Made by a program: the position numbers and the translations under genes
DNA from: Flavobacterium sp.
GTDB taxonomy: Bacteria > Bacteroidota > Bacteroidia > Flavobacteriales > Flavobacteriaceae
Direction: 5' to 3'
DNA length: 64,000 nt
NCBI GenBank assembly: GCA_020403245.1
Contig: JADBYA010000009.1
Span: 218,794-282,793 of the forward strand
Part shown: positions 1 through 64,000 of the stretch, one piece after another
How the letters are laid out: every line of letters begins with the position of its first letter
How positions within the stretch are numbered: position 1 is the first letter of the stretch
Notes under the pieces: generated by a model
What the model was told of the DNA's origin: nothing
Seen by the model: the letters and a program-made list of their open reading frames with translations, nothing else
Databases searched by the model: none

Positions 1-695
1 GAACAAGCGGTTGCTGCTCCAAGTACGGCAGCTAATTTTTCGATTAAACCCCAGTTTTCTGGACCTTTTAAGCCGCGACCACCAGAAACTACCACATCAG
101 CATCGGCAATGGTTACTTTTCCCGAAGCTTTTTCAACTGATTCTACTTTTACATTGAAATCAGCATCGTTTAAACTTGGTGAAAAATCTTCCTCGGTTGT
201 TGATGAAGCATTTTCAAAAACCCCATAGGAATTTTTGGCTAAGCTCAAGACTTTAACATCGGTTGAAATTTCGGTAACGTTGAAAGCTTTGTTAGAAAAA
301 GCGGTTCTTTTTACTTGAAATGGTGAAGTACTCAAAGGCAACCCAACCACATTTGAAGCAAATCCAGCTTCTAACCCTACAGCCACAAATGGTGCTAAAT
401 ACAAACTATCTGTAGTTGAAGAAAGTAAAATTATTTTTGCGCTTTCTTTTTTTGCTGCTTGTTTGATAACATCGGCAAATGCTTTGGCACTGAAATTAGC
501 TAGCTTTTCGTTAGAAACTTTCAATACTTTGTCAACTCCGTATTTTGATAATTCTGAAACGTCTCCAGCATTTACTGTTACAGCCGTTACAGTTGTTCCT
601 AATTTTTCGGCTACTTTTTTGGCATAAGAAGCCAATTCAAATGCTACTTTTTTGAATTTTCCATCTGCCGACTCTGCGTATATTAATAATGACAT
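1..695 (-). CDS. etfA: Electron transfer flavoprotein alpha subunit, truncated by the window edge
   Basis: Open frame on minus strand from ATG (cat at 693-695) to the window edge; adjacent to and co-oriented with etfB; EtfA-like FAD-domain motifs near the truncated end. Confidence 0.85.
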   Translation of the reverse strand, partial: MSLLIYAESADGKFKKVAFELASYAKKVAEKLGTTVTAVTVNAGDVSELSKYGVDKVLKVSNEKLANFSAKAFADVIKQAAKKESAKIILLSSTTDSLYLAPFVAVGLEAGFASNVVGLPLSTSPFQVKRTAFSNKAFNVTEISTDVKVLSLAKNSYGVFENASSTTEEDFSPSLNDADFNVKVESVEKASGKVTIADADVVVSGGRGLKGPENWGLIEKLAAVLGAATAC

Positions 696-760
696 ATTGA
701 TTTTAGATTTAAGATTAAAGATTTTAGAATTAACTGAAAACTGTGACTGAACACTGATTA

Positions 761-1507
761 CTATATTACTTTTGCTTCGTTGTGTAATAAATTAATTAGT
801 TCATCCAAATTATCTGCCGAAACAAGTTTCACAGCCGATTTTGGCATTGGCTTTTCAAATTTAACGGCATTAGTGTTATTATTTGCTGCAACGGGCTCCA
901 GTACAGTCAATACTTTTGTTCTTGCTGTCATAATCCCTCTCATGTTTGGAATGCGCAAATCTTTTTCTTCCACTAATCCTTTTTGACCACCAATTACTAA
1001 GGGCAATGAAGCCGAAATTATTTCTTTTCCACCGTCAATTTCTCTCGAAGCTTTTGCAGCAGATCCATCAACAGTAAGTTCAGTACAAGAATTCACAAAG
1101 TTGAAATCTAGTAAACTTGCTAACATTCCTGGAACCATTCCACCATTATAATCTAAAGATTCTTTTCCACAGATTACTAAATCATAATTTCCAGATTTTA
1201 CTACTTCTGCTAATTGCTTTGCAACAAAAAAACCATCAGTTGGAGTTGCGTTTACCCGAATAGCTTCATTTGCTCCAATAGCCAAAGCTTTTCTCAAAGT
1301 AGGTTCAGTATCTGGTCCACCAACATTGACAACTGTTACTGTTGCAGCTTGTTGTTCTTGAAACCAAATGGCCCTTGTTAATCCAAATTCATCATTGGGA
1401 TTAATTACAAATTGAACTCCATTTGAATCGAATTCGCTATCACCATTAACAAAATTAATTTTTGATGTAGTATCAGGCACATGACTGATACAAACTAATA
1501 TTTTCAT
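761..1507 (-). CDS. etfB: Electron transfer flavoprotein beta subunit
   Basis: 248 aa ORF, MKILVCISHVPDTTSKI... with EtfB signature (CGKESLDYNGGMVPGMLA). Confidence 0.93.
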   Translation of the reverse strand: MKILVCISHVPDTTSKINFVNGDSEFDSNGVQFVINPNDEFGLTRAIWFQEQQAATVTVVNVGGPDTEPTLRKALAIGANEAIRVNATPTDGFFVAKQLAEVVKSGNYDLVICGKESLDYNGGMVPGMLASLLDFNFVNSCTELTVDGSAAKASREIDGGKEIISASLPLVIGGQKGLVEEKDLRIPNMRGIMTARTKVLTVLEPVAANNNTNAVKFEKPMPKSAVKLVSADNLDELINLLHNEAKVI

Positions 1508-1851
1508 ATAATTTGATTAAAAAAATTTCTGCTGTAAAAGTATAAAATAAAATTCTAATTTTTGTATGCGCGCATAATAAATTTTCAATATTATATCGAT
1601 TTCGTAAAATGTAAATTGTTTACAATGTTTATTCGCCAAATAATCATTATCAACGATAAGATTATTTATGACTCAAATGTCTTTTTTAATCATTTATAAT
1701 TGTAAATTTGCCTATAGATGTACTATGGCTTTACATTATTTTTAAGAATAGTAAATTGAAAGTTCAAAATAATGATATGAATATTTTGAATTTAAGAAGC
1801 AACTTTTTGAAATAAACTTATCTTGTTAAAAATTTATAAATTATAAAAACT

Positions 1852-2796
1852 ATGAAAAATCAAAACTATTTATTATTACTACTACTACCGTTTTTATTTT
1901 CGTGTTCTAATGATAATGACAATTCGGGTACAAATCAAGAAGTAAACCTATCGGGTTTTGTGCAAAAGAATTATAATGTAAGTAGCATACCGAATGTTAT
2001 TATTGACTCAACTTACTATCAATTACAAAACAATAAAATTATCAGTATTGTTAAAACTAATGTGGCCACTTCAGCATCAAATAACACGGTTTATGAATAT
2101 CTAGGAAATAAAATTGCTAATACTACAAGTTTTGTTAATGGTATTATGTCTTCAAAAAATAATTATTTATATGATACGAATGATAAGCTTATTGAATTCA
2201 GACAAGAATCTTATAATGCATCTAATCAAATCACGGCCATACAAAAACACACTTTTACACATACGTCTGACACTATTTTTTCACAATGGAACAGAAGCAT
2301 AAACAATGGTGTCAGTTATACCAACATAGCCAATTTTAAAATTGTATTAGACCAAAATAATAATAGGACTTACTTTGAAGATCAAGACATGACCAATAAT
2401 AGTGAAGAAAGAATATTGACAACTTACGACGCTAATAATAACATGCTTAGTGAGCAATATTTTAATGTGTTAAACAATGGAGACCTAATTTTAAATTTAA
2501 CTAATTCCGCAACCTATTCAAATTTTATCAATCCCCTTGCATTGATTATGGAAGCTACTTTTGGACGAAAAACTTTAATGCTTTTATACCATCTTCAAAC
2601 TAGTGCTATAAATAATATAAATTCCAGAAATGTATCACCAAAAACGATGGATTCATTTATTACTTCGTTTGACGGAATAGGATTTGATATTACCAATACG
2701 CCTTTTAATAACAATTTAACTCAAATTAGCGATTTTAAAACCTTGAATTCAGGAAGTCTTTTTGCACGATTTAGTTTGGAATACTTCTTTGAATAA
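1852..2796 (+). CDS. Hypothetical lipoprotein
   Basis: 314 aa, N-terminal lipobox (LLPFLFSCSND), no recognised family. Confidence 0.7.
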   Translation: MKNQNYLLLLLLPFLFSCSNDNDNSGTNQEVNLSGFVQKNYNVSSIPNVIIDSTYYQLQNNKIISIVKTNVATSASNNTVYEYLGNKIANTTSFVNGIMSSKNNYLYDTNDKLIEFRQESYNASNQITAIQKHTFTHTSDTIFSQWNRSINNGVSYTNIANFKIVLDQNNNRTYFEDQDMTNNSEERILTTYDANNNMLSEQYFNVLNNGDLILNLTNSATYSNFINPLALIMEATFGRKTLMLLYHLQTSAINNINSRNVSPKTMDSFITSFDGIGFDITNTPFNNNLTQISDFKTLNSGSLFARFSLEYFFE

Positions 2797-2901
2797 TATA
2801 CGCTATATTTAATTTATATCATTTTATAAAAAGACAAGCACTTTTTTACCTTAACAAGGGATAAATTCTAAATAAAAAATATTTTTATCGCTTTTAATTT
2901 T

Positions 2902-2909
2902 TATTTTTG
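2902..2909 (+). promoter_or_regulatory. Bacteroidetes -7 box (TATTTTTG) upstream of pdhB
   Basis: Matches TAnnTTTG, about 30 nt before the ATG at 2941. Confidence 0.55.
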
Positions 2910-2940
2910 CTCTTCAAAATAGAGACAAAGTCATATTCAT

Positions 2941-3918
2941 ATGAGAACAATACAATTTAGAGAAGCGATTGCCGAAGCGATGAGTGAAGAAATGCGTCGT
3001 GATGAATCTATATATTTAATGGGTGAAGAAGTTGCTGAATATAATGGTGCTTACAAAGCTTCGAAAGGAATGTTGGATGAATTTGGACCAAAAAGAGTTA
3101 TTGATACGCCTATTGCTGAATTAGGATTTGCCGGAATTGCAGTAGGTTCAGCAATGAATGGTTGTCGCCCTATTGTGGAATACATGACGTTCAACTTTTG
3201 CTTGGTTGGTATTGATCAAATTATCAATAACGCAGCCAAAATGCGTCAAATGTCGGCTGGACAATTTCCTATGCCAATGGTTTTTCGTGGGCCAACAGCT
3301 TCTGCAGGACAATTAGGAGCAACACATTCACAAGCTTTTGAAAATTGGTTTGCCAATACGCCAGGACTAAAAGTGGTTGTGCCATCCAATGTTTATGATG
3401 CCAAAGGTTTATTAAAAGCTGCTATTCGAGATAATGACCCAGTTATTTTCATGGAAAGTGAGCAAATGTATGGTGACAAAGGAGAAGTTCCAGAAGAAGA
3501 ATATACAATACCTCTTGGTGTAGCTGATATCAAGAGAGAAGGAACAGATGTAACCATTGTTTCTTTTGGTAAAATCATTAAAGAAGCTTTAATAGCGGCA
3601 GATGAATTGGCCAAAGAAAATATTTCTTGTGAGATTATCGATTTGAGAACTGTTCGCCCAATGGATTATGATTGTATTATCAATTCGGTTAAAAAAACAA
3701 ACCGATTAGTGGTTTTGGAGGAAGCATGGCCATTTGCTAGTGTTGCCTCTGAAATTACTTATATGGTTCAAGAGAGAGCTTTCGATTATTTGGATGCTCC
3801 AATACAAAGAATTACTACAGCCGACACTCCAGCGCCATACTCTCCAACATTGTTAAAAGAATGGTTACCGAATGCTGAAGATGTTATCAAAGCTGTAAAA
3901 AAAGTAACTTACAAGTAG
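2941..3918 (+). CDS. pdhB: Pyruvate dehydrogenase E1 component, beta subunit
   Basis: 325 aa; MRTIQFREAIAEAMSEEMRRDESIYLMGEEVAEYNGAYKASKGM typical of PDH E1 beta. Confidence 0.93.
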   Translation: MRTIQFREAIAEAMSEEMRRDESIYLMGEEVAEYNGAYKASKGMLDEFGPKRVIDTPIAELGFAGIAVGSAMNGCRPIVEYMTFNFCLVGIDQIINNAAKMRQMSAGQFPMPMVFRGPTASAGQLGATHSQAFENWFANTPGLKVVVPSNVYDAKGLLKAAIRDNDPVIFMESEQMYGDKGEVPEEEYTIPLGVADIKREGTDVTIVSFGKIIKEALIAADELAKENISCEIIDLRTVRPMDYDCIINSVKKTNRLVVLEEAWPFASVASEITYMVQERAFDYLDAPIQRITTADTPAPYSPTLLKEWLPNAEDVIKAVKKVTYK

Positions 3919-4006
3919 AAATAGACCGTATGATTTTTAGTTTATAAGAAAAGCAGCTAAAAACCTAAGAAGTCTTGAATACTAGTAATCATAATAACTA
4001 TATTTG

Positions 4007-4044
4007 AACTTCATCAAAAAACTTTTTTGATGAAGTTTTTTTTT
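4007..4044 (+). terminator. Rho-independent terminator after pdhB
   Basis: AACTTCATCAAAAAA-C-TTTTTTGATGAAGTT perfect 15-bp stem followed by a T run; ends 2 nt before the next ATG. Confidence 0.8.
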
Positions 4045-4046
4045 CC

Positions 4047-6536
4047 ATGAAAAAGATATTTACACTATTTATTTTGTTTTTTGCTTTTGCAAATACTATT
4101 GCTGCACAAACAAAAGTGAGCGGAATAGTTTTGGACAATACGAATCAACCACTTCCTTATGCCAACATTGTTTTTAAGGGTTCAAAGACTGGAGTTGTAT
4201 CTAACGAAGACGGAAGGTTTTATATAGAGTCGTCCGATAATTATAGTGTTTTATTAGTATCATTTGTCGGATTTCCAACTAAGGAAGTCAAATTGCCGAA
4301 ACTCGTTAATTATGATTTCAAAATTATTTTGAGTGAAGGGAATGCCTTGAAAGAGATTGTGGTTTATGCAGGGAAAACATCCAAAAAAAACAATCCTGCT
4401 TTAGATATTCTTAGAAAAATATGGGAACGAAGAAGGAAAAACGGATTAAAAATGTTCAAGCAATATCAATATGAAAAATATGAAAAAGTAGAATTTGATA
4501 TGAACACCATAGACAGTGCTTTTATGAAAAACAAGATTTTCAAAGGAATGGAGTTTGTGTTCAAGAATATTGATACTTCAAAAGTCACTGGAAAAACCTA
4601 TTTGCCAATTTTTATTAATGAGTCTATTTCAGATTTTTATGGAGATAATGAAACCAAAAAAACAAAAGAGGTTCTTATAGCCAACAAAAATTCCGGATTA
4701 GGGAACGGAGATGGCGTAAATATGTTTATTAAGGATTTATATAATGACTTTGATATTTATGAGAATTATTTATATTTTTTTGACAAGAGCTTTACAAGTC
4801 CATTATCTAGAACTGGAATAGATGTTTACAATTATGTTCTTACCGATACCGCTTTTATCGATAACAAATGGTGTTATAATATAGTTTTTTACCCAAGACG
4901 AAAAAACGAGTTGACTTTCAAAGGCGATTTTTGGGTTAATGACTCCACATTTGCCATCAAAAAAATAAATATGGCAATCACCAAAAGTGCCAATATTAAT
5001 TGGGTAAAAGATATTTATATCGAACAAGAATTTGAAGTTTTAAACGATTCGGTTTTTCTTCCAACCCGCGATTATATGATGTCTGACTTTGCTTTAAAAA
5101 AGAAAGAGGAGTCAAAAGGAATTTATGGTAAACGCAGCACGCTTTATCGAAATTTTAAGTTTGATGAAAAAAAACCTGAAAAATTCTTTAAACAGGAAGT
5201 TAATTTTATTGACAATTTGGTGTATAAAAAAACAGATGAATTTTGGGAGGAAAATCGTTTTGAAAAGTTAAATAAAGATGAGGTTGCTATATACAAAATG
5301 ATTGACACTCTAAAAACTGTCAAAAAATTCAAGCAAATGTACAATCTTGTTTCAGTATTGGGAAGTGGATACATTGAGTTTTCTAAATTAAATTTTGATT
5401 ATGGTCCCATCTTTTCAACGGTGGGTTATAACGAGGTAGAAGGTGTTCGACTTAGAGCTGGAGGAAGAACCTATTTTGGACCAAATGACCTTTGGCGTTT
5501 ACAAGGTTATACCGCTTATGGGTTTGAAGATAATAAATTCAAATATGGTATTTCAGGAAAATGGATGGTGGATAAGAAAAATAGAATAATTCTCTCAGCA
5601 GGGAACAGAAGAGATGTAGAACAAATAGGCGCTAGTTTAACAAATACCAACGATGTTTTGGGTAGAAGTTTTGCTTCTTCGGCTTTTTTTACCACTGGAG
5701 CTAACGGAAAGCTAACCAACATCAATCTAACTACTATAGCAGGAGAAATTGAGCCAGTTAAAAATTTAGTATTTCAAGTAGGTTATTCCTATCGAACCCT
5801 AGAATCGGCATCGCCAACATTTAGTTTAGATTATTATACCGATAATACTTTTACCAATACGGCAAGCGAAGTAAAACAAGCAGAGTTAAGTCTGCAAGTT
5901 GAGTACACACCTAAAAGAAAAACCATTGGATATGGAGTGGAGAGACGCGATGTTGACAATCCGTACAGTCGCTTTTTTGTGAATTATACACAAGGTTTTA
6001 AAGGGTTTATTCAAAGTGATTTTGAATATCAAAAACTCCAACTTTACTACAAGCAACCCATTATAATTGGAGCACTTGGGCGTTCTAATTTGATTATGGA
6101 ATTAGGAAAAACCTTTGGCAAAGTACCACTTGGTTTGTTGAGTATTGTACCTGGGAATCAAACTTATTTCTTGATTGAGAATACGTTTAGTAATCTTAAT
6201 TTTTATGAGTTTGTAACCGATGAATATGCTACTTTCCAATGGGAACATAACTTTAACGGTAGATTATTATCCAGAATTCCGATGATGCGAAAATTAAACT
6301 GGAGAGAGTTAGTAGGAGTAAGAGCGGTTTATGGAACAGTATCCGACGAAAACATTGCTTTAAACGCCTCTGGGTTGGTTTATAAAGCCCCTGTAAATCC
6401 TTATTGGGAATACAATGTTGGGATAGGAAATATCTTTAAAGTATTCCGTCTTGATTTTACTTGGAGAGGAAATTACAGAGACGTACCCGATGGCAACAAC
6501 TTTACTGTAAAAGGGTCGTTTGGGTTTTATTTTTAA
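4047..6536 (+). CDS. DUF5686 / carboxypeptidase-like regulatory domain outer membrane protein
   Basis: 829 aa, signal peptide, N-terminal CarboxypepD_reg-like domain (VSGIVLDNTNQPLPYANIVFKGSKTGVVSNEDGRF), beta-barrel-like C-terminus ending in F. Confidence 0.85.
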   Translation: MKKIFTLFILFFAFANTIAAQTKVSGIVLDNTNQPLPYANIVFKGSKTGVVSNEDGRFYIESSDNYSVLLVSFVGFPTKEVKLPKLVNYDFKIILSEGNALKEIVVYAGKTSKKNNPALDILRKIWERRRKNGLKMFKQYQYEKYEKVEFDMNTIDSAFMKNKIFKGMEFVFKNIDTSKVTGKTYLPIFINESISDFYGDNETKKTKEVLIANKNSGLGNGDGVNMFIKDLYNDFDIYENYLYFFDKSFTSPLSRTGIDVYNYVLTDTAFIDNKWCYNIVFYPRRKNELTFKGDFWVNDSTFAIKKINMAITKSANINWVKDIYIEQEFEVLNDSVFLPTRDYMMSDFALKKKEESKGIYGKRSTLYRNFKFDEKKPEKFFKQEVNFIDNLVYKKTDEFWEENRFEKLNKDEVAIYKMIDTLKTVKKFKQMYNLVSVLGSGYIEFSKLNFDYGPIFSTVGYNEVEGVRLRAGGRTYFGPNDLWRLQGYTAYGFEDNKFKYGISGKWMVDKKNRIILSAGNRRDVEQIGASLTNTNDVLGRSFASSAFFTTGANGKLTNINLTTIAGEIEPVKNLVFQVGYSYRTLESASPTFSLDYYTDNTFTNTASEVKQAELSLQVEYTPKRKTIGYGVERRDVDNPYSRFFVNYTQGFKGFIQSDFEYQKLQLYYKQPIIIGALGRSNLIMELGKTFGKVPLGLLSIVPGNQTYFLIENTFSNLNFYEFVTDEYATFQWEHNFNGRLLSRIPMMRKLNWRELVGVRAVYGTVSDENIALNASGLVYKAPVNPYWEYNVGIGNIFKVFRLDFTWRGNYRDVPDGNNFTVKGSFGFYF

Positions 6537-6627
6537 GCTGACACGAGCGTAGCGAACTGACGCAGTAATTCATTTCAGCTTCACTACTAATCATTATACA
6601 AGTAGCCATTTCATTTCTAGTTGATAA

Positions 6628-6852
6628 AGATGTTGTTTTGAAAAAGGTGCATCAACAATATGGCGATCCTACTATTCCTTACAATCTGAACGTTTTCAAA
6701 CTTTAGACAATACATTAGTTTTAGAAGCCCTTTCTCAAAACCATCCAAACAAAGTTAGAACTAGACTCAACCCAAATATATCCATCGGTAAATTGACGAT
6801 TGATTGTTCTCATGGTCTACTTGCATTAGAAAGACATTATTCCTTTTGCTGA
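6628..6852 (+). pseudogene. Decayed ORF fragment of unknown family, no start codon
   Basis: Stop-free frame bounded by TGA TAA and TGA, reads ...IWRSYYSLQSERFQTLDNTLVLEALSQNHPNKVRTRLNPNISIGKLTIDCSHGLLALERHYSFC*; protein-like composition but no ATG. Confidence 0.4.
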
Positions 6853-7029
6853 TATTGGTAACAAAAACACCATAATTGAATTGTAATTTCACAATTTAAA
6901 TGAAGACAAGTAAACACTTTCACAAAATTGGAAAATTTACGGAACAATGACTTAGTATATTATTATAGGACATTATTACCTTAAAGGGCAAGATAAAATT
7001 TAAGTATTTTTATTGAATAATTTTTTATC

Positions 7030-7440
7030 TTAACTGTATTTTCCTGGCCCAGTAAAAAACAAACCTAAATAAATAATAAAATTCACAAAAGCATCGTTAA
7101 AATGAAAGCCATTTTCGCCTTTATCAACTATCGACATTGGAAAAATGACCCAAAAATATAACCCATACAAAACATCAATACAAACAAACTAAATCGAGTA
7201 AATAAACCCAAAATTAAAAAAAAAACTACAAAAGAATTCTGCAAAAACAGTTAAGAATAAAGATGTTCCGCCAGTAATTCCAAAAAAACTAACATTCTTA
7301 GCCCAAAAGTCAGAAGCTGCCATTTCATTAAAATGAATTAACTTTTCATACCCATAAAACGATATTATAACGCCAAGCATTAATCGAATAAGTAATAATC
7401 CAAAATCGCTATTAATCGAATTTGCTGAAAAAGTAAAAAG
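7030..7440 (-). pseudogene. DoxX-family membrane protein, frameshifted
   Basis: Minus-strand frames give FGLLLIRLMLGVIISFYGYEKLIHFNEMAASDF...FAEFFCSFF then, in other frames, LILGLFTRF and VDKGENGFHFNDAFVNFIIYLGLFFTGPGKYS*; frame lost at a 10-nt A/T homopolymer near 7217-7226 and again downstream. Confidence 0.75.
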
Positions 7441-7596
7441 TTTGTTTATAAAATTATTTAACTAAATAGTTTATTCAATTCAAAAATATAAATAATAGAT
7501 AGTATAAAGAAAAGTGATAAAATCGTAAATTTTAAAATATAAATTCAATCCGAATCAGATTTTCAATATAAGTTGCTTTCTTTCTTAAAATTTTGT

Positions 7597-7604
7597 TATT
7601 TTTG
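7597..7604 (+). promoter_or_regulatory. Bacteroidetes promoter (TTG ... TATTTTTG) upstream of hppA
   Basis: TTG near 7573 and TATTTTTG at 7597-7604, followed by GCACCC. Confidence 0.6.
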
Positions 7605-7639
7605 CACCCGATTAAATTTATAACAAACATTTTATATTT

Positions 7640-10225
7640 ATGGGGTCAATGATGATTTATGTGCCTATAGTTATGGCAATAATTGGACTGCTTTTTATGG
7701 CAGTTAAAAGAAGTTGGGTTTTAAAACAAGACGCTGGAGATGGCAAGATGGCAGCCATTTCAGATTATATTTATGAAGGTGCATTAGCATTCTTAAAAGC
7801 AGAATACAGATTATTAGCAATATTCGTACTTATTGCAAGTGTTGTTTTAGCTGGAATTACCCAAATAGATGGTGTAAAAACACATTTATTAATTGTAATT
7901 GCCTTTATTTTTGGCGCTTTCTTTTCGGCATTAGCTGGAAACATGGGGATGAAAATTGCAACTAAAACCAATGTTAGAACTACCCAAGCTGCCCGCACCA
8001 GTTTACCACAAGCGCTAAAAGTTTCTTTTGGTGGTGGAACCGTAATGGGATTAGGAGTTGCCGGATTAGCCGTTTTAGGTTTGACAGGTTTTTTCATTAT
8101 ACTTTTTCAAAAATTCATGGGAGGTGTATGGACTTCAACTGAAGACATGACCGTTGTGTTGGAAACACTAGCTGGTTTCTCTCTTGGTGCTGAATCTATT
8201 GCATTGTTTGCTCGTGTTGGTGGTGGTATCTATACCAAAGCCGCCGACGTTGGTGCTGATTTAGTAGGTAAAGTAGAAGCGGGTATTCCAGAAGATGACC
8301 CAAGAAATCCTGCTACAATTGCAGATAACGTGGGAGACAATGTGGGAGACGTTGCCGGAATGGGTGCCGATTTATTTGGGTCTTATGTAGCAACTGTCCT
8401 TGCTGCAATGGTTTTAGGTAACTATGTTATCAAAGATATGGGCGGGAAAATTGTGGATGCTTTTGGTGGCATTGGACCTATCTTATTACCAATGGCTATT
8501 GCTGGTTTTGGAATTTTGTTTTCTATAATTGGTACAATGTTGGTGAAAATTACAAGTGATGACGCTAAAGAAGCTCAAGTTCAAAAAGCATTAAACATAG
8601 GAAACTGGGTTTCTATTGTTTTAACCGCTATTGCGTGTTTCTTCCTTGTAGATTATATGTTGCCACAAACCATGAAAATGGAATTCTTTGGTGAAGGATT
8701 ACAAGATATATCTTCAATGCGCGTTTTCTATGCAACTTTAATCGGATTATTTGTTGGTGGAGCTATTTCATCAGTAACGGAATATTACACAGGATTGGGT
8801 ACTAAACCGGTTTTGGCAATTGTACAAAAATCTTCAACTGGTGCAGGAACCAATGTAATTGCTGGTTTGGCAACAGGTATGATTTCTACTTTTCCAACAG
8901 TAATTTTATTTGCTGCTGCAATATGGTCAACTTATGCATTGGCAGGATTTTACGGAGTTGCGCTTGCTGCTTCTGCTATGATGGCTACAACAGCCATGCA
9001 ATTGGCCATCGATGCTTTCGGACCAATCTCTGATAACGCTGGTGGAATTGCTGAAATGAGCGAATTGCCAAAAGAAGTTAGAACTAGAACGGATATCTTG
9101 GATTCAGTGGGTAACACAACGGCTGCCACTGGAAAAGGTTTTGCTATCGCTTCGGCGGCATTAACCTCATTGGCATTATTTGCAGCGTATGTAACGTTTA
9201 CAGGAATTGATGGAATTAATATTTTCAAAGCACCAGTACTAGCGATGCTATTTGTTGGTGGAATGATACCTGTAGTTTTCTCGGCATTGGCCATGAACTC
9301 TGTAGGTAAAGCGGCAATGGACATGGTCTATGAAGTGCGTCGTCAGTTTAAAGAAATTCCGGGAATTATGGAAGGAACAGGCAAACCCGAATATGGTAAA
9401 TGTGTTGAAATTTCCACCAAAGCGGCTTTACGCGAAATGATGTTGCCTGGAGTTATGACTATTGGTTTCCCAATTGCAATCGTGCTTTTAGGTAAATTAG
9501 TTTATGGCGATAACAATATGTTAATCGCTGAAATGCTTGGGGGTTATATGGCTGGAGTTACTGTTTCTGGAGTGCTTTGGGCTGTGTTTCAAAACAACGC
9601 AGGTGGTGCTTGGGATAATGCTAAAAAATCGTTTGAAGCGGGTGTTATGATTAACGGTGAAATGACATACAAAGGTTCTGATGCTCACAAAGCTGCTGTA
9701 ACTGGTGATACTGTTGGTGATCCGTTTAAAGATACATCTGGGCCATCCATGAACATCTTGATTAAATTAACTTGTTTAATTGGATTGGTTATTGCGCCAA
9801 TCTTAGGTTCAGGACATGCTAATACTGCAATGGGTTCATCATGTTGTGCTCCAACAGAACAATGTGCCTCTATGAGCGAAGAAGAATGTAAAGCAAGAGG
9901 TTGTACAAAATCTGATTGTGAAAAGATGATGGCAAAATGCGACATGAGCAAATGCGCTACCATGACTAAAGAAGAATGTGCCGCTGTGTGCGACAAAAAC
10001 GGATGTTCTTCTGAAGATAAAGCAAAATGTATGGCAATGTATGACGAGAATGGTAAATTCAAAGGTGAATTTAAAAATGAAATTTCAAAAATGGTTTTTA
10101 TGGAAAAAACAGATAACGGTAAAGTAAAAGCTACTGTTTCTAAAACCATTAATGGTAAAGTAACTGAAGAAACTTTTGAAGGAACTGAAGCTGAAGTAAA
10201 AGCTAAAGTGGAAGCATTGAAATAG
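7640..10225 (+). CDS. hppA: Membrane-bound ion-translocating pyrophosphatase with C-terminal Cys-rich extension
   Basis: 861 aa; catalytic motifs such as GGGIYTKAADVGADLVGKVEAGIPEDDPRNPATIADNVGDNVGDVAGMGADLFGS; extra hydrophilic Cys-rich C-terminus. Confidence 0.95.
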   Translation: MGSMMIYVPIVMAIIGLLFMAVKRSWVLKQDAGDGKMAAISDYIYEGALAFLKAEYRLLAIFVLIASVVLAGITQIDGVKTHLLIVIAFIFGAFFSALAGNMGMKIATKTNVRTTQAARTSLPQALKVSFGGGTVMGLGVAGLAVLGLTGFFIILFQKFMGGVWTSTEDMTVVLETLAGFSLGAESIALFARVGGGIYTKAADVGADLVGKVEAGIPEDDPRNPATIADNVGDNVGDVAGMGADLFGSYVATVLAAMVLGNYVIKDMGGKIVDAFGGIGPILLPMAIAGFGILFSIIGTMLVKITSDDAKEAQVQKALNIGNWVSIVLTAIACFFLVDYMLPQTMKMEFFGEGLQDISSMRVFYATLIGLFVGGAISSVTEYYTGLGTKPVLAIVQKSSTGAGTNVIAGLATGMISTFPTVILFAAAIWSTYALAGFYGVALAASAMMATTAMQLAIDAFGPISDNAGGIAEMSELPKEVRTRTDILDSVGNTTAATGKGFAIASAALTSLALFAAYVTFTGIDGINIFKAPVLAMLFVGGMIPVVFSALAMNSVGKAAMDMVYEVRRQFKEIPGIMEGTGKPEYGKCVEISTKAALREMMLPGVMTIGFPIAIVLLGKLVYGDNNMLIAEMLGGYMAGVTVSGVLWAVFQNNAGGAWDNAKKSFEAGVMINGEMTYKGSDAHKAAVTGDTVGDPFKDTSGPSMNILIKLTCLIGLVIAPILGSGHANTAMGSSCCAPTEQCASMSEEECKARGCTKSDCEKMMAKCDMSKCATMTKEECAAVCDKNGCSSEDKAKCMAMYDENGKFKGEFKNEISKMVFMEKTDNGKVKATVSKTINGKVTEETFEGTEAEVKAKVEALK

Positions 10226-10252
10226 TATTTCAATAATTTGGATATAAGAAAA

Positions 10253-10289
10253 CTCGTCTCGTTTTTAACAACCAGACGAGCTTTTTTTT
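10253..10289 (+). terminator. Rho-independent terminator after hppA
   Basis: CTCGTCT ... AGACGAG followed by CTTTTTTTT. Confidence 0.8.
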
Positions 10290-10303
10290 ATATTAAATAA
10301 TCT

Positions 10304-10918
10304 TTAAAAAAGCCCATTTATCTCAGCATCAATTCTGTTGATAACAATTCCTAAATCTTCTGGATTATTGACAAAATCAACATTGTCAACATCAATAATT
10401 AAAAGTTTCCCTTTGTCATAAGTAGTAATCCATGCTTCATAACGCTCATTTAATCTACTCAAATAATCAATAGAAATTGTGTTTTCGTAATCACGTCCGC
10501 GTTTGTGAATTTGAGAAACTAAATTTGGAATTGAGCTTCTCAGGTAAATCAATAAATCGGGTGCTCCAACCAATCCTTCCATCAATTCAAACAACGAAGT
10601 GTAGTTTTGAAAATCGCGATTCGTCATCAATCCCATGGCATGTAAATTGGGTGCAAAAATATGAGCATCTTCATAAATGGTTCTGTCCTGAATAATATTT
10701 TTACCGCTTTCGCGAATTTGTAATACTTGACGAAAACGAGAGTTCAAGAAATAAATTTGCAAGTTGAACGACCAACGTTCCATTTGATGATAAAAATCAT
10801 CCAAATAAGGATTGTCAACCACATCTTCAAAATGGGGTTCCCATTTAAAATGTTTGGCTAAAAATCGTGTCAAGGTTGTCTTTCCTGCCCCTATGTTTCC
10901 TGCTATTGCTATATGCAT
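10304..10918 (-). CDS. Deoxynucleoside kinase family protein
   Basis: 204 aa, MHIAIAGNIGAGKTTLTRFLAKHF P-loop and ERSF/IQDRTIYEDAHIF motif. Confidence 0.9.
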   Translation of the reverse strand: MHIAIAGNIGAGKTTLTRFLAKHFKWEPHFEDVVDNPYLDDFYHQMERWSFNLQIYFLNSRFRQVLQIRESGKNIIQDRTIYEDAHIFAPNLHAMGLMTNRDFQNYTSLFELMEGLVGAPDLLIYLRSSIPNLVSQIHKRGRDYENTISIDYLSRLNERYEAWITTYDKGKLLIIDVDNVDFVNNPEDLGIVINRIDAEINGLF

Positions 10919-11712
10919 TATGGTAATTTTAATTTTAATTTTTTAATCTGCTGGTCGGTAAAAATAGCTAAAATTTGGTCTTTGTAGTAAAATTTTTGAA
11001 ACGATTTCTCAACAATTTCTATTTCGTAAATCACTTTCGATTTGTTGTTCAAACAATAAAGAACATTGTTGTAAGAAAATAAAAGTCTATCAGTATCAAT
11101 AATCTGAATATTTTCCCAAGGCGGAATGTTAGCCAGCAAATTTACTTTACCGAAAATGTCAATCGAAAACCAATTGTTATTTTCATCAATCCAATAAAAA
11201 TTATTAAAATCAGATTGTGTATATTTTATACTTTCTTGAATCGGATTTCCTATATTTTTAAAAGTGCTCTTGAGATAATTAAACAAAAGAATTTGCTGTG
11301 TTAAAGCATTATAAATCCAAAATTGGTTTAGCGAAGCCATACCTATTTTAGAAGCAAAAATGGTTTTGTCAATATCAAAAAGATTGAGTTTTTGAATTTC
11401 GTTTAGCTGATTGTCTACGATGATAATGGTATTAAAATCTTCATAGAAAACAACAATTTTTAAAGGATTTATATAATCAACAGAGGTTATTTTGCCTAAA
11501 GGAACATTCTTATATTCCCATTTTTGAGTCTCATTCTGCTTGATGAAAACATTATTTTTGATAAAATAATTATTACCCAATCCATCAAAACCTAAATAGA
11601 CTTTATTTTCTATTTCCTCTGAATGAATTGCCGAGGTCTTGAGTTTTTGGTTTTGACAAAAACTAACCGTTTGTGAATATAGAAAAAGAAATATAACAAT
11701 GTTTTTCATCAT
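10918..11712 (-). CDS. Hypothetical secreted protein, possible beta-propeller
   Basis: 264 aa with signal peptide; overlaps the kinase start by 1 nt. Confidence 0.7.
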   Translation of the reverse strand: MMKNIVIFLFLYSQTVSFCQNQKLKTSAIHSEEIENKVYLGFDGLGNNYFIKNNVFIKQNETQKWEYKNVPLGKITSVDYINPLKIVVFYEDFNTIIIVDNQLNEIQKLNLFDIDKTIFASKIGMASLNQFWIYNALTQQILLFNYLKSTFKNIGNPIQESIKYTQSDFNNFYWIDENNNWFSIDIFGKVNLLANIPPWENIQIIDTDRLLFSYNNVLYCLNNKSKVIYEIEIVEKSFQKFYYKDQILAIFTDQQIKKLKLKLP

Positions 11713-11831
11713 AGTGCTAATTTACAATAAACTTTGTTGATTTTATCTTTTGTAAAATAATATTTTAACAAAATATTGGTAACATTTTGGACATAGTTTC
11801 GTCATATTTGCTTTTTTATTAAAACAATATC

Positions 11832-12722
11832 ATGAAAAAAATTTATTATTCATCTGTATTTTTATTATTATTTATAGCTGCTAATGCCCAAAAGGATTTT
11901 CAAGGCATGGCGGTTTATGAATCCAAAACCAGCACATCTGATTTTAAATCTCGTTTTGAAGGGAACAAAGAAATCACTCCCGAAATTCAAAAAATGATCG
12001 AAGAACGAATGAAAAAAATGTTTGAAAAAACGTTTTTTCTCAACTTCGATAAATCGGCATCAATCTATAAAGAAGAGGAAAAGTTAGATGCTCCAGGGCA
12101 AAGTCAAGGAGGAATGCGAATGATGTCTTCCTTTATGGGTGGCGGTGGAACCTACTATAAAAATGTAAAAGAGAAAAAATATACCGTAGATAAAGAGTTT
12201 ATGGGTAAAGAATTTTTAATCAAAGATACATTAACTACCTACAAATGGCAAATGAGTTCTGAGACAAGAGTTATTGGCGGGTATAATTGTTTTAAAGCTA
12301 CAGCTGTAATTCCAGCCAGTAAAACCGATTTTAGAAATTTCAAACCCAAAAAGAAAGAAGAAGTTAAAGAAGGCGAAGCTAAAAAAGAGGAAAAAGAAAA
12401 AAGAACCAATTTCATGGATGATTTTGAGTTGCCTAAAGAAATAACAATAACAGCTTGGTACACACCTGAAATACCCATAAACCAAGGTCCAGAGGGGTAT
12501 TGGGGTTTGCCAGGATTAATATTAGAAGTTAACGATGGTAAAACCGTAATTCTTTGTTCTAAAGTTGTTTTGAATTCGAAAGACAAAGTCGAAATCAAAG
12601 CACCCAATAACGGAAAAGAAATATCACAAAAAGACTATGACGAAACCGTGACCAACAAAATGCAAGAAATGCAAGAAATGAATGGCGGAAGAGGTGGTTT
12701 TCAAATGAGAACAACACGATAA
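11832..12722 (+). CDS. GLPGLI family protein
   Basis: 296 aa; contains WYTPEIPINQGPEGYWGLPGLILEVNDG. Confidence 0.93.
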   Translation: MKKIYYSSVFLLLFIAANAQKDFQGMAVYESKTSTSDFKSRFEGNKEITPEIQKMIEERMKKMFEKTFFLNFDKSASIYKEEEKLDAPGQSQGGMRMMSSFMGGGGTYYKNVKEKKYTVDKEFMGKEFLIKDTLTTYKWQMSSETRVIGGYNCFKATAVIPASKTDFRNFKPKKKEEVKEGEAKKEEKEKRTNFMDDFELPKEITITAWYTPEIPINQGPEGYWGLPGLILEVNDGKTVILCSKVVLNSKDKVEIKAPNNGKEISQKDYDETVTNKMQEMQEMNGGRGGFQMRTTR

Positions 12723-12728
12723 GTACCT

Positions 12729-13409
12729 CTAGCATGTCAATTTATATCCTTTACTTCTAATGTTAATGATTTGAATTGTTGTATCGAGAATTAATTTTTT
12801 TCTGAGTTTAGTAATAAATACATCCATACTTCTGCCTGAGAAAAAATCGGTATTGTTCCAAATTATTTTCAAAATCACTTCTCTGTCTATAATTTCATTT
12901 TTGTTTTCAATCAATAATTGTAGCAAAGCTGTCTCACGATGAGTAAGGTTTTCGATTTTATAATTATGAACGAGTATTTGTTTTATTGGATAAAATAAAT
13001 AATTTCCAATGGCAATAGTGTCATCGTTCGTTTTATTCTCAATTCTACCTAATAGCGATTGCATTCTAACAATTAATTCTTCCATGCTAAAGGGTTTTTT
13101 CAAATAGTCATTACCTCCGAATGCAAATCCATCAACAACATCTAATGTTTGCGATTTGGCAGTTAAAAAAATGATAGGCACATTTTTATTTATCTTTCGA
13201 ACATCTTTGGCAACGGAAAAACCATCTTTTAAAGGCATCATTACATCAAGCACTATAATATCTGGATTTTCTTTTAAGAAAAAATCAAAAGCTTCTTCAC
13301 CATTTTTTCCGTGAATAACCTCGAAGTTTCGTGTTTCTAAACTTTCTTTTATAATTTGTGCCAATGCTAGTTCATCTTCGGCTAATAAAACTCTGATTTT
13401 AGTACTCAT
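12729..13409 (-). CDS. OmpR-family response regulator (RprY-like)
   Basis: 226 aa receiver plus winged-helix; DVMMPLKDGFSVAKDVRK, GGNDYLKKPF. Confidence 0.92.
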   Translation of the reverse strand: MSTKIRVLLAEDELALAQIIKESLETRNFEVIHGKNGEEAFDFFLKENPDIIVLDVMMPLKDGFSVAKDVRKINKNVPIIFLTAKSQTLDVVDGFAFGGNDYLKKPFSMEELIVRMQSLLGRIENKTNDDTIAIGNYLFYPIKQILVHNYKIENLTHRETALLQLLIENKNEIIDREVILKIIWNNTDFFSGRSMDVFITKLRKKLILDTTIQIINIRSKGYKLTC

Positions 13410-14982
13410 TTGGCAATGTTATTTTAAATAAAGTTGGATTTGAATTTGATAATAATTCAAGCGAACCTCCGTGTTTTTCTATAATTTTTTTCGAATAATA
13501 TAAGCCAATTCCAAATCCTTTTACGTTGTGAATGTTCCCTTTTGGAATTCGATAAAACTTATCAAATATTTTTTCTTCATGAATTTTGTCAATTCCAAAT
13601 CCGTTATCTTCAATCAAAACAGTATTTTGGAATTTGTCACAATTTAAGGTAATCTTGATTTCATTTCCGCCATATTTTACGGCGTTATCTATAATATTCG
13701 AAAAGGCATTTTCCAAATGAAAACTATCAACATTGGCAAAAAAATCGGTAGTTTTTGTTTCTAATACAATATTTTTTTCCTGAAAATTTAACTGGTGTTT
13801 TTCGATACAGTTTTGCAATAATAAAAGCAGGTTTGCTTTTTCTTTTTTAATTGATAACTGATTTGTTTCTAGTGTTGCCGTTTCTAGTAATCGTTCGACC
13901 ATTTCTTCCAATTTTTTGAGCTGATTGCCTGATATTTCTAAATACCTATTCGTTTTTTCTATATCTTTTTCGGTATTAAAACTTTTTATTCCTTCAATAG
14001 CTGTTCCGATTGTGGTAATTGGCGTTTTGAATTCATGAGTAATATTGCTAATCAAATCATTCTTTATTTCATCTATTTTTTTCTGTTTATTGATGGTTTT
14101 TAACAGATAAAGTAAGCAAGTAATAATAGATAAAGAGAGTACTAAAGAAAGCAAAATCTCTGATAAACTTCTTTTTAGGACCAGTGTAATTGGATTTGAA
14201 AAAAGAATTGCGATTTCTTCTTTTTTTGGTAAATACGCTGATTTTGATATGCTTTTCAATGACAAAGAACCATTTTTGTTGGTTTGAAAAGTGTTGTATA
14301 ATGTATCGCCTTTATAATGTTGAAGCTGATAATCAATAAGTATGTTTTTTCGGTTTAGTTCTTTTTCTAAAGCATTGCTTAATGCTTTAAACTCGATAGT
14401 ATCTTGAAACATTGAAATAACAATTTTATTGGCAAGATTTTTAATAGCCATGATGCTGTCTGTGTCTTTTTTCCCTTTAAAAACACTTATCGCTTTGATA
14501 GAAGTTGGCTCGATTTCTTTAAAAGAAACTTTTGGCGAACGTAATGAAGTTTCGCTTGAAATAATTTCATTTTCAATTTGCATTTTTATCGAATCGCTTG
14601 ATTTTTTAATGGTTTTTGAATCTGATTTTATTTCTACGCTTACAAAAGTGGAAGTTGTATCCACTTTTGAATCTATAATCTTTTTTTTGTTCTTTTTTTT
14701 CTGCTGAGGAATATTTTTTAATGCCGATTTTAGGTCAACCGATTCAAAAAACTGTTCCGAGTTTACCTTTTTATCATTTTTTACAAAAGCTACAAAATTA
14801 TCCTTTAAATAATCAACATAATAATATTCAATACTTTTGTCCAAAGCGGTCTGTACTTCGGCAATTAACCTTGTTTTATTTTGATTATAGTTTTTTATAT
14901 TCCAAAATACTTGAAGTCCAATGGTGGCAACAATTGTAATCGAAATAAACAAAACAAGATAGAAGTTTTTTTCCCTTTTCAT
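13399..14982 (-). CDS. Sensor histidine kinase (RprX-like)
   Basis: 527 aa; two TM segments, H-box NITHEFKTPITTIGTAIEG, ATPase NAVKYGG...GFGIGLYYSKKI; overlaps the regulator by 11 nt. Confidence 0.92.
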   Translation of the reverse strand: MKREKNFYLVLFISITIVATIGLQVFWNIKNYNQNKTRLIAEVQTALDKSIEYYYVDYLKDNFVAFVKNDKKVNSEQFFESVDLKSALKNIPQQKKKNKKKIIDSKVDTTSTFVSVEIKSDSKTIKKSSDSIKMQIENEIISSETSLRSPKVSFKEIEPTSIKAISVFKGKKDTDSIMAIKNLANKIVISMFQDTIEFKALSNALEKELNRKNILIDYQLQHYKGDTLYNTFQTNKNGSLSLKSISKSAYLPKKEEIAILFSNPITLVLKRSLSEILLSLVLSLSIITCLLYLLKTINKQKKIDEIKNDLISNITHEFKTPITTIGTAIEGIKSFNTEKDIEKTNRYLEISGNQLKKLEEMVERLLETATLETNQLSIKKEKANLLLLLQNCIEKHQLNFQEKNIVLETKTTDFFANVDSFHLENAFSNIIDNAVKYGGNEIKITLNCDKFQNTVLIEDNGFGIDKIHEEKIFDKFYRIPKGNIHNVKGFGIGLYYSKKIIEKHGGSLELLSNSNPTLFKITLPNEY

Positions 14983-15103
14983 AAATCAAAAATAGTAACA
15001 AAAGGAGTTTCATTATCAACGTTAACAAACGTTAACTTTATTTAACAATTTGTGTGATTTATTATATTTTAATTTGTATCATTAACAACAAATTAAAAAT
15101 TAT

Positions 15104-15952
15104 ATGAATACAACATTAACAAAAATAGCATCAGCATTTTTATTAGTAACTACAAGTGCAATTACTGCACAAGAATTTCAAGGAAAAGCGGAATATTTTT
15201 CGAAAAGAGTTTTTACTGAAAAAATAGAATTAAATAAAGCTACAGGAGAAAACGAAATGAGTCCTGAAATGGGGAAAGCGCTTCAGGAAGCCATGAAAAA
15301 AGCTAGTGAAAAGCAATATTTGCTTTCATTTAATAAATCAGAGTGCCTTTATGAAGAACAAGAACAATTACAAAAACCTGAAGCAGCTAATGGAGGATTT
15401 AGTATTTCTGTTGCTTTCTCAGGAGAAGGAAAAAAGTATCTCAATCTTAAAGACAAAATCTGCATCGAAGAAGCAGATATTTTCGGCAAGGAATTTTTAA
15501 TCGTCGAACCGCTTGAAAAACCCAATTGGAAACTACTAAATGAAACCAAGAAAATAGGCGATTACAATTGCTTAAAAGCCGAACTTGTAGTTCAAGTTAC
15601 TGAGAAGCAAAGAACAGAATACGAAGAATTTCTCAAAAAAGAAGCAGTAAAACCAGCGTTGTTTAAAATGGATGAACCTAAAGACAAAGTAATTATGGCA
15701 TGGTACACTCCTGAAATCCCTGTGAGTTTTGGTCCAAACAAGTATTGGGGCTTACCGGGATTAATTCTAGAAATCAACGAAGAAGAGACTATTATTCTTT
15801 GTTCTAAAGTAACGTTGAGTAACAAAGAAAAATCAAAGATTAAAGTGCCTAATACAGGTGAAAAAGTAACCCAAAAGAAATTTGACGAAATCGAAAAGAA
15901 AAAAATGGATAGCATGAAAAATGAAGATGGCGTGATTATTTTTGAACGTTAA
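15104..15952 (+). CDS. GLPGLI family protein
   Basis: 282 aa; WYTPEIPVSFGPNKYWGLPGLILEINEE. Confidence 0.93.
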   Translation: MNTTLTKIASAFLLVTTSAITAQEFQGKAEYFSKRVFTEKIELNKATGENEMSPEMGKALQEAMKKASEKQYLLSFNKSECLYEEQEQLQKPEAANGGFSISVAFSGEGKKYLNLKDKICIEEADIFGKEFLIVEPLEKPNWKLLNETKKIGDYNCLKAELVVQVTEKQRTEYEEFLKKEAVKPALFKMDEPKDKVIMAWYTPEIPVSFGPNKYWGLPGLILEINEEETIILCSKVTLSNKEKSKIKVPNTGEKVTQKKFDEIEKKKMDSMKNEDGVIIFER

Positions 15953-15977
15953 CATACAAGTTTTATAAGCCATAATC

Positions 15978-18707
15978 ATGAAAAACAAAATACTCTTTTT
16001 TTTCCTTCTTGTTTCATCAGTTTCCATAGCTCAGAACGTTCGATTCGAAGGCACCATTCTCGACAATAATAAAGTGCCATTAGAAATGGCCAATGTCATG
16101 GCAATGAACCAAGGCACCAAAGCCATGGATGCTTATGCTATTACCAATGAAAAAGGTAAATTTATTTTGAATTTAAATACCAATGCTACCTACATCATAA
16201 AATTGAGTTATTTAGGAATGCAAAGCAAAGAGATTACTATAACTACCCAAACTCAAAATATTACACAAACCATTACAATGGAAAGCGGCGGAATTGACCT
16301 TGAAGGGGTTGAAATTGTGCGCGAAATGCCTGTTTCCATAAAAGGAGATACCATCGTTTATAATTCTGATTCTTTTACCAACGGAACTGAAAGAAAATTG
16401 GAAGACGTTCTTAAAAAACTTCCCGGAGTAGAGGTTGATGCTGATGGACAAGTAAAAGTGGAAGGTAAAGCGGTTACAAAGTTGATGGTAGAAGGAAAAG
16501 ATTTCTTTGATGGCGATACAAAACTTGGCGTAAAAAATATTCCTGCCGATGCTATCGATAAAGTACAAGTACTGAGAAACTACAATGAAAACTCTATTCT
16601 TAAAGGCGTAGAGAATAATCAAGACAATCTTGCGATGAATATTAAACTAAAAGAAGGAAAGAAAAACTTTTGGTTTGGCGATATGACTGCCGGAATTGGT
16701 GTTGGTCATGAGGATACCCGATATAATATCGCGCCAAAAGCGTTTTATTATAGTCCAAAATACAGTATCAACATCATGGGCAATAGCAATAATGTAGGAG
16801 AACAAGCTTTTACAATACAAGATTATTTTAGGTTTAGTGGCGGTTTTAGAAACATTATGGGAAAAGGTGGCGGAAACATAAATGTAGGAAGTAATTCATT
16901 GGGAATTAACTTTTTTCAAGATGATAGAGTAAAAGAAATCGAATCGCATTTTGGAGCCACAAATTTTTCGTATAATCCTTCAAAGAGCTGGAGTTTCAGC
17001 GGATTTGTCATTGCTACTTCAACTTTGGTTGATACCGACACACAATCGACTGTAAATTTTTTACAGCCAAATTCGGAACAAGTTGCTTCTGCCGAAATTA
17101 GAGATGATATTGGTAATCAAAAAAATAATCTAGGATTGTTTAAGTTTAGTTCTGTCTATAAACCAAGCACCAAATTTCAACTCGATTATGATATTCTAAC
17201 CCGACTTTCGGCACAAAGAGAAAATAATAATTTGAACCGACAAGTATTTGATTATTTAGAAGACACCACTTCGAGTGAAAATATTTTAACCTCAAAAAGG
17301 CAAGATCCAATAAATATCAATCAAAATCTTAGTTTTTATTACACCCCTACAGACAAACATATTTTTGCGTTTGAAAGTCAATATTTATATCAAAACGAAG
17401 ACCCTTTGTATAATGCCAATCTAGAATTTCAGCCCTTTGTTTTCATTGGGTATAATCCAGATCAAAATCGAAACGATATTACCCAAAGTCGCTTTATCAA
17501 AACTAATAAATTAGACAGCAGACTCGATTATTATTATGTGCTTACTCCAAAAGTGAACTTCAATTTTACTTTGGCCAATTCCTATGTATATCAAAGTTTG
17601 AATTCTTCTGTTTTTCAACGTTTGGATAACGGAACCATTAATAATTTGACTGCCACAGAAAACACCAATGATGTGGGTTATCGCTTTAACGACTCTAGCT
17701 TAGGGTTTCATTTAAAATGGTTAACAGGTAAATTTACCTTTACACCAGGAGTAACATTGCATCGTTTTAATTTAACAAATTCACAGCTAGCAACTAATAC
17801 CAAGCAAGAATTGACACGATTTTTACCCGATTTTCAAATGATTTATCAAATAAAGAAATCGGAATCATTAACCTTTAACTATGCGTTGACCAACAATTTC
17901 ACCAACGTCAATAACTTTGCATTAGGCACGATTTTTAATAGCTATAACAGTTTGTTTTCCGGAAATCGAGACTTAGAAAACTCAGTAGTTCATTCGCATA
18001 CACTGACTTACCAAAAATTCAACATGTTTAATTTCGAAAATTTTGGAGGGTCAATTAATTACACTCGAACCACCGAAGCAATTAAAACAAGAGCCTTATT
18101 TGAAGGAGTAAATCAAATAGGTTCGCCTTTTAATTCTCCTTTCGGCGACGAAGTTATTTCAGGAAATTTTCGCTACGGTCGTTCCTTTTTAAAATATTAT
18201 AAAGCTAATTTTAGTGCCAATGTTAATTGGAGTAAGTTTTATAATATTCAAATAAACCCTCAAACCTTGGTCGATGATGTTGTAAATACCGAAAGTTTTA
18301 CTCAAAATTACAGAATAGGCGCTTCTACTAATTTTAAAGACATTCCAAATATTGAATTATCCTATAATTATACGGTTAATCAATATCCAAATGACACTTT
18401 TTATACCGATAGTCCTTCGGTTAAATTGGATTATTTCTTCTTGAAAAGTTTCTCCTTTGTTTCTGAATATGAGTTTTTTCATTACTACAATAACGATAAT
18501 ACCGTTGATCAAGAATACGACTTTCTATCGGCAAGCTTGACCTATCAAAAAACAAAAGCCAGTCATATGGAGTATAAAATTGCTGCAACTAACATTTTGA
18601 ATACTACTTCAATCAATGATGATAGTTTCTCTCAGTTTTCTACTAGAAATTCTCAATATCAAGTACAGCCGAGATATATAATTTTTAGTTTAAAATATAA
18701 TTTGTAG
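15978..18707 (+). CDS. TonB-dependent receptor-like outer membrane protein with CarboxypepD_reg-like N-terminus
   Basis: 909 aa; signal peptide, VRFEGTILDNNKVPLEMANVMA, plug-like LEDVLKKLPGVEVDADGQVKVEGKAVTKLMVEGKDFFDGD, beta-barrel. Confidence 0.85.
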   Translation: MKNKILFFFLLVSSVSIAQNVRFEGTILDNNKVPLEMANVMAMNQGTKAMDAYAITNEKGKFILNLNTNATYIIKLSYLGMQSKEITITTQTQNITQTITMESGGIDLEGVEIVREMPVSIKGDTIVYNSDSFTNGTERKLEDVLKKLPGVEVDADGQVKVEGKAVTKLMVEGKDFFDGDTKLGVKNIPADAIDKVQVLRNYNENSILKGVENNQDNLAMNIKLKEGKKNFWFGDMTAGIGVGHEDTRYNIAPKAFYYSPKYSINIMGNSNNVGEQAFTIQDYFRFSGGFRNIMGKGGGNINVGSNSLGINFFQDDRVKEIESHFGATNFSYNPSKSWSFSGFVIATSTLVDTDTQSTVNFLQPNSEQVASAEIRDDIGNQKNNLGLFKFSSVYKPSTKFQLDYDILTRLSAQRENNNLNRQVFDYLEDTTSSENILTSKRQDPININQNLSFYYTPTDKHIFAFESQYLYQNEDPLYNANLEFQPFVFIGYNPDQNRNDITQSRFIKTNKLDSRLDYYYVLTPKVNFNFTLANSYVYQSLNSSVFQRLDNGTINNLTATENTNDVGYRFNDSSLGFHLKWLTGKFTFTPGVTLHRFNLTNSQLATNTKQELTRFLPDFQMIYQIKKSESLTFNYALTNNFTNVNNFALGTIFNSYNSLFSGNRDLENSVVHSHTLTYQKFNMFNFENFGGSINYTRTTEAIKTRALFEGVNQIGSPFNSPFGDEVISGNFRYGRSFLKYYKANFSANVNWSKFYNIQINPQTLVDDVVNTESFTQNYRIGASTNFKDIPNIELSYNYTVNQYPNDTFYTDSPSVKLDYFFLKSFSFVSEYEFFHYYNNDNTVDQEYDFLSASLTYQKTKASHMEYKIAATNILNTTSINDDSFSQFSTRNSQYQVQPRYIIFSLKYNL

Positions 18708-18717
18708 CCAAGAACCT

Positions 18718-18800
18718 GCTGTCCGATTTATTTTTTTTGTTTTGTCATGCTGAGCTTGTCGAAGCACAAAACAAAAAAAGGATGCTGCTGCCTTCAGGCC
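18718..18800. repeat. Dispersed composite repeat (hairpin arms plus CATGCTGAGCTTGTCGAAGC cap)
   Basis: TTTTTTTGTTTTGT (18732-18745) and ACAAAACAAAAAAA (18766-18779) flank the CATGCTGAGCTTGTCGAAGC core; GCTGTCCGAT...GGATGCTGCTGCCTTCAGG surrounds. Confidence 0.75.
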
Positions 18801-18816
18801 TGCCTGTCGGTAGACA

Positions 18817-18868
18817 GAGCTAAAAACAAAAAACCTGTTCAATTGAACAGGTTTTTTGTTTTTAGCTC
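18817..18868. terminator. Perfect 52-nt palindrome, probable bidirectional terminator
   Basis: GAGCTAAAAACAAAAAACCTGTTCAA|TTGAACAGGTTTTTTGTTTTTAGCTC between convergent genes. Confidence 0.85.
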
Positions 18869-18904
18869 TTTACGCCAATATCTTTGAGTCTTTGCGTTTA
18901 AATA

Positions 18905-20155
18905 TTAAATTCCAAAAGCTGCTTTTACTTTATCTACAAAATCTAATTTCTCCCAAGTAAATAATTCTACTGATACAGTTTTTGGCACACCATTTGGCAA
19001 TTGGAACGTTTTAGTAACGGTTTCCGGAGTTCTTCCCATATGGCCATAAGCAGCCGTTTCACTATAAATTGGATTTCTCAACTTCAAACGTTGCTCAATA
19101 AAGTACGGACGCATATCAAATACATTTTCTACCACTTTACTAATTTCTCCATCGGTCATATTCACTTTGGAAGTACCATAAGTAACCACATTGATAGAAG
19201 TTGGTTTAGCCACTCCAATCGCATAGGAAACCTGCACTAAAACTTCATCACACAATCCGGCAGCCACTAAGTTTTTTGCAATATGACGGGTAGCGTACGC
19301 CGCCGAACGATCTACTTTTGATGGATCTTTTCCAGAGAAAGCACCGCCACCATGAGCTCCTTTTCCACCATACGTATCCACAATGATTTTTCTTCCTGTC
19401 AAGCCAGTATCACCATGTGGTCCACCAATTACAAATTTTCCAGTTGGATTAATGTGATACGTAATATTATCATTAAAGAAATGAGCATATTGAGGGTATT
19501 TTGCCTTAATTCTTGGAATTAAAATAGACACTAAATCACTTTTAATTTTGGCCAACATTTCTGCTTCAGCGGCAAAATCATCGTGTTGTGTAGAAATTAC
19601 TATCGCATCTATACGTTGTGGTTTGTTATCGTCAGAATACTCTAAAGTTACTTGTGATTTTGCATCAGGGCGAAGGTATTTAATTTCGTTATTTTCTCTT
19701 CTTAAGTTGGCTAATTCAATTAATAAAGCATGTGCGATATCCAAAGCCAATGGCATGTAGTTTTCCGTTTCATTAGTAGCATAACCAAACATCATTCCTT
19801 GGTCGCCAGCACCTTGCTCTTCTTTACTAGCTCTATCTACACCTTGATTAATATCGGCTGATTGCTCATGAATAGCCGATAATACACCACAAGAATCAGC
19901 TTCAAACATGTATTCGCTTTTGGTATATCCAATTTTACGAATAACTTCTCTTGCAATAGATTGTACATCAAGATAGGTGCTTGACTTTACTTCACCAGCC
20001 AAAATAACTTGTCCGGTTGTAACTAGTGTTTCGCAAGCTACTTTTGACTCAGGGTCAAACGCCAAAAAATTGTCGATTAATGCATCTGAAATTTGATCAG
20101 CAACTTTGTCCGGATGTCCTTCACTCACTGACTCCGACGTAAATAAATAAGCCAT
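18905..20155 (-). CDS. metK: S-adenosylmethionine synthetase
   Basis: [28 protein letters not shown]...; start trimmed from the ORF track, whose first 12 aa read through a UTR hairpin. Confidence 0.95.
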
Positions 20156-20170
20156 AATTTTTTTATTTTT

Positions 20171-20191
20171 ATGCTGAATATATTTCAGCAT
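20171..20191. repeat. Hairpin repeat ATGCTGAA-TATAT-TTCAGCAT in metK 5' UTR
   Basis: 8-bp perfect arms; similar elements at 20270-20289, 20583-20625 and 60249-60269. Confidence 0.65.
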
Positions 20192-20499
20192 CTGTTAAAA
20201 TTAATTGTATAGAAAAAAAATCGGATTGCTTTGAAAGCTAAAGAAGAAATTCTGCTTTAGCATTTTTTTATTCTGAACTTGTTTAGAATCTCATAAAAGA
20301 TTCAAGTTCGAATAGAGGTTGCAATCAGTACAAATTTTTCCTCTTAATTTCGAGTGCAAATGTATAAAATCAAATTGAATTGCAAATTATTATCTGTTTT
20401 TTTTATAATATTAGTCGAATGAAAAATTAAAATCAAAAAAAATCCTTGCAAATTCCAAATCTATATCATTACTTTGTAACGTTCATAAACTTATTGATT

Positions 20500-20685
20500 G
20501 TTATCACGAAAGCTGGAGGGAATAGACCCGATGAAAGCTTAGCAACCTCCACCTCCGTGGAAAGGTGCTACATTCTATCTTTATGCTGAACACTTGAACT
20601 GAACTTGTTTCAGTTTGTTTCAGTAGCTGTTAAATCAGAAATAGAGAACAGATAACCCGAGAATTCTCCTCCCTTTCACGATAAC
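20500..20685 (+). ncRNA. SAM-I (S-box) type riboswitch with expanded variable loop
   Basis: GTTATCACGAAAGCTGGAGGGAATAGACCCGATGAAAGCTTAGCAACC...GGTGCTACATTCTATC...AGATAAC; upstream of metH1-metH2-metF. Confidence 0.85.
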
Positions 20686-20696
20686 CAATAACATAA

Positions 20697-20840
20697 TGTC
20701 AGACTCAGCTTGTCGAAGTCATGAGCTATTGGATTGCGTTTTTTTGTAATCCATACCTGCATGCCTGCCGGCAGCTACCTGCTGTACGTTGCAAGTCCCA
20801 AAAAAAAGGGAGCTTTCCACTTCCATCAGGGCTATAGAAC
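20697..20840. repeat. Composite dispersed repeat (TGTCAGACTCAGCTTGTCGAAGTC ... CTGCCGGCAG ... CTTTCCACTTCCATCAGGGCTAT)
   Basis: Shares core and flank sequence with copies at 18718, 41337 and 63440. Confidence 0.65.
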
Positions 20841-20994
20841 AAACCATTTTTGTATAATTAAGTTTTCAAAAGAGCCATTTCTTAATGAACCTTAAATTTC
20901 TTAATGGTTTAAAAATAAGAGCTGGGGCTTTGCGTCTCTGCGAGAATTATAAAATAAAAGTCAACGTCCCAAAATTTCGGGATTTAGGTTAAAA

Positions 20995-21999
20995 ATGAAA
21001 ATTATGCTACAAATTCAAGACGCCATAAAAGAAAGAATCCTTGTCCTCGACGGGGCCATGGGAACCATGTTACAACGCAATAACTTTTCCGAAGAAGATT
21101 TCCGCGGCGAACGATTCGCAACTTTTCCACATCCGTTAAAAGGAAACAACGATTTGCTTTCCATAACCCAACCCGAAGCTGTAAAAGAAGTACACCGACT
21201 GTATTTTGCAGCCGGTGCTGATATTGTTGAAACCAATACATTTTCAGGAACCACCATCGGAATGGCCGATTATCACCTGGAAGATTTGGTTTATGAATTA
21301 AATTTTGAATCAGCCAAAATTGCCCGCGAAGTGGCCAACGAATTTAAAGATAAACCCCGCTTTGTTGCAGGTTCTATTGGTCCAACAAACCGAACAGCAA
21401 GTATGTCTCCCGATGTTAACGATCCTGGATTTCGTGCCGTGACTTTTGACGATTTACGAATTGCCTACAAACAACAAGTAGAAGCTCTAATTGATGGAGG
21501 CGTTGACGTACTTTTAGTAGAAACAATTTTCGATACTTTAAATGCAAAAGCAGCATTATTTGCCATAGAAGAAGTAAAAGAAGAACGCAATCTCGATATT
21601 CCCGTTATGGTTTCGGGAACCATTACCGATGCTTCTGGAAGAACACTTTCAGGGCAAACAGTAGAAGCATTCCTAATTTCAATTGCCCACATCGATTTAC
21701 TAAGTATCGGATTTAACTGCGCACTAGGAGCTGACCAATTAAAACCGTATTTAAAACGTTTGGCCATGAACACCCAACTCAATATTTCCGCACACCCAAA
21801 CGCAGGTTTACCTAATGCTTTTGGGCAATACGACCAAACTCCAGAAGAAATGCAGGCGTTAATCAAAGAATATTTAGAAGATAATTTAGTGAATATTATT
21901 GGCGGTTGCTGTGGGACAACACCCGAACATATCAATGCAATTGCAGAAGTGGCTAAGAAGTTTAAACCAAGATCAATTAACAACCCTGTCAGAGTTTAA
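20995..21999 (+). CDS. Methionine synthase, homocysteine-binding domain (split MetH N-terminal part)
   Basis: 334 aa; [15 protein letters not shown]...[15 protein letters not shown]. Confidence 0.93.
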
Positions 22000-22014
22000 A
22001 ACTCTGACAGGGTT
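21982..22014. repeat. Palindromic dispersed repeat between the two metH ORFs
   Basis: AACCCTGTCAGAGTTT-A-AAACTCTGACAGGGTT, perfect 16-bp arms; supplies the last codons and stop of the upstream ORF. Confidence 0.85.
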
Positions 22015-22026
22015 AATCAGAATAAA

Positions 22027-24714
22027 ATGTCGTTAAATAAATACTTAAAATTATCCGGTCTCGAACCTTTAGTTGTAACTCCTGAAACTAATTTTATTAA
22101 CGTAGGCGAACGAACAAACGTTACAGGTTCACGAAAATTCCTTCGATTAATTAAAGAGGAGAAATACGACGAAGCACTTTCTGTAGCTCGTGATCAAGTA
22201 GAAGGTGGCGCACAAATCATCGATGTCAATATGGACGAAGGAATGTTGGATGGCGTTTTCGCCATGACCAAATTTTTAAACCTTATTGCAGCCGAACCCG
22301 ATATCGCTCGTGTTCCCGTAATGATTGATAGTTCCAAATGGGAAATCATTGAAGCGGGATTAAAAGTCATACAGGGAAAAGGTGTTGTAAATTCGATTTC
22401 CCTAAAAGAAGGCGAAGCGGCATTTATTCATCACGCTAAATTAATAAAAAGATATGGTGCAGCGGTAATCGTTATGGCTTTTGATGAAAATGGGCAAGCC
22501 GATACTTACGAACGCAGAATTGAAATCTGTAAAAGAAGCTATGATATTTTAGTAAATGAAGTACATTTTCCTGCCGAAGATATCATTTTTGATCCAAATA
22601 TTTTTCCGGTGGCAACCGGAATGGACGAACACAAATTAAATGCACTAGATTTTTTCCGAGCTACCAAATGGATTCGGGAAAATCTACCCTATGCTGGGAT
22701 TTCTGGGGGTGTGAGTAACGTTTCTTTTTCTTTTCGTGGAAACGATAAAGTACGTGAAGCCATGCATTCTGCTTTCTTATATCATGCTATTCAAAACGGG
22801 ATGACTATGGGTATCGTAAATCCAGAAATGTTGGAGATTTATGATGAAATTGATAAAACACTACTAGAACATGTTGAAGATGTTTTGCTCAACAGAAGAG
22901 AAGACGCAACCGAGAGATTATTAGGTTTAGCCGAAAGTTTTAAAGGGGAAAGTTCCCCTATCCTTAGCAGAAGTGCTGGGGGAGAGGCAGAATGGCGTAA
23001 TGGTTCGGTTCAAGATAGACTAACACATTCCTTAGTAAAAGGAATAGATGAATTTATAGAAATAGATGTAGAAGAAGCCAGATTAAATGCTGAAAAAGCC
23101 ATTGATGTTATCGAAATCAATTTGATGGCAGGAATGAATGTAGTGGGTGATTTATTTGGAAGTGGAAAAATGTTTTTGCCTCAAGTTGTAAAATCGGCGA
23201 GAGTAATGAAAAAAGCTGTGGCATATCTTCTTCCATTCATTGAACATGAAAAAGGAGACTCGACTTCGTCGAGTAATGGGAGGATCCTGATGGCCACGGT
23301 AAAAGGCGATGTACACGATATCGGTAAAAATATAGTAGCCGTAGTTTTGGGCTGTAATAATTTTGAAATTATTGATTTGGGTGTGATGGTACCACCCGAA
23401 AAAATCATACAAGCAGCTATAGAACATCATGTGGATATCATTGGATTAAGCGGATTGATAACACCTTCGCTTGACGAAATGGTGTATCTAGCCAAAGAAC
23501 TGAATAAACTAAACATCAAAATTCCAATTATGATTGGTGGTGCTACAACTTCTCGAGCTCATACTGCCGTTAAAATTGCGCCAGAATATCAAGCAACAGT
23601 GGTTCACGTAAACGATGCTTCACGGGCGGTTACTGTGGCTAGCAATTTACTTCAAACCGAAACTAAAGAAGAATATACTAAAACCGTTCGTGCCGAATAC
23701 GACAAGTTGCGTGAAGGGTATTTAAATAGAAGTCGGGATAAAGATTATCTATCTATTGAAGATGCTCGTAAAAACAAATTACAGTTGGATTGGAATAATT
23801 TTCAACCCGTGAAGCCAAATTTTATAGGCACCAAAACTGTTGCCGTTGAACTTTCCGAATTGGTTGATTTTATAGACTGGACACCCTTTTTTAATTCATG
23901 GGAATTGTACGGAAAATATCCCGCAATCTTAACGGATGAGGTTGTTGGCGAACAAGCCACTTCTTTATATGCTGATGCTCAAAAAATGTTAACACAAATC
24001 GTTTCCGAAAAGTGGTTGACTGCCAAAGGAATTCTCGGAATTTTCCCTGCTAATACATTAAATGACGATGACATAGCGGTTTGTCAGACTGAGCTTGTCG
24101 AAGTCCATTTCCTTACTTTACGTCAGCAATCCCAAAAAACGGCTGGCGCACCTAACATCGCTTTAGCTGATTTTATAGCCCCAAAAGATTCTGGTAAACA
24201 AGATTATATAGGTTGTTTTTGTGTAACCACTGGATTTGGAGTAGATGAAAAAGCTGCCGAATTTGAAAAACAGTTAGACGATTATAATTCGATTTTAGTA
24301 AAAGCTTTGGGCGACAGATTGGCCGAAGCTTTCGCGGAATATTTGCACCTGAAAGTCAGAACGGAAATTTGGGGTTATGCTTCAGAAGAAAGTTTATCTA
24401 ATCAAGATTTAATCGAAGAAGAATACAAAGGAATTCGTCCTGCCCCCGGTTATCCAGCATGTCCAGACCATCTAGAAAAACCTACGATTTGGAAATTGCT
24501 AAATGTAGAACAAGAAATCGGAGTACGATTAACCGAAAGTATGGCCATGTGGCCAGCGTCATCAGTGTCAGGATATTATTTTGCCCATCCTGATAGTAAG
24601 TATTTTGGACTCGGAAAAATAAAAGAAGACCAAGTAATAGATTACGCCAAACGAAGAGGAATTTCCACTGAAATGGCTGCCAAATGGCTTGCGCCGAATA
24701 TAAGCCCCACCTAA
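22027..24714 (+). CDS. metH: Methionine synthase, pterin-, B12-binding and activation domains (split MetH C-terminal part)
   Basis: 895 aa; [49 protein letters not shown]. Confidence 0.95.
22951..22990 (+). repeat. GC-rich palindromic repeat inside metH2 CDS, in frame
   Basis: AGTTCCCCTATCCTTAGCAGAAGTGCTGGGGGAGAGGCAG encodes [13 protein letters not shown] between conserved FKGE and EWRNG. Confidence 0.7.
23258..23274. repeat. Short palindrome inside metH2 CDS, in frame
   Basis: ACTCGACTTCGTCGAGT encoding DSTSSS just before [16 protein letters not shown]. Confidence 0.5.
24082..24106 (+). repeat. CTGAGCTTGTCGAAG-type dispersed repeat inside metH2 CDS, in frame
   Basis: TGTCAGACTGAGCTTGTCGAAGTCC encodes CQTELVEV; near-identical to the intergenic copy at 20697-20721. 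Confidence 0.85.
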
Positions 24715-24732
24715 CCTCCCCAAAGGGGAGGA
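24703..24732. repeat. GC-rich dispersed repeat spanning metH2 stop codon
   Basis: AGCCCCACCTAACCTCCCCAAAGGGGAGGA; inverted relative to 24794-24823. Confidence 0.8.
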
Positions 24733-24793
24733 ATATAAACCCGATGAATGATATTAAAAACTTAATTTAAAACCTGATATACCCCAGTCAGTA

Positions 24794-24823
24794 AGCCCCT
24801 CCTTTGGAGGGGTCGGGGGAGGC
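24794..24823. repeat. GC-rich dispersed repeat directly upstream of metF
   Basis: AGCCCCTCCTTTGGAGGGGTCGGGGGAGGC. Confidence 0.8.
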
Positions 24824-24825
24824 AA

Positions 24826-25782
24826 ATGAAAGTAACACAACATATAGAAAACGCCAACGGAAAACCATTGTTTTCTTTTGAAATCCTTCCGCCTTTGAAA
24901 GGACAAAATATTCAATCCATTTTTGATAGTATTGATCCATTGATAGAGTTTCAACCTCCGTTTATTGATGTGACCTACCATCGGGAAGAGTATGAATATA
25001 AGGAATTGCCCAGCGGTTTATTGGAAAAGAAAATTGTCAAAAAACGGCCCGGAACCGTTGGAATTTGTGCAGCAATTCAAAATAGATATGCTGTAGATGC
25101 TATTCCACATATTTTGTGCGGCGGGTTTTCAAAAGAAGACACGGAGAACTTATTGATTGATTTGGATTTTCTCGGAATTGAAAATGTAGTAGCACTTCGT
25201 GGCGATGCCCTGAAAACCGAAACCTATTTTCATCCAGAAAAGGATGGGAATGAGTATGCTACCGATTTGGTCCTGCAAATTAGTAATTTGAATAAGGGAA
25301 TATATTTAGACGAGGATTTACAAAACTCGGCGCAGACAAATTTTTGTATTGGAGTTGCTGGCTATCCCGAAAAGCATATGGAAGCGCCGAGTTTGGATAG
25401 CGACATACATTTCTTAAAACAAAAAATTAAAAACGGAGCCGATTATATTATTACGCAAATGTTTTTTGATAATAAAAAGTTTTTTGATTATGTAGAAAAA
25501 GTTCGTGCCGCCGGAATAACCATTCCTATTATTCCGGGTCTAAAACCAATTGCAACCAAGAAACAATTGAATTTAATTCCCCATCGATTTTCTTTAGAAT
25601 TGCCTGATGATTTGATTATGGCTGTAGTAAAAGCAAAAGATAACGACGCGGTAAAGCAAATCGGAATAGAATGGTGTACACAACAAAGTAAAGAATTAGT
25701 CGCTGCTGGAATTCCAGTTTTGCATTATTATTCTATGGGAAAAGCCGAGAATATTAAGGCGATAGCGAAAGAAGTTTTTTAA
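24826..25782 (+). CDS. metF: Methylenetetrahydrofolate reductase
   Basis: 318 aa; SFEILPPLKGQNIQSIFDSIDPL...GADYIITQMFFDNKKFFDYV. Confidence 0.95.
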   Translation: MKVTQHIENANGKPLFSFEILPPLKGQNIQSIFDSIDPLIEFQPPFIDVTYHREEYEYKELPSGLLEKKIVKKRPGTVGICAAIQNRYAVDAIPHILCGGFSKEDTENLLIDLDFLGIENVVALRGDALKTETYFHPEKDGNEYATDLVLQISNLNKGIYLDEDLQNSAQTNFCIGVAGYPEKHMEAPSLDSDIHFLKQKIKNGADYIITQMFFDNKKFFDYVEKVRAAGITIPIIPGLKPIATKKQLNLIPHRFSLELPDDLIMAVVKAKDNDAVKQIGIEWCTQQSKELVAAGIPVLHYYSMGKAENIKAIAKEVF

Positions 25783-25834
25783 TTCTGAATTCACAAAATT
25801 ATAATCTGTTATATTTGTGACTTAAATTTTTTGA

Positions 25835-26923
25835 ATGAGGAAGTTTTACCTTATTTTTTTGTTTTTTTCTTTTTCGATTTTTGGCCAAAATAAAAATCCT
25901 TTCACCTTAGACGTATCCCTGTTAAGAGGAAATGCTTTGCCACATAAAGAAGATATGTACCATCTAGTTAATGGTCATCCTGATGGGATAATGGTTAATT
26001 TTGGCAAAAGAACTGATGGTTCCAAAGAATGGCATCAAGCTTATAATTATCCTGAATATGGCGGTTATTTTTTGTATCAAGATTTTAAAAGTCAGCCATT
26101 GGGACAAAACTATGCTGTAGGTGCTTTTTATAATTTTTATTTTTGGAAAAGGCAACTTCAATTCAAAATTTCTCAAGGAATTGCATTCACTACCAATCCT
26201 TATGACAAAGTAGATAATAGCAAAAATAAAGCATTTGGAAGCAAATTAATGGGAAATACCAATTTCGGATTTTCCTATGATAACCAAACACTTTTCAAAA
26301 ACATTGGTTTTCACGCCGGAATTTTATTTACACATTATTCCAACGGAAGAGTAAAATCGCCCAATAGTGGCATTAATACTTACCTTTTAAATCTTGGGGT
26401 TAATTATAATTTTTCTGAAAATTTTAACCGAATAGCGGATACAACTCAAGTCAAAAAATCATACAAAGAACCAATAAAATATAATGTTATTCTTAGAACT
26501 GGTATCAATGAAAACCCCATAGTCAATAGCGGACAATTTCCTTTTTACCATATAGGTTTTTATGCCGACAAAAGATTGAATAGAAAAACGGCGCTACAGT
26601 TTGGCGCCGAATTGTTTTTAACACAATCCATCAAAGAATACATAAAATATTTTTCTGTTGCCTATCCAAATCAAAATATTGACGCCAACACCGATTATAA
26701 AAGAATTGGAGTTTTTATTGGTCACGAATTAATAATTAACCGAATTTCTCTCGAAGCACAAATTGGTTATTATGTTTATCAACCTTTCAAAAAGGATATC
26801 CCAATTTATGATAGAGTTGGTATAAAATATTATTTTACCGATAAAATATTTTTAGGATTTACAATTAAAACGCATCTTTTTTTAGCTGAAGCATTGGAAT
26901 TTGGTGTCGGATATAGAATTTAA
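25835..26923 (+). CDS. Lipid A deacylase (PagL-like) / acyloxyacyl hydrolase family protein
   Basis: 362 aa with signal peptide; FHAGILFTHYSNGRVKSPNSGINTYLLNLGVNYNF resembles the PagL H-x-S-N-G motif. Confidence 0.7.
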   Translation: MRKFYLIFLFFSFSIFGQNKNPFTLDVSLLRGNALPHKEDMYHLVNGHPDGIMVNFGKRTDGSKEWHQAYNYPEYGGYFLYQDFKSQPLGQNYAVGAFYNFYFWKRQLQFKISQGIAFTTNPYDKVDNSKNKAFGSKLMGNTNFGFSYDNQTLFKNIGFHAGILFTHYSNGRVKSPNSGINTYLLNLGVNYNFSENFNRIADTTQVKKSYKEPIKYNVILRTGINENPIVNSGQFPFYHIGFYADKRLNRKTALQFGAELFLTQSIKEYIKYFSVAYPNQNIDANTDYKRIGVFIGHELIINRISLEAQIGYYVYQPFKKDIPIYDRVGIKYYFTDKIFLGFTIKTHLFLAEALEFGVGYRI

Positions 26924-26933
26924 AATTAAACCC

Positions 26934-27683
26934 ATGAAAAAGCTATCTTTATTACTATTTTTATATATTTTTTTAAATTCCTGCGAAAAACCAAGCGATT
27001 GCATCGAAAGTTCGGGAACAATTATTATCAAAGACATTCCTGTAACTAATTTCAAAAAAATAAAAGTATATCGCGGAATTGAAGTGATTATTACTCAAGG
27101 AACAGAATACAAAGTGCAAATTGTTGCCGGCGAAAATTTTATTGATAATATTGAAGTAAATCAAAATGGTGACCAACTTATTTTCAAAGACAATACCAGT
27201 TGCAATTGGGTGCGCGATTATGGTCAAACCAAAATTTTAGTCACAACGCCAACACTAGAAGAAGTCTATTCGAAAACCGATAGGAATATTAGTTCTAATG
27301 GTGTTTTGAGTTTTCCTAACTTGACAGTTTTGTCGCTAGATAAAGATGCCGATGGCGAAAGCGGCGCGGGGACAGGCGATTTTATTTTGAATATCAATAA
27401 TTCCACACTGACTATTGGCAATAATAATGTATCACGGTTTTATCTTTCGGGACAAACGATCAACGCCAATTTTAATTTCTATTTTGGCGATGGTAGAATT
27501 GAAGCCCAGAACTTAATTGCACAAGATATTGTTGTTTACCATCGGGGTTCAAACGATATGATTGTGAATCCTATCCAAAGTGTAACTGGTGTTTTGAACA
27601 GCACAGGCAATTTAATCTTGAAACATGTGCCACTTAGTGTAGATGTTGAAGAATTGTATCAGGGGAACGTAATTTATCCGTAA
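26934..27683 (+). CDS. DUF2807 (head GIN domain) lipoprotein
   Basis: Lipobox FLNSCEK; IKVYRGIEVIITQGTEYKVQIVAGENFIDNIEVNQNGDQLIF. Confidence 0.85.
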   Translation: MKKLSLLLFLYIFLNSCEKPSDCIESSGTIIIKDIPVTNFKKIKVYRGIEVIITQGTEYKVQIVAGENFIDNIEVNQNGDQLIFKDNTSCNWVRDYGQTKILVTTPTLEEVYSKTDRNISSNGVLSFPNLTVLSLDKDADGESGAGTGDFILNINNSTLTIGNNNVSRFYLSGQTINANFNFYFGDGRIEAQNLIAQDIVVYHRGSNDMIVNPIQSVTGVLNSTGNLILKHVPLSVDVEELYQGNVIYP

Positions 27684-27686
27684 GGA

Positions 27687-28586
27687 CTACTTCTTAGTTT
27701 TCTCTCTAAAAATTTGTTCCAGATTTTTGTTTTTCAGACTAATTTGTAGTGTTTTCAATCCATTGTCATGAGCAAAATCGAATACTTTTGGACGCATGTC
27801 TTCTGCGGTATTGAAAGTCAGTAACCAAATATTATCAGCAGTGTTTTTATAGGTTTTAATGTTTATTAAATTTGCCAATAAAGTTGCATCAATAGTTTTG
27901 TCAAATTCCACTTCTATAATTTGTTCTTTTTCCTCAGAAACTAATTTGTTTAATTTTTTATCGGTTACAATTTTTCCATTATCAATAATAATGATACGGT
28001 CGCAAATTGCTTCCACTTCCTGCATGATGTGTGTGGAAAGAAAAACGGTTTTGTCTTTACCAACATTTTTTATCACATTTCTAATTTCGACTAATTGATT
28101 TGGGTCTAAACCTGTTGTTGGCTCATCTAAAATCAAAACATCTGGATTGTGTAACAATGCTGTTGCTAGTCCAACTCTTTGGCGATACCCTTTGGATAAC
28201 TGTCCAATTTTCTTATGACTTTCGGGCGTTAAACCTGTTAATTGAATTACTTCTTCAATTCGGGTTTTGCTCACTTTATAGACATCAGCATTGAAAGCTA
28301 AATACTCTCTTACATACAAATCCAAATACAACGGGTTGTGTTCGGGTAGGTAGCCTACAGAAAGTTGTACTGCTTTTTGGTTTTCAGAAACATTACTCCC
28401 GTTTACCGAAGCAGTTCCTTCATCAGCATGGATAAAGGTGGTTAAAATTTTCATTAAAGTAGATTTTCCCGCACCATTTGGACCAAGAAAACCAACGATT
28501 TCTCCTTTTTTGATAGAAAAAGAAACATTGTCTAGCGCTTTTTGAGCACCATAACTTTTCGAAATATTTTGAACTTCTATTGACAC
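27687..28586 (-). CDS. gldA: Gliding-motility-associated ABC transporter ATP-binding protein
   Basis: 299 aa; MSIEVQNISKSYGAQKALDNVSFSIKKGEIVGFLGPNGAGKSTLMKILTTF, GldA-like. Confidence 0.85.
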   Translation of the reverse strand: MSIEVQNISKSYGAQKALDNVSFSIKKGEIVGFLGPNGAGKSTLMKILTTFIHADEGTASVNGSNVSENQKAVQLSVGYLPEHNPLYLDLYVREYLAFNADVYKVSKTRIEEVIQLTGLTPESHKKIGQLSKGYRQRVGLATALLHNPDVLILDEPTTGLDPNQLVEIRNVIKNVGKDKTVFLSTHIMQEVEAICDRIIIIDNGKIVTDKKLNKLVSEEKEQIIEVEFDKTIDATLLANLINIKTYKNTADNIWLLTFNTAEDMRPKVFDFAHDNGLKTLQISLKNKNLEQIFREKTKK

Positions 28587-28857
28587 ATTTCACGATTTGG
28601 AACAAAAGTAAATAATAGTGGAGGATTTTTTTTAAAAAATTAAATCTTTTGTCAAACTTTAACCCAAATAAAAAGAATAGAAACCAACTTATGATAACTT
28701 TAGAAGAATAGGTTATAAATTTGTAGCAGCAAATTTGATTTTGTTGCAATTTAATTCGAAAGCGTTTATTAGAGGAAATGCAAAATACAAATAGAATAAA
28801 AAATAATTAAAATAGCACGATGTTAGAAGATACAACTTGGAAGAAAGACTTCCCTCA

Positions 28858-28892
28858 TCCAACTTCCAACTCCCGCTTCCAACTTCCATCTC
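28858..28892 (+). repeat. CTTCCAACTTCCATCTC-type dispersed repeat upstream of DAHP synthase
   Basis: CCAACTTCCAACTCCCGCTTCCAACTTCCATCTC; related to sequences inside aroA. Confidence 0.65.
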
Positions 28893-28899
28893 ATAAACT

Positions 28900-29985
28900 A
28901 TGAATATAACAACACAAAACAGAAAATGGTTAGATGATTTCAACTTACATCATCCACTTGTTATCGCTGGACCATGCAGTGCTGAAACCGAAGACCAAGT
29001 ATTGAAAATTGCACACGAATTGAAAAATTCTGATGTATCTATTTTTAGAGCCGGAATATGGAAACCCAGAACGCGGCCCGGAGGTTTTGAAGGTGTTGGT
29101 GAGATAGGATTGAAATGGTTGCAAAAAGCCAAAGCCGAAACAGGACTATTGATGGCCATAGAAGTCGCAAATGCAACTCATGCAAAATTAGCATTAGAGC
29201 ATGATATTGATGTTTTGTGGATAGGTGCACGAACAACTGTAAATCCGTTTGCGGTTCAGGAAATAGCCGATGCTTTGCAAAATACCGATAAAATAGTATT
29301 AGTAAAAAATCCAGTAAACCCTGATTTGGCTTTGTGGATTGGTGGAGTGGAACGTTTGTATAATGCTGGAATAAAAAAATTGGGTGTAATTCATAGAGGG
29401 TTTTCTACCTATGAAAAAACCAAATACAGAAACATTCCCGAATGGCAAATTGCTATTGAACTGCAAAGTAAATTTCCTGATTTGCCATTGTTGTGTGATC
29501 CTTCTCACATCACAGGAAGAAGAGATATGATTCAAGAAGTAGCACAGCAGGCACTTGATTTGAATTATGATGGATTGATGATTGAAACCCACACCGACCC
29601 TGATAATGCCTGGAGCGATGTTGCCCAGCAAGTAACTCCAAAAGTTTTAAAGCAGATTTTTGTAGATTTAAAAGTTAAAAAAGTAACTACCGAAGATGAC
29701 GATTTTAATGCCAAAATGATAAAACTAAGAGTCAATATTGATATCGCTGATAGTAAATTATTGGAAATTTTAGGGAATCGGATGAAAGTAGCAGAACAAA
29801 TTGGTGCCTTGAAAAAAGAAAAAAATATTGCTGTACTTCAAAATAAAAGGTGGAATGAAATTTTAGGAAAAATGATTTTAGACGGTAGTGAAAGAGGATT
29901 AAGTGAGGAATTTATTCTAAAACTGTTCAAAGCCATTCATCAGGAAAGTATTAGTCATCAGGAAAAAATTATTAATTCTAGATGA
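28900..29985 (+). CDS. Bifunctional 3-deoxy-7-phosphoheptulonate synthase / chorismate mutase
   Basis: 361 aa; VIAGPCSAETEDQVL...FRAGIWKPRTRPGGFEG and C-terminal chorismate mutase-like LRVNIDIADSKLLEILGNRMKVAEQIGALKK. Confidence 0.93.
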   Translation: MNITTQNRKWLDDFNLHHPLVIAGPCSAETEDQVLKIAHELKNSDVSIFRAGIWKPRTRPGGFEGVGEIGLKWLQKAKAETGLLMAIEVANATHAKLALEHDIDVLWIGARTTVNPFAVQEIADALQNTDKIVLVKNPVNPDLALWIGGVERLYNAGIKKLGVIHRGFSTYEKTKYRNIPEWQIAIELQSKFPDLPLLCDPSHITGRRDMIQEVAQQALDLNYDGLMIETHTDPDNAWSDVAQQVTPKVLKQIFVDLKVKKVTTEDDDFNAKMIKLRVNIDIADSKLLEILGNRMKVAEQIGALKKEKNIAVLQNKRWNEILGKMILDGSERGLSEEFILKLFKAIHQESISHQEKIINSR

Positions 29986-30058
29986 ATACAATAATATATG
30001 TATTTCTGTTTATATATTTTTTGTATCATTGCAAAAAAACAAATAAAACTTAAAACAA

Positions 30059-30583
30059 ATGAAAAAAATTATTTTATCTATTGTCTTAGTATTTAGCTTT
30101 GGAATAGCTAATGCACAATTAGACAAAATCTACAAACACAGCGGCGAAACTGTTGAAGGGAAAGTACTTCGCTTAGATGAGTACACAATTGTTTTTAAGT
30201 ATGATGGAGAAGATGCAGAAAATACCATTGGTAAATATGCAGTTGAAAAAATCATCTATGGTAAAACAAAAAGACAAGAAGATGTTACAGAAAAAATCGT
30301 AATCAATGGCGAAGACGATTGGGAAAAAGTGGTAATCCTTGAAGATAAATCGTACATCTCTGGTTTGAAAAAAGTAGGGGAAGTTCGTGGGAAAACTGGA
30401 TTAATTAACTTCCAGACAGGAAATACAGGAGATAAAAAAGCAGCTAAAAAATTAAAAATGGACGCTGCAAAACAGGGTTGCGCTTTTGTCTTGTTAATGG
30501 CTGATAAAGCAACTGTTGGAGCTAATTCTAATGGACTTGGAGGTTCTCAAGCTATCAAAACTGGAGTAGCTTACAAATACTAA
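30059..30583 (+). CDS. Hypothetical secreted protein
   Basis: 174 aa with signal peptide; no recognised family. Confidence 0.75.
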   Translation: MKKIILSIVLVFSFGIANAQLDKIYKHSGETVEGKVLRLDEYTIVFKYDGEDAENTIGKYAVEKIIYGKTKRQEDVTEKIVINGEDDWEKVVILEDKSYISGLKKVGEVRGKTGLINFQTGNTGDKKAAKKLKMDAAKQGCAFVLLMADKATVGANSNGLGGSQAIKTGVAYKY

Positions 30584-30606
30584 TAAATTTAGGATTTTAA
30601 AAATTT

Positions 30607-30633
30607 AAGTTGTCAGAAATGGCAACTTTTTTT
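30607..30633 (+). terminator. Rho-independent terminator
   Basis: AAGTTGTC-AGAAAT-GGCAACTTTTTTT. Confidence 0.75.
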
Positions 30634-30660
30634 ATGACTTAAAATATAAATAGGAAATGG

Positions 30661-30668
30661 TATCTTTG
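30661..30668 (+). promoter_or_regulatory. -7 box TATCTTTG directly upstream of rsgA
   Basis: Matches TAnnTTTG; ends 4 nt before the ATG. Confidence 0.6.
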
Positions 30669-30672
30669 CCAC

Positions 30673-31656
30673 ATGACTGGACACGTTTATAAATCTACCG
30701 GAAGTTGGTACACTGTAAAATCGGAACAAGGCGATTTTATAGAATGCCGTATCAAAGGGAAGTTCCGCATGCAAGGCATCAAAAGTACCAATCCAATTGC
30801 AGTGGGCGATATAGTAGATTTTGAACTCGATGAAACATCAGATACAACTACAGGAACTATTCACAATATTCACGACCGAAAGAATTATATTGTTCGAAAA
30901 TCAGTGAACCTGTCCAAGCAAACCCATATAATCGCTTCCAATATCGATATCGTTTTTCTACTAGTCACTATCAACAATCCGCCAACCACTACTAGTTTTA
31001 TCGACCGTTTTTTGGTTACTGCCGAGGCCTATGGTATTGAAGCGGTATTGATTTTTAATAAAATTGACACCTACGATGATGCCATGCTCGATGAACAATT
31101 GTATTTACAACACATCTATTCACAAATTGGTTATAAATGTTTGAAAGTTTCTGCTTTAGAGAAAAAAGGATTGGAACAGCTCAAGGAAATGATGATTGGA
31201 AAAGTGAATATGTTCTCTGGACATTCAGGTGTTGGAAAATCTACCTTGGTCAATGCATTAGAACCCAGTCTAAATCTGAAAACCAAACACATTTCCGAGC
31301 AAAGCAAACAAGGACAACACACCACGACTTTTGCCGAAATGTATGATTTATCATTTGAAGCCAAAATAATAGATACGCCTGGCATTAAAGGTTTCGGAAT
31401 TGTAGACATGGAGTCAACAGAAATAAATGGGTTTTTCCCTGAGTTTTTCAAGCTGAAAGACCAATGCAAATTCAACAATTGTTTGCATAAAGAAGAGCCG
31501 CATTGTGCTGTTAAAAAGGCCTTAGAAGAAAACAAAATTGCCTGGTCACGCTATAACAGTTACCTCAAAATTCTAGAAGGTGATGATGAACATTACCGTT
31601 CTGATATTAATAATGAGGATCGAATTGCTAGTGATGAAACGAGAAAAGCCCCCTAA
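30673..31656 (+). CDS. rsgA: Ribosome small subunit-dependent GTPase A
   Basis: 327 aa; GHSGVGKSTLVNAL, circularly permuted G motifs, DTPGIKGFG, C-terminal CxxxxHxxEPHC zinc site. Confidence 0.95.
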   Translation: MTGHVYKSTGSWYTVKSEQGDFIECRIKGKFRMQGIKSTNPIAVGDIVDFELDETSDTTTGTIHNIHDRKNYIVRKSVNLSKQTHIIASNIDIVFLLVTINNPPTTTSFIDRFLVTAEAYGIEAVLIFNKIDTYDDAMLDEQLYLQHIYSQIGYKCLKVSALEKKGLEQLKEMMIGKVNMFSGHSGVGKSTLVNALEPSLNLKTKHISEQSKQGQHTTTFAEMYDLSFEAKIIDTPGIKGFGIVDMESTEINGFFPEFFKLKDQCKFNNCLHKEEPHCAVKKALEENKIAWSRYNSYLKILEGDDEHYRSDINNEDRIASDETRKAP

Positions 31657-31674
31657 CCCCCAAAGAGGGAACTC
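31647..31674. repeat. GC-rich dispersed repeat spanning rsgA stop codon
   Basis: AGCCCCCTAACCCCCAAAGAGGGAACTC; inverted copy at 31723-31747. Confidence 0.8.
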
Positions 31675-31722
31675 TAAATAAATCTAAAAAATGCACAAAC
31701 AAGCTATTATTTCAATTTTTAA

Positions 31723-31747
31723 TTCCCCCTCTAGGGGTTAGGGGGCT
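31723..31747. repeat. GC-rich dispersed repeat immediately upstream of dtd
   Basis: TTCCCCCTCTAGGGGTTAGGGGGCT, near reverse complement of 31647-31670. Confidence 0.8.
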
Positions 31748-31748
31748 T

Positions 31749-32201
31749 ATGAAAGCAATCATTCAACGCGTTTCCGAATCTTCTGTAACTATCAATGCTA
31801 AAATAGTTGCCCAAATCCAAAAAGGGCTATTAGTCCTAATAGGTTTTGAAGATGCCGATACCCAAGAAGACATCCATTGGCTCACGGCAAAAATTGCTAA
31901 CCTCAGAATTTTTGGAGATGAGAACAATGTGATGAATTTATCTTTAAAAGATGTTGAAGGCGACATGATTATTGTGAGTCAATTTACGCTTCATGCCTCA
32001 ACCAAAAAAGGCAATCGTCCATCCTACATCAAAGCGGCCAAACCCGAAATAGCTATTCCATTATATGAAGCTTTCATCGCTCAAATGGAAAACGAACTGG
32101 GCAAAAAAGTGCAAACAGGACAGTTTGGTGCCGACATGAAAGTAGCACTGGAAAATGATGGACCAGTGACGATAATTATTGACACAAAAAATAAAGAATA
32201 A
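31749..32201 (+). CDS. dtd: D-aminoacyl-tRNA deacylase
   Basis: 150 aa; MKAIIQRVSESSVTI...VSQFTLHASTKKGNRPSYIKAA. Confidence 0.95.
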   Translation: MKAIIQRVSESSVTINAKIVAQIQKGLLVLIGFEDADTQEDIHWLTAKIANLRIFGDENNVMNLSLKDVEGDMIIVSQFTLHASTKKGNRPSYIKAAKPEIAIPLYEAFIAQMENELGKKVQTGQFGADMKVALENDGPVTIIIDTKNKE

Positions 32202-32252
32202 GATTATTAATAAAATTATAATTTTTTTATATTTGGAAAAAACTTAGTAAAG

Positions 32253-34157
32253 ATGAAACTAAAACTTTTACCAATTCTATTTTTATTCTCCATTCTTTCA
32301 ACGGCACAAAAGTTAGAATACGCTACCTTTAATATTCCTGATAGTTTAAAACAAAATGCTAATGCAGTAGTGCGTTTAAGTCAAATTAACATTGACATTA
32401 CTTCCCAAAAATCTATGACTATAAAGTTACTTCAAGTAACAACGGTGTTGAATGAGTTAGGACTTAGAAATTTAGATCTTGTTGAGAATTATGACAAAAA
32501 CAGACGAATAAATAAAATTGAAGCTACGGTATATGACGCTTTTGGTAAGCAATTGAAAGCATACAGAAAAGGCGATTTCAAAGATCAATCTGCTGCAGAT
32601 GGTGTAACCCTTTTTTCTGATAATAGATTACTATATTTAGATTATACACCAACAACTTATCCTTTTACGATGGTTTTTGAAGTCGAAATCGAGACATCGA
32701 ATACTGCATTTATTCCGTCGTGGCGTCCTATAAATGATTATTTAGCTAGTACAGAAAAGGCTTCTTTGACAATTAATTTTATTCCTGATTTACGGTTAAA
32801 GTATAAAGAATTTAATTTTTCAAACAAGTATTCAATAGAAAAAAAAGAAACGGAGTCATCCTTAACTTACGCAGCAAAAAATATTGTTGCTCATAAATAT
32901 GAAGAATTAGCTCCGTCTTTTGATTTATTATTTCCTAGAGTTATGTTTGGTCTTGAGTTATTCAATTTAGAAGGCATTACAGGAAATGCAAAATCATGGA
33001 AAGAAATGGGCAAATGGTTTTATGATGAGATTTTATCAGGAACAGTAGAGCTACCCGAAGAAACTAAAATCAAAATTAAAAACTTAGTTGGCAATGAAAA
33101 AGACCCATTAAAAAAAGCTGAAGTAGTCTACAAATACGTACAAGAAAAAACACGCTATGTTAGTATTCAAGAGGGAATTGGTGGATGGAAACCTATGTTG
33201 GCTAAAGACGTAGATAAATTGGGTTATGGCGATTGTAAAGCTTTAACTAATTATACAAGAACACTTCTTAACGAAGTAGGTGTTACATCTTACTATGCAA
33301 GATTATATGGGCAAAGAGAAAAAAGAGAAATCTACACCGATATTGTTTCTTTTCAAAGTAATCATGTGATATTGGCAATTCCTGATAACTCTGATTATGT
33401 TTGGTTAGAATGTACAAGTCAAGTACAACCGTTTGGTTTTCAGGGTGATTTTACCGATGATAGAAATGCATATTTGATAAAACCCGATGGCGGTGAAATT
33501 GTAAAAACTAAAACCTTTACAGAAAAAGATAATTTACAAATTGTAAAAGGTGCTTACCAAATTACTGAAACTGGAGATTTTATTGGGAAAGTCAGAATCA
33601 TTTCAAAAGGGCTGCAATATGATAATGAGTTCGGAAAAGAACGCTTAAGCAGAGAAAATCAAATTAAAAACTATAAAGAAGAATTTAGCAATATTAATAA
33701 TCTTAACGTAACAAAAATTACATTTAATAATAATCAAGCTGGTATAGAATTTACAGAAGAGCTAGAACTAGAAGCCGAAGGTTATGCTCAAATTTCTGGA
33801 GGAAAATTAATGTTTGTAGTGAATGCGTTTGCGCAAAGTTATTATGTTCCAAAAAAATATAGAATACGCGAACTTCCATTTGAAATCGATAGAGGTTATA
33901 CCGATGAAGAAGAAATTGAAGTTACCATTCCGGAAGGGTATATTGTTGAAGCAAAACCAAATGCGTTTGAACAAGAAACCGAATTTGGGTTTTATAAAAT
34001 CGAATTTAATTTAATTAACCCAAGTAAAATACTGTGCAAACGAAAATTAATAATAAAAAAGGGAATTTATGACAAATCTAAATATGAAAGTTATAGAAAG
34101 TTTAGAGAAATCATTGCCAAAACCGATAATTCGAAAGTAGTTATCACAAAATCATAA
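32253..34157 (+). CDS. DUF3857 / transglutaminase-like domain protein
   Basis: 634 aa, signal peptide; YVQEKTRYVSIQEGIGGWKPMLAKDVDKLGYGDCKALTNY. Confidence 0.88.
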   Translation: MKLKLLPILFLFSILSTAQKLEYATFNIPDSLKQNANAVVRLSQINIDITSQKSMTIKLLQVTTVLNELGLRNLDLVENYDKNRRINKIEATVYDAFGKQLKAYRKGDFKDQSAADGVTLFSDNRLLYLDYTPTTYPFTMVFEVEIETSNTAFIPSWRPINDYLASTEKASLTINFIPDLRLKYKEFNFSNKYSIEKKETESSLTYAAKNIVAHKYEELAPSFDLLFPRVMFGLELFNLEGITGNAKSWKEMGKWFYDEILSGTVELPEETKIKIKNLVGNEKDPLKKAEVVYKYVQEKTRYVSIQEGIGGWKPMLAKDVDKLGYGDCKALTNYTRTLLNEVGVTSYYARLYGQREKREIYTDIVSFQSNHVILAIPDNSDYVWLECTSQVQPFGFQGDFTDDRNAYLIKPDGGEIVKTKTFTEKDNLQIVKGAYQITETGDFIGKVRIISKGLQYDNEFGKERLSRENQIKNYKEEFSNINNLNVTKITFNNNQAGIEFTEELELEAEGYAQISGGKLMFVVNAFAQSYYVPKKYRIRELPFEIDRGYTDEEEIEVTIPEGYIVEAKPNAFEQETEFGFYKIEFNLINPSKILCKRKLIIKKGIYDKSKYESYRKFREIIAKTDNSKVVITKS

Positions 34158-34160
34158 ATT

Positions 34161-36173
34161 ATGAAGAAAATATTTACCATCGCTTTATTAGTGGCGAGTA
34201 CATTTGGTTTTTCACAAGCGTACGAATTAGGAAAAGTAACCATCGACGAGCTTAAACAAAAAGTCTGTCCAACAGATACATCTGCCGTTGCGGCTTATTT
34301 ATTTAATATTGCGAAAACACACTTTAATTATTCTGGTGACGACGGTTTTGAAATTATTACAGAAATTGATGTGAAGATCAAAATTTATAAAAAAGAAGGG
34401 TATGATTATGCCAATCAATCAGAGGATTTGTACATCGGAAATAGAGGAACTGAAAGAATAGATGTATCTAAGGCAGCAACTTATAATTTAGTAGGCGACA
34501 AAATTGTAAAATCGAAATTAACAAATGATGGCGAATTTGTTGAAAAGGTAAATCAATATTGGAATAGAAAAAAAATAACAATGCCAAATGTAAAAGAAGG
34601 TTCTATTATCGAATATAGAATTACTTTGCGATCACCCTATTTTAGTAATTTTCCCGATTGGGAGTTTCAAAAAGATGTTCCTGTTATTTATTCAGAATAT
34701 AGAACAAATATTCCCGAGTATTTTACGTACAACACCTATTTTAAAGGGTATTTCGCGCCAGAGTCTTCAAAAGAAATTAAAAATAGACAAATTAATTATA
34801 GCTACACATTAAGTCCTAGTGAAGTGTTACAAAGAGGTTTAAACACAGGCAAGGTAAATTCATCCATAGATTTTTCTGAAACGATAACTAAGTTTTTTAT
34901 TGCAAATGTTCCACCATTAAAGAATGAAGTTTTTGTTAATAATATAAACAATTACCGCTGTACAGTTGTACATGAATTAGCAGGAACAAAATTTCCTAAT
35001 GCTAATTATGAGTCTTATTCAACCAATTGGGAGTCAGTTGTAAAAACCATATATCAAGATCCAAATTTTGGTGGAGAATTAAACAAAACAGGTTATTTCG
35101 AAAAAGACATAGATGCTATTATTAATAGTATTTCTTCGCTAGAAGAAAGAGCAGGACTTATATTTAACTACGTAAAATCGAAGATAAACTGGAACGAAAC
35201 ATTTGGTGTTTACTGTCCTGATGGAGTAAAAAAAGCTTATCAAGAAAAAAAAGGTAGTGCAGCAGAAATCAACTTAATGCTCACCGCTATGTTGAGATAT
35301 GCAGGAGTTGATGCAAACCCTATATTGGTCAGTACGCGTTCTAACGGAATTTCAATTTTCCCAAGTAGATCAGCCTACAACTATGTGATTTCGGGTATTG
35401 AATTGCAAAATCAAGTACTTTTATTAGACGCCACCAACAGGTATTCATTACCTAATATATTACCAATTCGAGACTTAAATTGGTTTGGACGAATTATCAG
35501 AAAAAATGAAAGTTCAGCTCAAATTGATTTAATGCCAAAGACTAATTCCAATGATGTAATTAATCTAATGGCAACAATCGACTTGCAAGGCGAAGTATCA
35601 GGAAAAATTAGAGAGCAATATTTTGATTACAACGCATTTCTTTTTAGAAATAGCCATAACGGATTATCAAAAGAAAGCGTCATTGATAGGCTCGAAAAGA
35701 AATATTCAGGAATAGAAATTGGTGAATATGAAGTACAAAACTCAACCGATTTATCGAAGCAAATTATTGAAAATTATGATTTTAAAACCAATAATGTCGT
35801 AGAAATAATAGGTGATAAGATGTATTTTTCTCCGTTTTTGTTTTTAGCCATGACAGAAAATCCGTTCAAACAAGAAGTAAGAGAATATCCAGTTGATTTT
35901 GTTTTCCCAAATCAGGATAAATTTAATATCAGTTTAAAACTACCCGATGGATATACTGTGGAGACTTTACCAAAATCAATTTCTGTTGCAATGCCCGATA
36001 ATTTGGGTAGTTTCAAATATAATATTTCTAATAATGGCAGCCAAGTTCAGTTAGTTTCTACAGTAGATATCAATCAAGCGATTATTAATTCCGAAGATTA
36101 TGAAGCATTGAAGAATTTCTTTAAAGAAATTGTCAATAAGCAAACAGAAAAAATTGTACTCAAAAAAGGATAG
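34161..36173 (+). CDS. DUF3857 / transglutaminase-like domain protein
   Basis: 670 aa, signal peptide; strong similarity to the next ORF (PKTNSNDVINLMATIDLQGEVSGKIREQYFDYNAFLFR). Confidence 0.85.
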   Translation: MKKIFTIALLVASTFGFSQAYELGKVTIDELKQKVCPTDTSAVAAYLFNIAKTHFNYSGDDGFEIITEIDVKIKIYKKEGYDYANQSEDLYIGNRGTERIDVSKAATYNLVGDKIVKSKLTNDGEFVEKVNQYWNRKKITMPNVKEGSIIEYRITLRSPYFSNFPDWEFQKDVPVIYSEYRTNIPEYFTYNTYFKGYFAPESSKEIKNRQINYSYTLSPSEVLQRGLNTGKVNSSIDFSETITKFFIANVPPLKNEVFVNNINNYRCTVVHELAGTKFPNANYESYSTNWESVVKTIYQDPNFGGELNKTGYFEKDIDAIINSISSLEERAGLIFNYVKSKINWNETFGVYCPDGVKKAYQEKKGSAAEINLMLTAMLRYAGVDANPILVSTRSNGISIFPSRSAYNYVISGIELQNQVLLLDATNRYSLPNILPIRDLNWFGRIIRKNESSAQIDLMPKTNSNDVINLMATIDLQGEVSGKIREQYFDYNAFLFRNSHNGLSKESVIDRLEKKYSGIEIGEYEVQNSTDLSKQIIENYDFKTNNVVEIIGDKMYFSPFLFLAMTENPFKQEVREYPVDFVFPNQDKFNISLKLPDGYTVETLPKSISVAMPDNLGSFKYNISNNGSQVQLVSTVDINQAIINSEDYEALKNFFKEIVNKQTEKIVLKKG

Positions 36174-36175
36174 AT

Positions 36176-38170
36176 ATGCGCAGTTGTTTTTTAATTTTTT
36201 TTTGGGTTTTTCTGTTTTCACTAACCTCTGTTGCCCAAAAACTCGAGTTAGGACAGGTGACCAAAGCAGAATTGCTGGAAAAGCAACATAAAAGCGATAC
36301 TTCGGCCGTGGCGGCTTATATTTTCAAAAAAGCAAAAACGGATTTCCTTTATGCCGAAGAAAATGGATTTACATCAACTACAACTTTCCAAGTAAAAATC
36401 AAGATTTATAAAAAAGAAGGATTAAACTGGGCAAACTTTAAAATCCCTTACTACATTGGTTATGAAACTCTAGAGGATGAAAATGTAAACATAAGCAGCG
36501 GGTACACTTACAATTTAGAGAATGATAAAGTAATAAAAACCAAAGTGACATCAGGCGGTAAATTTATTGAAAAGATAAATGAATATTGGGAAATGAAGTC
36601 AGTTGCTTTTCCAAATGTTAAAGTGGGTTCCATAATTGAATTAGAATACAAGTTGAAATCGGAAAATTTAACAACACTGCCAGAATTTCAATACCAATAT
36701 AATATACCGGTTAATTATGCAGAATATAATTCATTTATACCAGAATTTTATATTTATAAAAGCATACGTAAAGGATACATTGATTTGAGTCTAGATCAAA
36801 AGATTGAATCAACCTCACAATCATTTGAAGGGAAAGTAGACCATGCATCTCTAACAAAAATTCTAAGATTCAAACAAATTATAAGTCAGTATAAAGCAAC
36901 CAATATTCCTGCATTAATAGAAGAAGATTTTGTCAATAACATTGCTAATTATTATGGTAAACTTGAACAAGAGTTACAAACAATAAGATATCCAGAACAA
37001 GAGCCAAAGCAAATTGCCACGACCTGGGAAGACGTTGCAAAATCTATTTATGACGATAAAGATTTCAATTCAGCCATTACAAGTTTTGAATACTTTAAAA
37101 ATGATATTTTATCCATTAAGAATAGTGCACAAACACAGGAAGAATTAGTCAAACGCATTTTCAGTTATGTCAAAAATAGGATGAATTGGAATGAAAAATA
37201 TGGGTATTACCCTCGACAAAAAGTTGAAATTGCCTATGTCGAAAAAGTAGGTAATGTTGCCGAAATAAATTTAATGTTAGTTTCCATGCTTCGTATGTCA
37301 GGAATTGATGCAAATCCCGTTTTAGTGAGTACAAGAGAAAATGGAATTGCTTATTTTCCTAATAAAACTCTTTTCAACTACGTTATTGTTGCAGTCAATG
37401 TCAATAACACTATTTTAATGATGGACGCCACAGAGAAGCTGTCCGATAGTAACAGACTACCAGTGAGAGTTTTAAACGGAAGCGGACGATTGATTAGAAA
37501 AGATGGAACATCGGAAGAAATAGATTTAATGCCCAAAACAAATTCAAATAATGTAACAACCATCATTGCTAGTATAAATCAACAAGGAGAAGTTGCGGGA
37601 AAAGTTCGAGAACAATACTTTGATTATAATGCATTTCTATTCAGAAAAAACTATAACGGATTTTCGTCTCAAAGTCAGGTTGAAAAATTAGAAAAAATTT
37701 ATCCAGGTATTGAAATAAGTTCCTACACAGTGCAAAATAGTGAAGAATTAGATTTGCCAATTATTGAAAATTACAATTTTACTACATCAAATGTTGTGGA
37801 GATTATAGGCGATAAAATGTATTTTTCACCTTTTTTGTTTTTAATGAAAACTGAGAATCCATTCAAACAAGAAAAACGTGAATATCCAATAGATTTTATT
37901 TATCCAAATAAAGATAAAGTGATAATCAATTTCACCATTCCAGAAGGATATGTAGTTGAAACGTTGCCAAAGGAAATGGCGCTATCAATGCCTGATAATT
38001 TGGCAAATTTGAGGTACATTATTTCAAATACTGGAAAACAAATACAATTGGTTTATACTCATGATACTAATCAAGCGACTATAGAATCGGGATATTACGA
38101 AATATTGAAAAATTTTTATAAAAAAATCATTGAAGTACAAACGGAAAAGATTGTTCTGAAAAAAGGGTAA
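36176..38170 (+). CDS. DUF3857 / transglutaminase-like domain protein
   Basis: 664 aa, signal peptide; PKTNSNNVTTIIASINQQGEVAGKVREQYFDYNAFLFR, paralogue of the preceding ORF. Confidence 0.85.
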   Translation: MRSCFLIFFWVFLFSLTSVAQKLELGQVTKAELLEKQHKSDTSAVAAYIFKKAKTDFLYAEENGFTSTTTFQVKIKIYKKEGLNWANFKIPYYIGYETLEDENVNISSGYTYNLENDKVIKTKVTSGGKFIEKINEYWEMKSVAFPNVKVGSIIELEYKLKSENLTTLPEFQYQYNIPVNYAEYNSFIPEFYIYKSIRKGYIDLSLDQKIESTSQSFEGKVDHASLTKILRFKQIISQYKATNIPALIEEDFVNNIANYYGKLEQELQTIRYPEQEPKQIATTWEDVAKSIYDDKDFNSAITSFEYFKNDILSIKNSAQTQEELVKRIFSYVKNRMNWNEKYGYYPRQKVEIAYVEKVGNVAEINLMLVSMLRMSGIDANPVLVSTRENGIAYFPNKTLFNYVIVAVNVNNTILMMDATEKLSDSNRLPVRVLNGSGRLIRKDGTSEEIDLMPKTNSNNVTTIIASINQQGEVAGKVREQYFDYNAFLFRKNYNGFSSQSQVEKLEKIYPGIEISSYTVQNSEELDLPIIENYNFTTSNVVEIIGDKMYFSPFLFLMKTENPFKQEKREYPIDFIYPNKDKVIINFTIPEGYVVETLPKEMALSMPDNLANLRYIISNTGKQIQLVYTHDTNQATIESGYYEILKNFYKKIIEVQTEKIVLKKG

Positions 38171-38376
38171 TGAGACCAAAAATAATCACATTTAGTATAG
38201 GTTTTATACTTTATGGCCTGATGTTTGGAACTTTAATGTTCATTATCGAGGACAACATGACAGGCTATAAAGCTGTTAAATCGGGATTTATTTTCGTTAC
38301 TTTTATGGGTTTGTACGAAGTATTTATATATCCCAAAATTCGAAACTATTTTTCAAAAAAAAACAATAAAACATGA
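38170..38376 (+). CDS. Small membrane protein
   Basis: 68 aa, two TM-like segments, translationally coupled (TAATG) to the upstream gene. Confidence 0.65.
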   Translation: MRPKIITFSIGFILYGLMFGTLMFIIEDNMTGYKAVKSGFIFVTFMGLYEVFIYPKIRNYFSKKNNKT

Positions 38377-38699
38377 ACCTAAAGAACTCCCAACTCGAAG
38401 TAGACAACTGGATAAAAAACCACGGTGTTCGCTATTTTAACGAACTGACCAACATGGCGCAACTCACCGAAGAAGTAGGCGAAGTAGCCCGAATAATCGC
38501 TCGCAGATATGGCGAACAATCCGAAAAAGAAAGCGATAAAAACAAAGACCTTGGCGAAGAACTCGCCGATGTCGTTTTTGTAGTGTTGTGTCTCGCCAAT
38601 CAAACCGGGATAGACTTGCAAGCCGCTTTCGACAAAAAAATGGAACTTAAAACCAACCGCGACCACGACAGGCATCAGAATAATGATAAACTTAAATAA
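38373..38699 (+). CDS. MazG-like nucleotide pyrophosphohydrolase
   Basis: 108 aa; LTEEVGEVARIIARRYGEQ...LGEELADVVFVVLCLAN. Confidence 0.88.
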   Translation: MNLKNSQLEVDNWIKNHGVRYFNELTNMAQLTEEVGEVARIIARRYGEQSEKESDKNKDLGEELADVVFVVLCLANQTGIDLQAAFDKKMELKTNRDHDRHQNNDKLK

Positions 38700-38700
38700 G

Positions 38701-38725
38701 AGGGAAGCTGGGAGATGGAAGTTTC
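38701..38725 (-). repeat. Inverted copy of CTTCCATCTCCCAGCTTCC repeat upstream of aroA
   Basis: AGGGAAGCTGGGAGATGGAAGTTTC; reverse complement resembles 28858-28892 and 38951-38983. Confidence 0.65.
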
Positions 38726-38773
38726 TCGGTGTATCTTTGCGCTACTCTGTGTGTCTCTGTGAAACAACTAAAA

Positions 38774-40039
38774 ATGAATCTACTTTTAAAACATAGCTTC
38801 CAGCTTCAAGCTTCCAGCTTTCAACTACAAATCACAGGGAGTAAATCCGAAACCAATAGATTGTTATTGCTACAAGCGTTGTATCCAAATATTTCATTAG
38901 AAAACACCTCCAATTCCGATGATTCAGAAGTGATGGTAAAAGCATTACAAAACTTCCATCTCCCAACTTCCATCTCCCAGCTTATAGACGTTCACCACGC
39001 AGGAACTGCCATGCGATTTCTAACCGCTTTTTTTGCTATTCAAGAAAATAGAGAAGTCATTCTTATGGGTTCATCCCGAATGAAAGAACGCCCAATTAAA
39101 ATCCTAGTTGATGCTTTACGTCAATTGGGAGCCGAAATCACTTATGAAGAAAATGAAGGTTTTCCACCCATCAAGATTAAAGGAAAAAAACTAACTTCAA
39201 ATAAAGTTTCTTTGGATGCTAATATTAGTAGTCAATACATTTCGGCATTATTACTAATTGCTCCAAAACTAGAAAACGGCATCGAAGTAACTCTTGAAGG
39301 CGAAATCACTTCCGTTCCCTATATCAAAATGACCTTAGCTTTGCTAAACCAAATAGGTGTTGAAACTTCTTTTGAAGAAAACACAATTAAAGTATATCAT
39401 CTTCCACAAATTCCCCCTTTGAGGGTTAGGGGGATTATAGAATCCGATTGGTCTTCCGCCTCTTATTTTTATTCTATTGTAGCACTTTCCGAAATCGGAA
39501 CCGAAATCACACTCGCTAGTTACAAAGAAAACAGTCTGCAAGGCGATTCTATATTGGTAGAAATCTATAAAAACTTTGGTGTAGAAACTGTTTTTAAAAA
39601 CAATAATTCAATTGTAATAAAAAAAATCAACTTTCACAACTCCTTCTCCTTCGAGGAAGGTTGGGATGGGGCAAATTCTCCCGACATTGCACAAACCATT
39701 GCCATAACTTGTTTCGGATTAGGCATTGGCTGTCATCTAACAGGTTTACACACACTCAAAATAAAAGAAACCGACAGGTTAGTAGCCTTGAAAAACGAAT
39801 TGACAAAACTAGGAGCAACGATTTCGGTAACCAATGATAGTCTTACTTTAGAACCATCAAAAAAAATCAACGAAAATTGTCTTATAAAAACCTATCAAGA
39901 CCACCGAATGGCAATGGCCTTTGCACCATTAGCACTCAAAAAACCTATCATCATTGAAGAAGCGGAAGTGGTTTCGAAATCCTACCCAACTTTCTGGGAT
40001 GATTTAAAAAAGATTGGCTTTTCAATAAAAGAAGAATAA
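38774..40039 (+). CDS. aroA: 3-phosphoshikimate 1-carboxyvinyltransferase (EPSP synthase)
   Basis: ITGSKSETNRLLLLQALYPNISLENTSNSDDSEVM, HHAGTAMRFLTAFFA, SDWSSASYFYSI, SPDIAQTIAITC; start trimmed to MNLLLKH. Confidence 0.93.
   Translation: MNLLLKHSFQLQASSFQLQITGSKSETNRLLLLQALYPNISLENTSNSDDSEVMVKALQNFHLPTSISQLIDVHHAGTAMRFLTAFFAIQENREVILMGSSRMKERPIKILVDALRQLGAEITYEENEGFPPIKIKGKKLTSNKVSLDANISSQYISALLLIAPKLENGIEVTLEGEITSVPYIKMTLALLNQIGVETSFEENTIKVYHLPQIPPLRVRGIIESDWSSASYFYSIVALSEIGTEITLASYKENSLQGDSILVEIYKNFGVETVFKNNNSIVIKKINFHNSFSFEEGWDGANSPDIAQTIAITCFGLGIGCHLTGLHTLKIKETDRLVALKNELTKLGATISVTNDSLTLEPSKKINENCLIKTYQDHRMAMAFAPLALKKPIIIEEAEVVSKSYPTFWDDLKKIGFSIKEE
38795..38826 (+). repeat. CTTCCAGCTT-type repeat inside aroA (N-terminus), in frame
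   Basis: AGCTTCCAGCTTCAAGCTTCCAGCTTTCAACT encodes SFQLQASSFQLQ. Confidence 0.75.
38951..38983 (+). repeat. CTTCCATCTCCCAACTTCC repeat inside aroA, in frame
   Basis: AACTTCCATCTCCCAACTTCCATCTCCCAGCTT encodes NFHLPTSISQL before IDVHHAGTAMRFL. Confidence 0.8.
39411..39434 (+). repeat. GC-rich dispersed repeat inside aroA, in frame
   Basis: TTCCCCCTTTGAGGGTTAGGGGGA encodes IPPLRVRG before IIESDWSSASY. Confidence 0.85.
39639..39672 (+). repeat. GC-rich dispersed repeat (variant) inside aroA, in frame
   Basis: ACTCCTTCTCCTTCGAGGAAGGTTGGGATGGGGC encodes NSFSFEEGWDGA before NSPDIAQT. Confidence 0.75.
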
Positions 40040-40042
40040 AAG

Positions 40043-40116
40043 TCGGGATGACTGGATTCGAACCAGCGACCCCTAACACCCCATGCTAGTACGCTACCTG
40101 GCTGCGCTACATCCCG
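40043..40116 (-). tRNA. tRNA-Pro (anticodon GGG)
   Basis: CGGGATGTAGCGCAGCCAGGTAGCGTACTAGCATGGGGTGTTAGGGGTCGCTGGTTCGAATCCAGTCATCCCGA folds as a cloverleaf; anticodon loop ATGGGGT. Confidence 0.93.
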
Positions 40117-40274
40117 AATTTTGTTGCAAAAATAGTAAAAATAAAAATAAACATCAAAACACTTGACATCGGCTATCTCACAATCGTATATTCGCAATCT
40201 GAATTTTAAAGGTCTATAGGAAACAACCTTAAACCTTTAAACTCTTAAAATCTTAAACTCTTAAACACTTTTAA

Positions 40275-41324
40275 ATGAAATTATCTCATTTCCAGTTCCA
40301 TTTACCACCCGAATTATTAGCAGAATATCCAGCAGAAAACAGAGACGAATCAAGATTGATGGTCGTTAACAGAAAAACTAAAACCATTGAACACAAGTTA
40401 TTCAAAGACATTATCGATTATTTTGATGATGGAGATGTCATGATTTTGAACAATACTAAAGTTTTTCCGGCGCGTATGTATGGAAATAAAGAAAAAACCG
40501 GAGCGCGTATTGAAGTTTTCTTATTAAGAGAATTGAATTCAGAGCAACGTCTTTGGGATGTTTTAGTGGATCCTGCTCGTAAAATCAGAATTGGAAACAA
40601 ACTATATTTTGGTGATGATGACTCATTGGTCGCTGAGGTAATCGATAACACGACATCTCGCGGAAGAACCTTACGTTTTTTATATGATGGTTCTTATGAA
40701 GAATTCAGAAAAAAATTAACTGAGCTCGGTGAAACGCCAATTCCAAAATACATCAATCGTGAAGTTACCGCAGAAGACGCAGAAAGATACCAAACCATTT
40801 ATGCCAAAGAAGAAGGAGCAGTAGCCGCACCAACAGCTGGTTTGCATTTCTCAAAACATCTTTTAAAAAGATTAGAAATCAAAGGAATTGATTTTGCAGA
40901 AGTTACATTACATGTTGGTTTAGGAACGTTCAATCCAGTGGAAGTAGAAGATTTATCTAAACACAAAATGGATTCTGAAGAATTGATTATTACACAAAAA
41001 GCTTGTGATATTATCAATCAAGCCAAAGAAAGAAAAAATAAAGTATGCTGCATTGGAACAACTTCTATGCGCGCCATCGAAAGCTCGGTTTCATCACAAA
41101 GGACACTAAATCCATTTACTGGATGGACGAATAAATTTATTTTTCCACCTTATGATTTTAGTATCGCCGATTGCATGGTTACAAATTTCCATACCCCAAA
41201 ATCAACCTTGTTAATGATGATTTCGGCATTCTGCGGACATGATTTAATGAAAAAAGCATACGAAGAAGCCGTTAAAGAAAAATACCGTTTCTATTCTTAT
41301 GGTGATGCCATGTTGATTATTTAA
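40275..41324 (+). CDS. queA: S-adenosylmethionine:tRNA ribosyltransferase-isomerase
   Basis: 349 aa; [30 protein letters not shown]...[10 protein letters not shown]...TSMRAIESS. Confidence 0.95.
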
Positions 41325-41336
41325 TCATTAGAGTGT

Positions 41337-41480
41337 CACACTGAGCGTCTACCTGGCGGAAGACAGGCAGTCGAAGTGCTTTACTAAATATTCCCCAATC
41401 TCGTTATTATGATGTGATTGGGATTTTTTATGATTCAACCTGCCTGTCGCCTAACGGCACTGCATCCATCAGGGCTAGAT
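41337..41480. repeat. Composite and nested dispersed repeat
   Basis: GTCACACTGAGC-[GTCTACCTGGCGGAAGACAGGCAG]-TCGAAGTG, then GCCTGTCGCCTAACGGCACTGCATCCATCAGGGCTAG. Confidence 0.65.
41394..41429 (+). terminator. Rho-independent terminator after queA
   Basis: CCCAATC ... GATTGGG followed by ATTTTTTA. Confidence 0.6.
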
Positions 41481-41561
41481 AAAATCTTTGTTTTTTTCTT
41501 TGTTCTTTATTCTTTACTCTTTACTCTTTTTTCTACTTTTACACCACAAACAAACTATGTA

Positions 41562-42848
41562 ATGACTTTTCAAAATACTCTCGAATTTGCACAACAACTC
41601 GATGCTCATGACGAATTAAGAAGCTATCGTAACGAATTTATTTTTCCACAACACAAGGGTAAAGATGTCATTTATTTTACAGGAAACTCCTTAGGATTGC
41701 AGCCAAAACGAACCAAACATTACGTTGATGAGGTCATGAACGATTGGGCAAATATGGCAGTCGAAGGACACTTTTATGCCGAAAAACCTTGGTGGGATTA
41801 CCACGAACGTTTTGCCAATCCGTTGGGTAAATTAATGGGAGCAAAACCATCCGAAATTACGGTAATGAATACACTAACAGTAAATTTACATTTACTTATG
41901 GTGTCGTTTTATCAACCAACCAAAACGCGCTATAAAATCATTTGCGAAGAGAAAGCATTCCCATCCGACCAGTACATGTTTCAAACGCAACTCAACTTTA
42001 GGGGTTATAAAACAGAAGACGCACTAGTTGAAATCAACAGAAGAGAAGGAGAACACAACATACGATTAGAAGATATTATAGCTAAAATTAATGAAGTTGG
42101 TGATGAATTAGCATTAGTATTAATTGGTGGAGTAAATTATTATACCGGACAGGTTTTTGATATGAAAGCCATCACCGAAGCAGGTCATAAAGTAGGCGCA
42201 ATAGTAGGTTTTGACTTAGCGCATGCCGCTGGTAATATCGAATTACAACTCCACGATTGGAACGTCGATTTTGCCTCTTGGTGTTCCTATAAATACATGA
42301 ATTCAGGACCAGGAAACGCTTCGGGTTGTTTTATTCATGAAAAGCATCATACCAATAAAGACTTGGCAAGGTTTGGCGGTTGGTGGGCTCAAAATAAAGA
42401 ACGTCGTTTCAAAATGGAACCAGAATTTGACCCAATTATTGGTGCTGATGGCTGGCAAGTAAGTAATTTACCTATTTTATCTTTAGCACCTTATTTAGCT
42501 TCAGTAGAAATGTTTGCCGAAGTGGGAATGGAAAAACTAATTAGAAAGAGAAATCAAATCACGGCCTACTTAGAATTCATCCTTCATGAAATCGATAATG
42601 AAATCGAAGGGACTGAATTTGAAATTATAACACCATCAAATCAAGAAGAACGTGCCTGTCAACTTTCTGTTTTTCTCCATGGTCAAGGCAGAAGCTTATT
42701 TGATTATTTAATGAAAAATGGGGTGATCACCGATTGGCGAGAACCTCATGTAATTCGATTTGCACCTGTACCTTTTTATTGTTCCTATGAAGACATGTAT
42801 AATTTTGGGCAAATATTAAAAAACGGAATACTATCATTAAATAAATAA
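41562..42848 (+). CDS. kynU: Kynureninase
   Basis: MTFQNTLEFAQQLDAHDELRSYRNEF...FDLAHAAGNIELQLHDWNVDFASWCSYKYMNSGPG; start trimmed (upstream 48 aa read through a repeat region). Confidence 0.95.
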   Translation: MTFQNTLEFAQQLDAHDELRSYRNEFIFPQHKGKDVIYFTGNSLGLQPKRTKHYVDEVMNDWANMAVEGHFYAEKPWWDYHERFANPLGKLMGAKPSEITVMNTLTVNLHLLMVSFYQPTKTRYKIICEEKAFPSDQYMFQTQLNFRGYKTEDALVEINRREGEHNIRLEDIIAKINEVGDELALVLIGGVNYYTGQVFDMKAITEAGHKVGAIVGFDLAHAAGNIELQLHDWNVDFASWCSYKYMNSGPGNASGCFIHEKHHTNKDLARFGGWWAQNKERRFKMEPEFDPIIGADGWQVSNLPILSLAPYLASVEMFAEVGMEKLIRKRNQITAYLEFILHEIDNEIEGTEFEIITPSNQEERACQLSVFLHGQGRSLFDYLMKNGVITDWREPHVIRFAPVPFYCSYEDMYNFGQILKNGILSLNK

Positions 42849-42856
42849 TTTACAAT

Positions 42857-42962
42857 AGTGTCATTTCGACAAAGGAGGCCCGAACGTAACGAACAGATAA
42901 AATAAATAACATCACACAAATCATCAATTTAATGAGATTCCTCCTTCCATGCGATGACAAAA
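42857..42962. repeat. About 105-nt imperfect inverted repeat between kynU and the ureohydrolase gene
   Basis: TGTCATTTCGACAAAGGAGG ... CCTCCTTCCATGCGATGACA. Confidence 0.7.
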
Positions 42963-42978
42963 ATGAACTTAAAAAGAA

Positions 42979-44064
42979 ATGAACAAACAACAAATCATTG
43001 ACACTTTTGATCCCTCTCAACCCGGACTAGCAGATGCTACCATTTTTGGATTGCCGTTCTCAGCCGAACAATCAGAAATAATTATTATTCCCGTTCCTTG
43101 GGAAGTAACGGTAAGTTATGGTGCCGGAGCTTCAGATGGGCCAGAGGCTGTTCTGAATGCTTCATTTCAAGTTGATTTACATCATCAAGAGTTTCCAGAA
43201 TTATGGAAATTAGGAATGTATTTTGATGAAGCACCTGAGCATTGGAAAATCAATTCCAATTCCTACAAAGCCTTAGCGCAACCTATCATTCAGGCACTGG
43301 AAAAAGGGGAAGATCTTAATAATCATCCAAATTTAGAAGCCGATCTAGCCATCATCAACAAAGTATGTCGCGATCTACATACCGAAGTAAAAGAAAAAGT
43401 TTTGTTTTGGATGAACCAAGGCAAAAAAGTGGCCTTATTGGGAGGCGACCATTCTACACCATTCGGATATTACGAAGCTTTGGCTTCTATTCATGATACC
43501 TTTGGAATATTGCATCTCGATGCCCACATGGATTTGCGTATAGCTTACGAAGGGTTTACCTATTCACACGCATCCATAATGTACAATGCATTGCAAATTC
43601 CTCAGATTTCAAAAATTGTTCAAGTTGGTATTCGCGATTTCTGTGAGCAAGAAGTAGCAGTAGTTCAACAATCAAAAGGAAGAGTGCTTATTAATACAAG
43701 TGCCGATTTACAAACGGGAGCTTTTGAAGGCAAAACGTGGGCAAAACAATGCGATGAGATCATCGCAACACTTCCACAAAAAGTATGCATCAGTTTTGAT
43801 ATTGACGGAATGTACCAATGGTATGCACCAAACACAGGAACACCCGTCCCAGGTGGATTTTCATTCGAACAAGCTACTTATTTGTTTAACAAATTAGCCG
43901 AAAGCGGTAAGGAAATCATCGGTTTTGATTTGGTAGAAGTAGCACCAGGTGAAACCGATTGGGATGGCAATGTTGGTGCCCGAATGTTATTTCACATGTG
44001 TGGTGTGTTGGCAAAAAATAACGGAATGAATACAGGTAATCCAATTCAATTTCCCAGAAAATAA
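42979..44064 (+). CDS. Arginase/agmatinase (ureohydrolase) family protein
   Basis: 361 aa; GGDHSTPFG, HLDAHMDLR, SFDIDGMYQWYAPNTGTPVPGG. Confidence 0.88.
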   Translation: MNKQQIIDTFDPSQPGLADATIFGLPFSAEQSEIIIIPVPWEVTVSYGAGASDGPEAVLNASFQVDLHHQEFPELWKLGMYFDEAPEHWKINSNSYKALAQPIIQALEKGEDLNNHPNLEADLAIINKVCRDLHTEVKEKVLFWMNQGKKVALLGGDHSTPFGYYEALASIHDTFGILHLDAHMDLRIAYEGFTYSHASIMYNALQIPQISKIVQVGIRDFCEQEVAVVQQSKGRVLINTSADLQTGAFEGKTWAKQCDEIIATLPQKVCISFDIDGMYQWYAPNTGTPVPGGFSFEQATYLFNKLAESGKEIIGFDLVEVAPGETDWDGNVGARMLFHMCGVLAKNNGMNTGNPIQFPRK

Positions 44065-44177
44065 AAAACTACTTCTATTTTTAAACCATTAAACTTAAGA
44101 AAACTTAAGACAAAACTTAATTCATCTTCACTATCTTAATGGTTTATTTTTTACATTTGGAATTCAATGTACTCCTG

Positions 44178-46571
44178 ATGAAAAAAATAAAAAAAGTTGC
44201 CTTAATTATTCTAATAATTATAATTGTAATTTTTCTTTCACTATACGCTTATCTTCAATTCACTAAACCCAATTGCGAAGGAGAAGCAACACTAAAAAAC
44301 ATCAGTAAACCAACTACCGTTTATTTTGACGAGTACGGTGTTCCTCATATCTATGCCGATAATCAAAAAGATGCCATGACTACATTGGGATATGTACATG
44401 CGCAAGATCGATTGTGGCAAATGGAACTCATGCGTCGCATTGCGCCAGGAAGACTATCCGAAATCTTTGGCGCCCCAGCGCTAAAAACCGATATGTTCTT
44501 TTCCGGAATTGGAATAGACGAAAACTCAGCAAAAGCAGTTGCCCAACTCAACAAAAACTCCCAAACCTACATTTTAGCGAATGCCTACCTAGACGGCATC
44601 AACCAATACATGGATGTAGGAACAACGCCAGTGGAGTTTTCATTACTTGGTATCAAAAAAGAAAAGTTCACGTTAAAAGATGTTTATAATATTTTTGGAT
44701 TTATGTCATTCAGCTTTGCCATGGCGCAAAAAACCGACCCATTATTAACCGATATCCGAGATCGTTTTGGGATGGAATATCTAAAGGATTTTGGTATTTG
44801 TGGCGAATTCGGAACCAAACAATTAAAACCCTTTAAAGGCGATTATAAAGCATATACTGAAATATCAAAATCAGTTGCTAGTTTATTAGAATCATCACCA
44901 GTTCCGGCATTTATTGGGAGTAATAGTTGGGTAATTGCTGGTGCTAAAACCAAAAGTGGTAAAGTAATTTTAGCCAATGACCCACATATTATGTACTCGC
45001 AACCTGGCACATGGTACGAAGCCCATATAGTGTGTCCCAATTATGAGATGTATGGCTACTATATTGCCGGAACACCCTTTCCGCTTTTAGGACATAACCG
45101 TGATTATGCTTATGGACTGACGATGTTCGAAAACGACGACATTGATTTTTTTCTTGAAGAACCCCAAAGCTTAGTGGCGAATAATGACAAACAATACAAA
45201 ACCATCGAGGGATTTAAAAGCTATACCTACAAACAAAAGACCATCAAAGTAAAAGACAGCTCCGATGTAAAAATTAACATAAAAACCAGCCAACACGGAC
45301 CAATTATTACCGGATTACTGGAAGGGCTAAAAACAGAGAAATCAGTAGCCATGTCATGGATTTATACGCAGCAAAAAAACGAAATCCTCGATGCGGTTTA
45401 TGAATTATCGCATGCCAAAAATCTGGAAAGTTTCCACAAAAATATTGAGCTCATTAAAGCACCAGGATTAAACATTATGTATGGCGATGCTAAAGGCAAC
45501 ATCGCTTGGATTACTTCGGGCAAATTATATAAAGTGGACAAAAGTGTTAATACCAATTTTATTTTAAATGGTGCTAACGGGATTGATGATAAGAAAGAGT
45601 TTATTCCGTTTACCAAAAACCCAGCAGCTATAAATCCACCGTGGAATTATGTATACAGCTCCAACAACCAGCCCCAAGCGATTGACGGGTATTTGTATCC
45701 GGGTTATTATCTTCCTAAAGACAGAGCGTTGCGGATAGACGGATTATTGTCAACAAAAAATAACTGGACTAAAGAAGAGGTCAGCAAGATGATAGTCGAT
45801 AATACATCGGCATCAGCCAAAACCATAGTGGCAAACATGACTAAACCAGTAAACGTTTCCCAGTTTTCTGAAAATGAAAACAAAGCTTTTGCCGTTTTAA
45901 ACGAATGGAAAGCCACGCATACTCTAGAAGACATTGCGCCAAGCATCTACAACAAATGGATTTATTTTTACTTAAAAGATACTTTTGAAGACGAATTCGG
46001 AGTTGATAATTTTAAATTGCTATTGAGTACGCATATCATCAAACAAGTGATTGAAAATCAATCTCAAAACATATCATCCGTTTGGTGGGACAACATCAAT
46101 ACAAAAAACAAAAAAGAAACACAATCTGAAATCTTAACCCAATCGTTCAAGGAAGCAATAACCTCTTTAGAACATCAATTAGGTCCCGATATCAATCAAT
46201 GGCAATGGGGAAAAGTTCACCAAGTAGCGTTCCAACACCCAATTGGGAAAGTGAAACTACTTAGTAAGTTTTTTAACGTAGGTACATTTCCAATTGCAGG
46301 AACAAACGAAGTCATCAATAACCAACTCTTCATTTACACTGATGATGCACAAATTAATACCAAAGGCGGACCATCAACGAGAAGAATAATTGACTTTTCC
46401 GATATTGAAAACAGCTGGAGTGTATTGCCAACAGGGCAATCAGGAAACCCTATGAGTAAACATTACGACGATCAAACCGATTTATTTGTAAAAGGAAAAT
46501 TCAGAAAAATGAAACTCAATAAAAGGGAAATCGAAGCGACATCAACAAAAATAATTTTCAAGCCAAAGTAA
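44178..46571 (+). CDS. Penicillin acylase family protein (Ntn hydrolase)
   Basis: VYFDEYGVPHIYADNQKDAMTTLGYVHAQDRLWQMELMRR...GSNSWVIAGAKTKSGKVILANDPH; start trimmed to MKKIKKVALIIL. Confidence 0.93.
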   Translation: MKKIKKVALIILIIIIVIFLSLYAYLQFTKPNCEGEATLKNISKPTTVYFDEYGVPHIYADNQKDAMTTLGYVHAQDRLWQMELMRRIAPGRLSEIFGAPALKTDMFFSGIGIDENSAKAVAQLNKNSQTYILANAYLDGINQYMDVGTTPVEFSLLGIKKEKFTLKDVYNIFGFMSFSFAMAQKTDPLLTDIRDRFGMEYLKDFGICGEFGTKQLKPFKGDYKAYTEISKSVASLLESSPVPAFIGSNSWVIAGAKTKSGKVILANDPHIMYSQPGTWYEAHIVCPNYEMYGYYIAGTPFPLLGHNRDYAYGLTMFENDDIDFFLEEPQSLVANNDKQYKTIEGFKSYTYKQKTIKVKDSSDVKINIKTSQHGPIITGLLEGLKTEKSVAMSWIYTQQKNEILDAVYELSHAKNLESFHKNIELIKAPGLNIMYGDAKGNIAWITSGKLYKVDKSVNTNFILNGANGIDDKKEFIPFTKNPAAINPPWNYVYSSNNQPQAIDGYLYPGYYLPKDRALRIDGLLSTKNNWTKEEVSKMIVDNTSASAKTIVANMTKPVNVSQFSENENKAFAVLNEWKATHTLEDIAPSIYNKWIYFYLKDTFEDEFGVDNFKLLLSTHIIKQVIENQSQNISSVWWDNINTKNKKETQSEILTQSFKEAITSLEHQLGPDINQWQWGKVHQVAFQHPIGKVKLLSKFFNVGTFPIAGTNEVINNQLFIYTDDAQINTKGGPSTRRIIDFSDIENSWSVLPTGQSGNPMSKHYDDQTDLFVKGKFRKMKLNKREIEATSTKIIFKPK

Positions 46572-46719
46572 CACCACCAATTTTATCATTCCGTCTCGTC
46601 TTTTGGGACGAGAGAGAAATCTGATGAAGTAAATTAACTAGCATCCTTAATGAAAACCTTAATTTGACTTAATTTCTTAATGTTAAAATTAATGTTAAAT
46701 AAAAGTTCTCAAAATAACA

Positions 46720-46727
46720 TAAATTTG
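46720..46727 (+). promoter_or_regulatory. -7 box TAAATTTG upstream of kmo
   Basis: TAnnTTTG match followed by GCACCC. Confidence 0.55.
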
Positions 46728-46815
46728 CACCCGAGGCCGAAAGGCCGAATTGTATGACCCGAGCTGCGAAGCGGCGAACGGAACGAAGTTAAATAAAAAC
46801 CGTTAGTAAAATTAA

Positions 46816-48162
46816 ATGCAAACACCCAAAAAAATTGCTGTTGTTGGTTCCGGATTAGTTGGTTCTTTGTTAGGAATTTATCTAAAAAAAAGAGGGCATA
46901 CCGTACATGTGTATGACAGGAGTCCAGATATAAGAAAAATCAATTTTTCGGGACGTTCTATCAATTTAGTTTTATCCAACAGAGGCATAAAAACCCTTCA
47001 GGATGTTGGATTAGAAAAGGAAGTTTTAGCAATAGGAATTCCTGTTGACAGACGCGCCATACACGTTGGGAAAGATACGGTTAACGAACAGTTTTACGGA
47101 CAAAACGGAGAGGTAATCTACTCCATTTCAAGAGGACTTTTGAATAAAAAAATGGTCGATTTGGCAGAGAAAGCCGGAGTTGAATTTTTCTTTGAAGAAA
47201 AAGTATGGGATGTCGATCTTACAACCGCCACTATTTCTATTGGTGAAACAGAGCGAGGCGAATGGACAACCCATAATTATGATCTAACTTTTGGTGCCGA
47301 TGGCGCTTTTTCAAGAATTCGACATAGAATGCAGCGTCAGAGTATGTTTGATTACTCGCAGGAGTTTATGAAAATGGGCTATAAAGAATTGCATATTCCT
47401 GCTAATGCAGACGGAAGTCATAAATTAAACAAAAATGCTTTACACATTTGGCCACGCGGTAATTTTATGTTGATGGCTTTAGCCAATTTAGACGGAAGTT
47501 TTACCTGCACGTTATTTATGCCTCATGATGGTGAAAATTCATTTGCATCTTTAAAAACGATAGAACAATTGGTCGATTTTTTTGCCAAAAACTTCCCCGA
47601 TACCAAAGAAGTTATTCCGGACTTAGTAGATGATTTTTTCAAAAACCCAACCAGTTATTTGGTTACGATGAAATGTTTTCCGTGGACATTTAGTGATAAA
47701 GTTGCCCTTATCGGTGATGCCTGCCATGCTATTGTACCGTTTTATGGACACGGAATGAATTCAGGCTTTGAAGACATTACTGTCTTAGAAGAAATGATGG
47801 AAAAATATGGCGATGATTGGGCAAACTTACTCAACGATTATGAAAATTCTAGAAAACCAAATGCTGATGCAATAGCGGAATTATCATTTAGAAATTTCAT
47901 GGAAATGAGTACCAAAACCGCAGATGCCAATTTTTTATTACAGAAGAAAATAGAAAAATGGTTTTCAGATAAACATCCCGATAAATGGATGCCCTTATAC
48001 AGCAGAGTAACATTTAGTTTACAGCCCTATTCCGAAGCTTTGGCCATAGGCGATTTCCAAAACAAAATCATGGAAGAAGTGATGCAAATGCCAAATATTG
48101 CAGAAAAATGGAATAGTCAGGAAGTAGAGCAAAAAATTATTCGACTTTTAAACTCCAAATAA
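46816..48162 (+). CDS. kmo: Kynurenine 3-monooxygenase (FAD-dependent)
   Basis: 448 aa; KIAVVGSGLVGSLLGIYLKKRGHTVHVYDRSPDIRK, GRSINLVLSNRG, ALIGDACHAIVPFYGHGMNSGFED. Confidence 0.95.
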   Translation: MQTPKKIAVVGSGLVGSLLGIYLKKRGHTVHVYDRSPDIRKINFSGRSINLVLSNRGIKTLQDVGLEKEVLAIGIPVDRRAIHVGKDTVNEQFYGQNGEVIYSISRGLLNKKMVDLAEKAGVEFFFEEKVWDVDLTTATISIGETERGEWTTHNYDLTFGADGAFSRIRHRMQRQSMFDYSQEFMKMGYKELHIPANADGSHKLNKNALHIWPRGNFMLMALANLDGSFTCTLFMPHDGENSFASLKTIEQLVDFFAKNFPDTKEVIPDLVDDFFKNPTSYLVTMKCFPWTFSDKVALIGDACHAIVPFYGHGMNSGFEDITVLEEMMEKYGDDWANLLNDYENSRKPNADAIAELSFRNFMEMSTKTADANFLLQKKIEKWFSDKHPDKWMPLYSRVTFSLQPYSEALAIGDFQNKIMEEVMQMPNIAEKWNSQEVEQKIIRLLNSK

Positions 48163-48219
48163 CAAATTCCAAATCCCAATTCGGTTTTTATTGGAATTTG
48201 GAATTTGACTTTTTGGAAT

Positions 48220-48582
48220 TTATTCCTCCCGATGCACTTTGTTAAAATCAAAAGCAGGTTTGCAAATCGCAATGTATTCACAAGGTTCGTCAAACGGATT
48301 GGAGTATTGCACTCTAGTATTGGCTTCAATTTTTATTGATTGGCCAGCTTCAAGAATAACTATTTCGCCTTCAATAAAAAACTGCTTTTTCCCCGAAATG
48401 ACATAAGTGTATTCTTCAAACTCCGGTGTTTGAAATGGTTCACTCCATTTGGGTGGCGCAATCATGTGTGCAATTGAGATTTCGGCATTGTTGGTTGTGG
48501 CTTTCCCATGATGCTCTTCTATGAGTTTGCCATCATTGGTTGGAACAATAAAGGGAGATTTTTGGATAGTATACTTGCTCAT
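48220..48582 (-). CDS. Cupin domain protein
   Basis: 120 aa; FEEYTYVISGKKQFFIEGEIVILEAGQSIKIEANTRVQY. Confidence 0.85.
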   Translation of the reverse strand: MSKYTIQKSPFIVPTNDGKLIEEHHGKATTNNAEISIAHMIAPPKWSEPFQTPEFEEYTYVISGKKQFFIEGEIVILEAGQSIKIEANTRVQYSNPFDEPCEYIAICKPAFDFNKVHREE

Positions 48583-48584
48583 AC

Positions 48585-50105
48585 TTATTTTCTAAAAATT
48601 TTGTTCAATACCCCAAAAACACCCCGAATAAAAGTAGCGCTGGTAACCACTTTCACGACTGATTTTCCGATGACTTCTGTTGTGCTGGGTTCACTGCTTT
48701 TTCTTTTTGCTTCTTGTTGGGTTTCTTGTGCTGCTTCGACTTGTTGATTGGCGGCTTCTATTTTATTAGTTAGCATTTCATAGGCGCTTTCACGATCTAT
48801 TTCTTCCGAATATTTTTTAACTAATTTCGATTGGCTGTTTATTTCATCAATTTCAGTATCGCTCAAAACATCCATTCGGCTCATAGGTGCACGCATCATA
48901 GTAGCAGCTAACGGTGTTGGAATTCCCTTTTCGTTCAAAGCAGTAACAAAAGCTTCTCCAATTCCGAGCGAAGTCAAAACTTCGGCGGTTTTATAGTAAT
49001 CAGACAGCGGATAATTTTCGGCAGTTTGTTTGATGGCTTGCCTATCATTGGCAGTAAAAGCTCTTAAGGCATGTTGGATTTTTAAACCTAATTGTGCTAA
49101 AACACTTGCTGGAACATCCATTGGATTTTGCGTTACAAAATATACACCAATACCTTTCGAACGAATTAACTTGATGATGGTTTCAATTTGGTTCAACAAA
49201 GCATTACTGGCTTCATTAAAAATCAAATGGGCCTCGTCTATAAAAATTACCAATTCAGGTTGTTCTACATCTCCTTTTTCGGGCATTTGCTGATAAATTT
49301 CTGCTAACAAGCTCAACATGAAAGTGGAGAATAATTTAGGTTTATCTTGAATATCCGTTAGCCGAATAATATTCACATATCCCTTTCCGTTTTCATCAAT
49401 GCGCATTAAATCATCAATTTCAAATGACTTTTCGCCAAAGAAAATAGCACCGCCTTGTTGTTCAAGTTCAATAATCTTTCGCAGAATAATTCCGGTTGTT
49501 GCCGTAGAAATTTTAACATAATTTTCAGTGATTTCATCTTTCCCATCTTCCGTGATGTAGTTGATGACCTTTTTAATGTCTTTTAAATCCAATAAAGGCA
49601 TTTGGTTGTCATCACAATATTTGAAAATCACGGCAACTACGCCAGCTTGTGTATCGTTTAAATCAAGAATTCTCGAAAACAATACTGGACCAAATTCCGA
49701 AACTGTGGCACGCAATCGAACACCATCTTGTTGTGATAATGACATCAATTCTACGGGAAAACTCTGAACAGAAAATGGAATATTGAGTTTGGTATGACGT
49801 TCAGTTATAAAAGGTTTTTCTTCACCTTCTTTCGCAATTCCCGAAAAATCACCTTTGATATCCATCATCAACACAGGAATTCCAAAGGATGACAATTGTT
49901 CGGATAGTACCTGAATTGTTTTTGTTTTTCCAGTTCCTGTAGCACCAGCAATTAAACCATGACGGTTTAACGTTTTTAGAGGCACTTTTACAAAAGTATT
50001 AGCTACAGCTTCTCCATTTAAAATTGCGCCACCTAGGACAATACTTTCTCCTTTGAAGGTGTAATTTTCGTTAATGTGTTTCGTAAAATCAGTAGCTGTT
50101 GCCAT
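48585..50105 (-). CDS. HerA-like ATPase (DUF853, helicase HerA-like family)
   Basis: 506 aa; GLIAGATGTGKTKTIQVLSEQLS, VIFIDEAHLIFNEAS. Confidence 0.9.
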   Translation of the reverse strand: MATATDFTKHINENYTFKGESIVLGGAILNGEAVANTFVKVPLKTLNRHGLIAGATGTGKTKTIQVLSEQLSSFGIPVLMMDIKGDFSGIAKEGEEKPFITERHTKLNIPFSVQSFPVELMSLSQQDGVRLRATVSEFGPVLFSRILDLNDTQAGVVAVIFKYCDDNQMPLLDLKDIKKVINYITEDGKDEITENYVKISTATTGIILRKIIELEQQGGAIFFGEKSFEIDDLMRIDENGKGYVNIIRLTDIQDKPKLFSTFMLSLLAEIYQQMPEKGDVEQPELVIFIDEAHLIFNEASNALLNQIETIIKLIRSKGIGVYFVTQNPMDVPASVLAQLGLKIQHALRAFTANDRQAIKQTAENYPLSDYYKTAEVLTSLGIGEAFVTALNEKGIPTPLAATMMRAPMSRMDVLSDTEIDEINSQSKLVKKYSEEIDRESAYEMLTNKIEAANQQVEAAQETQQEAKRKSSEPSTTEVIGKSVVKVVTSATFIRGVFGVLNKIFRK

Positions 50106-50492
50106 TTTTTGTTGTTTTTTTGATTAAATTATAAATGTATTGCAAATTACTATTTTTTTTGAAAGCAAGAAATGTAAATTTATTTTTATCTTATCGTTAA
50201 TAAAAAATCAAAAAAAAATAAAAAAAGTTTCATTTAAAAATACATTTTCAATCCTTTTTGCGTTATAGTATAAAAAATACTCATTAAAACCTTAAAAATC
50301 AGCCCTATTTTTATGTGTTATATAATGTTAGTATGTATTCATAAAATCGCACTTGGGAGTAGATTTAATTCGTTAAAGTATAAATAGAAAAAAAAGTTTT
50401 TTTATATCAAGTAAAAAATTAAATTTGCTACCAATCAAGTTTATTAACAACTAAAACTTATAAATTAATTAAAACTATTAAAATTTAAAAAA

Positions 50493-51314
50493 ATGGCAAA
50501 CGTTAAAAAAGAATCTGGTTCAAATGGTTTAGGGATGATGTCAGGAATCATCATAGTAACATGTATTTTTGTTGGTTGGTTAATCTGGCAGTTTATCATG
50601 GGTAATGGAGCTAACTTTGAAGGTGGCGTAAATACAGGTCATCCAATTCCAGGAAATTATTTGGCAATGGTATATAAAGGAGGAGCAGTCGTACCAGTCT
50701 TGATGGGATTATTTTTGATGGTAATTGTATTCTCAATCGAGCGTTTTTTTGTTATCTCTAAAGCAGGTGGAAAAGGAAACTTAGATGTATTTATGAGAAA
50801 TGTACAAACTAGTATTAAAGGGGGAAACATCGATGATGCTATTTCAGCTTGTGATAAGCAACAAGGATCAGTAGCTAATTCAATAAAAGCAGCTTTGATT
50901 AAATACCAAGAAGTTAAAAAAGAAGGGTTTAACAGCGAAGAAGCATCTGAGACAATTCATAAAGAAATTGAAGAAGCTACTTCATTAGAAATGCCAATGT
51001 TAGAGAAAAACATGACAATCTTATCAACTTTAGTTGCATTAGGAACACTAGCAGGTTTATTAGGAACGGTTACAGGGATGATTAAAGCTTTTGGTGCATT
51101 AGCAACTGCTGGTTCTCCTGACCAAGCAGCACTAGCAAATGGTATCTCTGAGGCATTGATTAATACAGCAACAGGTATCTCAACTTCGGCATTAGCTATT
51201 GTAACTTACAATTTCTTTACGTCTAAAATAGATACATTGACATATTCAATTGATGAAGCAGGTTCTACTATAGTAAATACCTACAGAAAATTCAGAGGTA
51301 GTTTAAAATCATAA
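50493..51314 (+). CDS. exbB: MotA/TolQ/ExbB proton channel family protein
   Basis: 273 aa; LLGTVTGMIKAFGALATAGSPDQAALANGISEALINTATGI. Confidence 0.93.
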   Translation: MANVKKESGSNGLGMMSGIIIVTCIFVGWLIWQFIMGNGANFEGGVNTGHPIPGNYLAMVYKGGAVVPVLMGLFLMVIVFSIERFFVISKAGGKGNLDVFMRNVQTSIKGGNIDDAISACDKQQGSVANSIKAALIKYQEVKKEGFNSEEASETIHKEIEEATSLEMPMLEKNMTILSTLVALGTLAGLLGTVTGMIKAFGALATAGSPDQAALANGISEALINTATGISTSALAIVTYNFFTSKIDTLTYSIDEAGSTIVNTYRKFRGSLKS

Positions 51315-51359
51315 TGCAAAAATTAGTGAATCTAATTGTTGTAATAAAACAAATAAATA

Positions 51360-51986
51360 ATGGCTAAAGTAAAAATGTCCAAAAAAGCAACGTCTATCGA
51401 TATGACGGCAATGTGTGATGTAGCTTTCCTTTTGCTAACATTCTTTATTCTTACGGCAACGGCCAAAGCGCCTGAGCCATTACCAGTAGACACCCCTTCT
51501 TCAACGGTTCAGACCAAATTACCAGAAACAGATTTGGCAACCTTAACAGTTGGGAAAAGTGATGGCAAAGAGCAAGTGTTTTTTGGGGTAAAAGGTAGAG
51601 ATGTTCGTATAAAAACATTAGAGTTAATGGCTCAAAAATATAATTTAACCTTCACAGAGGATGAACTAAAGCAATTTTCATTAGTGGATGAATTTGGAGT
51701 TCCCATAGAAGCAATGAAACAATTATTAGCCATGAAAGGAGCAGATAGAGCCAAAAAAGGAGTTCAACCAGGAATTCCATGTGATTCTATCAATAACCAA
51801 TTAAAAGATTGGATTTATACCGCAAGACAAGCAAATATTGAAGTAGCGGACAAAGAGTTGCAATTTGCTATCAAAGGTGATGCGAAAGAAGAATATCCAC
51901 AAATCAAAAAAGTGATGGATATTTTACAAGACCAAAAAATCAATAGCTTTAACTTAGTTACGGGTTTAAGAGGAAAAGATTATTAA
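51360..51986 (+). CDS. exbD: ExbD/TolR biopolymer transport protein
   Basis: 208 aa; TSIDMTAMCDVAFLLLTFFILTATAK. Confidence 0.92.
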   Translation: MAKVKMSKKATSIDMTAMCDVAFLLLTFFILTATAKAPEPLPVDTPSSTVQTKLPETDLATLTVGKSDGKEQVFFGVKGRDVRIKTLELMAQKYNLTFTEDELKQFSLVDEFGVPIEAMKQLLAMKGADRAKKGVQPGIPCDSINNQLKDWIYTARQANIEVADKELQFAIKGDAKEEYPQIKKVMDILQDQKINSFNLVTGLRGKDY

Positions 51987-52003
51987 TTTAATAATACTAT
52001 AAA

Positions 52004-52570
52004 ATGGCTGAATTAAATACCGGCGACGGTGGAGGCAAAAAAGGTAGTGGTAAAGTAAGAAGTAAAAAATCCAATGCGAAGGTAGATTTAACTGCCATGG
52101 TGGATTTGGCATTTTTATTAATTACCTTTTTTATGTTGACCACATCGTTATCAAAACCTCAATCTATGGATTTAGGTTTGCCAGATAAAGAAAAAGATCC
52201 TCTTAAAAAAGATCTTGACATTAAAGTTGACCAAAGAAGAACCATGACAGTTATCATGGGTGATAATGATAAAATCAAATGGTATCACGGACTTTTAGAA
52301 GCTCCTGAACCAAACGGAAAGCCAACGGATGCCCAGTATGGTAAAAACGGGTTAAGGAAAGAAATTTTAAAGAGAGTGGTTTCTATACCTCAAGTAACAG
52401 GTGATAAAGAGAAAGGTTTAATTGTAATTATTAAACCATCTAAGAAATCTACTTATAGAAACTTAGTGGATGTTTTAGATGAAATGGCAATTTGCAAAGT
52501 TCCAACCTATGCAATTGTAAATGATATTACACCAGAGGAAAAAGCCCTCATTGAGGAAATGAACAAATAA
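52004..52570 (+). CDS. exbD: ExbD/TolR biopolymer transport protein
   Basis: 188 aa; AKVDLTAMVDLAFLLITFFMLTTSL. Confidence 0.92.
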   Translation: MAELNTGDGGGKKGSGKVRSKKSNAKVDLTAMVDLAFLLITFFMLTTSLSKPQSMDLGLPDKEKDPLKKDLDIKVDQRRTMTVIMGDNDKIKWYHGLLEAPEPNGKPTDAQYGKNGLRKEILKRVVSIPQVTGDKEKGLIVIIKPSKKSTYRNLVDVLDEMAICKVPTYAIVNDITPEEKALIEEMNK

Positions 52571-52599
52571 TCCAATGTTAATCAAAAATATACTAAAAA

Positions 52600-53385
52600 A
52601 TGAAATTAGACTTATTTAAAAGACAGTGGATAGACATCGTTTTTGAAGGGAAAAACAAAGCTTATGGTGCCTATGAATTACGTAAAGAAAATCCAAAAAC
52701 AACTTTACGTGCCCTAATTATTGGTGCTATAATATTTGGACTGGCGGTTAGCGCTCCACTTATCATCAGTTTTCTTCCCGATTTTTCAAAAAACGAAGAA
52801 GTATTGGATCAAAAAATAGTAACTATTAAGTTGCCTCCTAAAGAGCAACCAAAAGACCTCCCACCACCACCACCGCCTCCTCCAAAAGTAGATCAGGTGA
52901 AGTTTGTTAAGCCAGTTGTGGCTAAAACAGAAGAAATTGTTGAAGAACCACCTAAAGTAGAGGAAATAAAAGACAAAAAGTTAGGTGATGAAACGATAAA
53001 AGGAGATCCCGATGCGCCTTTAACAGTAGAGCCAGTGGGTAATGGGCCAAGTGTTGTTGAAGAGGACAATACCATCTACAATACGGCTGGTATTGAGGTA
53101 AAACCTGATTTCCCTGGTGGATTAGATAAATTCTACAAATTTATTGGTAAAAATTTCCAAGTTCCAGAAGAGGAAGGTTTAAAAGGAAGAGTATTTGTAA
53201 CCTTTGTAGTTGAAAAAGATGGCTCGTTAACCGATATCAAAGTAATTCGAGATATTGGATATGGTACAGGAAAAGAAGCCATTAGAGTTTTAAAATCTTG
53301 TCCAAGATGGAATCCAGGTGAGCAGAATGGAAAAAAAGTTAGGGTTTTATATTCCTTACCGATAACAATACAATCAACAGAATAA
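52600..53385 (+). CDS. tonB: TonB energy transducer
   Basis: 261 aa; N-terminal TM, proline-rich PPPPPPPPKV linker, TonB C-terminal domain. Confidence 0.93.
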   Translation: MKLDLFKRQWIDIVFEGKNKAYGAYELRKENPKTTLRALIIGAIIFGLAVSAPLIISFLPDFSKNEEVLDQKIVTIKLPPKEQPKDLPPPPPPPPKVDQVKFVKPVVAKTEEIVEEPPKVEEIKDKKLGDETIKGDPDAPLTVEPVGNGPSVVEEDNTIYNTAGIEVKPDFPGGLDKFYKFIGKNFQVPEEEGLKGRVFVTFVVEKDGSLTDIKVIRDIGYGTGKEAIRVLKSCPRWNPGEQNGKKVRVLYSLPITIQSTE

Positions 53386-53610
53386 ATGGTTTCAAAATTT
53401 ATAGAAAACTTTCAGAAGAAATCGCTTAAAGAGCGATTTCTTTTCGTTATAGGGATTTTGTTTTTTTTGATTTATTTAACATTTGGGTTGATAATTATTT
53501 TTTGGAAGTCGTTACCGTTAGCATTAGATTATAAATATCGAATTGTTTTCGGAATTTTGTTAATTGTATATTCTTTTTTCCGATTTTTGCGTTTCTTTAA
53601 TAAAGAATAA
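53386..53610 (+). CDS. Small membrane protein
   Basis: 74 aa, two TM segments, directly abuts the tonB stop. Confidence 0.7.
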   Translation: MVSKFIENFQKKSLKERFLFVIGILFFLIYLTFGLIIIFWKSLPLALDYKYRIVFGILLIVYSFFRFLRFFNKE

Positions 53611-53618
53611 TTTTTAAA

Positions 53619-54539
53619 ATGAATAAAGTAACAAAAACAATTATTGGTTTTTTACTACTCACTTTACTTTTTGTTTTCTCTTGTCAAACTAAAACGGATA
53701 ACGATGAGGAAACCATTATAAAGGGGAAAGCTACTATTTATGTAGACGAGTCCATATTGCCTATTGTTGAAGATGAAGAAGCTGTTTTTGAAACCCAGTA
53801 TGAGGCAAAGTTGCATTTGGTCCCAAAATCAGAAAATGAAGTTTTGAATTCAATGTTACATGATACCGCTAAAATTGCCATCTTAACTCGGACATTATCA
53901 GTAAATGAATTAAAATCTTTTAAAGCTAAAAAAATTCGACCCAGAATTACTCCTTTTGCAACAGATGCTGTGGCATTCATAAAAAATAAAACTACAAATG
54001 ATACTCTGATAGCGTTACAAGACGTTGTTGATTTTGTGCACGGGAAATCTGTTACAAATATAAAAGGATTGGTATTTGACAATGCCAATTCGAGTACAGC
54101 ACGATACATCTCTGAAATTGCCGGAATGGCAGTTTCTAATCAAAAAAACATCTTCTCATTTAAAACAAATGAGGAGGTAATTAAATATGTAGCTGAAAAC
54201 TCAGGTATGATAGGAGTAATAGGAATGAATTGGATTTTTCAACCGCCATTAGATTTACAAGAAGTTGTAGATAAAGTCAATGTAATGGGAGTTAGAGGTA
54301 AGAATTCTAACGAATATGTTTTCCCAACACAAGATAATCTAGCATTAGGAAAGTATCCTTTGGCACGGCGTTTGTATATCATCAATTGTCAAGGATATAC
54401 TGGATTGGGAATGGGATTTGCTTCCTTCCTGACAGGCGAAAGAGGACAACGCATTATTTTAAAATCAGGTTTAGTGCCTGAGCGCGTCCCAACCAGAAAA
54501 ATAATTATAAGAAATAAAATTACTAAAGATAAAAATTAA
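53619..54539 (+). CDS. PstS-like substrate-binding lipoprotein
   Basis: 306 aa; lipobox FVFSCQT, PBP-like YVFPTQDNLALGKYPLARRLYIINCQGYTGLGMGFASFLTGERGQRIILKSGLVPERVPTR. Confidence 0.85.
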   Translation: MNKVTKTIIGFLLLTLLFVFSCQTKTDNDEETIIKGKATIYVDESILPIVEDEEAVFETQYEAKLHLVPKSENEVLNSMLHDTAKIAILTRTLSVNELKSFKAKKIRPRITPFATDAVAFIKNKTTNDTLIALQDVVDFVHGKSVTNIKGLVFDNANSSTARYISEIAGMAVSNQKNIFSFKTNEEVIKYVAENSGMIGVIGMNWIFQPPLDLQEVVDKVNVMGVRGKNSNEYVFPTQDNLALGKYPLARRLYIINCQGYTGLGMGFASFLTGERGQRIILKSGLVPERVPTRKIIIRNKITKDKN

Positions 54540-54549
54540 ATACTGCAAG

Positions 54550-56211
54550 ATGAACAAGTTTAAAATTTTCAGCTTAGTGTTAGTAGCAACTACCATTGCG
54601 AAAGCACAAGAATTAGAGCCAGCGAAGAAAGCGATTGATGCAGAGCAGTTTGAAAAAGCAAAATCAATGCTGAAATCAGTGATACAGGCAAAACCAACAA
54701 ATGGAAAGGCGTCCTTTCTTTTAGGAAATATTTATTTGAAACAAAACATTTCAGATTCAGCTTCTATTTATTTTCAAAAAGGATTGGCTTCTAAAGATGA
54801 TGCAAAGTTCAATAACATTGGATTGGGTCAAATGGATTTGGATGCTAATAACAAAACGGCAGCTCAAGCAAAATTTGATTTGGTTACCAAAGACATGAAA
54901 AAGAAAGACACCGAAGAATATGTTTATATAGCACGTGCCTTTATGAATGCTGATAAACCAGATTATAAAAGCGCCATAGCGGTTTTAACGAAAGCAAAAG
55001 CTGCCAATCCCACAGACGCACAAGTGCAATTGGCTCTAGGCGATGCCTATTATGGTGACAAAAATCAAAACGACTCCTATGTTGCCTACAGAAATGCTTA
55101 CCAAACGGATCCTTCATTGATAAGAGCAAAAATGCAATTGGGTGTTTTATTAAAAGGCGCCAAAGCTTACACAGAAGCTGTAAAAGCTTATGATGAAGTA
55201 ATCGCAATCAACCAAAATTATGGTCCGGTTTACAGAGAATTGGCAGAAACCTACTATTTATGGGGAAGTAATGTGCCGTCTACATACGATGTGAATATTA
55301 AAAAAGCACTTGGTTTCTATGAAAAGTACATGAGTTTAACAGATTACTCACTTAACTCTCGTATGCGTCACGCTGATTTTTTAATATTAGCCAAAGATTA
55401 TAAAGCATTAGAATTGGAAGCGAATAAAATGAAAGAAATAGACGGTGTAAATCCAAGAATACTTCGTTATTTGGGATATTCAGCGTATGAAAATGGAAAC
55501 CCAGATGTCGCTTTAGACGCATTACAAAAGTTTACTTCAAATTCATCAAACAAAATTATACCACGTGATTATTTGTATTTGGCACAAGCCAAAATAAAAA
55601 AAGGAACTAGTGCCGATGGGAAAACGGTTGATGCCACTTTATTAGCTTCTGCAATTGAAGATATTAAAAAAGCTGTTGCAATGGAGCCATTAGCAGCCAA
55701 CGAATTAAACGAATTGGGTAAAAAATTATACGACCAAAAAGCGTTTGCCGCAGCAGCAGCAGTTTTTGAAGTTGCCGTAACAGTTCCAACATCAAAGAAC
55801 TATTTACTCGATAATTTTTATTTAGGGAATTCATTATATTATGATAATACCAGAAAAGATGTCGTAAAACCAGATCCAATTGCTTTGCAAAAAGCAGATG
55901 TGGCTTTCGGAAATGTAATCACCGCTTCTCCAACAACACAAGATGCCTATTTATTCAGAGCAAGAACCAATAACTTGTTAGAAAAAGATGATTTGATGGC
56001 GACCTATTATCAACAATATATCGATACTGTGACTGCAAAAGGCGAGGCAGAAATCACAAAAAATAAAAACAAGTTCATCGAATCTTACAACAGCATAGCT
56101 TCTTTTTATGCAAATACAGATAAAGCAAAGGCAATTGAGTTGTTGAACAAAACTTTAGCTCTTGATCCTGCAAATGCTTATGCGCTTGAGGCATTGAAAA
56201 TGTTGAAATAA
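54550..56211 (+). CDS. Tetratricopeptide repeat protein
   Basis: 553 aa; repeated TPR motifs, signal peptide. Confidence 0.88.
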   Translation: MNKFKIFSLVLVATTIAKAQELEPAKKAIDAEQFEKAKSMLKSVIQAKPTNGKASFLLGNIYLKQNISDSASIYFQKGLASKDDAKFNNIGLGQMDLDANNKTAAQAKFDLVTKDMKKKDTEEYVYIARAFMNADKPDYKSAIAVLTKAKAANPTDAQVQLALGDAYYGDKNQNDSYVAYRNAYQTDPSLIRAKMQLGVLLKGAKAYTEAVKAYDEVIAINQNYGPVYRELAETYYLWGSNVPSTYDVNIKKALGFYEKYMSLTDYSLNSRMRHADFLILAKDYKALELEANKMKEIDGVNPRILRYLGYSAYENGNPDVALDALQKFTSNSSNKIIPRDYLYLAQAKIKKGTSADGKTVDATLLASAIEDIKKAVAMEPLAANELNELGKKLYDQKAFAAAAAVFEVAVTVPTSKNYLLDNFYLGNSLYYDNTRKDVVKPDPIALQKADVAFGNVITASPTTQDAYLFRARTNNLLEKDDLMATYYQQYIDTVTAKGEAEITKNKNKFIESYNSIASFYANTDKAKAIELLNKTLALDPANAYALEALKMLK

Positions 56212-56232
56212 AATTTAAAAATTATATTTTAG

Positions 56233-56264
56233 AACCGTTCTGATTTTTCAGGGCGGTTTTTTTA
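56233..56264 (+). terminator. Rho-independent terminator
   Basis: AACCGTTCTGATTTTTCAGGGCGGTTTTTTT. Confidence 0.8.
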
Positions 56265-56286
56265 TTACGGCAATTTGCAAATTAAG

Positions 56287-56294
56287 TATCTTTG
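56287..56294 (+). promoter_or_regulatory. -7 box TATCTTTG upstream of queE
   Basis: TAnnTTTG match about 19 nt before the ATG. Confidence 0.55.
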
Positions 56295-56312
56295 CCCACT
56301 AGAGTTTAAAAA

Positions 56313-56945
56313 ATGTTATCAAAAGAAACACAATTAGCAGTCGATAAAGGAGAAATGCTTCCGTTAATGGAAGAGTTTTACACCATTCAAGGCGAAGGAT
56401 ATCACACGGGTACTGCTGCTTATTTTATTAGAATTGGTGGTTGCGATGTAGGTTGTCATTGGTGTGATGTGAAAGAAAGCTGGAATGCAGCGTTGCATCC
56501 GCCAACTGCCACAGATATTATTGTTGCCAATGCTAAAAAATATGCAGACACGGTTGTGGTTACTGGTGGCGAACCCTTGACTTGGGATATGTCATTGCTT
56601 ACACAAAAATTAAAAGATAACAATTTAAAAGTGCACATCGAAACTTCGGGAGCGTATCCTGTAACTGGATCTTGGGATTGGTTTTGTCTTTCTCCCAAGA
56701 AAAATAAATTACCAGTCGACGATGCGTATGCAATTGCCAATGAATTAAAAGTGATTGTGTATAACAAACACGATTTCATTTTTGCCGAAGAACAAGCAGT
56801 GAAAGTTAACAATAACGCCATTCTTTTCTTGCAACCCGAGTGGAGCAAAAAAGAAGAAATGACTCCATTAATTGTTGACTATGTGATGAATAACCCAAAA
56901 TGGCGCGTGTCATTGCAAACCCATAAATATTTGAATATTCCTTAA
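56313..56945 (+). CDS. queE: 7-carboxy-7-deazaguanine synthase (radical SAM)
   Basis: 210 aa; FYTIQGEGYHTGTAAYFIRIGGCDVGCHWCDVKESW. Confidence 0.95.
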   Translation: MLSKETQLAVDKGEMLPLMEEFYTIQGEGYHTGTAAYFIRIGGCDVGCHWCDVKESWNAALHPPTATDIIVANAKKYADTVVVTGGEPLTWDMSLLTQKLKDNNLKVHIETSGAYPVTGSWDWFCLSPKKNKLPVDDAYAIANELKVIVYNKHDFIFAEEQAVKVNNNAILFLQPEWSKKEEMTPLIVDYVMNNPKWRVSLQTHKYLNIP

Positions 56946-57028
56946 TTTTTTTTTAAGTATTATTGATAAATTCTTTTTTTGAATCAAAATAAATACTATT
57001 TTTAAGAAAAATTTTAAATATAACAAAA

Positions 57029-57433
57029 ATGAAAAAATTACTAGTGGCAGTTGCCTTTGCGTTTGTAACTCAAGTTGGTTTTGCACAAGACAAACCAAGT
57101 AAAGAAGAAGTATTACAAGTAATAGAGAAAAGTGGAGGTTCAGGCCAATTAAATGCTGCTAAAAAACAATTACTGGGTATGGTACCCGCTGATAAACAAG
57201 CAGCATTTATAGTTGAATTTGATGTACTGATAAAAAAAGTTAATGATGCAACAGCCGAAATTTATATGAATGAATATACTAAAGAGGACGTCAAAGCAAT
57301 GTTAGCGTTTTACAACAGTCCAGTAGGAAAAAAAATGGCTGAGAAATCAGAAGTAATTACTGAAAAATCGCAAGCAGCAATGATGAGTTTGCAAGGAGAA
57401 ATGCAAACCATGATGATGAAATATGCACAATAA
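57029..57433 (+). CDS. DUF2059 domain secreted protein
   Basis: 134 aa; signal peptide, EYTKEDVKAMLAFYNSPVGKKMAEKSEVITEKSQ. Confidence 0.85.
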   Translation: MKKLLVAVAFAFVTQVGFAQDKPSKEEVLQVIEKSGGSGQLNAAKKQLLGMVPADKQAAFIVEFDVLIKKVNDATAEIYMNEYTKEDVKAMLAFYNSPVGKKMAEKSEVITEKSQAAMMSLQGEMQTMMMKYAQ

Positions 57434-57467
57434 TTTTTTATTGAAAATTAATTTTTAATTTTTAATT

Positions 57468-57735
57468 GATTGGGATTGGTTTTGCCTTTCAACAAATAAA
57501 ATAAGCTTCCTGATGCTTATACAATTTTCAATGAATTAAAAGTAATCAGTTATACCAAACTCTATTTTATTTTTGCTGAGGGACAAGCGCTAAAGTAATT
57601 GTTTGTGCTATTCTTTTGCTGTAACCCGAGTGGAGCAAAAAAGAAGAAATGACATCGCTTATTTTAGATTATGTGATGAAAAATCCATAACGACATGTGA
57701 AGTTACAAATGCCTAAATATTTGAAAAATCCTAAA
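57468..57735 (+). pseudogene. Decayed partial copy of queE 3' end
   Basis: GATTGGGATTGGTTTTGCCTTTC...AACCCGAGTGGAGCAAAAAAGAAGAAATGAC...TTATGTGATGAAAAATCCATAA...CCTAAATATTTGAAAAATCC aligns to queE 56670-56945 with stops and indels. Confidence 0.9.
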
Positions 57736-57744
57736 TTTTTTTTC

Positions 57745-58155
57745 ATGAAACACATACATTTATTAGCAGTTGTTTTTTTTACAATGCAAATTACAGTTGC
57801 TCAAGAAATAAAAGTCGAGACAGATAAAGGTATTGATGAAAGCGCAATTTACAATACAGCCGGTATCGAGATAAAACCTGAATATCCGGGAGGAATGACA
57901 GAGTTTTATAATTTTATTGGTAAAAATTTTAGAGTTCCCAATGTTAAAGGACTTGCAGGCAAAATCTTTGTTACTTTCGTGATTGAAAAAGACGGCAGTA
58001 TTACGGAAATTAAAGTCATTAGGGATATTGGATATGGAACTGGTGAAGAAGCAAAAAGAGTTTTGGAAATGAGTCCGAAATGGTTGCCCGGTGAACAATC
58101 TGGTAAGAAAGTTAGAGTTTTATATTCTTTACCCATTGTGATTCAAACAAAATAA
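57745..58155 (+). CDS. Secreted protein consisting of a TonB C-terminal domain without TM anchor or proline linker
   Basis: MKHIHLLAVVFFTMQITVAQEIK signal peptide then a domain highly similar to the C-terminus of 52600-53385; start trimmed. Confidence 0.85.
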   Translation: MKHIHLLAVVFFTMQITVAQEIKVETDKGIDESAIYNTAGIEIKPEYPGGMTEFYNFIGKNFRVPNVKGLAGKIFVTFVIEKDGSITEIKVIRDIGYGTGEEAKRVLEMSPKWLPGEQSGKKVRVLYSLPIVIQTK

Positions 58156-58159
58156 AGTT

Positions 58160-58198
58160 AATCCTAATCATTTTTGATTGGGATTTTTATTTTTACCA
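58160..58198 (+). terminator. Rho-independent terminator
   Basis: AATCCTAATCATTTTTGATTGGGATTTTTATTTTT. Confidence 0.7.
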
Positions 58199-58211
58199 AA
58201 AATCATTAATA

Positions 58212-59369
58212 ATGAAACCACAATTTTTACTTGACCCAACAATTACTTTTCTTAATCATGGTTCCTTTGGGGCTTGTCCAAAACCCATTTTTGAGGAACA
58301 CCAGCGCATTCAATTGGAACTCGAAACGGAACCTGTTGAGTTTATTCAAATAAAGCAACCCAAGTATTTAAAAATTGCTCGAGAAAGTTTAGCTAAATTT
58401 GTGGGTTGTCAAGCTGGAGATTTGTTCTTTACATCTAACCCAACGTTTGCGATTAACATAATTATGCGTAGCATAAAGCTAAATGCAGGCGATGAAATTT
58501 TAGCCACCAATCACGAGTATGGCGCCATGGACAGAACGTGGAATTTTTATTGCAAAAAATCTGGAGCCAAATACATTCGACAAAATATAAGTTTGCCAGT
58601 AGTTTCTAAAAAACAAATGATAGAGGAATTTTGGAAAGGATATACTTCCAAAACCAAAGTAATTTTTTTAAATCAAATTTCAAGTGCCACAGCATTAATT
58701 TTTCCCGTAAAAGAAATTTGCGACAAAGCCGCAGCATTGGGTTTGATTACCATTGTTGATGGCGCTCATGTTCCTGGTCATATTGATTTAGATATTTCAG
58801 ATCTAAACCCTGATTACTACACAGGAACCTTGCACAAATGGATGTTGGCTCCCAAAGGAAGTTCGTTCTTATATGTAAAACCAGAACTGCAAAATGATTT
58901 AGAACCTTTGGTAGTGAGTTGGGGTTATGAAAGTGTGTCGCCGGGCGAAAGTCAGTTTTTAGATTATCATGAATTACAAGGCACTCGTGATGTTTCGGCG
59001 TTTTTGTGTACACCAAAAGTGGTGGAATTTTTAGAAGATAATAATTGGAATGAAGTTTCAAAAGCATGCAAAAAAATAGTGTTGGATAATTACCAACGGT
59101 TTTGTGATTTGGTAAACACCAATCCGTTGTGTCCAATTAGCTCTGATTTTTTAGGACAAATGGTAAGTATTCCTATTAATACCAAAAAACCGGCTGAACT
59201 TAAAGAAATATTGTACTCTAAATATAAAATTCAAATTCCGGTGATGCCTTTGAATGGGAATTATTATTTAAGATATTCGATAAATGTTTATAACTCAGAA
59301 GCCGATTTAGATATTTTATACAATGCTTTGGAAGAGATTATTAAAACAACCGATTTGATAGAATCATGA
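58212..59369 (+). CDS. Aminotransferase class V (isopenicillin-N epimerase / cysteine desulfurase-like)
   Basis: 385 aa; FLNHGSFGACPKPIFEEHQRIQLELETEPVEF, DGAHVPGHIDLDISDLNPDYYTGTLHKWMLAPKGSSFLYV. Confidence 0.9.
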   Translation: MKPQFLLDPTITFLNHGSFGACPKPIFEEHQRIQLELETEPVEFIQIKQPKYLKIARESLAKFVGCQAGDLFFTSNPTFAINIIMRSIKLNAGDEILATNHEYGAMDRTWNFYCKKSGAKYIRQNISLPVVSKKQMIEEFWKGYTSKTKVIFLNQISSATALIFPVKEICDKAAALGLITIVDGAHVPGHIDLDISDLNPDYYTGTLHKWMLAPKGSSFLYVKPELQNDLEPLVVSWGYESVSPGESQFLDYHELQGTRDVSAFLCTPKVVEFLEDNNWNEVSKACKKIVLDNYQRFCDLVNTNPLCPISSDFLGQMVSIPINTKKPAELKEILYSKYKIQIPVMPLNGNYYLRYSINVYNSEADLDILYNALEEIIKTTDLIES

Positions 59370-59525
59370 TGCCCTAGCCCAGATTATTTCACATAACTTT
59401 TATTTTCATAGGAGTTCAGTGAATTTCATTTAAAGTGGAAATCCTTTTTTAAACTTGAAAGGTTTTCAAAATCTTTAAAGTTTAAAAAAGATTGTAACGG
59501 ATAGCTGGAAATAGCTCCAAAAGAG
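59370..59525. repeat. Composite dispersed repeat
   Basis: GATGCCCTAGCCCAGAT...GTGGAAATCCTTTTTTAAACTTGAAAGG...TTTAAAAAAGATTGTAACGGATAGCTGGAAATAGCTCC; resembles repeats in Flavobacterium intergenic regions. Confidence 0.65.
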
Positions 59526-59547
59526 TGAACTGGCGAAGCAAATAGTT

Positions 59548-60246
59548 TCAAAATAGTTTAGCTAAATAATCAAAGTGTTTTCCTTCCAAAATTAATTCGC
59601 ATTGCAAACCGTTGTCATGTGCTGCATTTTGCAACGTATTATAATCAAGATACAACCAAGGAAAAGCAACATCGGTTTCTCCTTTGTAAGTAACAGTAAA
59701 AATCAATTCGCCATAATAACCATCAGTCGGAACTATAAAACCACCATCTTCTTCTTGGTCAAACATATAAATGATATCGGAACTATCAATAAGGATTTGC
59801 CCGTTTGTATTTAAAAGGGACTTAAGTTTTTGCAAATAGTTCGAAGTCTTAGCCAATGTTCTAAATATTCCGGTGCCATTCATCAGTAAAATAATGGTAT
59901 CGAATTTTTCGTTTTCAACCTCTAAGAGATTTTGAACTCGTGCATTTTGCAACCCACGAAGTTGACAAGCTTTAATAGCGTTTTCGGAGATGTCTATCGA
60001 AGTAACATCAAATCCTTTTTTCTGAAGATGCAAACTATGACTTCCAGCGCCGCAACCAATGTCGAGAACTTTTCCTTTGGCAAGTTGTAACGCTTTTTTT
60101 TCCAGTTTAGGCATTTCCTTGTAACTTCTAAAAAGATATTCCACACTCATTTCATCGGCTTCCGAAATGTTGGTTTCTGTGACTAAGTCTTCGGGTGAAT
60201 TACTAGTTTGAAAATCGAGTATGGCTTTGCCGAATATATCTTTCAT
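59548..60246 (-). CDS. SAM-dependent methyltransferase
   Basis: 232 aa; KGKVLDIGCGAGSHSLHLQKKGFDVTSIDISENAI. Confidence 0.9.
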   Translation of the reverse strand: MKDIFGKAILDFQTSNSPEDLVTETNISEADEMSVEYLFRSYKEMPKLEKKALQLAKGKVLDIGCGAGSHSLHLQKKGFDVTSIDISENAIKACQLRGLQNARVQNLLEVENEKFDTIILLMNGTGIFRTLAKTSNYLQKLKSLLNTNGQILIDSSDIIYMFDQEEDGGFIVPTDGYYGELIFTVTYKGETDVAFPWLYLDYNTLQNAAHDNGLQCELILEGKHFDYLAKLF

Positions 60247-60365
60247 TTATTCTGAATTTATTTCAGAATCTTTTTTAAAGATTCTATTTTTAAGTTATTT
60301 GGTTATTCGTTTTGTGTAATTTTGTTTACAAATAAGGATTTAACAACCTTAAACAATTTTAAACA

Positions 60366-60860
60366 ATGTTAAACCAACTCGAACAATTACAAAAGCTTGC
60401 CAAAGATAAGCATATCGAAAACAAAAAGTATTTTGATAAGCTCAAAAAGAAAACACCTAAGAATTTGGATTATGTAATGCAGGATTTACACGATACCGAG
60501 TTCAAACGAACCAATTGTTTGAATTGTGCTAATTGTTGTAAAACGACAGGACCTTTATTTACTTCGGCTGATATTGAAAGAATTTCAAAGCATTTGAAAC
60601 AAAAACCACAACAATTCATCGACCAATATCTTCGCATTGATGAAGATAAGGATTATGTGTTGCAAAGCGTTCCGTGTACTTTTTTGGATGACCAAAACTA
60701 TTGTATGATATACGATTTGCGACCAAAAGCGTGTCGCGAATTCCCGCATACCGACAGAAAAAAATTTCAGCAAATAGCTGATTTGACATTAAAGAATGTA
60801 GCTATTTGCCCAGCAGCTTATAATATTGTAGAAGAAATGAAAAAAAAATTGCCTTTGTAA
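60366..60860 (+). CDS. YkgJ family cysteine-cluster protein
   Basis: 164 aa; NCLNCANCCKTTGP...CTFLDDQNYCMIYDLRPKACREFPHTD. Confidence 0.92.
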   Translation: MLNQLEQLQKLAKDKHIENKKYFDKLKKKTPKNLDYVMQDLHDTEFKRTNCLNCANCCKTTGPLFTSADIERISKHLKQKPQQFIDQYLRIDEDKDYVLQSVPCTFLDDQNYCMIYDLRPKACREFPHTDRKKFQQIADLTLKNVAICPAAYNIVEEMKKKLPL

Positions 60861-60865
60861 TCTTA

Positions 60866-60900
60866 GCTCCCCTCTACTTTGGAGAGGGGTTGGGGTGAGG
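60866..60900. repeat. GC-rich dispersed repeat between convergent genes
   Basis: AGCTCCCCTCTACTTTGGAGAGGGGTTGGGGTGAGG. Confidence 0.85.
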
Positions 60901-60901
60901 T

Positions 60902-62188
60902 TTAATAAATCAAATACTTTTTTCTCATCACTTTAAATTCATTCAATCCCTTTTCCCAGGATTTTCGAATTTCATTTTCCGAAGTTCCAGCTTCAATTTG
61001 CTGTTGTAGTTTTTTGGTTCCAGCAAGTTTGGTAAAAAATGAATTGAAAAATTTGTTTTTATCCGAAGTGGTATTGTACGCTTTTATTAACCATTTCAAT
61101 TCTAATTGTTTTACTTTTTCTATTTTGGATAAATCTTCTCCATAACATAATTGTCCTTTATGCATTGGTTCTTTGGCGCCAAAATTCGGAATCGGAGTAA
61201 AACTAAAATTACTCTTTGGTAAAAAAGGAGAACCATAAATCTGGAATTGCTTTTCGGTGCCTCGACCCACACTCACATTCGTTCCTTCAAACAAACACAA
61301 ACTAGCATACAAGTTTATGGCTTGGTCATTAGGTAAATTTGGAGAAGGTTTTACGGGTAAACTATAGTACTTTTCTCGTTTGTAATTGAGACAAGGAATT
61401 ACAGTTAAATTACATTGAATTCCCGGTCCTGAGCTTGTCAAAGGATTCAACCATTTTTCTCCATTAATCATTTTAGCATACTCACCAATGGTCATTCCGT
61501 GTAGTAATGGAATGGGATGCATCCCAACAAAACTCGTATATTCTTTTTCTAAAATCGGTCCATCTACAATTCCGCCATTCGGATTGGGTCTGTCAAGAAC
61601 AATAAGTTGAATATTATTCTCTGCACAAGCCTCCATCACATAATGTAACGAGGAGATATACGTGTAAAAACGGGCACCTACATCCTGCAAATCAAAAACC
61701 AAAATATCAAGACCAGCTAATTGTTCCGGTTTTGGTTTTTTATTATCGCCGTAAAGCGAAATAATTGGTAATCCGGTTTTGGTGTCTTTGCCATCTACTA
61801 CTTGTTCGCCCGCATCCGCTGTTCCTCGAAAACCATGTTCGGGAGCAAAGATTTTTTGGAGATTTATTTTTTCAGAAAGTAAATAGTCGACTATAGAAGT
61901 TTTAATAAACCTAACAGCTTCTTCACTTCCTATATTAGTATTATTTTTCACTTCTGTAAATTCTTTTATTGAAATAATCCCCGTCTGATTAGTCACAATC
62001 CCAATTTTATTATCTTTTAAAAAAGGTAAATAAGCAATATAATTGTCAGCGCCAGTTATAATGTCTTTATTATATTCGGTTTCAGCTCCCATCTCCTTTG
62101 GAGAGGGGTTGGGGGTGAGGCTTCCACAAGAAACCATTAGCAAAACCGAGAATAAAACTGTAATTTTGAACACTAAATTTGAAATCAT
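60902..62188 (-). CDS. DUF1343 / NamZ-like exo-beta-N-acetylmuramidase lipoprotein
   Basis: NKIGIVTNQTGI, FAPEHGFRGTADAGEQV, FDLQDVGARFYTYISSLHYVMEA, VLDRPNPNGG; start trimmed to MISNLVFKITVLFSVLLMVSCGS with lipobox. Confidence 0.9.
   Translation of the reverse strand: MISNLVFKITVLFSVLLMVSCGSLTPNPSPKEMGAETEYNKDIITGADNYIAYLPFLKDNKIGIVTNQTGIISIKEFTEVKNNTNIGSEEAVRFIKTSIVDYLLSEKINLQKIFAPEHGFRGTADAGEQVVDGKDTKTGLPIISLYGDNKKPKPEQLAGLDILVFDLQDVGARFYTYISSLHYVMEACAENNIQLIVLDRPNPNGGIVDGPILEKEYTSFVGMHPIPLLHGMTIGEYAKMINGEKWLNPLTSSGPGIQCNLTVIPCLNYKREKYYSLPVKPSPNLPNDQAINLYASLCLFEGTNVSVGRGTEKQFQIYGSPFLPKSNFSFTPIPNFGAKEPMHKGQLCYGEDLSKIEKVKQLELKWLIKAYNTTSDKNKFFNSFFTKLAGTKKLQQQIEAGTSENEIRKSWEKGLNEFKVMRKKYLIY
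61425..61450 (+). repeat. CCTGAGCTTGTC-type dispersed repeat inside namZ-like CDS, in frame
   Basis: GGTCCTGAGCTTGTCAAAGGATTCAA encodes (minus strand) LNPLTSSGP between GEKW and IQCNLTVIPC. Confidence 0.75.
62086..62121. repeat. GC-rich dispersed repeat inside namZ-like CDS, in frame
   Basis: AGCTCCCATCTCCTTTGGAGAGGGGTTGGGGGTGAGGC encodes LTPNPSPKEMGAE just after the lipobox Cys. Confidence 0.9.
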
Positions 62189-62192
62189 TCCA

Positions 62193-63425
62193 TTGAAATT
62201 AGAATATTTTATAGCAAAACGACTCATTACTGCTAAAGACCATAAAAGTAGTATATCCGCGCCAATAATAAAAATTGCCATCATTGCCATCGCCCTCGGA
62301 ATGATTATGATGATTGTTTCCATTGCTACTGGTATAGGTTTGCAACAAAAAATACGCCAAAAAGTATCGGCTTTTAACGGACATATAATTATCTCCGGAT
62401 ATAACGATAACAATTCGGATGTTAGTACTAAACCAATTTCTATTCAACAAAGTTTTTATCCAAATTTTAAAAACGTTGACGGTATTCAACACGTTCAAGC
62501 TGTTGCAAGCAAAGCTGGATTCATCAGAACCGAATCGGCTTTCGAGGGAATTATTTTCAAAGGCGTAGGCAATGATTATCAAACTGAAAATTTAAAAGAG
62601 TATTTAACCGAAGGAAGACTACCCAATTTCAAGTCCAATCTCAACGAAGAAGTGCTTATTTCTCAATATTTATGTAACAGGTTGGGGTTAAAACTCGGAG
62701 ACAAGTTTGTAACCTACTTCATGAAAGAGAATGACGAAGGTTTTAACCTGCGCAATTTCAAAATAGTCGGAATATACAATTCCGGCTTTCAAGAATTCGA
62801 CGCTAGTTACGTCATTGGCGATATTCGCCATTTGCAACGTATCAACAAATGGAAACCCGATCAAATTGGTGCATTCGAAGTGTTTGTTAACAATTTTACC
62901 CAAATTGAACCAATAGGACAGCAGGTGTATCAAGAAACCTCCTCCATTTTAGATTCCCAAACCATTGTCGAAAAATACTATTATATTTTCGAATGGCTTA
63001 AACTTTTCGATTTCAATATTATTATTATTTTAATAGTCATGATAGCAGTATCTACTATTAATATGGTCGTGGCGCTTTTGGTTTTAATTCTGGAAAGAAC
63101 CCAGATGATCGGAATCCTAAAATCACTCGGTGCCAACAATTGGTCCATACGAAAAGTGTTTCTCTACAACGCCGCCTACTTAATCGGTCGCGGATTACTT
63201 TGGGGAAATGTTATTGGAATTGGGCTGCTTTTAATTCAAAAATATTTTGGCATCATCAAACTTAACCCCGAGAGTTATTATGTCAATGTAGCACCAGTAG
63301 ATATTAATTTGTTCTACATTTTTTTACTCAATATCGGAACTGTTGTAATCTGTCTTTTAGTTCTGCTTATTCCTTCTTTTATCATTACTAAAATTACACC
63401 CTCTAAATCCATTCGCTTCGAGTGA
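62193..63425 (+). CDS. ABC transporter permease, LolC/FtsX family
   Basis: LKLEYFIAKRLITAKDHKSSISAPIIKIAIIAIALGMIMMIVSIATGIGLQQKIRQKVSAFNGHI; start uncertain, TTG at 62193 proposed because the ORF-track start lies inside namZ. Confidence 0.85.
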   Translation: MKLEYFIAKRLITAKDHKSSISAPIIKIAIIAIALGMIMMIVSIATGIGLQQKIRQKVSAFNGHIIISGYNDNNSDVSTKPISIQQSFYPNFKNVDGIQHVQAVASKAGFIRTESAFEGIIFKGVGNDYQTENLKEYLTEGRLPNFKSNLNEEVLISQYLCNRLGLKLGDKFVTYFMKENDEGFNLRNFKIVGIYNSGFQEFDASYVIGDIRHLQRINKWKPDQIGAFEVFVNNFTQIEPIGQQVYQETSSILDSQTIVEKYYYIFEWLKLFDFNIIIILIVMIAVSTINMVVALLVLILERTQMIGILKSLGANNWSIRKVFLYNAAYLIGRGLLWGNVIGIGLLLIQKYFGIIKLNPESYYVNVAPVDINLFYIFLLNIGTVVICLLVLLIPSFIITKITPSKSIRFE

Positions 63426-63439
63426 TTTGAAGCACAAGA

Positions 63440-63600
63440 TTTCCCGTCTTCAGGATGTTTAGTCCCGCTATCCGCTATATCTTTTTAGTTTGTCATGCTG
63501 AGCCTTTCGAAGCACAAACTAAAAAGGACCTATCTGCCTGCCGGAAGGTCGGGGCTAGAGTAGACTTTCTACTTTCATCAGGAAGAGGGCTGCCCTAGGT
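63440..63600. repeat. Composite dispersed repeat with capped hairpin
   Basis: CTTTTTAGTTTGT (63481-63493) / ACAAACTAAAAAG (63514-63526) flank CATGCTGAGCCTTTCGAAGC; preceded by TCCCGCTATCCGCTATAT. Confidence 0.7.
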
Positions 63601-63680
63601 AGCTAGTAGGTGTAGCTTTGTAAACAACAAGTTATCAACAGATTAAACAAACTTCAAAAAAAGCATGAAATTTATTTGGA

Positions 63681-63707
63681 TTGAGTTTGATTTAGTACTT
63701 ATATTTG
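63681..63707 (+). promoter_or_regulatory. Putative promoter 1 (TTG...TATATTTG) upstream of a non-coding leader
   Basis: TTG at 63681 and TATATTTG at 63700-63707. Confidence 0.55.
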
Positions 63708-63789
63708 CCCCCCTGCAAAGGGATAAAAGTTCTTTAAAAACTGTAAAAACGAGGATTTAGAATAAATTCAAAAATAATTTTAAAATTTC

Positions 63790-63819
63790 TTGTTGTTTAA
63801 AAAAGAATAATTACTTTTG
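63790..63819 (+). promoter_or_regulatory. Putative promoter 2 (TTG...TACTTTTG), possible rRNA operon leader downstream
   Basis: TTG at 63790 and TACTTTTG at 63812-63819 followed by CACCC; about 180 nt of structured non-coding leader follows to the window end. Confidence 0.5.
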
Positions 63820-64000
63820 CACCCGCTTTGAGAATGAATGTAGAGACAAGTTGAGACTTGTCTTTGAGAATGAAATTAGAGAATCTGAAACAATTTCAGG
63901 TTAAATACAAAGAAGAACACGTTCCTAGACATATTGAATTGACAGCCGTCTCGTTTATAAGACGAGACAACAAAAGAGAGTAATGTAATCGAGAGATTAA

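Follow-up and report, generated by a model that had tools for sequence, protein, structure and literature searches.

Four loops of aroA consist of dispersed repeats

We analysed a window of 64,000 nucleotides from a Flavobacterium sp. genome of 3.13 Mb, in which aroA forms an intact open reading frame from an ATG at 38774 to a stop at 40039. We found that its product matches Pfam EPSP_synthase (E = 5e-76) and that its AlphaFold2 model (pLDDT 85) matches EPSPS structures (TM 0.82 to 5xwb). The gene is single copy; one other EPSP_synthase-family match in the genome lies on contig C45 and is presumably MurA. The only Rfam match is a neighbouring tRNA-Pro. The gene and the repeats in and around it are as follows.

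38774..40039, + strand: aroA, EPSP synthase, 421 aa, repeat host (ORF; Pfam; AlphaFold2 model)
38795..38826, + strand: N site, 7-nt array AGCTTCC (SFQLQASSFQLQ) (heptamer call; repeat matches)
38951..38983, + strand: L2 site, CTTCCATCTCCCAA double-heptamer array (NFHLPTSISQL) (heptamer call; repeat matches)
39411..39434, + strand: L3 site, palindromic family P3 CCCCTTTGGGGGTTAGGGG (IPPLRVRG) (genome copies)
39639..39672, + strand: L4 site, palindromic family TCCTTCCCCTTCGGGGAAGGNTGGGATGGGG (NSFSFEEGWDGA) (genome copies)
39851..39886, + strand: L5 site, repeat-free here; P4/P5 palindromic insertions in 8 relatives
38699..38724, − strand: inverted intergenic copy of the L2 repeat, 225 nt from L2 (repeat pair in the window)
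28851..28892, + strand: intergenic heptamer array, N/L2 family (repeat list of the window)
31646..31748, no single strand: intergenic inverted pair of P3 repeats (repeat list; P3 scan)
60865..60895, + strand: dispersed P4 repeat, related to the L4 family (repeat list of the window)
62084..62114, + strand: second dispersed P4 repeat (repeat list of the window)

A sequence-only reading of this DNA had called the four segments at N, L2, L3 and L4 dispersed repeats lying in frame within the gene, and this call is borne out. Upon searching 1.135 Mb sampled from the same genome, we observed non-self matches at E ≤ 6e-5 for all four loops; at E ≤ 1e-4, 4/4 loops had a match, compared with 11 of 800 segments drawn at random from coding DNA and 0 of 38 from the aroA core. 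The best non-self match was 27 nt at 96% identity for N (E 3e-7), 26 nt at 92% for L2 (E 5e-5), 31 nt at 90% for L3 (E 3.5e-6) and 33 nt at 88% for L4 (E 2e-5). The N-site match lies within an rmlD-like gene (C12:103695-103721), with intergenic copies also matching, the L2 match is the inverted copy upstream of aroA and the L4 match is a copy inside polA, the repeat copies being found both between genes and within other genes. An exact 12-mer scan for intergenic repeats was too strict and did not recover the aroA loops.

More than one unrelated repeat family is present in the gene, as the earlier reading had also recognised. N and L2 share a family of tandem 7-mers of the CTTCCAN type, and L3 and L4 carry two related G+C-rich palindromic families. 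In the whole genome, CCCCTTTGGGGGTTAGGGG (P3) has 19 copies at ≤3 mismatches and its reversed pattern none, CTTCCATCTCCC has 6 exact copies versus 0 for the control, and the L4 family has 4 copies, 3 of them intragenic (aroA, polA, leuS). P3 also occupies the L3 site in 3 relatives.

P3 additionally forms inverted pairs 70-100 nt apart that resemble REPIN doublets (window 31646-31679/31715-31748; C12:32148/32250; C4:35837/35931). Other palindromes in the window include TGAGCTTGTCGAA-type repeats, terminator-like and with A-rich and T-rich arms (18734-18777 and 63482-63525), and a perfect 27+27 nt palindrome with zero spacer, AGAGCTAAAAACAAAAAACCTGTTCAA (18816-18869).

The repeats occupy permissive loops of a constrained enzyme

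In the predicted model the loops are coils (residues 8-14, 61-68, 208-220 and 285-292) between strands and helices, in agreement with their earlier placement in surface loops adjoining conserved blocks. The N site comprises the turn and second strand of the N-terminal beta hairpin (residues 8-19; hairpin E3-7/E15-19), L2 is the coil between helix 49-60 and strand 69-72, L3 is coil 208-220, and L4 is coil 285-292 together with the strand after it. The residues that we assign to the catalytic motifs from known EPSPS features and the alignment (K24, S25, R29, S152-Q154, D304, K331, E332, R335, R378 and K402) are invariant and lie outside the loops. At a dN/dS of 0.07-0.13, the core of AroA is strongly constrained by purifying selection, while repeat classes swap between sister species.

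The arrays keep the beta-strand hydrophobic register of repeat-free loops. Positions −4 and −2 before GSK at the N site, which are in part residues at or just beyond the array edge, are strongly hydrophobic in 61/61 array-bearing loops (30 classes), versus 17% in random phase. Position −3 at L3 is hydrophobic at a frequency of 0.89 versus 0.19.

Arrays and palindromes recur across Flavobacterium

We collected 100 distinct Flavobacterium-like AroA proteins, giving 400 loops at four sites each. The pooled DNA self-identity at lag 7 was 0.61, 0.57, 0.47 and 0.54 for the N, L2, L3 and L4 loops, respectively, and 0.26 for the core, with other lags and the rest of aroA at about 0.25-0.33. At a threshold of 15/21 at lag 7, a 7-nt array was present in 203 of the 400 loops (0-3 at other lags), and these arrays fall into 75 classes, such as AATTCAC, AACCCGC, AAAAGTC and AACTTCC. 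With a stricter test we counted 126 arrays in aroA (89 kb), 4 in the neighbouring ORFs (398 kb) and 37 in intergenic DNA (137 kb); the same strict test at other spacings in aroA gave 3 at 8 nt and 0 at 10-11 nt. Besides the arrays, five palindromic families (P1-P5) account for 27 matches in aroA, while in other ORFs P3-P5 gave no match and P1/P2 gave 6, none convincing. The dominant 7-nt tandem arrays span 28-50 nt and the palindromes 19-35 nt. When partitioning the species by lineage, we found at least one repeat-bearing site in 80 of the 87 species outside one early-branching clade of 13 species, in which aroA is nearly repeat-free, and no strict array in the 20 AroA genes taken from the order's other families. 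The sequence-only reading had not noticed that other repeats occupy the same sites in most Flavobacterium species, that the 7-nt tandem array dominates, or that other housekeeping genes of this genome are colonised.

Loops are mostly overwritten rather than extended

Next, we compared the median lengths of repeat-bearing and repeat-free loops among the 100 proteins. These were 13 versus 12 aa at N, 12-12.5 versus 12 aa at L3 and 14 versus 14 aa at L4, and only L2, at 14 versus 8 aa, gained length among the four sites. The fifth site, L5, holds palindromes only; it gains length with P4/P5 (24 versus 12 aa) and is unused in this window. Since orthologues have residues at the repeat positions and the lengths are nearly equal at three of the four sites, the repeats mostly overwrite loops. 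The claim that the four segments are insertions, with alignment gaps coinciding exactly with the peptides, is not supported: orthologues have residues at 4/4 sites and three show no repeat-sized gain. The same reading had named homologous residues in orthologues and single-copy DNA as the two observations that would count against it, and the former is what we find, whereas the DNA segments are not single copy. The underlying observation is real and wider than claimed, and it can be reinterpreted as dispersed heptamer and palindromic repeats recurrently replacing permissive loops, mostly at unchanged length.

Repeat classes turn over between close relatives

On a core-only tree, at least 45-52 changes of repeat class are needed at each of the four main sites. 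Part of these state changes are not new arrivals, as heptamer classes can drift by point mutation and slippage; because the class counts include this drift, the palindromes are the cleaner measure of turnover. P2 occurs 10 times (5 at L2 and 5 at L3) and requires 10 changes, and P5 occurs in 6 species and requires 5. Among 21 independent sister pairs we observed 15 wholesale class switches, with loop DNA identity of 0.45-0.71 versus core identity of 0.83-0.97. In the closest pair (L059/L080), a CCATCAC array in one species faces a CGAGCGGAGTCGAG palindrome in the other, and the lengths differ by one codon.

Furthermore, repeats are shared within genomes. Heptamers are common to different loops of one species in 43 of 188 pairs (18.9 when shuffled; maximum 30 of 500 shuffles), and 18 of 69 arrays in flanking DNA match the loops of their own species (7.6 when shuffled; maximum 16 of 500). 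This sharing among loops and flanks, together with the inverted L2 copy upstream of aroA, speaks for intragenomic copying rather than for slippage at each site alone.

Repeats in other genes

In the sampled genome, heptamer arrays number 35 in 115 kb of intergenic DNA and 16 in 1.02 Mb of coding DNA, a ratio that is reversed in aroA, which is richer than intergenic DNA. Coding copies, either arrays or palindromes, lie in genes resembling rmlD, glmM/pgm, prmC, queG, polA, leuS, hemE, rnhB and fur, as well as in a DegT aminotransferase, an E2 acyltransferase linker, a TonB receptor and a GSCFA protein, the names of those that have no Pfam call being read from sequence. The loop before YFPSYE in the GSCFA-family gene (L267-L290) is a second multi-species hotspot, occupied by differing heptamers or palindromes across many species, the clade with the nearly repeat-free aroA among them. 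In prmC there is a true insertion of about 10 aa (a CTTCCAA array), seen in this genome only among the relatives compared, and in polA a linker is replaced by a repeat with a gain of about 3 aa. RnhB was considered as a further insertion and rejected: on alignment its loop proves to be older and specific to the lineage, and in this genome the DNA of that loop has only a resemblance to P3. Relatives that have no P3-like DNA encode almost the same peptide there, and some apparent repeats may, as here, partly reflect convergence.

Two other genes show related peculiarities. Several repeat-derived peptides are present in leucyl-tRNA synthetase (L147:9755-13342, equal to contig C89:49755-53342), which also has a complete DUF559 domain (E 1e-31) before the editing domain. 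In a TonB-receptor-like ORF (L144; C12:494127-496364), the N-terminal extension, and possibly the signal peptide as well, is built of two heptamer arrays.

Comparison with known repeat systems

Rickettsia palindromic elements (RPE), which the earlier reading had rightly chosen as the parallel, are short dispersed repeats found both between genes and in frame within functional proteins (PMC3733652, review), and sequences like the Wolbachia palindromic elements (WPE) lie in frame and stop-free in addA, addB and priA (PMC4224334). Heptanucleotide repeats are known as dispersed tandem 7-mers, mostly intergenic, in Calothrix (STRR), Xanthomonas and Nostoc (GGGAATC) and Beggiatoaceae (TAACTGA); they are reported to be under-represented in coding DNA and mostly to follow one consensus per genome (PMC4692102, PMC4679880).

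As with RPE and WPE, one repeat family in Flavobacterium is both intergenic and in frame in conserved genes of one genome, and the host genes stay intact and constrained, with open frames and the low core dN/dS given above. The palindromic unit of RPE and WPE is about 100-150 nt long, whereas the Flavobacterium units are mostly tandem 7-nt arrays and far shorter palindromes. Additionally, many classes use the same sites in different Flavobacterium species, the loop is mostly replaced at constant length with sequence added only at L2 and L5, and the genus is free-living, in contrast to the reduced intracellular genomes that host RPE and WPE. The repeats thus work like RPE and WPE and are not members by unit type or length behaviour. 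Tandem 7-nt periodicity is shared with the heptanucleotide repeats, but in Flavobacterium dozens of classes are found inside protein loops, where the reading register is under selection. P3 resembles REP/REPIN in being a short G+C-rich palindrome, often in inverted pairs; unlike REP/REPIN, the copies lie inside genes and we found no RAYT-type gene flanked by P1-P5. No mobility enzyme was identified: the single Y1_Tnp match is flanked by ATCCC...GGGAT elements and by none of P1-P5, and RAYT-driven mobility of P1-P5 is unsupported. We found no earlier report of such repeats in Flavobacterium in the open-access literature searched, which is not proof of absence.

Origin of the repeat-bearing loops

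Taken together, the data make it probable that short dispersed repeats are recurrently copied into tolerant DNA, including the aroA loops, and are then filtered by selection. Tandem 7-nt arrays and REP-like palindromes would copy themselves recurrently wherever the DNA tolerates them, with four, sometimes five, surface loops or hairpin turns as the targets in aroA. Surviving copies would be those that keep the frame, are free of stops, leave the loop as long as before and have hydrophobic codons where the beta-strand register requires them, others being purged. The usual outcome would be an overwritten loop, with sequence added at L2 and L5, and slippage may later alter the arrays where they stand, which preserves the frame only in 21-nt steps. 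With somewhat less than even confidence, we infer that the repeats are copied from sites elsewhere through template switching or short-patch ectopic conversion. Within single species we observed no donor-recipient event.

It is rather unlikely that the loops arose locally and without mobility, through ancestral heptamer tracts homogenised in place by slippage and point mutation into a species-specific heptamer. Many bacteria favour heptamers as their long simple repeat (PMC4692102, PMC4679880), many neighbouring species have the same class at a site (27/84 comparisons), and L043 and L062 differ at L2 by exactly 21 nt, or three units and seven codons, a step for which slippage would still account under recurrent copying. 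However, local origin does not explain why palindromic families arrive whole (P2 independently in 10/10 occurrences, P5 nearly so), why an array in one species can face a palindrome in its sister, or why loops share heptamers with one another and with the flanking arrays of their own genome. The reading in which mobile repeats were inserted cleanly and in frame at four places in an ancestral loop, on the Rickettsia pattern, is very improbable: the gains of 6 aa at L2 and, with P4/P5, of 12 aa at L5 fit such events, as do the extra residues in PrmC, but the similar lengths of repeat-bearing and repeat-free loops rule out the model for N, L3 and L4, where no repeat-sized gain is seen.

That the repeats are selected for a function of their own, for example as DNA or RNA signals or as adaptive variation of the enzyme surface, might be suggested by the far greater richness of aroA in arrays than neighbouring genes and even intergenic DNA, and by the one similar hotspot loop in the GSCFA-family gene. 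We consider it highly implausible, as classes substitute for one another between sister species, many species are array-free at a given site, and the 13-species clade and 20 outgroup AroA are nearly or wholly devoid of arrays. A resemblance due to chance or low complexity, or an error of assembly, could be entertained for single segments of 24-34 nt, but has a negligible probability given the lag, array, palindrome and random-segment controls, the shuffled patterns, and the presence of the pattern in many independent isolate genomes.

Implications

Non-coding repeat DNA here becomes folded, selected protein, time after time at fixed positions in a core enzyme, and close sister species serve as before/after pairs. 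Two questions become testable, namely how short bacterial repeats spread without a transposase and what lets a protein position accept foreign sequence, which here is loop length and hydrophobic register. Flavobacterial protein segments such as PPLGVRG, HAELVSAS and QLSIVNYQL derive from repeats, and alignments, family models and annotation can be misled by them. More tentatively, a previously unrecognised, genus-wide process in Flavobacterium may copy heptamer and palindromic DNA over tolerant sequence at near-constant length, in which case the loops of core enzymes would record a turnover of intergenic repeats that is still going on.
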